Source of the DNA: Caenorhabditis elegans
Taxonomy: Eukaryota > Nematoda > Chromadorea > Rhabditida > Rhabditidae
Direction: 5' to 3'
Assembly (NCBI RefSeq): GCF_000002985.6
Contig: NC_003279.8
Coordinates: 10,416,001-10,480,000, forward strand
DNA length: 64,000 nucleotides
Below are positions 1 to 64,000 of this stretch, one piece after another. The translations under genes and the position numbers were made by a program. Under the pieces are notes generated by a model, which ran no database searches, was not told the origin of the DNA, and was given only the letters and a program-made list of their open reading frames with translations. How positions within the stretch are numbered: position 1 is the stretch's first letter; each line of letters starts with the position of its first letter.

Positions 1-1958
1 TTGCCAGAATTGAAATTTCCGGCAAATCGGCAAATTGACGGAATTGAAATTTCCCGATTTGCCGTAATTGAAAATTTCCGGCAAATCGGCAAACCGGCAA
101 CTTGCCGGAATTGAAATTTCCCGATTTGCCGTAATTGAAAATTTCCGGCAAATCGGCAAACCGGCAACTTGCCGGAATTGAAATTTCCCGATTTGCCGGA
201 ATTGAAACTTCCGGCAAATCGGCAAACCGACAGCTTGCCGGAATTGAAATTTCCCGATTTGCCGAAATTGAAATTTCCGGCAAATCGGCAAACCGGCAAA
301 GTGCCGAATTTGTCGAAATTGAAAATTTCCAGCAAATCGGCAAATCGGCAAGTTGCCAGAATTGAAATTTCCGGCAAATCGGTAAATTGACGGAATTGAA
401 ATTTCCAGCAAATCGGCAAATCGGCAAATTGCCAGAATTGAAATTTCCGGCAAATCGGCAAATTGACGGAATTGAAATTTCCCGATTTGCCGTAATTGAA
501 AATTTCCGGCAAATCGGCAGAACGCAACTTGCCAGAATTGAAATTTCCGGCAAATCGGCAAACCGGCAGCTTGCCGGAATTGAAATTTCCCGATTTGCCG
601 TAATTGAAAATTTCCGGCAAATCGGCAAACCGGCAGCTTACCGGAATTGAAATTTCCCGATTTGCCAGAATTGAAATTTCCAGCAAATCGGCAAATCGGC
701 AAATTGCCAGAATTGAAATTTCCGGCAAATCGGCAAATTGACGGAATTGAAATTTCCCGATTTGCCGTAATTGAAAATTTCCGGCAAATCGGCAAACCGG
801 CAACTTGCCGGAATTGAAATTTCTGGCAAATCGGCAGACAGGCAAAATGCCGAACTTGTCGAAATTGATAATTTCCAGCAAATCGACAAATCGGCAAATT
901 GCCAGAATTGAAATTTCCGGCAAATCGGCAGACAGGCGAAATGCCGAACTTGTCGAAATTGATAATTTCCAGCAAATCGGCAAATCGGCAAATTGACGGA
1001 ATTGAAATTTCCCGATTTGCCGTAATTGAAAATTTCCGGCAAATCGGCAAACCGGCAGCTTGCCGGAATTGAAATTTCCCGATTTACCAGAATTGAAATT
1101 TCCGGCAAATCGGCAAATTGACGGAATTGAAATTTCCGGCAAATCGGCAAATTGACGGAATTGAAATTTCCCGATTTGCCGTAATTGAAAATTTCCGGCA
1201 AATCGGCAAACCGGCAGCTTGCCGGAATTGAAATTTCCCGATTTGCCAGAATTGAAATTTCCGGCAAATCGGCAAACCGGCAGCTTGCCGGAATTGAAAT
1301 TTCCCGATTTGCCGTAATTGAAAATTTCCGGCAAATCGGCAAACCGGCAGCTTACCGGAATTGAAATTTCCCGATTTGCCAGAATTGAAATTTCCGGCAA
1401 ATCGGCAGCTTGCCGGGATTGAAATTTCCCGATTTGCCAGAATTGAAACTTCCGGCAAATCGGCAAACCGGCAGCTTGCCGGGATTGAAATTTCCCGATT
1501 TGCCGTAATTGAAAATTTCCGGCAAATCGGCAAACCGGCAACTTGCCGGAATTGAAATTTCTGGCAAATCGGCAGACAGGCAAAATGCCGAACTTGTCGA
1601 AATTGATAATTTCCAGCAAATCGGCAAATCGGCAAATTGCCAGAATTGAAATTTCCGGCAAATCGGCAAATTGACGGAATTGAAATTTCCCGATTTGCCG
1701 TAATTGAAAATTTCCGGCAAATCGGCAAACCGGCAACTTGCCGGAATTGAAATTTCTGGCAAATCGGCAGACAGGCAAAATGCCGAACTTGTCGAAATTG
1801 ATAATTTCCAGCAAATCGACAAATCGGCAAATTGCCAGAATTGAAATTTCCGGCAAATCGGCAGACAGGCAAAATGCCGAACTTGTCGAAATTGATAATT
1901 TCCAGCAAATCGACAAATCGGCAAATTGCCAGAATTGAAATTTCCGGCAAATCGGCAC
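1..1958. repeat. Satellite-like tandem array of AATTGAAA-TTTCC units
   Basis: The stretch is built from three kinds of subunit of about 24, 34 and 43 bp. Each begins AATTGAAATTTCC or AATTGAAAATTTCC and continues with runs of GGCAAATCGG or its inverse CGATTTGCCG. Subunits alternate in a loose higher-order pattern of roughly 67 bp. Because GGCAAATCGGCAA and TTGCCGATTTGCC both occur, the array can pair with itself. It is open at the left window edge, so its full length is unknown. Long open frames on both strands are by-products of low stop-codon content. A diverged scrap of the same motif lies at about 2132-2185. Confidence 0.93.
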
Positions 1959-2487
1959 TTTTTTTTTGGTAAATTCAGAATTTAACTTTCAAAATTGTAC
2001 GCATCCTATCAATGTTACTATATCTATTTTGAAAAATAAGCTAATTCTATGAAAATATCGAGAAAAATCTGAGAAAATTTCCAAAAAGGCAGTTTGAAGT
2101 GTTTCCGTCTGATAAAATATCCCTCTAAACATTTCCGGCAAACGTCAAATCGGCAAATTGCCAATTTGTCGAACTGCAATTGCCGCCCACCCCTGATTCA
2201 TATTTTCAAAGTGGTTGGAGCAATGTCATGAACGACTGCTAAAACACTGTATTTAATGATTGAATTTGGCAAAAAACTGCCAATAAATATACTATAAATA
2301 ATTGAGGTATGGTGGACAGCATTCGGAGGGGGCCAAAAGATGGGGGCTATATAAAACATGAAAACTTTGCAATAAATTTACTCGGGGGGAAAAATAATAA
2401 ATAAGTTATGCGGGGGGGGGTGCAAAAATTCACAGGAAAATAGTGGGGGAGATTGGTGGCGATGGTGGGAGATTGATTGGCAGTCAA
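1959..2487. other. Non-coding interval, 3' flank of the MAP1-like gene
   Basis: There is no convincing gene here. The interval holds a diverged scrap of the neighbouring satellite motif (about 2132-2185), a poly-G tract near 2410, and presumably the 3' UTR of the minus-strand gene that stops at 2488. Confidence 0.6.
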
Positions 2488-5400
2488 TTAAAGCAAATCG
2501 ACTCTGGCCAAATCATACTCAACGACTCCGGCGTCCGAGCTCACTGTCGTCCGCTGCTTCTCCACGGGCATTGAAAACTGCAGATGATTCGCGGCGAATT
2601 GCTCCTCGTTCTTCTGGCGGAAATCGTGCAGCATCGGAGAGGAATGTGTTGGGATCACGTTGCATGGATGAGCTGAAAAATAATTTATAAAACTTGCCAA
2701 ATTTGAGAATGAGCTTACCACGATCACACCATGTTTGCTTTCCTCTGAGAATCGACTGCAGCTGCTCTCCGGAGATTTCCTTCGACGCGAGGATCACATT
2801 TCTCGAGCGCACCTTTGAGATGAACTCTTGCAGACCGTCTGCTTCAACGGAGGTCTCCAATTTCTCGTTCCTTGGCACTGTGACCACGTCGAAATAGTAT
2901 GGACGCGCGAATTTGACTGGCTTCGCTGAGGCGACGGATCCTGGAGCAGCTGGCATGTGGAGATTTTCTGGATGAGAGGCATCGATCTGGAAAATTAAAT
3001 TTTACATTGAAATTAAATATATTTTCTAATGTTTTCGGTGAAAATACATGTAATTACTCTTGAAATTCTTTTTCAAGAATAAATACACAGATTCCCTCCA
3101 TGATCAGGCTTGATCAGTTAGGAATGATTTTAAAGAATGTGAGTTTTTGGAAATTGTTCCTTTTTGTACAAATTTTCATTTTTTTTTGTTCCTCATAGAA
3201 ATCACAATTTTTCAATTTACGTTCAAAATATCGGTTAATCCTAACAGAAAACGGTTTTTCTGAACTTTTAAACATATTAAACTACCTGTTCACTCTCCTG
3301 TGCACATGCATTGAGTACAGCATCCAATGCTGGATCAGTCTTCTCGTACTTTACAGCAGCTCCATTCTCAATCACATTGGAGTGCGACTGCATCAAATCA
3401 TGCTTCGGAATCTTGATTCCTCCATTTTGTGCTGCATGTGCTTGTTCCCCGTGGCCGTTCGTTTCCGATCCGTTCGAGGTAACAATGCTGCTGGCAAGTG
3501 CACTGGTGAATGGCAGAGTGGCGTCCTCAATCATCTGATTGCTCAGCTTTCGCACATACTCATCCGTCTTCTCGTCGAGAGCCAGATTCTGAAGTTCTGC
3601 CGACAACTGAGTGACTTCTCCAACGGCCTTGGCAAGATCCGCTGCAACTTCAGCGCTGTTAGTATCCATGCTGATGTCAACTAATTTGGACACATCTTCA
3701 TTGAATTCGGCAAGAGTGCCATCGTCACGTGGAGCTTGGGGGATCAGTGGTTCCTGAAAATTAAATAATTTTGAAAATTGAGAGTGAAATTTGAAAATTT
3801 CAAGCATTTTTTGGATAGAAAAGTGAGTTCATTTGCATGCTGAAAAATAACAATTTTGGGATATTTTACCTCAAACCCAGGAGCAATCTTCTCCAGTTCA
3901 TCATCCAACTTCACAAGACCATCATTTGGTCCCTTTGGTGATGGAGGAATGAATGGAACAGCAGCAACAATGTTCGGGAGCTCTGGATCAGGAGTAGCGA
4001 TGATCAAATCACCACTTGGCACAACTGGTGCAGATGGGTCGGGGTGTGATGGCTTCAGTGGATCGAAATCGTCCAGCTCGACTGGATCCGGCTTCTTGAA
4101 AGCATCGACTGGCTCTGAAATCCTGTCTTCCCCGGAACCGCCAGCAACATTCGTCTCTGGACGTGGCTCTGGCTTCTTGAACGCGTCAACTGGTGGCGGA
4201 ATTTCGTCTTCGACGTCAGCCAGATTTGCGACATCATCGACTTCATGTGGAGCCTGAAATATACCGATTCACCATGACAATACCACAATATTAATACAAA
4301 AATCTAATTACACAGACATCAACGACATAGAAATGCATCAAAAACTAGATATATTCAGTGAAAAATTGAAATATATTTTCGGTTTCTGTGTCAAAAGTTC
4401 TTATCACCTTCGCCAAGTCCTCGGCGTCAACTATCGGTTCCTTTGGATGCGTGGCTCGAGCCTCTTCAAGACGTGGTGGTTCCGGTGTTGGTGGAATCAC
4501 GACAATATCCATTGGAGCCGATCCTTGGTTGAAATCTTCTGGAAACAGCGAGTCGTCGAGAACGATGGTGACGTCGTTCGGATCCTGAAATGAAACACAC
4601 CACTGCTAAGCGAAAAAGGAAAAGCAGAGGACTAGAGATCTACCGATCGGAATGAAAGAAATCAACTTACCCTTCGAGAAGCTTCTGGAGCTGTAGCTGG
4701 AGCCGATGATGTCGAAGCTGGAGCTGTAGCTTTTGGAGCTGAGACCGCCGAAGCAGGCTTCGATGGAGCGGCTCTTTGAACTTTGCCAGCGACTTTCTTC
4801 TGAGCGATAGGCTCGGCCTTGGGTGCCTTCGCAGGGGCTCCTCTTGGTGGCGCTGGTGCAGATCTCGCTGGAATTGGAGCTCTAGTCGGAGCCTTCGATG
4901 CTGGAGCGGCCTTCGGTGGTGCAGTTGCTCTCGGTGGAACGGCAGTTCTGGTAGCAGGAGTTGCACTTCGTGTAGTCGTCGGACGAGCTGGGCCTGCTGG
5001 AGCACGAGAAGTCAACGCTCTGGGGGCACTGACTGCAGGGACTGCTGGACGAGTTCTTGCGGCGCCGGTTGTAGATGCAGATCTAGTAGACGGTTTCCCG
5101 GCAACAGGTCGTGGAACGGCAGGAGCAGGAATACCCAACAACGCATCCTTCGACTTCACGGTGGGCGCGTTGAGGAATGGAAGTGATTTCGCTGCCTTGT
5201 CGAGCGATTGTTGGATCCTCGCAAGTGAGCTCGTCCCCGAAATAAGCACTCTGACCGCCGATTGATCCGTCATCGCAGGCCTCCAGAGCAGGACGCCGAT
5301 GGTTCCATTCTCAGCGGCCGCCTTCTCCACTTCTGCCTCGTTTCCTCCTGCCAACGCCTTTGTGATCATATCGGAGTCTTTGACGTCTCCAGCCAGAATA

Positions 5401-5858
5401 TACATGGAGAGAACTCCTTTTGCAGCAGACTGGTATATGATGTGTGCCGGATATTTCGGGTTGAACAGTGGCGGTGCAACGGAGAGAAGCTTCGAGTTCG
5501 CTTCTTGAATTGCTTTGGCAATCTCTCCACTGCTTCCCGGCTTGGCAGTCTTGAACGGCTTCGTGTTGGTGAACACCGGCAACGGTTTTCCCTGAAAAAG
5601 TAGATTATCAAAATTTTCATTAAAAATTCTACAAACCTGTTCCAACAGAGCAGACGTGGTTCCAAGATTTCCCAGCGTCGGAGCGGCGAGCAGAACGGCA
5701 GAGACGTCCCTGACGTGAGCCACAAATCCCGGGTTCTTTTCGGCGAACCCCCCATCGAGAATGTAGACGCCGTCGAAATCAAACAGGGCGGCCGTGTTGG
5801 CCGCACCGCCCAAGACGTAGATGCACGCCTTTGACGACATGATATATTCCTCCGGCAT
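2488..5858 (-). CDS. MAP1-family microtubule-associated protein (maph-1 type)
   Basis: Exons on the minus strand: 5858-5637, 5591-4671, 4584-4408, 4253-3870, 3753-3286, 2986-2719 and 2672-2488. All junctions are GT-AG and keep phase, and the first intron is only 45 bp. The N-terminal ~130 residues (VLGGAANTAALFDFDGVYIL and on) resemble the conserved N-terminal domain of MAP1A/B/S. The middle is a long Ala/Pro/Thr/Lys-rich basic linker, as in microtubule-binding regions. The C-terminus, from KFARPYYFDVVTVPRN through VIPTHSS to the end, matches the MAP1 light-chain domain. The protein should bind and stabilise microtubules. The start ATG directly follows a TTTTTTCCAG acceptor, so it may be trans-spliced there, or an upstream exon may exist; vertebrate homologues have more sequence before this point. 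It belongs to the worm maph-1 family, but I cannot say which member. Confidence 0.88.
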
Positions 5859-7186
5859 CTGGAAAAAATGTTCTTTTCAAGAGTTTTAAACGCGTATACG
5901 TATAAAATGAAAGACAACGCTGAAGGATTAAATTATGGCGAATTTTATGCCAAAATAATTACAAAAACCCTAATTTCGGAGTTTTTCGCGCTTTTCTGTA
6001 GACTTAAGTTCATTTTTCAACCATATTAGCGACTAAAAATGTTCAAAAACTAATCAAAAATGTGAAATAAACGACAAAATTATAGGGAAAATGCAAAAGC
6101 TTCTTGGCTGCTGACAAAATTGAAGATTTTTAGGATTTACAAAAAAAAAAAGGTTTCAGTGGGCGGTGCCAACTCGCAACCACCGCACGCTCATTTCGCA
6201 AGCCTCGCACGTTTTTTCGGTGATCTTTTTAAATACCTTTTTTCAAGAAAAAACGAGCGAGAATAAACAAATAAACAAATAAACAAAAACGAGAGAGAAA
6301 AACACGAATGAGCTCTCTCGCCGCCTTATATAGCGCGGTGAGAGACGCAGAGAATGCAGTTAAATCAGAATACGACCGCTGCCGCCGTGGGTCAAGATCA
6401 CTAGTGATATCAGTCTCTTCCTTGTTTGATCTACCAGTAGAAGGGCTGAGCGCCTGCGATTGGCGGATTTTTTTCATTTTTAACTTTTTCAATGTCGCTG
6501 AATCAATACGCCACTTCTATTGGAAGCTAGTATTTCTGGTTATTTTTAGATTAGGTTTGAGTCTTGTAGTGCTCCAAAAAATCAAAATCTTTTAAAATAC
6601 ACTTAGTCATCATTCCGATAATATCGATGTTGTCAATTATTTCGCTTCTGTTCATTACGTTCCATGATATTTCGATTTTTCATCAATTGATTTTGGAAGA
6701 GAAAACACTACTGCTCCATATTCTAAACGAAGGCGTACGAAAGTTTTATATGTATAAGAATATCGCTAGTTTCAGATTGGAGGAAAGTACATTTAACAAG
6801 GGATCAAAATTCTCTTATCCGCAATAGTCTACAAAAAACAGATTTTTCAGGAATTCCGAAATATTCTGCCTGCCAACAAAATAATACTATGTTATGTTAA
6901 CAAGATGCTTCATTTCATGTTTCAAATAAAGATCACAATTAATCCATCATTTAGAAGTCATCTTTTGATTTTTCCGTAGTACCTAAAAGATGTATTAAAG
7001 TTTTAATTTAAGAGTAAGTTTACTTGAATTTGATGGCCGAATTCATAAAGTTGTTTTGAGACGTTGCTTCTTCTCTTGCAATTTTGTAGGTTTCCTAAAA
7101 TTTGTTTTCGTTTTGGTATTGTTTAGTTTTAATTTGAGACTCGTCAATTTTACAATAATACATTTTGATGGAAATATGACCTAAAA
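5859..7186. promoter_or_regulatory. Intergenic interval upstream of the MAP1-like gene
   Basis: This 1.3 kb separates the 5' end of the MAP1-like gene from the 3' end of the GPCR-like gene. It contains an (AAATAAAC)n-like tract near 6265-6290, a TATATA stretch near 6329 and a locally GC-richer block at about 6150-6420. Short open frames are present but lack splice or homology support. The block probably contains the promoter of the minus-strand gene. Confidence 0.45.
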
Positions 7187-10100
7187 TTATTCTGATTGAC
7201 TTTTCAAAATTGAAAGTACTGGGTTTCTTTTCAAAACTCTAGCTTCAAAGGAAATACCCTTCAGGCTACGAAAATATAATACCTTATCAATTTCATTATT
7301 AAATCTCTTTCTGTCAATATCATCAGCATCATCATAGTACTCTTCTGGTTTGAAAACATCGATTCCGGGGACTAGCATAAATTTGGTCACTCTTGCAGTT
7401 CCATCCTCTTTTTCTGCACATAGAGTCACAACTTCACTCTTTGCATTGGTTCCCAATAAATCATTTCTTGGTGGTCGTTCAGCGACTGATTTCACAAATT
7501 CCGCAAATGTTTCTTGGAGTTGTTCTTTTTGAAATTGAGTTCCAGCCAAATCATGATGCTTCTTTATCTCAGTTCGCAGAATTTCCAGTAAACCAGCAGA
7601 GACATCCAGTCCTGCTTCCAATTTCTGATTGAGAATCAAATCCCATTTGTGATGTAGGAATAATCTTTTATTCAATGGAAGCATTTGTTGTTTCATTATT
7701 TCTTGTTGTTCTTTTGGAAGCTTTTGAATTTCTTTCACTTCCTCACGAGTCCACATGGAAATCGGATCATAGGATGGAGCAAATCGAGCAGGAAACTTTT
7801 TCATCGCGAGCCATAGAATAGAGGACCAACACTAAATAATGGTATAGTATCATTTAGGGATTTCATGACTATGTTCTACTCGACGTATGTACTACGCCTG
7901 CCTACAAGGTACGCCTGCCTACAAGGCGATCAATGCCGTTTTGCGCAAATATGCCTTCCAGGCGATCTATCTTTGTTTGCTAACACGACCTACGCCGGTC
8001 TTCCTGCTTACATTCTAGGTGACCTGAGCATGCCTACTTGCCTACCTACACCTTCAAGGCGACTCAAACCTGAGTGTAGAGACAAAAGAGTCTGGAACAA
8101 CTTACATTTGGATCCGTGTAGAGTCCTTGGACAAAACTGAATACTCCATAAATGATTCCCACGAGTGTGAGAACCCTGAAATATTGACTTTTGAGAATTG
8201 AATTCATTGGAACCTCACCATCCATAAATTCCTTTGCTCCGTTTATCCGCGGCTAGAATGGTCAGGAGCCACGTTGCAGACAGAAGAGAAACTCCAATAA
8301 AACATAAAACTGTATTTCTTCGGCACTTTTCGGCAACCCAACCATCAATGACTCCCTCCTTATGTTCGATTCGTTGTCGAATTTTCAGATTGTACAAGGG
8401 ACGGCGACTGAAATTATATATGGTTGTCCATGCTTTCATATGTGAAATTTCATATCAAAGCTTCCAATTTTTCGCCGAAAATTAGGATTATTTTTTCAGC
8501 TTCAAACAAGTTTCAGATACCAATTTTTGATAAAACTAGAAGCCAAACCGAGATATTGTTTAGCTATAAATATGATTTTCTAATTTATTTCACCGTATTC
8601 AACCAAACATTTCACATAAAGCCAACGGCAACAATAACTGTGTTTGTTAAAGTTCTAGGTGCATTAATATAGTTCACTTTTTTTTTACTTTTTGATTAAA
8701 ACACTGGATTCTGCAAATGTTGCCGTAGAGACAACAATACAAAGAACAATCCATATTGCTGATAACCAAACTGAAGTTGTTTCATTGCAAATCACACCAA
8801 CGCATGTCCATGTTGAAGGAAGTTGATTCCAGTCTGTTATCAATTATTGAAATTTGGAGAAAGCCTCTAAAAATCTTACTTGATTGAAAAAGGACACCCA
8901 GTGCTACTGCCAATAAAAGCAATGGTACAACCATTCGTGGAGCAACCATTATACCCCATGCTCTTCTACATTCAAAATCTCGTTCCCATTCATTTAGATG
9001 AACACATCGAACCACTTGATTTGCATTATATCCTTCTAGCATCCACTGGATCATTGCTGGAATTTTTTGTGGTTTTTTGTTAGGTTTCGTAGAACACCGA
9101 AAAAAAAATTGGAAATTTTTCAAAATTGAAACGTTTCCGAAAAAAAAAAATGAAATTTTAGATTTTTTTCGAAAATCACAAGAGAAAAATTTACAAAAAT
9201 AATTGCTCCAAAATTTTTCAAAAATAAAAAATTTGTAAAGTCAACAAACAACAAACAAAACATTTTCTATTACTTTTTGAAAATAATTTGAAAAAAATGA
9301 ATAGATTTTTCGATTTTCAGGAAAAAAACAGAATCTTCGACCCATCAATATTTCATCGAAATATCATTATGAACTTTTACCGCACCCTGTACAGTAATCC
9401 CACAGTACACCTCCAACCTTCACAAGAAAAGTTACCTCCAATGAAACAAAAATGTATAACGATAAAGAACATCCGACACGTGGCTTGTGAGATTTTGAAC
9501 ATATACGGATCGTTGAAAAAGAGTACGCAGGATGTGCCGAGAGTCAATAAAAATGATCGAGCCGTTTGATGAGTTTCTTGTGGATCCTGAACTTAGTCTT
9601 GGTAAAATAACATAGATTAAATTATCCCATACATCTTCTCCATTCGACAAGTAAATTTTTCCAACAGATTTAACACCGATCAGGAGCACTGTCGAAGAAC
9701 AGGACACGAGAGAATTGATAGTCGGAGAATCGAAAATATAATTTCCAAAACGAGTGAAAAATGAGTCAGTTGTATTTGTGACTCGATCCTTATTCACTTC
9801 ACAATGTTCGCCCTCGTATCCCCAGTAACAGTCACATTTCACATCTTCTACGTAATCATAACACTTTCCATGACCATTACATGTAGTTGGAGTGCAAGCA
9901 TCAGGAGTGTACCAGCAGGTGCTCATCTGAAACATTGAACAGTTACCAAAAATAGCTTCTTTTTTATCTTGAAAATACTAAATAGTTGATGTAATTCGTT
10001 AAACTTTGAAAACAACAGCTACAGTGTCTGCCAATAGTAAATGCGTTTTGGTGTCACACTTTTCAATTGAACGTAACTCAAAAACTAATAAATTTTGCAA

Positions 10101-13026
10101 AAAGGCTTCAACTAACAAACTATTGCTCAAAACTTTGCCTATATTTTTGCAGTTATCAAATGGTTATCGCCTCCACTCCGGAAAAAGTTGGAGCGGCTGA
10201 CGTCTTGCGGGTTCAGTTTTGTCACTGGACCGTTTCAAGAGAAATCGTCAAAAATTAGCTCGTAACATGTCAGCCGCTCCACCTTTTTTTTTTGAAACGG
10301 AGCAGGTAATTATTTGTAAACTGGAAAAATTTAGAAACATTTATGGTTAACGATTTATCTGTTGACGATTTTTGCAACACTTATTAGTTATTCTAAACTT
10401 TTGAAAAATCTCCAAAACCCAAAAAACTGATATGTATGTATAATACTTTTGGTTTTTTTGAACCACAGAAAATTTGCAAGACAAAAAAAATGCAAAGTAC
10501 ACGTATAACTTACAGAATATTTAGGCTTGCAATGACATTGATAGGCATAATTTCCATCTGCATCAACTGTTGTCTCACAGAAGTCAGTTCCACGAGTAAA
10601 ACACATAGCGCAACTAGAGACAAAATCAGACGTTGTATTTGCAAGCTTCTGAGCAACACCTTCTGCTGCAAAATGTACTAGAATTGTGTGATATGCTCAC
10701 TCGGTGTGTTCACCTGCACAACTGATAGTTGTTGGACTTGGCATTATATTTCCACGTGTTCCACATGAGACAGTTGTAATTGATTTTGTGTAGGAGCATG
10801 TTAGGCTGAAAATGTTTGGTTTAAAAATTTGTTTTTTATAAAATAATTTTTGATAAAATTAAACCTTGCAGTGGAAGTAGTATCAATTGTTTCTTTTGAT
10901 GAAGAGAGAATTGAGTTGAGTTCGAGGATGTTTAGAGCAGTTTCCACGTAGCATTTGGATATGTTACAGTATTCTGAAATTTTCTCAATTATTAAACACA
11001 TACCTAGGTACAGCTGTTAATGTTGAAATTTTCTAGAAACCCACGTGGAAGAACACATATCGCTGAAACATTCGTCGTAGTGTCAGATATCCCCACTGTC
11101 ATTGCAATTGGAGATGTCATGGCTGTTAATTGGGTAATATCAAGTACTTGAGCTTTTTTGTTGAGCCGCTCTTGCACAGATCCTCCTCCGTTTGCAAAAT
11201 AGAACGACGTGGATTGAATTGATGAACTTTTTGAGCGAAGAGTTTGAAGATCATTGAGATCTCGAAGATTCTCAAGAAAGATCAGGTTCCGAAGATTGAC
11301 TGTTTGGCAGTAAGAAAGAGCTGATTGATAGGACTTGATGTCAGATAGTTCGGCAAAGTAGTAGCACATTGTTTCACCTGCAACATATCCATCAGGACAT
11401 TGCACCGAACAAGATGGATCTCTAGTGGTGGATATCACAGTCGTGGTGGTAGAAGAATCTGGAGTTTCTGAAGACGAGGTGGAATATGGAGTGCTTGAAG
11501 TTGAAGCTGTAGACTGGGTAGATGACAAAGATGAACTTATTTTAGAAGTAGTAGTACTTGAAATTATATCTTCAGCTTTTGCGTGCTCAGTCCAAGGTGC
11601 AGTTGACGAATCTGTGTTTTTTGACGATGTCGAAGGCTGTGAGGTGGAGCTGGAACTAGTAGATCCTGATGAAGCAGGAGATGAAGATTTTACGGTACTG
11701 CTTGCGAGGGTTGCTGAAGTCGAATGAATTGGAGTTTGGCTTGAAGTTGCAGTGGATTTTGCTGTGGAGAATGTTGTATTATCCTGTATTGCAGTACTTG
11801 ATGATGTCGGTGATACGGTGGTTGACTCAGTTCTTGTTGAAATGTAGGTTGATTTTTGATAGAAAACGAAACATCTCGGAAAACTGAAAATAAAAGAGAA
11901 CATAAGAAAAAATTAATGGAAAATAAATCTCTGAAACCCCTGAATTGCGGCATCGCAAATTTCAGCGAGCAATTTTTCTGTCGTTTCAGTAGCTCAAATA
12001 ATGTTTAGTGTACAGTAGCACTACCTGACTGTGCTAGAAGATAATCCTTTCTGTGTTGAAATCTTAATTGTGGGTGTCATAGGTGGTGAGGAGGGAGATG
12101 AGCTTTTGATTGTTGGGGACATTGAGCTAGATCTACAATTTCAGAGATTTAATTTCTGGATCATAAAGCTTTCAGTCTGAATTGGCATTACTTTTCTGTG
12201 CTTGAAATCGTCGATGTCCGAGTTGTGTTCAAATCACCAATAGTGGATGTTGTGGAGCCTTTGGCAGATGTTGAACTTGGTTGAGTTGAAGTAGATGGGG
12301 TTGACGGCAAGGATGTAGAGTGAGAGGATTGTGTAGCCAGTGGCACCTTAGAGAAAGTTGAAGTGACTTCAGAAGTTCCAGATGAGTTTCCAGTTGTTCT
12401 ACTTGAGATTTCTTTGGTGGAGCTGGTGATGGAGCTAGATGAGACCGTAATCGTAGCAGAAGTTGTTTCAAGATCTTTGTTGGATGTGGTGCTCGAAACC
12501 AAACTTTTGCTTGTTGGTAAGCTCTGCGAAGTAGATGACGATGATCTAGTGGACGTTTCATTTTTGGTCACAGTGGAAATTGAACTCCGCTTGGAAGATC
12601 CTACTGTCGTTGACGTTCCAAGACATGATGTTGAACATGTCGAACATCCACACAGAACTTCTTCCAATGTTTCACATTGCCCGCTTTTAGTATTTTTTAA
12701 TATATCGGACATAGTAGTGTTTTCTGCTGAAACACTTGTGAAAGTTGGGAGGAAAAAAAATTGTATTTTAGGAACTGCTAGATAAAAGATTACATGTATG
12801 TTTAGCCGTATTGTCCGATTTTTTTAAACTTAAATTATAACATTGAAGTATTGAAAAAATATTTGCTCTAAGACAACTTACGGAGCACAATATCAGAAGG
12901 TGTTGTTGTAGGAGTAGAAGGTTCAATTGGAATCGTATTCGTTGACATTCGATCAGTACTTTCTAGTTTTCCAAAGAAAACCAGCAAAATAATAGGAAAC
13001 ATGGAGAAAATATATTTGTTCCGCAT
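7187..13026 (-). CDS. Putative adhesion-GPCR-like protein: mucin / CTLD-like / EGF ectodomain plus 7 TM
   Basis: Exons: 13026-12882, 12726-12192, 12132-12025, 11883-11045, 10973-10865, 10805-10714, 10665-10514, 9926-9633, 9586-9436, 9056-8880, 8833-8689, 8407-8219, 8175-8106 and 7831-7187, about 1,216 residues. Phases agree throughout. The order is: signal peptide (MRNKYIFSMFPIILLVFFG); Ser/Thr-rich mucin-like region to about residue 415; a C-type-lectin-like segment (CPDGYVAGETMCYYF) at about 417-540; a Cys-rich segment; and an EGF module (CNGHGKC...CDCYWGYEGEHC) at about 665-705. Seven hydrophobic segments follow at about 730, 770, 800, 850, 890, 955 and 980. A Cys before TM3 (QATCRMFF) and one in the loop before TM5 (TWTCVGVIC) could form the usual disulfide. 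TM3 (IQWMLEGYNAN) and TM6-7 (SATWLLTIL, VFSFVQGLYTD) resemble adhesion receptors. The last exon gives a cytoplasmic tail of about 210 residues. No GPS/GAIN motif is visible. The weakest junction is exon 4 to 5. The symbol is unknown to me. Confidence 0.75.
7870..8075. repeat. Intronic repeat rich in GCCTGCCTAC and CAAGGCGA motifs
   Basis: Inside the last intron of the GPCR-like gene, variants of CTACGCCTGCCTACAAGG and CAAGGCGATC recur several times between about 7885 and 8065. Similar CCTAC-type words appear near 14693-14725 and 19390-19410, so this is probably a dispersed repeat rather than coding sequence. The open frame across it is not supported by splice signals. Confidence 0.55.
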
Positions 13027-13740
13027 TTTCGAAAGCGAATGAAATGTTGGAAAGCAGGATTCATCGAATGGCAACATGAATTGGAACTAGGCAACCGATG
13101 AAGTTTCCGATGGAAATCCATGGAGATTTTTGTTTTATTTGATTTTATTTTTACATGTTTTTATTCATGTTTTTCGTACATTTTTTTGTATTTTATGAGC
13201 TCTATTGTCATGGAAACACGCTGCTTTGTGGGATTTTTCTTGAAATGTTTGTTATAGCAGTTGAATATGAAGTTGTCTTATGAAGTGAAGTGACTTATGA
13301 AGTGTCTTATGATATGAAGTGAGAATAATTTATATTTTACCAGAATCATAACTTTTGAAAGTTATACTTTCCAGATTCAGAAATATTTTTATAAAGATTC
13401 AATAATTCAATTTCAATTTCAATTTCAATTTCAATTTCAAGAATATAAAGATTCAGAAACAGGCGAGATAAACTCCTCTAATGGCTTGATCGGGTGCATT
13501 TACATCAGGATCATTGAATTGTTCAACTTTCTTCATAATTTCCCTCCTAGAGTTCCACGTGTTTCGCATAATAAAATAAAACTCCGGGTACTCGAATATC
13601 AATTTAAGGGGAGAAAGTAGAGAAGAGTGTAGCTATCATTAACTGATAAGAGTCGCCAACTATGGTCTCTCACTGTTTATAATCATTCGCCTCCCGTCGG
13701 GCTCACTGAGCACATTCTTTTCTTTGGGAGAAAAGAGAAA
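13027..13740. promoter_or_regulatory. Divergent intergenic interval with a (TTTCAA)n microsatellite
   Basis: The interval lies between the starts of two divergently transcribed genes (13026 on minus, 13741 on plus) and probably contains both promoters. A (CAATTT)n / (TTTCAA)n microsatellite sits at about 13397-13440. Direct repeats of TTATGAAGTG occur near 13277-13320. I see no gene here. Confidence 0.5.
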
Positions 13741-16283
13741 ATGAATTTCGAACTTATTCTAGTTTCTCTAGCAACATGTATTTTATCTGTAAATGCAGAT
13801 TTTGTAAGTTTTCGTAATTAAAAAAAATTGATATATGTACATATTCGGATTTAAAAATCCCAAAAAACAAATAAAAATAGATTTTCAATTGTATTGTATT
13901 ATACAATACAATACAATACAATAGATGTTCAATAACATGCACAAGGTGTAATAGATCTTTAAAAATTAAGATGTGGAGCACTTCGAGCTAGAAAAAATTA
14001 GATCTGAAATTTTTCCAGTTTTGATAATTTTACGGATGACTAGGCTTTCTTTGATTTTTTTCCGTCCTTGAATGTCTGCAAAATCATCGTAGGATATTCT
14101 TTGAAAAATTCCGATTTTCCTTCAGCACGAGGAATGCCGTCAATCCCTCCGCGATGGACGTCTTCGTATCGAAACAGTTGCAGAAACTCTGGCATCTCGT
14201 GAAATCGATCGACTTGTCTCACTAATGTCTAACTCGAAAGATCAAATTAAGGGTTATAATGCAGAAAAATTGAATTACTCTCCAAAACTTCAAGATCTCA
14301 TCAAAATCCGAGATGATCAGCCACCATGTCCACAACCAAATGCAACAATGTTCACAACACCTACTACGCCGGCTGCACCCACAACGACTGCTGATCCAAC
14401 TACAGTTGCAGATGACACAACTACAGCTGGAGCAACCGATTCGAGCACATCTGGAGCATCGGATGCACCATCATCAACACCACCACCTCCACCGAAAATT
14501 TCTGACAAGAAGAAAAGATTCAGTCCAAGTAAAGTATATGTGACAAAGACAAAGGATATGGATCCTTTCTCCTGGTATATGAAGACTCTTCATGTAAGCT
14601 GAAATTATGACTTAGGAGGCTTAGGCTTAGGCTTTTTCCTATGTTTCGACTTAGGCTTAGACTTACGTGTTGGCATGGAGAATTGCATCGTGCCTACGAA
14701 CGCGTGTCTCACGCCTACCTGCCCTGTCTCTTCTCCGATACTCCTTCACAGGCTGTATATATATGTCTATTTTTCAGTACTACATGAAACGTGAATCAGA
14801 AGTTTGTAATAATCAAATCACCGATCTTAACTCCATCACCGAAGATCAACTTTTCGGATACTTCTCCACACTTGCTACTGCTCATCCAGGACCATTCTGT
14901 TCACTTTGTCATAGATTTGCCGAAGAAATTCATTCAAAAGTATTGAAACCAAATAGCCTTCTGATTACTGATGATGAATACCATATTTCACATCTTCTCT
15001 ACAATCATTTTCCAAAGCCAAAAGCAATTTGTACAGCTATTGCGCCGGGATGTGATGACGATTATGCAGCGAGGGGTAAGAGAAATCCGATAGAAATTGA
15101 AACTATTTTTCGATTTTTTATTCAGTTTTTGAAATTATTTTTCTAGAAAAAAATTATTGAAAAAAAAAATTATAAACTTCACGAAGAAGATCCTTCATGA
15201 AAAATTCAGCAGATGTTCTAAAATTTTAACTTTTTTCTAATTAAAACGTTTAAAACTAGATTTCAGATTTTTTTTAAACCCAAAGTTCGAAAAATCTCCC
15301 AAAAAATATTAAAATCATATATTTGGAAATTAAAGTTTAAAACAAAAATGTGTTTTGCATCAATCACATTTTTCCAGTGTTATGCTTTCGAAACATCACT
15401 TTAAAAATACATTATTACACAGTTGTTGTGAAGTTTACCGATGTTCCATTCAAAAATTTGGTCTCACCACGAAGACTTCACATTTTTCAGAATTTTGTAC
15501 GATTTAGCACGTTTTCAGAGAATTTCCTGATTTAACAAGAGAAAAAACGTTTAAAAAAATCGAAATAATTTTCGAATTGAGTTACTGTAGAATAAAGGCG
15601 CACACCTACAGTCTTGATTCGAGAATATTTTGTTCGTGGCGAGAGTTTTTAAGCAGAACCACAAAAAATTTCGCAACGTGGAATAATTTTCAATTTCAGT
15701 TCTAAACCTGACCGAATCAGTAGTCTGCCTGGAATGTACCGCCTGTATGTCCATCACAAATGTGCTTCAACATAAGATCTTCCTTCAACCAGCCATGCTT
15801 GATCAGACTTACTATTGGCTCCGCGGAAACCTTTTCCACAATTTGTGTGCTGAACTTTGTCTCGCATTCCAGGGATTAGATATTCCACTTTTCCCGCATG
15901 GATTTACTTATGACGGATGCCAGAATGTGATGAAAAAGAAGTTTTATCAGCTTATCGACGTTGCAACAGTTATCACTAGACCCGAAAGATTTTGCAGTTT
16001 GGAGCTTCAATGGTGTGAGCTCAATGAGCAGCCAAATGCACTTCATTGTCTACGAGAACTTTGTCAAGAGTGTGAGTTTTTCTCAACTAAAGATAAAAAT
16101 ATAAACGAAACCATTATTACAGATTTCAAAGATACTCCACAAACTCGTTGGCTTTGTAGTCAAATTCCAGATAGACCGGAGCAAGCAGATGCATTTTTAA
16201 ATATTCGACAAACGAAAGTGAAAAAAGAAAAGAAAGACTATCATATGGAATTCGAGAAAAGAAACCTTCACGATGAACTTTAG
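13741..16283 (+). CDS. Secreted cysteine-rich protein, possibly saposin-like
   Basis: Exons: 13741-13803, 14126-14593, 14778-15075, 15700-16071 and 16123-16283, giving about 453 residues with consistent phases. Exon 1 encodes a clean signal peptide (MNFELILVSLATCILSVNAD). A Thr/Pro/Ala-rich linker follows (ATMFTTPTTPAAPTTTADPT), likely O-glycosylated. Two Cys-rich helical stretches come next, one around PFCSLCHRFAEEI...ICTAIAPGC and one around VVCLECTACM...LCAELC...FCSLELQWC. Their spacing is reminiscent of saposin-like domains, but I regard that assignment as tentative. The C-terminus is Lys-rich. No transmembrane segment follows the signal peptide, so secretion is expected. It is transcribed away from the GPCR-like gene. 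Confidence 0.72.
14606..14665. repeat. Interstitial telomere-like TTAGGC repeats in an intron
   Basis: The second intron of the secreted Cys-rich gene contains several TTAGG-type words: GGCTTAGGCTTAGGC at about 14620-14634 and ACTTAGGCTTAGACTTA at about 14649-14665. TTAGGC is the nematode telomere unit. The copies are few and imperfect, as is common for interstitial telomeric sequence. Confidence 0.7.
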
Positions 16284-16490
16284 ACGTTTTCTTATAATTG
16301 CATAATTTAATTTTTATAAACTTTTTACTTTGCTGATTCTTCTTTTATATTTTGTGTCTTTAAACAAAACGCTGACTTTCCTTTCTCCAATATTAATAGT
16401 CTCTAGAGTCACGAACAGTAGTCGAATTCCTGTGTTCAAGTAGTAAATGTTTACTCTCACCGGATACCAAAACTTAACTCATTTTACTAA

Positions 16491-16878
16491 ATGTTCACGA
16501 TGAAACGAAGTGTAGCATTTTGTTTAATATTAATTCCTATAACAATTTCAACGCAATGTTTCGTTTGCGATTCATTTCAAGGTTATTGTGATTTCGATGG
16601 TTCAACATGTGTTGGTCCGAAATGTTCGAGACGAACAGCGCCCATGACTAGTGAGTTAATTATTATACAATTGCAGTCAGCTTCGAATTTCAGATGGTTT
16701 GATACGTGAACAACGAATTTGCGTTCCATCCGATTCTCCTATTGGGTGTAGAAAAGCTGTTTTGTGGGATGAGATGGAAGGTGTCGAATGCGTTTGCGAA
16801 GGGCATCTGTGTAACATTGCTTCTTTTTTTTCTATAACTTGCCCATTAACATTGATTATTTTTATGATTTTATTTTAA
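16491..16878 (+). CDS. Small Ly6/three-finger-fold-like protein, probably GPI-anchored
   Basis: Two exons, 16491-16650 and 16694-16878, with a 43-bp intron, encode about 114 residues. The N-terminus is a signal peptide (MKRSVAFCLILIPITIST, from the second Met). Ten closely spaced cysteines follow, beginning QCFVCDSFQGYC and ending CVCEGHLCN; the closing C-x-C...CN pattern is typical of Ly6/uPAR folds. The C-terminus is hydrophobic (SFFSITCPLTLIIFMILF) with no charged tail, as expected for a GPI-attachment signal. Such proteins sit on the cell surface, and the worm ODR-2/HOT proteins are one such family; I cannot place this member. An AATAAA lies just after the stop. It converges on pab-1, leaving 165 bp between the stop codons. 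Confidence 0.75.
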
Positions 16879-17043
16879 CGTGAATAAACATCACAAAAGT
16901 GAGCTTACTCAAGGGGTGGGGTGTGGGGCGGCTAAACCAACCACTAACAAGTAACAAAAAGAAGGGTGACAGTAAGAAAAAAAAACAGGAGATGGGTATG
17001 CTTAGCAACTGGGGGAACGTGCTAAGAGCACTTGGCAATGAAC

Positions 17044-19366
<2,323 letters not shown>

Positions 19367-20250
19367 CTAGCCAGACCGCGGGTTAATGTAGTGTCTGCCT
19401 ACCTACAACTAAAGAGCAAATGACGATAGTACGCTAAGAATAGCAGAAAGGGCGGAGTTAGCCTAATTGTCTAATAAACGCTCACATCTCGGGACCTGGG
19501 AAGTATCGATCGGGAAACACGCAGCAATTATTCGTATCGGTAAAAAATTACTTGTTATTCAACAAAAAGAGACAGAAAACTATATGTCCTTCCCAAATAA
19601 TCATAGAAAACAATTTAGCACGGAAACAAGTAACGGTTCGAATTACGAAATAGGAAAAATCAATAAAACTCACGTTTTGGTGTCGGATCGTCCAAAGAAT
19701 AATTTTTTTGGTGATTTTTAGGGTTTTTTAAATTTTTATGGGTTTTTGAGCAGTTTAAATTGGGATTTACTGTCCTTTTGCTCAGAGCCAGGAGAACTCG
19801 GATCCCAAAAACCGGAAAAAGACACACTAGTGTTTCAAGGGAGGAGGGAATGTGCCGATGGGTCTCGCCACGAAATGCATCGCGAACCGTAGTTATCGCT
19901 GCTTTGCCCCTATTTCTGGCCCAAAATCTGATACTTTTCGCTGTTTCGTTTCTTTTTTGCAGAAAATTATGTTTTTGAAACCAAATTTTAGTTTATTCGA
20001 CTTATTTCTGTTTTTTAGTTGCAAACTTTCAACAGATAAACGCCTTTTTATATAATTCTTCAAGCTGTAAACTATTATAAATTGAATTTCTTACCACTTA
20101 TTTTTTGAGACGTTGAAATTTTCTGAAGTAGTACGGATGATCGCTTTCGTAAAGACGTTTTGAAGTTATTTGTTTTTTAATGTGCCGTCCTTCTTTTGCT
20201 CTATTTACGTGGCTCAAATTAGAAGTTCACGCAGTTATTTTTTCTATTTT

Positions 20251-20253
20251 CAG
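20251..20253 (+). promoter_or_regulatory. Probable trans-splice acceptor of rpl-30
   Basis: TTTCTATTTTCAG ends at 20253, and the rpl-30 ATG follows 10 bases later. This gives the very short 5' leader usual for worm ribosomal protein mRNAs. Confidence 0.65.
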
Positions 20254-20263
20254 GTAAATCATC

Positions 20264-20844
20264 ATGGCTCCAGCTGCTAAGCCACAGGTTAGTGAAGTTT
20301 CTCTGGAGTTAAATTTTCGAGCAGCGATGGAGTAATCCGGAGCTCGGGTGATTTAATTGAGAAGGAGTAGCTTCCCCGCTCATTCTGTCACGGGCTTCGG
20401 GTGCTCAATGTAAGCGCTCGCGAATTCTCCAATATTCGAACGCCTGATGATCCATATATTCGTTTAGGTCAAGAAAAATGCTGAGAACATCAACTCCCGA
20501 CTCTCCATGGTCATGAAGACTGGACAATACGTCCTCGGATACAAGCAGACTCTCAAATCCCTTCTCAACGGAAAGGCTAAGCTTGTCATCATTGCCAACA
20601 ACACTCCACCACTCAGGTAAATCAATATTTATCATTTCGGATTTTTATTAACTCATGATTAATTTTCAGAAAGTCCGAGATTGAGTACTACGCCATGCTC
20701 GCCAAAACTGGAGTTCACCACTACAACGGAAACAACATTGAGCTCGGAACCGCCTGTGGACGTCTCTTCCGTGTGTGCACCCTTGCAGTCACTGATGCCG
20801 GAGACTCCGACATCATCCTCAGCGTTCCATCTGAGAGCGCATAA
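20264..20844 (+). CDS. rpl-30: 60S ribosomal protein L30 (eL30)
   Basis: Exons 20264-20287, 20468-20616 and 20670-20844 encode 115 residues, the normal length for eL30. Recognisable segments are [20 protein letters not shown], then [20 protein letters not shown] and [20 protein letters not shown]. It is a component of the large ribosomal subunit with an L7Ae/L30-type RNA-binding fold that recognises kink-turns. Exon 1 holds only eight codons and is followed by a 180-bp intron that is GC-richer than most introns here. An AATAAA lies at about 20861, and the mRNA ends within about 70 bp of the convergent MADF gene. Confidence 0.98.
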
Positions 20845-20911
20845 GCTGTTTGTTATTGTTACAATAAATTGTTGAAAACAGTTTAGAATCAGTATTTTTA
20901 ACACAAATTGT

Positions 20912-21708
20912 TTATTGCAAATCAGGTGCGGCTTTAGTAACACTTTCCAGTTGCGCTTCGTAAACGATGTCACGGATGGACTTTTGGATCTTCAGCCAGT
21001 GTATGCGATCCTTGTATCCTATTTCTTTCAATGGGAGGTACAACGATCGACAGAATTCCATGTACTCGTCAGATGGCATTTCTTCTAGTTTCTCTTTCTT
21101 AGAAGAGGGACCTTGGTATAAATCGTACGGCTGTCCCTGGAATTGCATCGGACGTTTTTTCATCACAAAATCGTTTTGATTCACACTGTCCAGGAACATG
21201 AGCGAATCAAAAAACTTCCATTTCGGTCGTATAGGGCATCCATCATGATCAAATGTTAACTTCCGTCGAGTTTTCACGTATGTGTCTTTCAGATTTTTCC
21301 AATGCTTTTCGATTTCTTCGACTGGAAAAAAACCAATTATAACTGAAGTAGAAATGATAACTTACTTGTGAGCGGAGGGCTCAACACGAACTGTTGATTA
21401 ATCACCTCAACAACTTCAGCAAAGAGATTTTTCCGTGCTGCCGAGCTCACTTTTTCTCGTGTTGAATCCCAAAGACCCGGTCTGTGTGCAATTGCTTCAC
21501 ACATTGCAAATCTAACACTATCTGTTACTTGACGCATCATGTACTGAACCTCTTCTTTTTGCTGAATTTGTTGTGAATTTCAGTGTTATTTAGTTGCACA
21601 CCTACATACCTGAGGAACAACATGTGTCATGTGAGAATGTGGTGTAGGACCGGTAGAAGTAGACTGACTTTGATGGCCCTGATGATTTTGGTGACTCCAT
21701 TGGTCCAT
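20912..21708 (-). CDS. MADF-domain protein, candidate DNA-binding factor
   Basis: Exons 21708-21610, 21561-21366 and 21321-20912 encode 234 residues. The N-terminus is Gln/His-rich (MDQWSHQNHQGHQSQSTSTG). A MADF domain then runs from about residue 45 to 130: RPGLWDS, the central helix around FAEVVEVINQQF, KHWKNLKDTYVKTRR and WKFFDSLMFLD, with the three conserved aromatic positions in place. MADF domains are SANT/Myb-related and usually bind DNA in transcription factors. The C-terminal ~100 residues show no domain I recognise. The stop codon TAA lies inside CAATAAAC, so the poly(A) signal may overlap the end of the coding region and leave a very short 3' UTR facing rpl-30. Confidence 0.85.
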
Positions 21709-22287
21709 TGCTCGATAAACTAAGAATATTTTCAAAAAACTGACGATGTTGATGATCGAAAGAGACAGCTATCTAAACTAGTTTTAGTTCATAGTTTTTG
21801 TATAAACTTTGTGAGATTATATTTTTAAACTATTAATTTAGACAAATCTCTCCTATTTGGATATTCGTAATTATTGAAGCTTTCTAATTATTTTTAATAT
21901 CTATCACTTCAATTGAAAAGTCGAAGCATTTTGAAAAGTTCAGCTCGAAGTCTTTAAAAGTCTTTAAAACAAGTCTTTAAAAAATGGTCGCGTCGTCGCA
22001 GGACGTCGAAAATTGATCGGTGCGACGCGTGCGGTGCGGCGTTGCGTGCTGTTGCAGGGATTGTGAGAAGCATAGAGGGTGCAGAATGTCTATTTATTAT
22101 GAAGTATGTGAGGGGGAGCAGACACTGGGTGGATGAAGTCACAATTACAATTATCGTACAACCAATATGGCATCGAGATTGAGAAACAAAAAAGAAAAAA
22201 AGTACAAAGTAGGAAATTGAATTCTAAATTCAACATCTGGATTCAGCTAAGTTGTCTAAATATGTTCACTAAGATGGCAAGAAGCAA
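21709..22287. other. Gene-free interval
   Basis: This lies between the start of the MADF gene and the stop of the next minus-strand gene upstream. It contains a short GC-rich, CG-dinucleotide-rich patch at about 21985-22060 and direct repeats of AGTCTTTAAA at 21950-21980. No supported gene is visible. Confidence 0.5.
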
Positions 22288-25200
22288 TCATTGAGTCGGT
22301 CTGTAGTGAAGTGGATGCTCGCTGGATATCATTGGAAGTGAAGGTGAATGAACGTTGAGACGGCATGTGAACCTTTTTCCAGCTATATCAATTTCAAAGT
22401 GTCCAGATGATACAAATTCAGGTGATACTCCAAACTCTTTATTTTCCACGTAGCCAATGCAAACCTGAAATACAATTTTTGAGAAGATCATCCAGTTTTC
22501 CCAACATTCTTTCTTTCGTTAATTATCCCACTGTCACCTACTGTTCTAGTCTCACCCAACATATGTCTTCTTTGTCTACAATTAACTGGCAGGGGAAAGG
22601 GTCAGACCAACTTCCCCCAAGTCAATACCATTTCGGTGTTCACAAAGAAATGACCAATTGAGGTCATGCCAACTTCCCAAATGCTAGGATTCTTAATGGC
22701 GATAGATATTGTTGTAAGTGAGTGAGCACTGAATACACAACGACAGGTGTGCCAGTGTGACGAGATGATGGTCATATTAATGAGCACGTCACACTGTTTC
22801 TTTTTATCCTAGATATCGGGGATCAAAAGTACGAGTTGAAGACGTGTTGGAATTTACTACAGAGGGAACCGAGAAGGGTCCCAGAAAAATTTAGCTGCCG
22901 AAGAGCAGGTTCAGCTAAGTTACATATGACATTTTGAAATTGTCTAATTTTTAAAAAGGTTTTTAAAAACCATACAATTGTATGGATCAAAATTATTTTT
23001 AAAAAACATTTCAATAATCACATAAATTTCAGGTAAAAACTTAGAAGGTGTTTCAGACATTTTGGAAACGTCATAACTTGGCTGAACCTGATCTTCGATA
23101 GCTAACTATTTTTTTTCAGAATTTCAGATATATTTACCTGACATCCCAAAGTGAAACCATATGCCGCAGAAGTTGTCAACCCAACAGCTCGTCCATCTTT
23201 CAAAATAGTTTCACCTCCTTGAGGCCATGGATCAGTTTCCTTATCATGTCCATCAACAAGCAGTTGTACAAATCGCTTCGAAACTCCACGTTCAACTTGT
23301 TCTTCAAGTGCTTTTTTCCCTATGAAATCCTTTTTAAAATCAACACGGAAAAGTCGTCCACACTCGACAGGTGTCACTGTTGCATTGATATCCTGTCCCC
23401 AGTAGACATAGAATTTTTCAATCCGAAGCTGGCGGAGAGTGTAGTAGCCGGCGTGTTGAAGACTGTATTCTTTTCCTGCGTCAAGAATCTTCTCGTAGAC
23501 ATTTTGAGCAACCTGAATTTTAATAAAATGAAAAAAATACATTAAAGATTTTTCTCACAAGAGTACGGTATGTTTTCAAGGGAATCATAAAACTAAAACC
23601 ATCTTCTCTAAAAACTACACGATTTTGCTGATCGTGATTCCCAGACGCAAAATTTTGTGATTTTTCCGCCAAAAAGCTGTACCCGGTCCCGACACGACAA
23701 TTTTTGGTCAACGCAAAGGGATCTTAGGGAGTACTGTAGTTACAAACTTACGTTGCTGCAGAATGAAAAATCGATGAGAATTCCGCACAAACGAAAGCTT
23801 AACATCACAATACTCAAAAAATGTCGTGTCAAGCCCGGATACCGTATTTCTGGTTCAAAAATTGCAAAACTTTACATCTGGGTGATAGTTTTAATCAAAA
23901 ATTGAAGCTGTTTCATACACTAGCCAGTTTCTACATTTACCTCATTAGGTACATAGATAACCCAACCAAGTTCACCACAATGTGTAACACTTATAGCTCG
24001 TATTCCTGTTGCCATTCCAATATTAATTTCTTGACATCTAAATGTTGGGAAATCGTTACTACTCATCGATAATCCTGTGATATCGCCCATTAGATAACGA
24101 GAAGATGGTCCAATTAAATCAAGAGCCGTGTACGCTCCGGTTACATCTTGAACATGTACTCGTGCTTTCAGAATTGCTTGCCATTTTTTCATCCAAACAA
24201 GTACACGCTCTTGTTGAATAGTCGGTGCAACCATGAAGAACTTCTTTTCTCCGAGTCTGCTCAATGTGCAATCCGTCACATATCCTCCTTTTTGATGTTG
24301 CATTCCTGTGTAGACTGTGGTTCCAATTGGCTCATCAACATTTGCAGAACACAGAAATTGCAGATATTCCACAGCATCTTCACCCTGAAATAGGAGAATA
24401 CTTTATTTCAAATCAGAATTATTGGGAAATTAATTAATAGTACGGATCAGGAAATTTCAAAATTTTTAGTTTTCAGTGTGTCATGTATTCTATAACCCAA
24501 ACCAGAAATTCTGTGGTTTTGCGCCAAGAGTACGGTATTCGGTCTCGACACGACAAATTTATGATAAATTTTCAAATTGTGCGCACCTTTAAAAAAGTAC
24601 TGTAGTTTCAAACTTTCGACTTTTAGTTTTAGAAAAAACTCAAAATATATTATATAATTACTTATACTTTAACAAATCGCAAAAATCTATGAAAAAAAAG
24701 ACTTGGGAACTACAGAATTCAACAAAAATCTTCGTTTCGAGACCAGTTACCGTACTTTTATCAAAAAATACGAAAAACTTGATATTTCACGATTTCTTGA
24801 ACTATAAACTTTACTGTACGAAACCTTACAGTAATATCATATTTGCTGAAACTGCTCATATCCATAAGCCCAACTCGTTCTCTACATGCTTCATATTCAC
24901 TGGCGACCCTTTCGAACCATTCTGGTTTTCCAATAAGCGCATCTTGACCACTCATCAATGCATTTCTTTCAGTTTTTGGTGTTTTCTCAAACCACAGCGG
25001 TCGTTCGTAACCCATAATCTCTCCGAAAACGGCTCCCGCATCTCTCAACTGATGATAAATCGGAGCCATTCGTAGGTTTCTCGCTGTATGGCACTGATGG
25101 GAATGGTAGAGATTCGAATATGTTAGAGCTGCTACTTCAGGTGTTCTTCCTATCAAATATTGATTGTTTGCATGCAAATCAATAAATCTTCCAACATCAA

Positions 25201-27545
25201 CACGAGCAACGTCTGCTGTAGAACTCTGTGATTCACACATCAATTCTCCAAGGATTTTTCCAAGTCCTCCTGCCAGAGAAAGTCCTTGTCCATTCATTCC
25301 ACACATCACCCAATATCCCTTCGCCTGTGAACTTTCTCCAATTGTCGGGAGTTTGTCTGGAGTATAGGCTTCCATTCCAACAATCAGATCTCCATGATTG
25401 CAATCACCAAGCATTGGGCATCGAGAAATCAGCTTTTCAAGGTTTGGATCTGAAAAATGATTCTAGCTTTAGTGGCACAATAATTGTATGATAAGAGGTG
25501 CGCGGAATTTTATAAAATGAGCCAATGTATCTGTTGTCCAAAATTTTCAATAAAACTTATTGATAGAACACAGAAAAATACTTTCTTTATCGGTAAATAA
25601 ATTTTATTTTAGATGCAACAACTGAAAAAGTTCTAAAATATTGTTTGAAAGTTGGGAATCGCCTGAAAAAATCCGGAAACTTTCAGATATTTTTTGAGCG
25701 CTTTTTCAATTGTATCATCTGAAATAAAAACTATTTTCAGATAAAACAAGTATTTTTGTATGTTCTGACAGTAAATTTTAATTTAAAAAATATTGATACA
25801 ACACGGTACGCTGTTTTGTAGAATTGCCGCCCAGCAGTGAACCGTAACGCCATACCAAATGTATTCCAGTCCGGTTCTGGATGTTGCCAAGGCGTTGCTG
25901 ATCCAGTTTGTCTTGCAAGTGGCCGAATACTTTCTTCGGCAAATCCTGCACAAAGAGTCTTGAAAGAAGTGGTCCGGAGCATCACATTTCCGTCGAGGTC
26001 GTTGAAAACTGAAAATCCAATTAATTTTATCAATTTTCATCTACAAAAGACTTACTCGGTGTCATATCACTAACTGATCCTGTTGGTAATTTTGAAGTGT
26101 GAATATACGAGTAGGTACATGGATATGCAGCTGTTTGAACATGCTGATGAGGAAGTGCCTTGACAAGATGACTACCAGCCCACTGAAAAGCTAATAAAGA
26201 TTCACTTTACAATTTCTCTATAAACCTACAATTCCAGCAGCATCAACAAAATGACTCGTTTCTATAAATCCCATTTTAGTGGAAACTCCGTAAACTTGTT
26301 TCTCGTCGCCGATATGTACCTCCAAAACGGGATTGCTTTCGTATATCAGAGCACCTGAAAATCAGAAATTGAATGAGAATCTATTGAAGAAAAATGAGTT
26401 ACCGTAATCCTTAGCAATCAACGCCAGATGCTGACAAAGTGCCACTGGATCTAAAGCAACATCTTCTGGAGAGAACAAAGCCAGCTGAACATCTTCTGTT
26501 TGAAGGAATGGCCATCGCTCAAGCATTTCACTTTGACAATCAAGAAGTTCGACTTTATCGTTATGGACAACTCCTCTTGAATACATCCGTCGAAGTAGTA
26601 TTTCGTTGGCCATTGATGAGGCAAGATATGTACGGCCGCATTTTATGTAACCTGTGAAAAAATTAATTTTGATTTAAATTTATTAACTATATAACAAATA
26701 CCGTTTCTTTCTATTAAAATATATTCTATTAAACATTCTTGTAACATTTAAAAAATTTTTTAAAATAACAAACTATTTTTATTCATTTTTCAAAGAATTG
26801 TTGTTCACAGCGACTAGAAACGAGGTGCTTGATGTTCAAAAATCTTACGAAATTTGCAAGTTGTGGCGAGATGTGAGTACAAGTCGAGTGAAGCTTGAGC
26901 AATTGCTTGAAGGCTCGTGTCTTGCCAGAAAATCGGCGAAGAAACCAAACCGGCTGAGAGTCCCGTGGCTCCGGAGCATCCAATTCTAAAATGTTCAGTT
27001 ATTTAGAGATAAATTTCAGATAAAACATACGAATCTTTTTCAACGAGTGCCACCTTCTTTCCCCGTTTCGCTAGGTGATAGGCGATTGATGTTCCCGATA
27101 TTCCACCGCCACACACCACGACATCAGCGTTGGCGACTGCTCTGAAATCAAAAAAAAATTCTTCAAAATTTCAACAGAAAAAAAAGCCGAGTTTTGATAG
27201 AATTTGAATTTGTTCTCGCCGTAGCAGCTGAAATACAGTTTTTATTAAATTATTACTCTGATGCATATCGACTTAAAATGTACCTGAATCGACTTATTAA
27301 TGCGACATTCACGACACAAATTTGCAATTAAGAGTGAAAATCGCTGCGACAGGGACTATTTTACGAAACTTCAATTTTAGCAAAACTTGGTTTCTTTTTT
27401 CATAAAAAATGTCGCTCGTTTCGTGCCAGTTTCAGTTATTTTCAGGTTGAAATTTTTTTCAGCGTAAAACAGCTTTGAAGTCGCTTTTTACATACGTTGT
27501 GTAGCTTCTTGCCCATCTCCACCTCGCTAACCGATGTCCAATCAT
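22288..27545 (-). CDS. Mitochondrial FAD/GCV_T protein, pyruvate dehydrogenase phosphatase regulatory subunit type
   Basis: Exons: 27545-27496, 27141-27031, 26985-26849, 26651-26403, 26354-26230, 26182-26056, 26008-25856, 25449-24830, 24384-23941, 23512-23138 and 22464-22288, giving 855 residues with every phase matching. The N-terminus is Arg/Trp-rich and amphipathic (MIGHRLARWRWARSYTT), as for a mitochondrial presequence. An FAD Rossmann motif (VVVCGGGISGTSIAYHLAKR) follows. The middle (KGYWVMCGMNGQGLSLAGG) and the C-terminal GCV_T-like part (YYTLRQLRIEKFYVYWGQD, HFEIDIAGKRF) fit the DMGDH/SARDH/PDPR family. Length and local alignment favour PDPR, the noncatalytic regulator of pyruvate dehydrogenase phosphatase, over the dehydrogenases. 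It lies 305 bp downstream of the helical-repeat gene on the same strand, so co-transcription is possible. Confidence 0.88.
22753..22796. repeat. Short perfect inverted repeat in a PDPR-type intron
   Basis: CAGTGTGACG (22753-22762) and CGTCACACTG (22787-22796) are perfect 10-bp inverted arms around a 24-bp loop, inside the last intron of the PDPR-type gene. Its function is unknown; it could be a palindromic remnant of a repeat. Confidence 0.6.
22891..23105. mobile_element. MITE-like element with long terminal inverted repeats
   Basis: The left end (TTAGCTGCCGAAGAGCAGG, then TTCAGCTAAG) matches the reverse complement of the right end (TTAGCTATCGAAGATCAGG, then TTCAGCCAAG) over roughly 50 bp with scattered mismatches. 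The whole is about 215 bp, has no coding capacity, and lies inside the last intron of the PDPR-type gene. This is the form of a non-autonomous DNA transposon. I could not settle the target duplication. Confidence 0.75.
23640..23760. repeat. Dispersed repeat, first clear copy
   Basis: The segment carries GGTCCCGACACGACAATTTTTGG and, after a gap, GGAGTACTGTAGTTACAAACTT. The same pair, GGTCTCGACACGACAAATTT plus AGTACTGTAGTTTCAAACTTTC, recurs at about 24515-24625 and 48900-49015. Decayed versions occur near 15585-15665, 30248-30305 and 51870-51920. This is a common interspersed repeat of this genome. Confidence 0.65.
24515..24630. repeat. Dispersed GTCTCGACACGACAAATTT repeat
   Basis: A second copy, in an intron of the PDPR-type gene: GGTCTCGACACGACAAATTT, GTGCGCACCTTTAA and AGTACTGTAGTTTCAAACTTTC occur in that order. 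Confidence 0.65.
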
Positions 27546-27849
27546 CACATTTATGTACAAATCCTGAAAAATTGCTCGAATTTCTTGAATATAGTGAGAA
27601 GTACTTTCGAAAGAAAAAAGTATTTAAAACAGGGTGTATAGACCCTTTATTCTAACTTCAATTGAATGTTCTTGTAAAAATTTATATATTTTTTACGTAA
27701 ACGGCAAAAAAGAACGACGCGTTGAAACGATGATGAGATGAAAGAAAAGAGAAAAAAAACTGATTATTGAAACATAATATTAGAGCAAAATGAGAATCTG
27801 TAGATTCAGGATATAACTTAGTTAATGACAATCAATCGATCAATTATTA

Positions 27850-30043
27850 TTAATAAACGATTCGTTGTAACATTGATTCGAATCGCTTGAACAACTTCAT
27901 ATTTCCCATTAGATGAGCCAGATTTAATCCAAGTAAAGCCACGTTTTCGAGCATCACTTCGTCGAGTTTTCCTTCTTTGAGAAGCTTCTGAAATAATAAT
28001 TATTTAATTTTTAAAATTATCTCTTTTCCTTTCAAAACTTACAATAACATATTCATGTGCCTTTAGATAGTTCCGTTTTCGCATATATGCCATGACTACC
28101 AGCATAGTTGCTCGCTGCCGTGCTCGAGCACATTTTGCAGCATTCATCACTCGCAGTGCATATTCGATTGCTCGATTGTAGCGTCCTATTCCGATCATTC
28201 CTTCAGCTTTGTATGTTAGAAGAATCGCCAAATCATCCTGCCACTCACCGGCTCGATCGTACCGTTCTACGGCGAAATTTACAGCTTCTATGGCTTCCCT
28301 GGAATAAAAAACAGTGGGTTAAGAAATACATCATCGCTTTTTTCCCAACATGGGTCCGAAAAACCCAAATTTTATGATTTATGAGTTGATAAGAATGTAT
28401 TAGATTTCTATTGCCGAATTTACAGTATTGCAGTTGCTGGAAATTATTTAATTATCACTCATTTTTGCACATTTTGGTTTTTTTTACATGTTTTCTCGTG
28501 GATAAGACATTTTAAACGACTAAAAACCCCGTCACAAGCGGCCAAAATATGAAAAAATAATTATAAGTTGACGAAAATTTTAGGTTGTCATGAAAAAAAA
28601 ATTAAAATTTTCAAGACGATTCATTTCAAAAATAGGGATTTTAGGGCGTTTTGGGGTCAAAAAAATTCGTTTTTTTTTCTTGAAAATTATTGCTCCCGCT
28701 GTAGCAGTAGCACAAATAAACATTCTTTTTGTATCTAAAAGGCAGCTGAAACTTACGAATATTTTCTTAATTTGAGAAGCATGAATCCGTGAAGAGCCGC
28801 TGCAGCATAATGGACAGGTTCTCGGCTTGATTGTTTTGCCAAAGCGAAGCACATCAGTGTAGCTGTTTCAGCGAATCGAAGAGTCATATCCGGATGTCGA
28901 GGTCGCATTTCGTTGCATCGCCGCCGTACCGATGGCATATAATGATGAGGTTGCTTTTCGAAAAGACGATCGTAGATATCATTGAACTCCCAAGTCTCCT
29001 GAAATTAAAAATTAAAGTTAGTTGTTCAGATGGTGCGGAGATTCAGAGAAGTGTGGCTCTCTTTCTTTCGGAAATTTAGATAGAAATATAGATATTTCCA
29101 ATTTCTGAACATAATGTTACTTTTAATGCTCGGAAAGAAATTCCTGAAAAATAGCTATGGGAGAAATGAATTTTATAAATTTTCCGCCCTACTCTGCTGA
29201 GAATGATCAATTCTCACCTCGTAATACTCATAAATCAAAGCTTCTGAGATCCGAATCCAGACGAGAACATTGGTGTTGAAGTATGGAATACATGGCCGTA
29301 ATCGTTCGAACATCTCTCGATAACGTCCATCGTGATGTGCTTCAAGACCTCGGCTATACAGCAACAGAATGTCGCGTACGGCGAGGTCCGCTGGGCCATG
29401 CTGAGTGTATAATTCCTGGCGGCATTATTAGGGTCCATTCAAATAGGGGAAACGGGACGTTTTTTATTGTTTTAAAAATTTTGGCTGGGGAGAACAAACT
29501 AGCATTAAAAAGTATTTATATTCTTACCTCGGTAACCATCTTCCGCATTGCAGATTGCTGCTCTTCTGAAAGACAAATTGCGCGACGTTTGAAACTTCTT
29601 TTCATATGGGATATCCATTGGGATGCCATTTTTGACGAAACCGTTGTGGCCGTACTTGAAAGACCAGTTGACATACCACTAACTTCACACCCTTGATTCA
29701 TTCGAATATTTTCCATTATTTCGCTGAGATCTGGATCTTCCGACACACGATCTTCTATTAGCTTGAAGCACTCGGCAGCTCTTTGGAACTGAAAATCATG
29801 AAAATTTGGAAATTTTGTGGGTTAAAATGTTAAATGTGGAGAAAAACTATTTAAATGTGTATTTTCCGCTGAATTAACAGCAGAAATTCCCGGGTAGATC
29901 AAATAATGTGCAAAACGTACACTGCCTTCCGCTCCGTTTTCCGCTTCGATTTCTCCAACTATTAAATCAAAATCAGACATATTTTCAGGCATTATCGGAG
30001 ATGACATTCTCCTTTCCCTTCGTTCTTCTTTTGGTTCCGTCAT
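27850..30043 (-). CDS. Helical-repeat (TPR-like) protein of unknown function
   Basis: Exons: 30043-29921, 29788-29528, 29415-29218, 28998-28757, 28298-28043 and 27987-27850, encoding 405 residues. The N-terminus is charged (MTEPKEERRERRMSSP). After that the protein is helical throughout, with TPR-style repeats: FQRAAECFKLIEDRV, YSRGLEAHHDGRYREMFERL, KAEGMIGIGRYNRAIEYALR and RKRNYLKAHEYVI. These suggest a scaffold or adaptor. I do not recognise the orthologue. The frame stays open about 90 bp upstream of the chosen ATG to a TTTCAG acceptor at 30133-30135, so either trans-splicing or an extra 5' exon is possible. It probably shares a promoter region with sec-8 and may be the first gene of a pair with the PDPR-type gene. 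Confidence 0.72.
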
Positions 30044-30676
30044 GGCAGAGCTTCCTTTTATACTTTTTCTCAGAAGCTCTGCAAGCTCATGCAGTCGTTT
30101 TTCCAGGATTAACGGGAGAGATGGAGCGAATAGCTGAAATTATAAATATTTCTGACAAAAATGAATGTTTAAATACGTATTTATCAAATAAACGAAGAGA
30201 AAGTTGAAGTAAAATGAGAAAAAGGAAAATGAATTTTAACACAAGCGGAGTACTGTATTTTTTAAAGGCGCATTGTTGATGGAACACAGCGGCTCTCGTC
30301 ACGATATATATTGTGTTCTCCTCGTGGACAAAATTTAATTAATTGTTGCATTATCGGATTTTCTATTTGTTGACGGTTTTTCATTATTATTTATTTATTT
30401 TTTGCAAATTAATTTACTTTAAAATCTCATAATTTATTTAAAGAAAAATAAAAAAAATGTGTTTTTTCCAATTTCTAATAGAAAAGCAAGTGTATCCATG
30501 CGTATTACACTGCCCAGCGTGCTCCCGGCTATTCGCGTTCGATATATTCGCGACCGGCGGCCGACGTCAAATGAAAACCTAGGCCGTTGTGTGATCAATT
30601 GTTTACTTGTTTTCTCGTACATTTTATTGGGCGAAATCACATATTAATAAACTTTATTTCAGATTGAGAGCTTCCT
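30044..30676. promoter_or_regulatory. Divergent interval between the helical-repeat gene and sec-8
   Basis: The 630-bp interval separates two divergent starts. A short in-frame upstream segment of the helical-repeat gene ends at about 30132. A GC-rich patch lies at about 30515-30575, just upstream of sec-8. A decayed copy of the dispersed GTACTGTA...GGCGC repeat lies near 30248-30305. No other gene is visible. Confidence 0.5.
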
Positions 30677-33600
30677 ATGAACGAAAACGGGGCTACTCCG
30701 GTGGCGGCCGCTAGAAGGCATCGACCATTGCCTGCAGAGAGAGCAACATCGAACGTGAGCTATCGAAAAACGGATTATTAGTTTAAAATTGATATTTCAG
30801 TCAAACGAAACGGGTCTTTTAATAAATGTAATCCGATCACTAACATCGTCAGTTTCGGAAGATCAACGAGAAGTAGAGAAATCGAGATTAGAAAAAGGAT
30901 ATAAAGAATCTGGAGCACTAATCGATCGTTTAGTTAAAAGTAAAACCTTTTTTATTCTTTCAGCAATACATAAAATTGTTCAGATCATCAACAAGACGTC
31001 GAAAAATGTTTAGTTTCATTTCGAGATGTTTCTTCAAAAATATCAAGTAAGAGATTAAATTTTAAAAAAGTACTTTTGAATTCAATTTTCAGATTGTCGA
31101 GAACGTATTCACAATGTTCGGAATGCCCTACACACAGTCAAAAGCTTATTGGAATTACGGAGGGATGACCTGAAAAAGCTGTGGCACGAGAATGCACAGC
31201 AAAAATCAGTTTGCGAGATTATGGCAAAATTGTAAACAAAAATTAATATTTAATACACTGAAATTTCTATATTTTTCAGAGAAGAACTTCGAGAAGCTCC
31301 ATCAAAAATCGAGAATCTAATCTCAAAAGAACAATACCAACAGGCAGCTGATACTGTTACAGAGTCTAGTGAGTTTTTGAATGAAAATGATGGAGAAAAG
31401 AAATCGAGAGAGAGAGAGATAGAGAACTATAAAATCGCTGCGGCCCTATTAGCGATGGGAATATTCGCGATTTTATGTATTTTACATTTTTCAGGAGAGC
31501 TGATAAATGGACGATTATCACGAGTGGAAGGGCTTTCTCATTTATCCGCAGAAATTGAACGATTTACTAAAATTCTCATCGATAAGATCAATGATACACT
31601 TGTAAACATGTTAGTTGTGGAGCCTTTTGAGAAACACGTGAGTTTATAATTATTTAAAAAGTGGAGTAACGAAATTTGGTCTCAAAATGGCCTAATATCT
31701 CAATTTTCCCATCTTTTCAATATCACATCGGTGTTTTTTTTTTCGTTTTTTCAGTCGTTGGGTACACAAAACTTGAAATATACCATATTTAATGAATAAA
31801 CGATCAAAATTTGTAATAAAGCGGGATAATTGCAATAAGAATTAAGTCCCTGCCACTGTGACAATTAAAAGATACGAAAATTTGAGATATTAGCTGAAAA
31901 TAGTTGTTTTTTAAAGAAAAAACTAATCATTCCGAGATACAGAAAAACTAATACATTAATTTTTTAAACCAATTTTTAATTTCTTAATAAAAAAAACACT
32001 CGAAAGAAATGAGAAGAATTTAAAAATAATGTTCCAATATTTAAAAATTTTGCTTTCGAAAAAAACAAACTTATTTCCATAAAGCGCTGCTCCTCCTTTA
32101 AAAATTGATAAGATTGAAATTAATTTTTTTTCAAAATTTCCGAATTTTCAGCTTCTGCACATAGTTCGAACAATACCTGAACATCGAATAAATCAAAATG
32201 CATACTGTCACTCGCTTTCAACGAAATCTCGAAGTGGCTCCGGCTCCGTATCTTCTTTCAGTGACGTGTCAGCCAAATCTCGAATAGTTTCGTCTGTTGA
32301 AGCATTATCTACGTTGTTCCGAACTGTTGAAGAAAGACATTGGGATGTTGATAGGCTAATGATGCTTGGAAAAAATATGATTGATAAAATGGTAAGGGTT
32401 TTTAAATTATTTTTAACTAATGGAAATATTAATATTTAAAATTCAGATCGTGAACACAGTACAAGTGATGAAGATCGGAGCGAATATTGATGAAAGTAAT
32501 GAAGGAGATACTACACATTTGAAGCAACTTATGCAATTGGTGATTTAGTTTTTTTTAATCGGAAAATTCAAAAACTGGACGAATTGGTTATTTTTCTTGA
32601 AACGAATATAGCTCGAGAGCTGAGATTGTCTGGAAAAATCTGATATTCAATTTTTGCTGTGGACATTGGAATCTCGGAAAAAAAAATCATTAAAATGGAA
32701 CAAAAAAAAACAAAAAAAAACAAATGGAACAAAACAATATTTAAAATGGACAACATTTTGAGCCATTTTTCGAAAAACGAAAAATTTCGATTTTTGAGTG
32801 TTGTGAAAAATTAAACAACCGACACTCCTGATTCAGGCATCAAATTTCTAGATTTTCATATATCCAAAAGAACAATTGATATCAGTTTCTCAATGCTGAG
32901 CTCTTGCTCCCTAATGAGTTATTAATTTATAGAATATTCTTAACAATAACCTAATTTCAGTTATCGGCTCAATTCGACTCTGCCAGTCAGCAACATGCGG
33001 AATTTGGAGTTCTCGTTGAAAAACAACTCGGAAGAAAAGATGTTGTCACCTCGTTTTGGAGATCCGCTCAGTCTGCAATTGAGGTTTATTCAGAAGAGAA
33101 ATTCAACTAAATGAACCTCTAGTTTTCAGGTTGTTGTATCAGAACATCTTGACATTAACCCTCTACTTGAAAAACAAAATGTACTGGGAACTGCAAGCAG
33201 AAAACAATTATTCCGCTTTGAAAATACTGCCTGTGCGACTCCAAATGCCAACTCTTCCAGTCATCGGGTATTTATATTACTGTATGAATATAAGCATTTT
33301 AATGTTTCTTTTTCCAGACAAAAGCTGTAATTTGCAAGCCATCTGCTTACAATATTAAAGTAATCTTCCCAATTCTGAGTCGACTTATGGAAACAACTGA
33401 AAAGAATATAAATGATTCACCGTGTGAATTACGAAGATTTATGCATTCATTTGTGATGGAAGTATTTGTTGAACGAGTTAAAGGAGAACTTGCTTCTCGT
33501 ATTGAAGGAGCATTGAGAGGAGGAGAAGCTGTCAGAGTTTCTACTAATAAAGTACGAGAAGAAATTGAATATCTGATAATCAAGGCATATTTTAATTTCA

Positions 33601-35929
33601 GAAGATTCTTCCTTCTTGTGAAAAAGTACTCAATTTGTGTAAAGAAGTTCAAGATTTAATTGTTTCTATCGATCTCTATGCTGATCGATTTGCAGCACTT
33701 TGGCTTCTCGTTTTAACGGATTATTTCAAGAATATGACTGATGTTTACGATAGAGTACGGTTTTATATTGCGCTAAAAATTTTGAAAAAAGTGATTTTTA
33801 AATTGTAACAAATAGGTATTTTGAATTTTAGGTAAAATTTCAAAACTGGCTAGAAATTTATAAGAATTCAATTTTTCTATGAAATTTCTATTAAAAAAAT
33901 CAATAATAAAAATGAGTTTTCTAAAAGAAATTTCAAAAGTTTTTCTAAATTTTGTAAAAATTTCGATAAAAAATCAATAAAAGATATGTATATTTTTTTG
34001 ATACAACGAAATTACTTTTCCAGATGACTCCAAAGAATCCAGATCCTTCTCTTCCAAATTCAGAAGCTCTTCCAACTCGACGACAGAAAATATCAGCAGC
34101 ATGGACTGCAGATGATGATATATCGCGTCTCTTGATGAGTCTTCCGAACTGGCATGCTGCTTCAATTTCTCCAATGACACCAGCAGTTGAAAGTGAATTG
34201 GACGTCGGTGAACGGAATAAAAGAGAATCAGAAATACTTATTGGAAATCTTGGAACTCAAGCACAGAATAGTCTAAGTGAAAGTGATTTGATTACGGATA
34301 TGAATGATATCAAAATGTTTGCAAGTCTTCATGAATCACTACGATGGTTTAGTGATGAGGTTCGTTACCTGACTTTTTCGTAGTTTTTCAGAAATTAAAA
34401 AACCTTTATTGTTAAAGGATTTTGCTTCATAGAAAATCGGCCGAAAAAATTTTTTATTTTTTTAACATGAATTTTTAAAATTATTTTTTTTTCTTAATTT
34501 TGTGAGAAAAAATCTAAGTATTGAAAATCGAGAAACGAAAATGGACGAATTTTCCGACGAACCAAAAAATCTCAAAAAAAAATGTTTCGAAAATTTTTTA
34601 TAACCAATTTTTACAAAAATGTAGACAAAATTATGATTATACTTTCCATAATGAAATCTTTTTGGCAAACTATAGTTTTTGAGTTATGATGACTGGTAAA
34701 TGTAAAAAATCATCAAAAAACACCAAAAAATAGAAAACTAAATAATTTCAGATTCGAGAGCTTGTTCATTCACTTCCAGCCAATGTCAAGATGATGTTAG
34801 ACACGTGTATGGTACAAGTAAGACTAAAAGATGGACAAATGATTGATAATGTAAGATCATCAATCAATCATCACACTTGAAGCAACTTTTTAATTGTTCA
34901 GAACTCTGTTCCCTCAGCCATTGAAGATTGTGTTCGCCGCCTCGAATCAATTGCTGATTCTTGTCTTCTCCTGCTTCACATCGAAATTCGTGTTCATTGT
35001 TTCTTCCATTTGGCTCCACTTGCAAAGTATCGCAATACATCATCTCATAATGAAGTTGATCCAGAAGTAGTAGCACTTGGAAAGGATCTTCATCAATTCC
35101 ATGACAATTTGAAAGATGTTTTATCGCCTGCGAAGCTTTCTTATGTATTCGATGGACTTGGACATCTTTGTGCATCATTATTTATTCATTACAGGTTGGA
35201 ATTTAATTTTTGTTTTCTCTTTTCCATTCCGATCAAGGGTGGCATTTTTCGATTATTCGATTTTCTAAAATCGAAAAATCGAAAGAAAAAAACGATAAAA
35301 GAAAATTTTTCGATTTTTGAAAAAATAAAAAAAAACCAGAAAATTAATATTTTTATCTAATGTTCTTTATATATCGATAAGAAAAACATAAAATTTTCTT
35401 CTAAAAAAAGAATGATGGCCAAAATATTTAGCTAATTTTCGAAAAATCGAAAAATTGATAAAATAAATTTTTAAAAATTTCGATTTTCGTTTTTCGATTT
35501 TCCAAAAAAATCCAAAAACGAACACTCTTGATTCCGATCAATCGAATATTTTCAGTCAATTCATGCCACGACTCACTGAAGCTGCAAAGAAAAGAGTTTG
35601 CCGTAATGTGTGGGGAGTCCAGCAGCGCCTGTCAAGGATCACAAATCGTCGAGAATCTGATCTCGATAGAGCCCGTGCATTTTTCGATTTATTATTGGAC
35701 AATACTCCTGATGGAATTTTGGCAATTGTTCCAGAAAAGAGGTTTTTTATTTGAAAAGTTCATACGGAATCTGAAACTGAAATATTATTGTAGATCCCAA
35801 TTCACGGCAACCGAACTCAACTACCTACTCGCTTTATCAGTTCGCAGTGATAAGACGCTTGCAAGTCAGCCAGGAGCACTCGAAAAGCGACAAATGGTTC
35901 TAAATTCTATCCTCAATCAGAAGAAATAG
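30677..35929 (+). CDS. sec-8: Exocyst complex subunit Sec8/EXOC4
   Basis: Seventeen exons: 30677-30754, 30801-30939, 30984-31046, 31093-31231, 31280-31368, 31495-31637, 32152-32391, 32447-32539, 32961-33083, 33130-33267, 33318-33551, 33602-33754, 34024-34359, 34752-34850, 34902-35194, 35556-35741 and 35794-35929. They give 893 residues with all phases matching. The N-terminus contains the Sec8 coiled-coil region (NETGLLINVIRSLTSS, LRRDDLKKLWHENAQQ, SLLELRRDD). The remainder is all-helical with a conserved end (FTATELNYLLALSVRSDKTL). EXOC4 is part of the octameric complex that tethers secretory vesicles to the plasma membrane. An SR/S-rich stretch (residues ~235-255) could be regulatory. The TMEM256-type gene follows 252 bp downstream on the same strand. 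Confidence 0.96.
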
Positions 35930-36181
35930 CCATGATCTTTTTTTATTAATTAAATTTATTTTAAATATTTATGATTTTAAGTGCTTTCTTTCTATTCAAC
36001 TTTCTGTGATACTTATGTCTAAAATGTTGCGCAAACGCCTCCGCTACGTGTAATATACATTTTTTTATTTATATTTTTCAATTTTTTAAACTGTAATAAT
36101 TTGTTTAATGCAAAAACTGATATCTGTTGGGGAATGAGTAATTATATGATTGATTTTTAATTAAGAAAGTATTTTAGGCTG

Positions 36182-36809
36182 ATGTCTCATATCATCTCTG
36201 ACGTTGTTAACACCGTCTCCGATTTTTTCCCCGTGAAGCGGTAGGGCTTTGTATTTTATGTTTAGCTCTAGGAAAAAAAGTGATTTAGTTGAACGCATTT
36301 TTGCAAAATTCGATTTTTTGAAATCTCAGCCTAGTTTTTTTTTCAGATTTGCCGCACTCTTTCCAGCTGTTGCCACGTCACCGACAATCGAATCAGTAAT
36401 CTCCCCACCAAGTGTCGATATGTCTCCAATTATTCGTCTGGCTGGCCTCTCGGGAGCTGTTGCCATTTCTCTTGGAGCCTACGGATCTCATGGCTAGTAT
36501 CTCAAAGCCTTTTATTTATTTCAATCGTTCATTTTCTTTTCAGTTCTCCGTGACAATCCATCAATCGATGAACGTCGGCGAACCGCTTTCGACACGGCTT
36601 CTCGTTATCACTTGATCCACTCCCTGGCTCTTCTTGCGTCTCCAGCTGCTCGATTCCCACTTGTAACTGCTGGCCTTTTCACTGCTGGAATCACTCTATT
36701 CTGTGGTCCTTGCTATCATTATAGCATTTCTGGAGTCGAGACAACCAGGAAATACACTCCAATTGGTGGAGTTACCCTCATTATCGCTTGGCTCTCATTC
36801 ATTCTATAA
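36182..36809 (+). CDS. TMEM256/DUF423-type small membrane protein
   Basis: Exons 36182-36240, 36347-36492 and 36544-36809 encode about 156 residues. The core matches the TMEM256 family: AISLGAYGSH, then ASRYHLIHSLALLASP, LFTAGITLFCGPCYHYSISG and PIGGVTLIIAWLSFIL, forming about four hydrophobic helices. The N-terminal ~50 residues are an extension. The second intron has no usable GT donor: only a GC donor at 36493-36494 (CATG|GCTAGT) keeps the frame, while GT at 36497 leads straight to a stop. A TATTTTAG acceptor just before the first ATG and the 252-bp spacing from the sec-8 stop suggest SL2 trans-splicing in an operon. The function of the family is poorly known. Confidence 0.82.
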
Positions 36810-38193
36810 TTTATTATATTCCCATACCTTCATTGTACAATTTGTCATCTATTCTACCAGTGTCTACCAGTGAATAAACTGCTTAATTCTTGTAAAATTC
36901 TTTCATTTTATCTGAACACAAATTTGGATGAAAAATTAACCTTCTTGGCAATTCTAACTCATACGATTAGTCTCTTAATTCTTGCAAAAAAAAAAGAGTA
37001 ATTTACTTTCGCTCCATGATCGTACCTAATCCCACCGTATTTATCTCGTAGGCTAATCACGATGAGATCAATTAATAATCAGTGCCAATATTTCGCTTCT
37101 GCTTTTACGGCAATATGTTTTCAACTAACAAAATGTTGCCGTTTTTATCATTAATCAGTATTTTTACTTGTCAGACGTTGTTTTTTGGCTAATTGGATAG
37201 CAGAAGAGCAATTAATGACATTTGCATGAGTGTTTTTGAAAAATTAATTTTAAAATTGCAAAAACTGAAATTTATACATTAGTATTTTTTTACCAATGGT
37301 CATATTATAAAACACCAGCAGCTGACCGCGCCCCCGGCGCGGACAACGACTGGCACAGTTTTAATTAGTTTTTGAAGTAGACTAAACGCTCAACAATTTT
37401 CACAACCGACAAAAGAAACTTTGAAAATGAACAAATCACTGAGTTATAGCAACTTCTCTCTACCATTAAAAAAATTGCGAACTATTGTGAAACTTTCCAG
37501 AAGACTCTAGAGCATTCACGAAATTTTTCTAACTTCAGCGTTCACTTTTAACATTTTTTTGGCAAAAATTCAATGTTTTTAAGTGTTCTAGGACATACTG
37601 AGAGACTCGATAAAATTCTGGAAAGTTCAAACGAAGAAATCTGAAATACCGTGAAAATTCTTCTCTGATATTTGGATTCCCGCCAGAAATTAACTCAGAA
37701 TGTTTAATTCTCACCAAAAATTGTCTCACAAATTTGAATTCCCGCCTAAACCTACAGTACGTACCACTACAGCACCACTACAGTACCTTGACATTATTAT
37801 CCACCAAAACCAACACAATACCTCTTCAAAAGACAAAAAGCCAATTTTTACAAAACTACAGTAACCATACAGTAATGCTACAGTTCAAATACAGTACTAC
37901 TACAGTACCTTGATAATATCCTTCACCAACTCCCAACCCAATACCTCTTCGAAAGCTTAAAATTAGAATTTTCTCAAACTACAGTAACCTTACCGTATAC
38001 CTACAGTACCTTTACAGTACTACTATAGTACCTTGACAATATCCTCCACCAACTCCCAACCCAATACCTCTTTAAAATCTTAAAATTAAATTACGTGAAA
38101 TTTTTGTATGCCTGCCAAATCTAACCATGTGTTTCCACGTCTGACCTTCTACGTGGCGACATTTATCAAGATTTATCGAAATATAAAGTTTAA
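36810..38193. other. Gene-free, repeat-bearing interval
   Basis: No supported gene. It begins with the 3' end of the TMEM256-type gene (AATAAA near 36873). A GC-rich motif (CTGACCGCGCCCCCGGCGCG) lies at 37323-37342 and a minisatellite at 37755-38090. At its right end it meets the left arm of the large inverted repeat. Confidence 0.6.
37755..38090. repeat. Minisatellite with ~120-bp units rich in CTACAGTA
   Basis: CTACAGTACCTTGACATTAT recurs, slightly changed, near 37780, 37902 and 38024, giving a period of about 121-124 bp. Each unit continues with ACCAACTCCCAACCCAATAC and CTCTTCRAAA-type sequence. A single related unit lies at about 47055-47160, again just right of a GC-rich GGACCGCACCTTCGGCGCGG motif. 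Confidence 0.75.
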
Positions 38194-40161
38194 CTTTATT
38201 GGCATGAAAAATAGAAAACAAAGGTAAACATTATTAAATATGTAGATATCTTTAGTGTGACAAGATCCTGTACGATCCTATAGGATCAATAAAAAAAAGA
38301 TATTCATGGAAGAATCAAAAGGAAGAACAGATGCATAGAAATAATATTTAAAGAAGCAATTCATTAAATTTAATTCCAATGGAAATAAAAGTATCAATTG
38401 AACCGCATATGTTTTATGAAGAAGTAGACCAATTCGTTTTCCAAACAAAACTGCGGAGTGTTGTTTGCATTTCAAAAAAATATATATTTAGTTTTTTTGG
38501 ATGTTTATAGAAGGTGCACGTGGCTCTTGTCCCATCATTACGAGTTATTTCAAACTCTCTTGGTCCAATTGTACGGTGTGGTAGATTCATGATAGTTGAA
38601 ATGCAATTGAGGTCTTGAATTTGAAACTCAAATAATTGAAGTCTTCGATTGGAACATGATGACATCCAATGTCGGAGAAATATATTCAACTCTTTTGCTG
38701 TCAAATTTGATCTTCTTAATCCAATTTCGAGACAGTCAAAATTGAAAAGATGATTTAAGGTAACCCATGTGGCGGCGTGCTCGACAAGAAAACTATTAGA
38801 AGTGATTATTAACTGTTCATCACATTTCTCGTGAACAATAACATCGAAGAAAATTTTTTTCGTATCTGCCAGTTCACTCAGAACAAATTTTAAATGCTCT
38901 TTTGAAATGGCGTTTCCAGTAACATGTCCATCATATGTTTGATTGTTTGATTATGCTCTTGAAATGTATCTAAATTTAACCGGAAAAAATTGATTTGGCA
39001 GTTTAGAATATCCATATAATACTCAGCACAAATAATCCATTCATTCACTGGATCGTTTGAATAGATACTCCTAATCTTGATTTCGGTATCACCATAGATC
39101 GTCATGTCATGTGGTGAGTAGTATGTTCTAGGGTCATATTTTTGTTCATATAGTCTACCATCTTTTTTTTCAATAAAAACAGAAGCGACGATATTAGCAA
39201 CTACACTAAGTGTGTAACATCCTTTGCGTTGAGTCCTTGTAAACTCTTTGACTATTCTCTTCACTCTCGTACTTGATTTTGAAACATCTATTCTGAAAAT
39301 TGTTTATCTTTCGAAATACCTTCTTTGTTCAATACAAACATATCAACAATATTCTATTTACAAAAATTGATTTTCTTAGATTTCTATTTTAAAACTTAAC
39401 ATGAAACTATCAGTATTCTACAAAAAGCATTTTTTTAAACTTTTCATTCAAAATTTATGATGAAATTATCAGGCAATTGTTGTCAAACATATCAAAACTT
39501 TAAAAATACCAAATTAAAAAAAAAAACTTACAATTCAAATGGACTCAAAATACTCAAAACATTTTGAATAGTCTTGGAAGGAAGTTGAAGTAGAGGAAAC
39601 TTGGAATATTTAATATTTGGGTGAATTGGCATTGTTGCAGAAAAAAGTAGTGAGAACGTGTGCAATTCAAAGAAATGAGAAAAGGGAATGAATGAATACG
39701 ATGTGCTCAATGCAACTATATATAGGTTTGGAGGACGCTCGAGGAAATCAAAATCAATCGATTTCCATTTGTCCAAATTAGAGAGCGTCCCCCACACCTG
39801 TAAATGGACCTGTAAAGACATAAAAACTAAGTATGTACAATTCTAGTTCAAGAATTTATTGATTCCATCAATATGTATTATGTTGATTGATTTGCAGTAG
39901 GAATGAAATTTATTTTTTATTGTCAAACAGAAATACGAAAAAGTCAGCGTTGCAACTTACAAATCAAATATATTTTCTTAAATTCCATTTTTTGAGCCAA
40001 ATTTGTTCTCTAGGTTAAGTTTTAGATTAGGTTAGGTTAGGTAAGTGATTTCCAGCTTCCAATAGAAATGACGAAAATGAAATCCAATAATCCCCACGGA
40101 TCACGTTAAAAATCATAATTCAAATGGAATTTAACAGAGAGGGTTAATAAATAAAGCTACA
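38194..40161. repeat. Left arm of a 2-kb inverted duplication
   Basis: Positions x in this arm match the reverse complement of positions 81460-x in 41299-43267. The F-box start codon (39632 and 41828), its first stop (38890 and 42570) and three predicted peptides correspond exactly. A one-base indel near 38740/42720 shifts the rule to 81461-x further out. Only a few mismatches are visible, mainly in the outer 100 bp. The arm carries a decayed F-box gene on the minus strand and a TTAGGTTAGGTTAGGT run near 40025. Confidence 0.96.
38414..39632 (-). pseudogene. F-box (fbxb-type) gene copy, left arm, one frameshift
   Basis: Exon 1 is 39632-39532 and exon 2 starts at 39292. The N-terminus is an F-box (FPLLQLPSKTIQNVLSILSP), and the rest resembles the type-2 F-box-associated domain of the nematode fbxb family, ending RSFVWKTNWSTSS at 38414. 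Near 38917-38925 the frame is lost: the reading passes into a stop at 38890, while the family-like frame resumes as TGNAISKEHLKFVLSEL. From there this copy stays open to 38414. It might still make a truncated F-box protein. Intact relatives would recruit substrates to SCF ubiquitin ligases. The identical lesion in the right-arm copy shows it is older than the duplication or was spread by gene conversion. Confidence 0.75.
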
Positions 40162-40255
40162 CGGAAAGTAATTTGAAAAGCATTTTTATTTGAACGACCG
40201 TTAGTCACGTACATCTTGATAATGACTGGTATATAAGTTTGTAGTTTTAGTCATA

Positions 40256-40669
40256 ATGTTCAGTTTTCAACTTTTCAACGAAGGGTCTGCCAGCTGGAGA
40301 ATATGTGCCGAAGGATTCCAATCGACCAATGCTGAAGCTGTGAACGAAGAGAGCAGTGCGCGAGGAACCTCCGAGTGGACCTTGGCCATTGGAGCACACA
40401 GTCGGTACTTGTGTATTATACCCCCGCCATTTTATAAATTAATCAAATTTCCATTAATTTATTCGTTTAAATTAAACGTGATACCCATTTTCCTTGTTAG
40501 GCTTAGGAATGGTGTTTTCCTAAGCCTAAAATTCCACACGTTTTTATTTTATAAGGTAAAAAATTAATGTTTAAAATGGCGGGGGTATAATACACAAGTA
40601 ACACACAGTCTAATGTGTGTATTGGAAATGATTGGGGATTTGTGTGTGTCTTCCTACTGGAATCCCAAG
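40256..40669 (+). pseudogene. Open frame interrupted by a transposon insertion
   Basis: An ATG at 40256 starts a frame (MFSFQLFNEGSASWRICAEG) that runs into the insertion at 40404. After the element, and counting one copy of the 8-bp target duplication, the same frame continues as LMCVLEMIGDLCVSSYWNPK. It ends at a good splice donor (AAG|GTGAGT) at 40669-40670. A TATATAAG lies just upstream of the ATG. I do not recognise the protein. The frame across an otherwise AT-rich spacer, with promoter- and donor-like signals, suggests a real exon that was inactivated, but no homologue supports this. Confidence 0.5.
40404..40602. mobile_element. 199-bp MITE with terminal inverted repeats and 8-bp target duplication
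   Basis: The ends are inverted copies: GGTACTTGTGTATTATACCC at the left, and the reverse complement GTTACTTGTGTATTATACCC at the right, continuing CCGCCATTTT on both sides. The direct repeat ACACAGTC flanks the element at 40396-40403 and 40603-40610. The interior contains a hairpin (TTAGGCTTAGGAA ... TTCCTAAGCCTAA) and no coding capacity. An 8-bp duplication is typical of hAT-type elements, so I infer a non-autonomous hAT-like MITE. Confidence 0.85.
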
Positions 40670-41298
40670 GTGAGTTCGCAAAAAAGAAGCAGGTTTGAGA
40701 TGTAAATCTGATGTTTTAAAGTGTTATAAAACATCACCTTTAGTTGGCGAAATTCATATTCTCAATTCACAGTGCATTTCCAAGATATTTTGCACTAAAT
40801 AACCCATCGAAAACTTTTATTGCCTGTAGGCTATTCCACAAATTTTTGGTGCAAGCAACGTTTATGGTACTTGTAGTAAAAAGTGTGGGCTTCATTCGGT
40901 GACTACTTTCTGAAAGATTAATCAAGCTATAGCTTAAATATGAGCTCATAATCAAGAAGCATACTGAAAAAAGGTCAAAAGCTCAGCACTAAAAATGCTA
41001 CAAAAGGACGCGAACGGAATCAGTTAAAAATTGACAGGAATATGCTTGAATATGTGTTTTATGAGATAATAAAAGTTAAAGCTCATAAGTTACTTTTGAG
41101 CTTCTCGTTGAGCTTCAACGTCTTAAAATGTGAAAAATTAGTTAAAATGAAGATTCCGAATGTTACAAAAATTTGGAAAACAACAAAATTGAGATAATAA
41201 CCAGATTTAAAACAGTTTTTATTCTTTTTTTTTTTGAAAATGGTCAAAAAATCGAGATTTTTTGTGAAAATTTTCGAAAATCACAAGTGGTCCTTTAT

Positions 41299-43267
41299 TG
41301 TAGCTTTATTTATTAACCCTCTCTGTTAAATTCCATTTGAATTATGATTTTTAACGTGATCCGTGGGGATTATTGGATTTCATTTTCGTCATTTCTATTG
41401 GAAGCTGGAAATCACTTACCTAACCTAACCTAATCTAAAACTTAACCTAGAGAACAAATTTGGCTCAAAAAATGGAATTTAAGAAAATATATTTGATTTG
41501 TAAGTTGCAACGCTGACTTTTTCGTATTTCTGTTTGACAATAAAAAATAAATTTCATTCCTACTGCAAATCAATCAACATAATACATATTGATGGAATCA
41601 ATAAATTCTTGAACTAGAATTGTACATACTTAGTTTTTATGTCTTTACAGGTCCATTTACAGGTGTGGGGGACGCTCTCTAATTTGGACAAATGGAAATC
41701 GATTGATTTTGATTTCCTCGAGCGTCCTCCAAACCTATATATAGTTGCATTGAGCACATCGTATTCATTCATTCCCTTTTCTCATTTCTTTGAATTGCAC
41801 ACGTTCTCACTACTTTTTTCTGCAACAATGCCAATTCACCCAAATATTAAATATTCCAAGTTTCCTCTACTTCAACTTCCTTCCAAGACTATTCAAAATG
41901 TTTTGAGTATTTTGAGTCCATTTGAATTGTAAGTTTTTTTTTTTAATTTGGTATTTTTAAAGTTTTGATATGTTTGACAACAATTGCCTGATAATTTCAT
42001 CATAAATTTTGAATGAAAAGTTTAAAAAAATGCTTTTTGTAGAATACTGATAGTTTCATGTTAAGTTTTAAAATAGAAATCTAAGAAAATCAATTTTTGT
42101 AAATAGAATATTGTTGATATGTTTGTATTGAACAAAGAAGGTATTTCGAAAGATAAACAATTTTCAGAATAGATGTTTCAAAATCAAGTACGAGAGTGAA
42201 GAGAATAGTCAAAGAGTTTACAAGGACTCAACGCAAAGGATGTTACACACTTAGTGTAGTTGCTAATATCGTCGCTTCTGTTTTTATTGAAAAAAAAGAT
42301 GGTAGACTATATGAACAAAAATATGACCCTAGAACATACTACTCACCACATGACATGACGATCTATGGTGATACCGAAATCAAGATTAGGAGTATCTATT
42401 CAAACGATCCAGTGAATGAATGGATTATTTGTGCTGAGTATTATATGGATATTCTAAACTGCCAAATCAATTTTTTCCGGTTAAATTTAGATACATTTCA
42501 AGAGCATAATCAAACAATCAAACATATGATGGACATGTTACTGGAAACGCCATTTCAAAAGAGCATTTAAAATTTGTTCTGAGTGAACTGGCAGATACGA
42601 AAAAAATTTTCTTCGATGTTATTGTTCACGAGAAATGTGATGAACAGTTAATAATCACTTCTAATAGTTTTCTTGTCGAGCACGCCGCCACATGGGTTAC
42701 CTTAAATCATCTTTTCAATTTTTGACTGTCTCGAAATTGGATTAAGAAGATCAAATTTGACAGCAAAAGAGTTGAATATATTTCTCCGACATTGGATGTC
42801 ATCATGTTCCAATCGAAGACTTCAATTATTTGAGTTTCAAATTCAAGACCTCAATTGCATTTCAACTATCATGAATCTACCACACCGTACAATTGGACCA
42901 AGAGAGTTTGAAATAACTCGTAATGATGGGACAAGAGCCACGTGCACCTTCTATAAACATCCAAAAAAACTAAATATATATTTTTTTGAAATGCAAACAA
43001 CACTCCGCAGTTTTGTTTGGAAAACGAATTGGTCTACTTCTTCATAAAACATATGCGGTTCAATTGATACTTTTATTTCCATTGGAATTAAATTTAATGA
43101 ATTGCTTCTTTAAATATTATTTCTATGCATCTGTTCTTCCTTTTGATTCTTCCATGAATATCTTTTTTTTATTGATCCTACAGGATCGTACAGGATCTTG
43201 TCACACTAAAGATATCTACATATTTAATAATGTTCACCTTTGTTTTCTATTCTTCATGCCAATAAAG
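41299..43267. repeat. Right arm of the 2-kb inverted duplication
   Basis: This is the reverse complement of 38194-40161 with very few differences. Visible ones are an extra T in the run at about 42717-42723 and several substitutions in the outermost 100 bp (for example TATAGGATC against TACAGGATC). Beyond 43267 the similarity stops abruptly. Its F-box gene copy points away from the centre, so the two copies are divergently oriented. Confidence 0.96.
41828..43047 (+). pseudogene. F-box (fbxb-type) gene copy, right arm, two frameshifts
   Basis: Exon 1 is 41828-41928 and exon 2 starts at 42168. It has the same F-box and associated-domain sequence as the left copy. It shares the frame loss near 42535-42543 (stop at 42570). 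In addition an extra T near 42720 breaks the frame that remains open in the left arm, so this copy is one step further decayed. A TATATATAG stretch about 90 bp upstream of the ATG could be a promoter element; the left arm has the same. Confidence 0.78.
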
Positions 43268-43624
43268 AGAAAGTTTAATATTTTCTAGTCTGGAATTTTT
43301 ATTTTTAAAAAGCTGTCAACTGACAAATTATTGTCCACGACTTCGTCTGTTATTTTTAGTGAACTAAATGTTAGATCGACAGTCCTCATTCCGAGATGAC
43401 AAACTTTTAGGGTGGCACGGTATCATTGGAGACACAGTATCTGAAGTGACATGGTATCCAGTCGACAAAGTGGCATTTAGCTCTGCGCGGGCATATCTTT
43501 GGTGACAAACTTTATTCAACTAGTTTTTATATTTATTTTTCGACCAATTTTTGTTCAAATTTCACTGGAACAAGTTTTTAAATGTCATTTTCAATGGATT
43601 TTTGGCCTTGACTCACTCACAATT
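43268..43624. other. Gene-free gap between inverted repeat and retrotransposon
   Basis: No gene is visible. GATGACAAACTTTT (43396) and GGTGACAAACTTTA (43501) are near-direct repeats about 105 bp apart and may mark a small unclassified repeat. Confidence 0.4.
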
Positions 43625-45893
43625 GAATGTATTGAATTGAATTGAGTTTATTTAACTAAAAGAAGAGAAATAAGCAAATAAAACGAGACGAACCCTAAAA
43701 GAGTTCAACTCGAGTAAAAGTTACAAAAAAAAACAAAAAGATAATAGGGAACAGGTGAAACGGGGAGAAAGACGAGAATGGAGGTAAAGTGTAGTTATAA
43801 TCGGGGGATGTTGAGATCAATAAATTCACAGAATTGATATGGGGACATAAAAACCGTAACATTTTTGAATAAATTGTTCCAGACTGGGATGATAAGAGCA
43901 AAGAAATGCGTGGAGCATTTGTCCTTCCTAACTAAAATCATTGGGTGCCTATTAGAACTAGAGAGAGTAACAAATTGTCTAAGGTTAGAAAAATGAGAGG
44001 TACCTGTTAACAGTCTATACAGTAGTTTCAATTACGCCTTAATTCTATTGTGTCTGGTGGAGTGGAGCTCCATTATACTGAGTCGATTTTCATAAGATGA
44101 GAATTTTGTATTGCATCTTTGAAGAACGCGCTTGGTAAAGTGCCTTAGAGGTTGTTCAAGTTTTGCTGAAAGCAATGAGTTTGAGGAGGGAGCATAGACT
44201 TCAGAGCAATAATTCATAATGGGAGCAACATACGTTTTATAAAGGTGGGCGTAGAACTTTGGGGAATTGGAGGAGAATGCTTTGAGAATTTGTTTGGACC
44301 TAAGCATGGCTAGACAACTAACTTTAACTATGTGGTGTTCAAACTTTAGCTTGCAATCAGTAATTAGACCTAAGTCTCGAACAGTAGAGGATGGGGTAAT
44401 GGGGACACAATCAACAGAATATGATTGGTTTTTGTTACGAGTGCCAAGAGCTAGCAACGCAGATTTAGTTGGAGCTAAAGGAAGTTCATTTAACTTGGAC
44501 CAACTAACTATAATATCAATGGAGTTTTGTATTATAGTAGGATCAGTGTGAAAAATTTTAACGTCATCAGCAAAACAGGAAATATTTATGGTGGGAGCTA
44601 GGTCAATCAATAAATCATTAATAAAAAGAATGAAAAGTAAAGGCCCTGAAACAGAGCCTTGTGGGACACCTGAAGAGATGGGATAGGAGTTTTTCGAAAC
44701 AAATTTGTTGATTTTAACGGAGAAAGTTCTGTTTTCAAGAAATTTCTTGTACCAGGAACAAGTTAAAGATTCGAGACCAAACTTAGCAAGTTTTCCTAAG
44801 AGAATGCTATGTGAAACTTTATCAAATGCCTTAGCAAAGTCGAAAAAGATGATATCGAGAGATTTTTCCTTCTTTAGAAGGGAATGGTAGAGAGAAACAG
44901 ATCGAACTAATGATGAAGGACAACTTCTGTAGTGGAGGAACCCATGTTGCTGGGGGGACAGAAGATGGCCAAAATCAGCGCGAATTCGAGAGCATATAAT
45001 ACGCTCCATAACACGAACAAAGGGGTCAGTGAGGCTTATCGGGCGGTAGTTGCTTGGGGAAGAAGGATTACCTTTTTTGGGTATTGGTATGATTATTGCC
45101 TTTTTCCAGCAGTCAGGGATTTTAGAATCGGCAAATGATTGTTTGTATATAATGGATAGAGGGAAAGCAAGAGGAGTAGCACATTTCTTGAGCACTAGAT
45201 ACTTGGCGCAGTGTGGGGAAAAACCACATTTAGGGGGAAGCTTAGACAATACGCTTTCAATCATATAAGGCTGAAATGAGTCTACATGAAGAGATGTGGA
45301 TGTTTGATTCTGAAGAGAGGAATGGGAAGTGGGTGAAGGACTATGTAGAGAATTTTTGAGACTGGCTGGAATCGTCAGAGTAGTGAGAGGCGAAGATTTT
45401 CGCAAAAATTTCGCTTTTCTCTGAATCATTGACAATGGATTTATTGTCAAGGACGATGGCTGGAACGCGATTTTGAGATTTGAGGCGACTATTGATAAGA
45501 CGCCTTATTTTGGTAAAATTAGAGTTGGCAATTATATCGTTTTCAAAACGGCGCACGTATTTTCTATAGTTCCGATAAAGTTTTCGGTATTTAGATTGCG
45601 CGGTTTTAATAATTTCAAATGTACATTTACGTGAAAGAATAAGCTTGCTTTTCTTGCTGATTCTATTCCTTAGGCGCTTCAGTTTTCGACGAATGTTGTG
45701 ATAAGGTGAAGGAGACTTAGAGACACTAATTGGCTTAGTGGGACAGTGTTGAGTAAGGAGGTTGTTAAGAATCGAAAGTAGGCGATCAAATTTATCCGAA
45801 ACAGATTTTTGAGAGCAGAATTCGAAGTCCCAGTTAACACGCGCAAGATCTCTGTTGAGGAGGGGGAAGTTGCATTTTTATAGTCAAACAAGG
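43625..45893 (-). mobile_element. 5'-truncated non-LTR retrotransposon, CR1-like
   Basis: Read on the minus strand, the element enters mid-ORF near 45893 with no endonuclease domain, continues through reverse transcriptase, and ends in a short tail of AATTCAATTCAAT repeats near 43625-43650. Loss of the 5' part and a microsatellite-like 3' tail are hallmarks of target-primed insertion. The reverse transcriptase blocks and the tail resemble CR1-like worm families, but I cannot name the family from sequence alone. A perfect 9-bp palindrome (TAGCAAATCGGAGATTTGCTA) lies just outside its 5' end. Confidence 0.82.
43795..45890 (-). pseudogene. Reverse transcriptase ORF of the retrotransposon, broken
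   Basis: The main open part is 45450-44032. Visible RT blocks are WKKAIIIPIPKKG, NYRPISLTDPFVRVMERII, DIIFFDFAKAFDKVSHSIL, SGVPQGSVSGPLLFILFIND and the catalytic ISCFADDVKIF at about 44560-44585. An upstream portion (45890 to about 45400; PLLNRDLARVNWDFEF, RFENDIIANSNFTKIRRLIN) is in another frame, which indicates one frameshift near 45400-45450. After a single in-frame stop at 44032 the same frame continues (LLYRLLTGTSHFSNLRQFV) to 43795. The copy is therefore inactive. In intact relatives the enzyme copies element RNA into the genome at a nicked target. Confidence 0.85.
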
Positions 45894-46094
45894 GAGACTA
45901 GCAAATCGGAGATTTGCTAGGCTTCGCAGTTTGATTCGGCGTAGAGTAACTCAAAAATAATTCGCTTTATTAAAGTTTAGTCAAGTGTTGAGTAAATGCC
46001 AAGTAAATGTGCTGAAGTTTGTCAAGACCGACCAAATTTAGTGTAATATTAATTTTAGAAATAAAAATTTCCACTTTTCAAATTTTTTTGCTTA

Positions 46095-46380
46095 AAATAG
46101 GCTTAACAGTTGTCCAACGCTTCTCAGTATTTTCGGGCCTGTGGCCCTCAACATGAATTATTGGGCTCAGAACAGGCCTAAAAGTTGTCCAACGCTTCTG
46201 CGTCTATTTGGGCTTGCCACAACTGAATTATTTAGCTAAGAATAGGCTTGACGGAAATCCAACACTTCTTCGTGTATTCGGGCCTGCGGCCCTCAACTCG
46301 AGTTTTTGGGCTCAGTATAGGCTTAACGGCTGTCCAATACTTTTGTGTATTCGGGCCTCCGGCCCTCAATCCGGTTAACT
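46095..46380. repeat. Tandem repeat, about four ~72-75-bp units
   Basis: Each unit begins with a form of GGCTTAACGGNTGTCCAA, then CTTCTNCGTGTATTCGGGCC, GGCCCTCAA and TTGGGCTCAGNATA. Units begin near 46099, 46171, 46244 and 46320. Related GGCCTCCAGCCTG and GGCCCTCAA words recur at 46461-46475, 46582-46595 and 46632. Confidence 0.75.
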
Positions 46381-46692
46381 GACCTAGGTGACCTTTTTCA
46401 TGACCTTTCCAAAAACATACGTAGTTATATGTAGAAACATACCTCTCAGAGAAGGCCTCCAGCCTGCTCTGCTGGGAGTAGGGATAGAAAAGGCCAAAAG
46501 TTTCAAAGAGTAAGAGGGAGGTCTTCATCCCTGATTTTTGGGTTTGAGTGAAAAACAATACATAGCATTGCAGGCCTCCAGCCTGTCCTGCTGGAAGTCA
46601 GGTTAAAAGTGGCCAACATGTTCGAAAAGTGCGGCCCTCAATTAGATTAGGGAAACAGTAAAAATCTCGAAAAGTCTTCAAAATTGAGTTTT

Positions 46693-46855
46693 TGATGATC
46701 TGATCCTTCAGCTTCGAAGGATCACAAGGGTAGCTCCTGATGATCTGATCCTTCAGCTTCGAAGGATCACAAGGGTAGCTCCTGATGATCTGATCCTTCA
46801 GCTTGAGGAATCACAAGGGTAGCTCCTGATAATCTGATCCTTGCGGCAGATATTC
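46693..46855. repeat. 45-bp minisatellite, about 3.6 copies
   Basis: The unit TGATGATCTGATCCTTCAGC, continuing TTCGAAGGATCACAAGGGTA and GCTCC, starts at 46693, 46738, 46783 and 46827. The first two units are identical and the third is one base shorter with changes. Each contains the inverted pair GATCCTTC/GAAGGATC and can form a hairpin. Confidence 0.9.
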
Positions 46856-46980
46856 TGACGAGCCACATCGAATAAGAAATTGGCTGAAACTTCCAAAATT
46901 ATGAGTGGCAAAAACTGAGTAATTGCCACTTTTTGACAGTAAATAAAAACATTTTCAAACATTTTTTGAAAAGTTTTATT

Positions 46981-47165
46981 ATGATACCAGCCGTGGACCG
47001 CACCTTCGGCGCGGCCCCCGACTTCTGAGGCTGAAAACTAATTTTTTATGAAACTACCGTAACCCTACAGTATTCCTACCGTACCACTATTGTACCACTA
47101 CAGTACCCCGACTATATCCCTACACTAACCCCAACTCACTATCCCTCCAGAAGCCAAAACTTCAC
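46981..47165. repeat. Second copy of the GC motif plus CTACAGTA repeat
   Basis: CCAGCCGTGGACCGCACCTT and CGGCGCGGCCCCCGACTT resemble 37315-37350. They are followed by CCCTACAGTATTCC, TACCGTACCACTA and CACTACAGTACCCCGAC, related to the minisatellite at 37755-38090. Confidence 0.65.
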
Positions 47166-47311
47166 AGACTACAAAAACTACATAGACTACAAACTATGGA
47201 CACACAGAATAAGCGCTTTATATATAGTAAATGATATGTCATTTTGGGACCAAAGGAGTGATTTTTAACAATTTGCCTACTGGCGCTACTCCACTTTTAA
47301 ACGCATTTTTC

Positions 47312-47386
47312 CAAAATTAAATTTTTGAAATCCTAATCAAGTTTTTTTTCAGATTTGCCGCACTCTTTCCAGCTGTTGCCACATCG
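47312..47386 (+). pseudogene. Fragment of the TMEM256-type gene (intron 1 end plus exon 2 start)
   Basis: AACGCATTTTTCCAAAATT and TTTTTTTCAGATTTGCCGC, continuing ACTCTTTCCAGCTGTTGCCAC, nearly match 36290-36387: the end of intron 1, its acceptor and the first ~40 bases of exon 2 of the gene at 36182-36809. Similarity stops after GCCACATC. The fragment cannot code on its own. Confidence 0.85.
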
Positions 47387-48596
47387 ACAAACCCTTTTTG
47401 CCTGAATTGTCCATTGGCCAAGTATTTTCAGAATTGGCTATTGTCTAAAAAACAGTTCAACCCCGGAAAGCGAAATTAAAAATTCTAGGTTTTCTAAATT
47501 ATTTAAATAAAATTTTTACCACAAAAAAGTTCGACAATTACCAAATTCTCTAGTTGGCGAAAGACTTCGAATTTTCAGAGCTGTAAATTTGTTCTTGTTT
47601 GATCCCAAAATTAACAGATTGTAGCTAACTTTAAAAATCGATAATAGGGTCCGCTGTCTCACAGTGCACGATGCACCATGTTTCACAGTGCATGTTGCAC
47701 TTGGTTCAGTGGTAGAATTGATTATAATTGAACATGGTAGACGAGACGAGAGTATTATTGAGTACTGATTTTTAGCGTTCTCCTTATAGTCGGGCTTGTC
47801 TATCGTGCATGTTGGTGGTAGTGATGGGGTGTCGCGTCGTCCTGATGAGGTGTTAGGTGTGTCGAGCTTTGTTGATAGTCATTTTATAGTTTATTATATT
47901 TGAGTCAAGAAAATGAGAGTTAATTGCTCTCCGTATTCGCGACATCCGCCTCATTCTGGGCTTTTCCACGTGGAGTCAGAAAGTCCCACTCCGCTTTGAT
48001 CTACGAAAAATGCGCGAGGAGAGACGCAGACACCTCATCTGATTTCGCATGGTTAAGAGTGTGCTGACGTCACAATTTTTCTGGAAAAAAATTCCCGCAT
48101 TTTTTGTAGATCAAACCGCGATGAGAATTTCTGACACCCGGTGGGCTGTAAAATTTTAAGCTGAGCAATGGGAAAGCGAAAAAACTGCAGACCACGCCTA
48201 CTTTTTTGAATTTTTTTATATTGGTACATGTGCCAATACAAAATCTAACTTTAATAAATCGATAATAGGCCCCGCCTCTTTCTGAGCTTTGAGAATTAGT
48301 TTATACTGAACGTTAACACTACCATGATAAACGGTACAACAACTTTATGTTATGAAGAAAAAAATAATAATACCACCAGAAAACCACGGGAAAGAAATAC
48401 CATTTGTTACAGTAGTTAGAAAAAAAAGAGAAAAACAAGGGAAATACTGTAGGGAAACTGTTGAAAGACAAAAAATGGGTATATTCAAAGGATTAATGAA
48501 GTAAAAAAGGATATCGAATAGAAATCTTTGAGTGGGAATATAATGTAACATTGTACTTTGAACTTAAAGTTAAAACTTTACAGTATTTTTTAAATT
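47387..48596. other. Gene-free interval right of the repeat island
   Basis: No gene is supported. GATAATAGGGTCCGC (47641) and GATAATAGGCCCCGCC (48261) are near-direct repeats. A cluster of related words (GCACGATGCACCATGTTTCA, CAGTGCATGTTGCAC) lies at 47667-47700. One inverted-repeat element is listed separately. Confidence 0.5.
47975..48140. mobile_element. MITE-like inverted-repeat element
   Basis: CCGCTTTGATCTACGAAAAA (ending TGCGCG) at about 47991-48016 faces CCCGCATTTTTTGTAGATCA (ending AACCGCG) at about 48094-48120. The inverted identity is about 22 of 24 bases and becomes weaker outward. The TTTGATCTACAAAAAATGCG word with a TGACGTCA-containing interior is a widespread worm repeat, so I infer a short DNA element. 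Confidence 0.65.
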
Positions 48597-51500
48597 TCAC
48601 TGTCTATCATAGAACAGCAAGTAGCCTGACGATGAAGCATCCTTGATAACATCTCCAGAAGAAATATCTCGTACAACTGCATCCGAACAATCAAGCCATT
48701 TTGATGGATTGTAAAGATCACGAGTGAGTGCCAAGTAGTGACCTCTATCCGGGAATTCTCCAATGTGGCAGATGGCGGCGAAGAGGCGATATTTGGCGAT
48801 TTGATCAGTGTTCGCGTTCTGAAAGAAAATTAAATTGAAAATATATTTAGAAAATTGAAATAAATATTAAAACAACCGATGTCCCCACGAACAAAAAATT
48901 TGGTTAATTTGGTCTCGACACGACAAATTTGTGAAATTTTGTGAAATGCAAACGCAATTTTGTGAAATGCAAACGCGTGTGTGCCTTTGAAAGGAGTACT
49001 GTAGTTTCAAACTTTCATTATTGCGGAATTTGCATCGATTTCTCATTGTTTTTCCAATAAAAACTAGATTTATTTATTGAAAAAAAACTAAATGACACAA
49101 TTATTTTTAACAAATCATGAGAAAAACTGTGAAAAAGCGTTGAAAATTCCACAGCGACGGAAGTTTAAATCTACAGTACTCTTTAAAGGTACATAACATT
49201 TTTTATTTGACAGGAAATTGTCGTATCAAGACCGAGCACCGAACATTTGGAGCAAAAAATAAAAGTCAAAGAAAATATCGAAATGACCGATCGTAGATTA
49301 CATTTCGTTCGTGGCGAGACCATCTACCGTATTTTTTGATGAAAAATCGCCAAAAATGTTTTTTAATAATACCATTTTCTTGTAATGATTTCCATTGTCT
49401 TCGGCATCCCGTGGAGGCTGTCTTCTTCTTTCAGACTCTGATAAATTTCTTGGTTTACGTGAAGCATCATCATCGGGCTTTCTTTTCTTAAAACCACCGC
49501 CTTCATTGTCATCCGTATATTCAGTATCTGTGTTTCTTCTTTTTCGGCTTCTCAACGAATCATCTTTCTTCAAACTGAGAACTGGTTCATAGTGGCAATC
49601 CTTATTTTCAAGATAAAATGATCCACTGCGAGATGTTGAACTATTTTGAGGTGATGTGCATATCCAGCCATCCGATAGAAATGTGTAGATATTCACATTC
49701 AAAAGATTCGCCATCACACATATTTCCACATTCGTTGCCCACCATCCATCTCCTTCTACTTGTTGTACATAAGTCTTGTGATCTGTCTTATGACAGTACT
49801 TATCCACAATCGCAATGTCATTTCGAAGATAATTTGCAGTGGCGATTCGAAGTGCTTTATGATATTTTTGAGATCCAGTTAAGCACCAAGAGATTGCACG
49901 ATAAAAGCAGTTTCCATCAGATTCAATTCCTTTTACTCTTCCAGGACGATCAAACTTCTTCATTACGACCGACTTTTCGTTTTCAAGCTTTTCGACGTGA
50001 ATTCTGGAAATTAAATAGAATCTTAAATGAACTAAATAAAAACCGATTCTTATCTTAAAAATTACTTTTTTAAAAAAATCATAAATCTAGTTAAAAACTT
50101 AAAATTTTGCAAAATGATTTTGTAAAAACTAAATTATAGACAATTTTCCATGTTTTTTCCAAAGATTTGTCAATTTTTGACTTTTATGATTTTTTTTGTT
50201 TTTTGGTTTTTTTTGTTGGTATTTTGACAACAAATTGATTTATTGGTTTTTTTATTGGTATTTTGACGAAAAGCTGATTTTTTGGGTCCAAAAAAACAAA
50301 AAAAAAAGAAGTTTGCCGTGTCGTTTCTCGACTCGAGACTATTCTGTATTTAAATGTATTTAAAAAATGCATTTTAATACATTTTGCAACATTACTCGAC
50401 ATCAAAAACATCATTAAAAATAAGCACCAAACATTTTCTCAAGCACCAAACATTTTTTGGTTTTTCAAAAATGCCAATTTTTTGTTCTTTGGTCCTATTT
50501 TTTTTAATCGCAGCCATGATGTGAATGTACCTAATTCTGCTTAAAAACACCGAAAAAACAGCAAAAAATGTCCAGGAAAATAAATTTTCAGGAGCTGAGG
50601 AACGGACAACTTGGTAAAATTAACGAAAATTGGTCCATTTTTGTCTTTTAGAGATATTTTTAAAACTAATTCCAAATCTTGCTCAAAACTCACTTAACAT
50701 CATCTCTTCTATATGTAATATTAGTAAGTTTGAGCATTTGCTCAATTTCATCCAAATCAGTGAGCCATTTGAAATGTAATGGATTCTTAACTACTTCTTT
50801 CATCATTTCAATATCAATTTCCTCATCATCCAACGATCCTCCATTTAATGATAAAAGTCGTGGACCAATACTCGGCCCATTTCTGTATTTTATTGAATCT
50901 TTTCCACATGAACCAAATGACACAGAATTTCGATTTTCATCCTGTTCCAAAGAAGCAAATGCTCCGAATCGAGTGAGATCTAATGTCAGTGGAACTGTAA
51001 TTTGACGATTGTCCTTTCGATAATCACTTATTGATGTTCTTTCGTAACGCATTGGATTGAGAATCAGACATCTGAAAGAAAAAAAATTTAATTATTGAAA
51101 ATTCGAAATAGGTACCCAATAGGTAGATGCCGGTTTTTATTTTTCAATAAAAGCGAATTTTTTCTCGCTTTTCCGATGTTTCCAATCTTTAAATTATTTT
51201 TTTCAATTTTAGAAGAATTTTTATTTTAAAACTTTCGATTTTCCGGAAAATCAAAAAATCGAAAATTTTCGTTTTAAATTTTTTTCAACCGAAAGACTCA
51301 GAATATCGAACATTTTCCGAATACAATTTTGGTCTCCGAACGATCGTAACTTCGCAGCTACAGTACCCACAAGGCTGGGAATTTTTGTGGGTACGGTAAC
51401 CGTGTCGAGACCAGTAAAATCGCAAAATATTTACAGAAAACAAATCTACGAACTCGGGAAAATTGGCTATCCTTTCGCTTGATACCGCATTTTCACAACT

Positions 51501-54500
51501 GCAAGAAGAACATATTTTATTCGTTTCCAGTGTGGTTTTGAAGTTTGATTCGAGCAACTCGATGATCCCGTAGTCGTTGTTACTGTAAATAATAATATTT
51601 TTAAAAGTTCAATACATATCGAAATTTCACAAAATGTTGGCTCTCAGAACGCAAAAAAATGTTTCGTTTTGAATTTTGAATTTTTACGGCTCAAATTACG
51701 TCAGTCATTTTCCTATTATTTTTCTGTAAAAAAATTGTTGTTTAAAAATTTTGTTGTTAACTGGAAATAGGAAATACATTTAAAATAACAATTTTTGACT
51801 AAAAAAGTGAGAAAAAACTGGAAAATCGCAGAGCAGCCGCTAAAACACAAAAAAAACTACCATAAACTTTTCCGCGCGCCGAGACCCTTCGGTATAAATC
51901 CGTGCGCCTTTAAGAAGGCATGCCAAAATCTGGCAAAAATATGATATAACAATTACCTAATGGAAAGTGGCAAAATCCATCCACAATCACTGGATTTTTC
52001 TTCATGGCCACAATTGAAACAAATAAAGCTTCGTTCAGTTTTATATCGTATCGAATTCAATGGATCCAAATGTTTAATTTCATCTGGAACAACTTGCATA
52101 ATATCATCAACACAACTCAGAAGTTCCGTTAAATATTCGTGAGCATCCTTTTGATCGTTGTTATCAAATTCTTTTACAACTCGTCCTATTTTCAAACGAG
52201 TATTTGCTAGCTCCTGAAACAAAAAATTATAATTATAAAAGTTAATAAACCTTTTTAGAAAAGTATTACCGTTTCGGAAAATGATGGAAGTCTGTATTCT
52301 TTTAGATGCGGATTTTCCATGCGATCACTAAGCTTCACCATCATTCTCAGACAACTTTCAAATACAGCGAACTTCGGTCTCAAGTCGTAAGACGGGCATT
52401 CCAGATAATTTCCATGTCTCAATCGATGAAGCATTTCGAAACGAGAAACCAATGATGGACATGAGGAAAGTGCTTGCATTGTTGAATTGAAGTAACACGA
52501 GTTACCAGTATTATATAGGCTGAAAAGAACAATTTATTCAGCATTTTAATTTCATTAAATTTTGCAAGGGCACTTTTGGAATGAAAAAGTAGTCTTCAAG
52601 CCTGCGGCACGGCTTCATTTGATTTACGAAAGATTTTATAGTAAATACATGTGGAGAAGTTCCAGCTAAAACACTATTTTTGCTAATTGCCATCGCATTG
52701 AACACTCAAAAAAAAATTAAATCTACATGATACGAGAACTTTATGCTTTAAATTTTTTTAAATCCATTTTCCCTGAAATAGCATTGAAAATAAATATATT
52801 GGACAATTTTGAATCCAAAAAGAATTAGAAACATCAGTGGAAAACTAGAATACATCCAAATTTCTCTGCAAAAAATATATTTGTCCACGTGTAGTACAAA
52901 ATCCTCCGTAAATCGACATGCATCAACCGTACCGCAGCCTTTGCTCCGCCGAGGCCCCACGAAAAGGGGAGCAGAACGAAAAGGGGATCTGCAAAAAGGG
53001 GATCTGCGAAAAGGGGAGATACGAAAAGGGGAGATACGAAAAGGGGAGCAACGAAAAGGGGATCTGGCACTGTGCCAAACCCTATTTTTCTCGAAGAAAA
53101 CGATACAACGATGCTCCGATGTTACGCGTCGCGTGTTGTTAAGCGTATCTTCTAGAAGAAAATTTCAAAAATCAACGTGCGTTGCGTGAGAAAAATTGCG
53201 TTTTGTGCGTTTGGCACAGTGCCAGCTCCCCTTTTCGTTGCTCCCCTTTTCGTATCTCCCCTTTTCGTATCTCCCCTTTTCGCAGATCCCCTTTTTGCAG
53301 ATCCCCTTTTCGTTCTGCTCCCCTTTTCGTGGGGCCTCGCTCCGCCACCTCTGATAGTGAAACTGTGCTCACGGATTGATATTATATTACTAAAATTTCT
53401 GAAATTTCCAAAATTGAAAATTTATCAATTTTCATGAGCAGAAGAAAACAATATTTCTGCATACCGCCTGTTTGGATATTTGACTTCTTGATTCCAATAT
53501 GATGGCGTTTCACGTGCCGGTGTCTCCCGTTTCGGTGTTTCTCGAGAATAAGAATAAGAAGCAGTACTTTTAGAAGTCGACGGTGTTGCAACGAAATTCT
53601 TTTTGATAGGCGGTGGAGATTTGATATCTTCTGGACTTTTCAGATTTTCGAGTTTTAAATTCTTGGGAGTTGATGAAAATCTGAAAAAAATAAAGAGAAT
53701 TACAACAATTTTGAGAATAAAATAAATATCATACGTTTTTGTGGGAGTTGTCTTGTAGAATGGAGACGTTTCCTTTGGCTTTGGGGATGAGGAAAATATC
53801 GATGATTTCGGAGAAAGCAACTCCCTCGAGCAGTTTTTCAGGTTAATTTGTGGTTTTATGACGAAAGATATCTTCGAACGATCCATTTGGTTAGTTGGAG
53901 TGTGTTTTGGTGTTGAAGAAGCGTATGGAGAAGGAGTCAGCGTATGTTGAAGATTTACCATCTTTTTCTGTTGATAATCAGCTGATTGTTTCCTCTGTAG
54001 ATAGTTTTCCAAGTCTTCAGAACTGAAAATAATAATAAAGTTTAGTTTTTTTTTTAATTTATTTAGGCTGAATAAAAAACATCATGAGTTTGTTTGATAA
54101 TCCTGAAAATCACCTAATTTCGGCGTACTGAAATTTGAAACAATATATTTAATCAAAAATTAGTTTAATTAAAGAATATAAAATTCACCTGAGAATGCAT
54201 CTAAATTAAGTTTTAAATGTATCTCGGCTCTAATTTTTAATTAAATAAATTAAAATATGCCACGATAGAGTATTTTATTGAACTGCCATGTTCCTTACTA
54301 CTACACAAAGCTGCCGTATCCCATGGAGACGTGCGTAGCAGGACATTCTCAACTTACTTTTTTCCATGATCAGCGGAATTGCTGCTTTTGTTGGAGGAGA
54401 AAGTTGCAAGATTCCGTTTTTTTGGATGTTCCATTACTGAAATATTTATTGTTTATTTTTTTAATAGCCATACAATTTAATTTACCATCTTTATTGGCTT

Positions 54501-55056
54501 CAATCATTTTATTAAACTGATTTACAACCCATCCCATGTGCCTGTGAGCATCGTGGCTTGTGAATTCAAGTTTGATATAACTGAAAATTATATTTATTAA
54601 TTGAGAGTGTGATTTTAAGTTTGAGATTATTACTAATTTTCACTTTAAACAGAAATTCTGGAATATTTGTAAATTGGCAAGAAATTATCGAAAATTAAAG
54701 AGAAGTATCTTTACAATGGTATTTTATAGATATAGCAGGCCGCAAAAATGTTTTTTGTAGAATTTCAATTCTAAAGGAGCGATTTTTTTAAAAATATGAT
54801 ATTTCATTTAAAAAAAATTAAATCACCTTTCTTCGCACTGTTTATTCAACTCAATGTTCAACAATTTGGCTCCCGTATGTGAATTATCCGCTATCGGCTT
54901 GTACATCATTTGTGTATAGTAATACTCTTTGTCTCCTCCTCCGGGACACCTGAATCTGATAGAATCCGATGTGAATTCGATTTGTCTCTTCAACATTCTT
55001 ATAGGTGTGATGCGAGGTCTTGTGATGGTCACGTCAATAAAGAAGTTTTCCAGCAT
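48597..55056 (-). CDS. duo-3: Deubiquitinase with PH-like, USP and OTU domains
   Basis: Exons: 55056-54827, 54580-54486, 54436-54358, 54022-53735, 53680-53465, 52519-52270, 52213-51957, 51582-51442, 51071-50694, 50003-49373 and 48818-48597, encoding 928 residues. Order: a PH-like N-terminus (residues 1-110), a Ser/Pro/Lys-rich linker, then the USP Cys box (YNTGNSCYFNSTMQAL) at about residue 305. Next comes KDAHEYLTELLSCVDD with a Cys2-type zinc motif (CFNCGHEE and CSSCSC), then LILNPMRYERTS. An OTU domain follows (DGNCFYRAISWCL, about residue 665), then an Arg/Asp-rich linker, and finally the USP His box (GHYLALTRDLYN). The OTU domain is therefore inserted inside the USP fold. The USP part resembles USP37/USP29. 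It cleaves ubiquitin from substrates. Exon 8 uses a GTTTTC donor at 51441. The ATG directly follows an acceptor, so the start may be trans-spliced. Confidence 0.92.
48895..49230. repeat. Dispersed repeat copies in a duo-3 intron
   Basis: GGTCTCGACACGACAAATTT and AGTACTGTAGTTTCAAACTTTC (48910-49015) form one copy of the repeat also seen at 23640 and 24515. An inverted, decayed copy follows at about 49165-49235 (ACAGTACTCTTTAAAGGT and GTATCAAGACCGAGCACCG). The local duplication of GAAATTTTGTGAAATGCAAACGC adds a 25-bp tandem pair at 48933-48980. Confidence 0.65.
52951..53338. repeat. Near-perfect 130-bp palindrome made of a 15-bp minisatellite, in a duo-3 intron
   Basis: 52951-53080 is the reverse complement of 53209-53338 (coordinates sum to 106289) with one visible mismatch; the loop is 128 bp. 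Each arm consists of about eight 14-17-bp units of the form GAAAAGGGGATCTGC or GAAAAGGGGAGATAC, bounded by GAGGCCCCAC outside and TGGCACTGTGCCAAAC inside. The element looks like a MITE whose arms carry minisatellite. Because most units are 15 bp, open frames run in all directions; they are not genes. Confidence 0.95.
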
Positions 55057-55510
55057 CTGAAAACAGGATATTTAAATATATTTTAACGTTGAAATTTGAA
55101 ACAAAAGCAAAATAGTAATTATTATACATACGTGACATTCTAATTGCTTATCAATAAAACTAATCTGGCAAAAAAAATCTCCCCTCCCGTGAAGTGAAAT
55201 CGAAAATCAAATTATTTCGATTTTAGTCCAACCCTAGGAACACATTTCGATTCGCATCAAGTAAGTGCTTTAACAGGAAATTCTGTGAAGGCAAGCGGTA
55301 GCTGAGATCAGTGGCAAGAAGAATTTCTTTAGAACATCCTAAAGAGCTGCTGAAACTCTTTGACTGAAATTTTGTGATGTGCTGGTAGGAGATTCTTCTA
55401 GCCACTGCTATTTTCTAACATTTATTTCTTCTTGATATTCCACTATAATCGGAATCTCCTATCTAATATTCATTTAAAAAAATGAATAAGTATTTTGCAG
55501 CTCACTCAAG
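55057..55510. promoter_or_regulatory. Divergent interval between duo-3 and the small acidic gene
   Basis: This interval of about 450 bp separates the two starts. A TATTTTGCAG acceptor at 55491-55500, ten bases before the plus-strand ATG, is a likely trans-splice site. A minus-strand open frame (55223-55405) lacks support. Confidence 0.45.
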
Positions 55511-55927
55511 ATGGCATACGTCGAGAGCTTCTACATGGATGCTAGTTTGGAGAGCGACGCCGACGTTCTTCCAGCATCGGAGAGTGATATGTTTGAGGCA
55601 CAATTCATTGCCGATGTCCCACTCGACGGCGACGCGATCATTCGTATCGTTGATTCACAACTCGCTTTTGAGCAACGCAACCACGTTGTGTCGGACTATT
55701 GCACCATGAAGGCCGCGGAGCTCGAGAAGAACCCGAATCAACTGACAATGAACAGCTCAGTTATGGACAATCAGCAATATTTTGCCCCGCCAAAAAGTGA
55801 ATCGTCGCAATATGCATGGAACACGAATGATGTTGTCTCTTCTCATCATCAATATGCTGCTCAGAGCCCAAACATCTACACCAACGACTATCACACCAGT
55901 GAACCATCCGATTATGCCTATATATAA
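55511..55927 (+). CDS. Small acidic protein of unknown function
   Basis: A single exon of 138 codons after a TTTTGCAG acceptor. The N-terminal half is acidic and looks structured (YMDASLESDADVLPASESD, then DGDAIIRIVDSQLAFEQRNH, MKAAELEKNP). The C-terminal half is low-complexity and rich in Ser, Asn, Gln and Tyr (SSHHQYAAQSPNIYTNDYHT). No signal peptide, membrane segment or known domain is visible. The codon use and clean start context, with an ATG right after an acceptor, favour a real gene. I do not recognise its family. Confidence 0.72.
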   Translation: MAYVESFYMDASLESDADVLPASESDMFEAQFIADVPLDGDAIIRIVDSQLAFEQRNHVVSDYCTMKAAELEKNPNQLTMNSSVMDNQQYFAPPKSESSQYAWNTNDVVSSHHQYAAQSPNIYTNDYHTSEPSDYAYI

Positions 55928-56305
55928 CTTGATGGAATGAGTAAACATTTGTATTTTGGGTTTCTGTATTTACTCGTTATTCAGCCGCAAAATTAGAGAA
56001 ATCTAGACTTTCGCGACGAGACCCAGCTTATCTATTTCAAGGTGGTCGTAGAATCGTTTAATTTAAGACTTCTCAATCCCTATTCACACATTAAAAAGCA
56101 AAACTACGATACTTGAATAGCATTAGTTCTGAAATAGAAAGATTAAAAGTAAAGAAAACCTCGATTCAAACGAGTATTTGAAAAAGGAGAATAGAGGGAA
56201 AAAAAAGTTTATCACAGGTTGGGCAAAGTTTCAATAAATATCGACAAGTGTTTGAGAAATAATTACAAGATGTCAAAAGGAATAAATATTGCAAATTTAA
56301 TAGTC
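55928..56305. other. Convergent 3' interval
   Basis: This lies between the stop of the small acidic gene and the stop of the OSTF1-type gene. It should contain both 3' UTRs. No gene is visible. Confidence 0.5.
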
Positions 56306-57388
56306 TTAATCAGCATCCGAGTCTGACAAATATTCAGCATACTCTTCTTCATTCACACGATCCTCTTTCATTGCTTTGTCTAGAAGAGCAGCGATATCAG
56401 CATCCTGGAATTATTTTTTCTATAGAAAACTTCTATAAAAAACAATATTTACTTTTGTCACATCACTCGGCAGCTTTTGATCTTGATTCCTTACAAATGG
56501 ATTGGCTGACGAAGCGAGAAGAAGTCTCACACATTCCACGTGGCCTTTGTAGGCCGCTGCATGAAGAGGCGTATCACCGAGTTTGTTCTGAAAATTTAAT
56601 TTTTAGAGATTCGTTACATGTGAAAGAATATTTCAACAAACCTGAACCGAAACTGCAACTTTTGGATCCTTCAACAACGTATCCACTGCTGGCGCGTGTC
56701 CACCATGTGAAGCCCAGTAAAGTGGTGTAGCTCCGGACTTATCGAGGGAGTTGACGGATACCCGCTCTCGAAGACATTCAGCCAGCATATCCATATTTCC
56801 ACGTCGAGCAGCTTCATGTAGGGGATTCGGGAGCTCTTCCACATTCTCACTGATCACTGAAAAAATAAATATTGGAATTTCTAGAAATCTCGATGAACTC
56901 GGTGCAGTTTCGAATTATAAAAGAGGAGGAACGACGGTTTTGCAAAATTGAGATGCGGTTTGATGCATGGCCATTTAAAAATGATTTTGTACTAATGAAC
57001 TGACGAAAAAAGTTCAAAAACAAGTAATTTAACTAAAAACTGTAAAACCATGTGAATTAATCTACGCTTCTCATCGAACCGCGCCGCAGCTTTGCAAAAC
57101 ATTCCTGATTGTGCTGTAAGTATTCACCATAATTAGCTGGAACCAATCCTTTTTTGCCTCCGATGCTTGCTTGGAACCAATCTTTGTTCGGCTGCTCGTC
57201 GCTGACGTACATTAGATCTCCTTCACTGAATGTCAGCTCTTGAGCCTGAATTTATTCAATAATTGGGTTGTTTTTTTCAAATTAAAGCTTACAGATCTGG
57301 CTTGAAAATCATAAAGTGCTCGATAAACTTTCACTCGTCCTGGCTTTGGAGCTGGTGGTGGTGGAGCCATTGGTCGAGCTGATGACAT
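56306..57388 (-). CDS. OSTF1-type SH3 and ankyrin-repeat adaptor
   Basis: Exons 57388-57293, 57245-57128, 56856-56642, 56587-56453 and 56404-56306 encode 220 residues, close to vertebrate osteoclast-stimulating factor 1 (about 214). The order is: a proline-rich N-terminus (MAPPPPAPKPGR); an SH3 domain (VYRALYDFQAR, then ELTFSEGDLMYV, WFQASI, GLVPANY) at residues ~20-72; ankyrin repeats (NPLHEAARRGNMDMLAECL, TPLYWASHGGHAPAVDTLL, TPLHAAAYKGHVECVRLLL); and an acidic tail (YLSDSDAD). It is a small cytosolic adaptor that binds proline-rich partners. Its start lies 211 bp below the ska-1 stop on the same strand with TTTATCAG one base before the ATG, which suggests an SL2-spliced second gene of an operon. 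Confidence 0.93.
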
Positions 57389-57599
57389 TCTGATAAATTT
57401 TAAAAATGTTGAAAAATTCATATTTCTAATCAGAACAATAATATTTTTAAAGTAGAATATATTCACCAAAACAAAGGTGTAAAAATTGAAGAATAAATTT
57501 TTTTGATCATTTGAAGTAGAAATCCGTTTATTAGCTATTTGACAGAGAAATTTAATACGTTGAGACCAGTTTGAAAAATGTACAAATATCGTAAGGAAT

Positions 57600-58434
57600 T
57601 TATGGATAATAGAAAGTCAACGGTCCGCATCGTTCTTCTCGAATTCGACGAATGTGACGAAGGCACGGAATTGCTTTGGCAAATGATGGACGAAGACGGT
57701 CTTGGAGCATTGGTCGAATGTCGGTTTCTATGAAGAATAACGTTGTTGGAAGTCTCTTTCTTGCTTTCATTTCCTGAAAAATTATAGATTTATTTTCAAT
57801 AAAACAAGTAAAACAAACTTACAAGTTCTCGCCAATTGTCCAAAACCTCCCTATCGCTCCTTGTCAGCTGTTTATTAGTTTTCCCCAGGATTTTGCTCTT
57901 TTTCATCAGGAAATCATCCATTTTGCTCACTATTTCATTCATCATTTCCAGCGTTAACCGGCCTAGTTGATACTTTGGAATTGTTTTGAATTCTTCATCC
58001 GTTATCTGTGGCACAATTCTGATATCATTTTCTTTCGGTTTAGACGATAATCCTTGTTCATTCGGTTCATTGGTTTCGACAAGAGCAGATGATTCTTTAC
58101 TTTGAGGTACCAATTGTGATTTCACATCGACAATCGTGGAAGCTTCAACTTTGATTCCGAGAAAATCATTCAATTGACTTTTGGTGCAGTTCATACATGT
58201 TTCTTCACAGTTGTTTTCCAATTTTTGTTGATCAAAAGCTGCATCATCTAGTAACAACTTGATATTCTTCATTGTATTCAAGAGAGGGCTGATTGCTGAA
58301 AGAAGTGATAATGAAGAATGCGAGAAGTTGTGAAGAAAAGTAAACGTACTTGTTTCAAAATTGGGAATATTTTCTCGACATATGCGGAAATTTTCATCGG
58401 TCTCTTCGGTAATCCGATCAATAAACGATTCCAT
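57600..58434 (-). CDS. ska-1: Spindle and kinetochore-associated protein 1
   Basis: Exons 58434-58350, 58295-57823 and 57773-57600 encode 243 residues. The first intron (54 bp) is an in-frame multiple of three, so the genomic frame reads through it. The N-terminal half is a predicted coiled-coil/helical region with NFETS and [14 protein letters not shown]. The C-terminal half matches the SKA1 winged-helix microtubule-binding domain: [34 protein letters not shown], then [10 protein letters not shown] and [20 protein letters not shown]. The Ska complex couples kinetochores to microtubules during anaphase and recruits phosphatase. It is probably the first gene of a two-gene operon with the OSTF1-type gene. 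Confidence 0.9.
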
Positions 58435-58912
58435 TCTGAAACAGGTAATGTTTTAATTTTTAATTTTTAATATGTTATGTTTTGTAGTATTAGAGATATG
58501 TTTAATGTATCAACAATTGAAATTGAATCAACGGAAAAGAGCCAAATTCGATAAAGTCTAATTTTAGGGAAAAAGGAAGCAGTGGCCGTTTCTGCTGGAT
58601 TTAAGAAATAAAGAATGCAGTAGAGCAAGAAAAAAATCTGTTCCAATTTAATTAAGAAGTTATAGCTAATTAAAAAGATAAAACAATTAAATAAATAAAG
58701 ACAAGACGGCAAGGAACGATGAGTCATATTCGCGCCGTTTTAATTCAGATATACTTCGAGAGGAGTACACATCCGTGGGCGATAGAGCAGCCACAGTTCG
58801 AATTTCTAGGCCACGACCATAAAAGCGAATTTTCAAATTTAGATTTTTATCTTTGTTAGAAACGTTTTTCTACAAAATAACATCATATTTATACCTAACC
58901 CAATGAAGATAA
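58435..58912. promoter_or_regulatory. Divergent interval between ska-1 and a small membrane-protein gene
   Basis: About 480 bp separate the two divergent starts. No coding sequence is supported; it is likely a shared promoter region. Confidence 0.45.
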
Positions 58913-59497
58913 ATGGAAGAAAAAGACGAATTTGATTTATTTATTGAAAAAGCTGAAGAAGTGGTTCGTCTTTTTGAAAATGGGCAGGACGTGAGTTAAT
59001 TGATGCGATAACGCGTTATAACACTGAAAAATATTCAGTTTCTCTCATCTTTTAATTTTTCAGGTTCGCAACGAAGCAGAAAAATTGCTCAAAGATGCTC
59101 TTTCTGTTGACGCAGAATGTGTTCCGTCCACATGTGTAAAGCCAGATAAAATCTGCAAAATCTTAAATGTGAGTTGTTTTTATTTCAAAAGAGATAAAAA
59201 ATATATTTAATTCTCAGTATCATATAAATAAAACAAGCTCCCCACCAGTTCAAAGTATTCGAATGCGCCATTTTACTCGATCTCCAACAGAAAATAAAAA
59301 AGTAGGAGTCATAAATATCTCAATTTTCTGATAAAATGATTATTTTTCAGATAATAAACACAATAAAAGTACAACCTAACTCGTCTTCATGTCTACGATG
59401 CACAGTTTTAATAATAATTTTTACCCTTCTTTGTCTCATAGCTTATCATTTCTACTTTTTGCGATTACCAACACGTTGTCCTCGGCCAACGTGGTGA
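58913..59497 (+). CDS. Small, probably tail-anchored membrane protein
   Basis: Exons 58913-58990, 59064-59168, 59218-59301 and 59351-59497, all joined in phase 0, encode 137 residues. The N-terminus is acidic and helical (MEEKDEFDLFIEKAEEVVRL, then NEAEKLLKDALSVDAECVPS). A Ser/Pro/Arg-rich linker follows. Near the C-terminus is one strong hydrophobic helix (CTVLIIIFTLLCLIAYHFYF) followed by a short basic, Cys-containing end (LRLPTRCPRPTW). No signal peptide is present, so a tail-anchored topology with the bulk in the cytosol is likely. I do not recognise the family. Confidence 0.72.
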
Positions 59498-59672
59498 ATG
59501 GCTTTATAAATGTACAGCAATTTGTTCAAGACATTTGTAATTCATTCAAAATAAGCATGGAAAAGATCGAAATGTGATTCAATGGGAAAACATAATGAAG
59601 TAGAGTTTTTAACCGTGGAGAAAAATCGATACAAATAATAGTATCATAATGAGGAGATCAAGCGAGATCGAA

Positions 59673-62095
59673 TCAGTCTTCGGTAGTGACGGCACTCGCC
59701 GTGCACTTTTCCATAATTTCCAAACTTTTGTCGTGGTTTTTAGAGAGCATTTTTCTGTAAAAAATGTATTGTATATAGAGTTAGGAAGAAGAAATTACGT
59801 ACAATAGTGGTAAATCATCAATTGGCTGGTAAACAATATCTTCAAGAATTGGTAAAGGATCTCCTCTCTCCAAATGAATTTTTCGAAGTGTTGCTTCCTG
59901 AAAAAAACTTTCCAGTTTAACACGATTGTTTTTAACGTACTTCAGTTTCTGCTTCAGTGTTTGTTGGTTGTGGATATACAGCGAAAAGTTCGAGTTCTTC
60001 TTTCGGATCACTTCCCAGCCGGACAATTTCCCGTTTTCTTTCGATATCCTACAATAAAAACATTATATTTTGAAACAAGTCATATATAAGGAAGTGTAAA
60101 AATCTACAAAATGGCCCGTTTTGAAATTTTAATGTAACTTTTGACTCGAAGGCTACTGTAGAAATATAGAAAAATGATTAAATTATTTTGCCGAAAAAAA
60201 AACGTTGTAGATTTTTTCGCACACTCTTGACACAAAATTCAATCATACATTTATAGACCGACGACATTTGTGATAATGTGATGCTGTTCGGTTCCCATTC
60301 CACGACTTGAAGCCACATTCACATTCGAACAGAGTATCCCCAGTAGTCGTCAGATCAAATCCTTCTCGTTCTTTGTCTCCAGCACAGGCAACTTCATCGT
60401 TTATCCGACGCCCTTCCAGAGTTTCAAAGAATCTACGTTGAAGTAGGCCTATCTTATTTCTTTTTGACATATGCTCTCTTTCAGTTTCATGGACGGATTT
60501 CCGTTCAATCACTTGCCACAGTGAATTGAGCATTGTGTGATCATTGGTACGATGAGCCTCAAGCAATAATCTGCTAGTGAATGTCAGAGCACATACATGA
60601 CATCGCATTTGTGGTCCCAATGCATGAGAACGCATGTGGTTAACGAATTCGCGAACGAAAATGTGCTTGGATCGACGGACATTTGGACGTAGATCCTCGT
60701 GATGGAGACAAATCGGACAGAGAAGAGTTCTGGAACTTTTGAATAATTTAAATATGCTTTTTCTTGAAAAAATCATACTCATTGCTATGCTTCTCAATGA
60801 AATGTTGATAAAAGAAAGCTCTAACTGATGTTCGATATTTGCATTTTTGACAATTGTATGGAGCTTCTCCCGAAATGTGTTTTTTCATATGTGTGTTCAA
60901 TGCAATTGAATTACCAAACTGGAGAAAAACTATGAAATCTGTCTAAAATCATATTTCAAACTCACATCCAGCTCACAAATATTACACGTGGTATCCAGGT
61001 GATCTTGCTCCATATGACACTTGACAACGTGAATCGTTTTCAAATGAACAGTACGGAATACTGCGTTACAAAACTGGCAAGTCTGCAATCTCTTCAGTGA
61101 CAAAGCACTATTTTCAGCGAGTTGAGCTGCATCCGAGTTTCTCAACAGACAAGAGAACATACCATCATCTCTGGAATTTCAATTTAATCCCAATTTAACC
61201 CAGAAAAAAACAAACTTTGATTCCTTCTTTTCAATTGGTGGCAACGGAGGATCATGAATAACGTGAGCCCATATGTGATTGATGACTTCAACGACACTTC
61301 CACATAATTTGTAGCATTTTGTCGGATTATAGGAACACTGAAAGCATTGAAATTTTAGTTTTCAATCTGCAATCTCCTAGCCTACCATGAATTTTCCCTC
61401 GATTTTCTTTGTGTTATATCTAGAAGATCTTCGTGATGGTTCATAACTCTCAGTTGCTTCGAACATATAATGTCCTTTGTAAATGTTCGGAGTATTTCCG
61501 GCATTCTGATTGTTTCGTGTTCGTTGTATTGATGTAGATGGGACGACCGCCGGTGTACTGTGGACAGATGAAAATGGTCTACAAAAATCGCAAAAATTTA
61601 AATTCATCTAGTCCGACTTGAGAAATTAATCTAAAGCATTCAAAATGGTACTATAAGACCTTTTAGAAACTTATTAAAATGTGTAAATGAAAATTTATTT
61701 GTCTACTCCCATATTGGTTACCTTTTTAGACCTTTTGCCGCTAGTTGTACTAGAAATTGAGGATTTTGAAGAATAGCTGTCGCAGGCAATGAAGGCCTCG
61801 AATTTCGAATTCCTGTGGGAATTTCATTTCCTCGGAACGCAGGCTGATTCTTATTGTAGACGTCTGAGAGCCTTCTTATTCCGATCTGATCAAAATTCAA
61901 ATTTTTTCCAGTCGAAACGTGAACTGTTGCTTGACTGTTGTTACCATGATTTGCTGTCGTACTGCTGAAAATACGGTAGATCGATTTCGAAGTGATTAAC
62001 GGTTGATCTACATACGTTTTCAGAACGACGGGAGGTCTAGGCGTCAAAGGAATTACATCGTCGTCATCGTCGGAAAGTGTGATTACTTCTGCCAT
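59673..62095 (-). CDS. C2H2 zinc-finger protein with a SUMO-interaction-like N-terminus
   Basis: Exons: 62095-62016, 61964-61722, 61578-61386, 61337-61216, 61170-60966, 60918-60779, 60729-60249, 60048-59941, 59897-59803 and 59754-59673, encoding 582 residues. The N-terminus, MAEVITLSDDDDDVIPLTPR, has the hydrophobic-then-acidic form of a SUMO-interacting motif. C2H2-type pairs follow: CQFCNAVFRTVHLKTIHVVK, CNICELDFGNSIALNTHMKK, CQKCKYRTSVRAFFYQHFIE, CPICLHHEDL...HMRSH, and CHVCALTFTSRLLLEAHRTN. A last Cys/His cluster is CECGFKSWNGNRTASHYHKC. This architecture suggests a nuclear DNA-binding or chromatin protein. The first intron (51 bp) is a multiple of three. I cannot name the gene. Confidence 0.87.
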
Positions 62096-63417
62096 TGAAT
62101 TTTCTTGTTGGTTATTGACTGGAAGTGTTCTAAAAACGAGATATTACGAGAATACAAGAGAGAGAGAGAAAATAAGAGAATTCCGAAGAATCGATCCGTT
62201 GATCAGGGGAGTGAGGGTGGAATGAAGACGTCGGGCGCCTATTCAAGAGACGCAGAATGGATAGAGAGGGAGAAAACGGAAGCGAAATGTGTGGCGGAGG
62301 GGCGCACTTTCATGTTTTCAATTGAGCTTGCTCCACGAGCTAGCATGGGAGAAATGTGAATTAGATAGGAAATTGTGAAATCGGAGGATTAGAATTACTT
62401 GGTTCAGAAATATCAGGTCTAAAACTAGAACTTTTCGTTCTGAAACTTAGATATTTCAAATCTAAATCTAAAGATGTGAAATCAATAATAAGTCGTTTTT
62501 ATTTGACAGAGAGAGCTGGCTCTTGATTGAAATGTACTAAATAAACAGAGCCAAATAATATTGATTTGAAAATTTTAGTTAAAGATCTTTCTCGAGATAA
62601 CATTAAAAATTCAAGTCTGTTGTATGATCTCCAGAACTCGCGCCAAATCTATTTTTGAAATATGTGAAGTTACATTGCGCCTCCTAGAGATCAAATGGCG
62701 AGCTGAAAGATCAATATACATGAAAATCGTACACTATCAAATCAAAAAAAGCTATTCCAAAAAGTGCTGTGAATTCTAAAATATATAATACATTATTTTT
62801 GAGTAAAACTGTGACCTGTTTTTCTATCTGCGCACGGTTTCTGATTGAAATGATTAAGTTTAAATAAATTATTGATTTTTTCAGTGGAAATATGACATAT
62901 GTATAAGCGAAACTTTCGTTAAAACATTAAATGTATTGTAACAAATAAGCTCCGAAATTCAAATACCTTTTGAAGAATTTTAAAAGTAAGATATTTTGGT
63001 GTGGGACTAAAACCAAAATTTCTGGAAACGTTGTTAAAATTTCAAATACTAATCCAAAAAATACATAAGAAAACCATTCACTAGAGCGTAATTGCAAAAA
63101 GGGTAGTGCAAGAGAATGGAAGTAATTTATTGATTATTTTCCCGTTGTGCAAACCGTAGACAGCGGGAACATATGGCATGAGAGGCAGCTGCGCGCGTTT
63201 TCCCACTTGTTTGAAAAGATATTCTCTTATAAGAAATGAAACGAGAAGAATAAAATTACGTTATTTAAACGATTCAAAATAAATTAAAGCAACGAGGACA
63301 AGCAAAATTATTGAAAACTTTACGAAACAAAAAATTGAAACAATCACTAGAAATTTAAAAAAGACAAAAAATGAAACCAATTAAAAATATATAGCACATT
63401 TAGAAAATCGGAATGGC
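62096..63417. promoter_or_regulatory. Intergenic interval upstream of the zinc-finger gene
   Basis: About 1.3 kb between the zinc-finger gene start and the 3' end of the BRCT gene. It has an (AG)n-like tract at 62155-62175 and a GC-richer patch at 62200-62345 that likely belongs to the promoter. The rest is AT-rich. Open frames here are not supported. Confidence 0.5.
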
Positions 63418-64000
63418 TCATGCTTTCATGTAGACATTATGCCAAAACTTGGTTCGATTTAGATTATCTCTGTCGATTAGGAAGTCGTAAAGGATGTCGA
63501 AGACGTAGATCGGAATATTATCACGTTTCAGCAACACAGCGCTCTTAAAATTTGAATAAATTTTATCGAAGAGATTTTCTTAATTTACCTGAGGATTCCA
63601 TGGGAACTCTTTGGATGCCAAAACAATGTTAGGCTTAAGTGTAGATACTTCTACATACTCGGAAATCGAATGAACAATGGCACCACCGGCTTCCAGAATC
63701 GATGAAAATACGCCAGCTCTCTTATCGTCGAGATGAATTACGCAACGCCAATCCGAGAATGCTCCATTTTGACGATTCTCCTGAAAGATTTGCCCGTTTC
63801 AAACAGGTTGAGCAGACTAGTGAGTTTTGAATGTTTTTGGTTCTAGTAAATTTAAATTTCAATTCAGAAATTGACCCAAAAAGCCAGAAAGCTACATATC
63901 TAGAAACTGACCATGCTAACTGAAAATGTAACCGGCATCTCTGCCACACGTTGCCTCCATAATCCACAAACAGCTGCTAGATTCTCGGAAACTTTCCGAC
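63418..64000 (-). CDS. mus-101: C-terminal part of a TopBP1-type BRCT protein (partial)
   Basis: The gene runs off the right edge. Exons visible are 64000-63912 (partial), 63780-63589 and 63543-63418, with the stop at 63418. They encode ENLAAVCGLWRQRVAEMPV, then a BRCT-like unit (GAFSDWRCVIHLDDKRAGVF, SSILEAGGAIVHSISEYVEV, KPNIVLASKEFPWNP) and a final helix region (DNIPIYVFDILYDFLIDRDN). The W-x-V-hydrophobic start, the Gly-Gly of SSILEAGGAIV and the closing helix fit the last BRCT repeat of TopBP1, the replication and DNA-damage checkpoint scaffold, whose worm member is MUS-101. The last intron ends in TTTTAAG rather than TTTTCAG. The assignment rests on a short segment. Confidence 0.6.

Follow-up and report, generated by a model that had tools for sequence, protein, structure and literature searches.

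A Caenorhabditis elegans gene for a mucin-like, lectin- and EGF-bearing seven-transmembrane protein with a possible remote likeness to class B receptors

The window, by which we mean the whole 64-kb stretch of DNA at C1:10416001-10480000 that was analyzed, holds a real gene for what its sequence predicts to be a long protein with a mucin-like region, lectin-like and EGF parts and seven transmembrane segments (7TM). On the minus strand 16 exons join from an ATG at 13026 to a TGA at 6958 in one open frame of 1216 residues (Table 1), and every one of the 15 introns starts with a GT donor and closes with an AG acceptor, in compatible phases. This model, like that of the paralogue on C3 described below, was assembled by eye from splice signals and phase. 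The initial annotation had given 14 exons ending at 7187. That 3' end turned out to be a readthrough of the donor at 7283, by which the small exons at 7094-7024 and 6982-6958 were missed; by coincidence, the readthrough form also has 1216 residues. The annotation was thereby confirmed in its architecture and open frame and corrected at its 3' end: the signal peptide, Ser/Thr region, lectin-like segment, EGF module and long tail are all present in the translated model, in which the intracellular tail has 214 residues instead of the 210 first counted.

Table 1. Exons and domains of the window gene, and its paralogue (window positions unless another locus is given)
Feature	Position	Strand	Content and remarks
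Exon 1	12882..13026	-	ATG at 13026; signal peptide (~residues 1-24) with hydropathy peak at residues 6-24; Ser/Thr region begins; donor GTAAGT
Exon 2	12192..12726	-	mucin-like, Ser/Thr-rich
Exon 3	12025..12132	-	mucin-like, Ser/Thr-rich
Exon 4	11045..11883	-	remaining mucin-like region, then C-type-lectin-like domain; donor common to paralogue
Exon 5	10865..10973	-	Cys-containing segment
Exon 6	10714..10805	-	Cys-rich segment
Exon 7	10514..10665	-	Cys-rich, EGF-like module
Exon 8	9633..9926	-	EGF module, short linker, TM1; both ends common to paralogue
Exon 9	9436..9586	-	TM2, beginning of TM3 including the TM3 cysteine
Exon 10	8880..9056	-	end of TM3, post-TM3 loop, TM4
Exon 11	8689..8833	-	extracellular loop 2 with conserved TWTC, TM5
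Exon 12	8219..8407	-	intracellular loop 3, TM6
Exon 13	8106..8175	-	TM7
Exon 14	7283..7831	-	intracellular tail; donor at 7283; both ends common to paralogue
Exon 15	7024..7094	-	tail; in phase; C-terminus matches that of paralogue
Exon 16	6958..6982	-	final residues and TGA stop; in phase; C-terminus matches that of paralogue
Degenerate C-type-lectin-like domain (putative)	11046..11423	-	residues 417-542
EGF module	9801..9917	-	residues 664-702
TM1	9645..9728	-	~residues 727-754; weak hydropathy; coordinates from exon phase
Paralogue	C3, locus L029 1695-7579		13 exons, 1489 residues

A protein search of the whole genome gave at least 34 matches. Among those listed, one is a full relative, and the others fall on the exons of the gene itself, on EGF regions elsewhere and on two duplicates of the 3' end. 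The relative lies on C3 (10228340-10230863 for the part searched); it is longer than the window gene (1489 vs. 1216 residues) and has its parts in the identical order of signal peptide, Ser/Thr region, lectin-like, Cys-rich, EGF, 7TM and tail. From the lectin-like domain to the C-terminus 312 of 788 aligned positions (39.6%) are the same in both, and 8 of the window gene's 12 introns in this stretch are common in column and phase, leaving 4 of the 12, and 1 of the paralogue's 9, without counterpart. A paralogue of the same architecture with common introns gives the gene model strong support, beyond chance. The 7TM part is 42% and the tail 37% identical between the paralogues, which also share two motifs letter for letter, HLNEWERD after TM3 and EKCR ahead of TM6; the conservation of these motifs and of the tail suggests that cytoplasmic contacts have been kept. 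The name K07E12.2 was considered for the paralogue and dropped, as the parts of the literature checked do not carry it under that name. Downstream of the paralogue lies an array with a 164-base period (L029 21-1229), with seven listed frames of 74 amino acids.

The ectodomain begins with a mucin-like region of about 390 residues (26-416) with 53.5% Ser+Thr, and the corresponding region of the paralogue has 55.4% over 670 residues. For the lectin-like segment that follows, phmmer against the PDB returned 11 sequences at E<=10, 9 of them named as lectin-like, the best being lithostathine (E 0.0051 over 44 residues). In Foldseek, the listed 50 of 244 matches (E <10) were all C-type-lectin-like or complexes with such a protein, judged by title or recall, the best E among the matches listed being 0.45 and none below 0.001, with a poor single-sequence model as query (pLDDT 45.2). 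No Pfam model, Lectin_C included, matched the segment, and the motifs with which C-type lectins bind Ca2+ and sugar, EPN or QPD and WND, are absent from residues 417-542. Taken together, we take these residues as a putative degenerate C-type-lectin-like domain. The EGF module shows the six-cysteine EGF pattern, and a profile of both paralogues matches Notch EGFs (best E 2.8e-14), while Pfam gave sub-threshold EGF models only on this part. The Ser/Thr-rich, lectin-like and EGF parts make up a long modular ectodomain as in adhesion GPCRs. At the other end of the protein, the tail had no match in Pfam and a single, chance-level match in NCBIfam (E 0.052), and its single-sequence AlphaFold model (pLDDT 47) is too low for interpretation. 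TRAF-binding motifs were considered in the tail and dropped after inspection by eye only.

Hydropathy analysis (19-residue means, threshold 1.0) bore out the seven hydrophobic segments annotated in the 7TM part, TM1 (1.43) and TM2 (1.18) being weak; the same threshold also marks the signal peptide and two stretches of the lectin-like domain. The paralogue has the same seven segments, with TM5 split in two and with loop 2 and the lectin domain marked as well. TM3, TM6, TM7 and the two extracellular cysteines had been said to look like those of secretin/adhesion receptors. Pfam 7tm_2 gave no match to either paralogue at E<=10. Neither did any other Pfam 7TM family at this threshold, where matches that are very weak are mostly lost to the HMMER filters. 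A 7tm_2 search of the whole genome listed 11 places at E<=0.001, and neither gene is among them. Against the PDB, phmmer with a single 7TM sequence gave 0 matches and hmmsearch with the paralogue pair gave two at E<=10, neither significant: the PAT complex subunit Asterix (E 0.17) and adhesion receptor G1 (E 0.51), the latter with TM3 in register.

A remote signal was seen in profile-profile comparison. In hhalign the paralogue pair aligned with LAT-1, LAT-2, ADGRL2 and ADGRL3 at a score of 30.1 (P 0.0018, probability 15%), a signal carried by two query sequences and four templates. The alignment is in register, spans 200 columns (query 52-290, template 32-238) and runs from the end of TM1 as far as TM7. 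The rhodopsin-like class A alignment (3 sequences, TM1-TM5 only) and the Frizzled alignment (4 sequences) were not matched in this way, with scores of 11.3 over 13 columns and 15.1 over 11 columns. When the pair was shuffled, 30.1 was reached in 0 of 300 full-column and 0 of 300 within-10-column shuffles (maximum 29.9), and was exceeded in 2 of 300 within-6-column shuffles, which keep hydropathy (maximum 36.6). Single class B templates scored 16.7, 21.5, 22.1 and 28.2, the lowest of these inside the control range of 11.0-18.6, and three of the four alignments cover TM3 or TM2-TM3 only. The single controls scored 11.5-18.6 for class A (4 frames >=200 residues, from 8 loci), 14.3 for Frizzled (1 of 6 loci) and 11.0-14.9 for class C (4 of 4 loci), each being the longest open frame of its locus, from partial genes, which may not be the matching frame. 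For scale, class B scored 30.9 against Frizzled and 18.3 against class A; with the pair at 30.1 beside this 30.9, the family looks about as distant from latrophilins as Frizzled, as far as such scores can tell.

At the level of residues, the TM2 His, TM3 Cys, TM3 Glu and loop-2 Cys of both paralogues line up with LAT-1, LAT-2, ADGRL2 and ADGRL3, while the paralogue is without Gly after the TM3 Glu and the residues that are usual in class B TM5 and TM7 are not kept. Our results support, without proving it, a remote kinship between the 7TM bundle and class B receptors of the latrophilin type. Possibly, the bundle belongs to a 7TM family that has no kinship with GPCR class B and came to resemble it by convergence, as the 2 of 300 strict shuffles above the class B score and the absence of a significant Pfam or PDB sequence match would allow; the class B alignment is in register, though, where class A and Frizzled give only their short, low-scoring ones, and we consider convergence unlikely.

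The initial annotation further held that a GPS is absent and that the EGF module leads almost directly into TM1, and both points were borne out as far as the tests reach. The final EGF cysteine is residue 702 and TM1 starts at about 727, leaving about 24 residues between them in one exon; EGF and TM1 lie within one exon in both paralogues. A GAIN domain has about 300 residues, so there is no room for one in this gap. Across the whole genome, the Pfam GPS model PF01825 gave 7 places at E<=10, and neither paralogue is among them. It does mark sites immediately upstream of the two C2 genes that are strongest for 7tm_2, which we take to be lat-1 and lat-2, and lists nothing near the 7tm_2 place at C5:13031716, presumably fmi-1, which indicates that the model is imperfectly sensitive. 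One could still suppose a true adhesion GPCR with its GAIN/GPS hidden in missed exons, since an ectodomain of EGF plus mucin recalls the EGF-TM7 receptors, but the single exon for EGF and TM1 in both genes, the roughly 24 residues available in the window gene and the lack of a GPS match at either gene make the probability of this close to negligible. With no detectable GAIN/GPS, the protein has no access to the adhesion-GPCR mechanism of a cleaved tethered agonist and, as a 7tm_2 match is also missing, it cannot be classed among the adhesion GPCRs. The adhesion-GPCR-like interpretation is thus upheld as far as the protein is class-B-like, and fails on two defining tests.

To place the gene among those already named, we looked at its neighbours. 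A maph-1 copy adjoins it (window 4662-5876), one of 4 such places in the genome. Both the maph-1.1 start primer and guide occur in this copy, the guide being exact also at C1:14846508; the maph-1.1 reverse primer is exact only at C1:14849839 and has 1 mismatch at the other three copies, including that of the window. In published work, maph-1.1 is F32A7.5, maph-1.2 is F25D7.4 and maph-1.3 is C36A4.5. The reverse-primer match therefore assigns maph-1.1 (F32A7.5) to the other C1 copy, and the copy in the window to F25D7.4 or C36A4.5. C36A4 is presumably on chromosome III, and F25D7.1 we take to be the Derlin gene cup-2; the genome has a Derlin gene at C1:10399289-10400150, some 23 kb away from the window gene. 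With the maph-1 neighbour taken as F25D7.4, we took the window gene as F25D7.5 (paml-2), which from its position it most likely is.

Nikonorova et al. (2025) reportedly described PAML proteins as membrane C-type lectins that associate with polycystins and are sorted to ciliary vesicles. In a 2026 preprint F25D7.5 is named paml-2, and smFISH shows its expression in PVP as well as in the ray B and CEM neurons of males (PMC13081990). F25D7.5 also stands in the table of an apical-constriction screen with 0 (0/15) (PMC10081768). Another name that came up, H05L14.1, was wrong; the literature under it, as far as it was covered, concerns TDP-43. According to a 2026 review, the adhesion GPCRs of C. elegans number three, namely LAT-1, LAT-2 and FMI-1 (PMC13197933). 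The suggestion that the gene could be an overlooked member of that group was therefore half right: the review counts those three only, and the gene itself is most likely F25D7.5/paml-2 and already in print. The gene is thus known, and in our search, which covered the literature in part, no mention was found of a GPCR-like, or more exactly class-B-like, 7TM nature of the protein, under paml-2 or otherwise.

Taken together, we favour, with moderate confidence, a reading in which one gene, most likely paml-2 (F25D7.5), encodes a polycystin-associated 7TM surface receptor of cilia and ciliary vesicles, of a kind that has two paralogues in this genome. The protein would sit in ray B and CEM, ciliated sensory neurons of the male, where the mucin stalk may hold the lectin-like tip off the cilium, or off vesicles shed from it. 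The lectin/EGF part could then contact a putative surface or matrix ligand met during mating, while the 7TM and conserved tail might hold the receptor beside the polycystins (LOV-1/PKD-2), and would either relay the contact to G proteins or TRAF adaptors, as candidate partners, or sort the protein into vesicles. It is also possible, if clearly less probable, that the protein is a membrane-anchored lectin/mucin in which the 7TM serves as anchor and sorting signal only, an ex-GPCR that no longer signals and loads the lectin onto ciliary vesicles. The lost class B residues of TM5 and TM7 and the lack of GAIN/GPS would agree with this, as would the expression in vesicle-releasing neurons given in the preprint, if the gene is F25D7.5. 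Against it stands the conservation of 7TM and tail between the paralogues, including HLNEWERD and EKCR, although conservation alone fits signalling or sorting.

The receptor that we favour can be set beside several known systems. Like EGF-TM7 receptors (ADGRE) it has EGF, a mucin-like stretch and 7TM in one protein, but ADGRE have GAIN/GPS before TM1 and no lectin domain. With latrophilin-type receptors (LAT-1, LAT-2, ADGRL2, ADGRL3) it has the remote in-register 7TM profile, the TM3 Cys and Glu and the loop-2 Cys in common, and unlike them it has no GAIN/GPS, no Pfam 7tm_2 match and a different ectodomain. It resembles polycystin-1/LOV-1 in its large ectodomain; LOV-1 acts in male ciliated neurons and human PC1 has a C-type lectin domain, and both have 11 TM, GAIN/GPS and PLAT, which sets them apart. 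A further system is F25D7.5/paml-2, a PAML membrane lectin and most likely the same gene by position, with the male ray B and CEM expression printed for it in the preprint.

More tentatively still, and with lower confidence than in the anchor reading, the paralogue pair might found a separate GPCR branch at a Frizzled-like distance from latrophilins, in which GAIN was lost or never present and the EGF was set straight onto TM1. Such a GPCR-like partner of polycystins could carry a glycan-reading head on ciliary vesicles, so that lectin and 7TM-like functions that are joined in vertebrate polycystin-1 would be split over two proteins. If the class B reading is true, C. elegans would have two class-B-like proteins in addition to the three adhesion GPCRs of the 2026 review (PMC13197933) and, as both paralogues lack GAIN/GPS, they would reveal the workings of such a bundle when there is no tethered agonist. 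Should the gene be paml-2, a GPCR-like protein would lie beside the polycystins in mate-sensing, vesicle-shedding neurons, which is directly testable by gene editing.

The 3' end of the gene has been duplicated together with neighbouring DNA. The final two exons (window 6893-7104) are copied at 96% identity at C3:3849366-3849570 and C4:3326951-3327155, and a shorter copy (90%) lies at C1:10242618-10242749. The C3 and C4 copies adjoin maph-1 copies, which points to a segmental duplication carrying the 3' end of the gene, and capture of the two exons by a mobile element was rejected on the same ground. Near the C4 duplicate there is a large inverted repeat of about 1.7 kb, 89.6% self-complementary (L048 1052-2716). 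A minisatellite-like tract fills window 1-1990, with a repeating peptide in several frames, and its motif recurs in the C3 and C4 duplicates. On the plus strand at 14105-16280, neighbouring frames have a Thr/Pro-rich stretch and cysteines, and two of these frames scanned against Pfam gave no match at E<=0.01. On the minus strand at 44035-45504, a match to Pfam RVT_1 (E 3.5e-36) marks a fragment of a reverse transcriptase, which is probably what is left of a retroelement.
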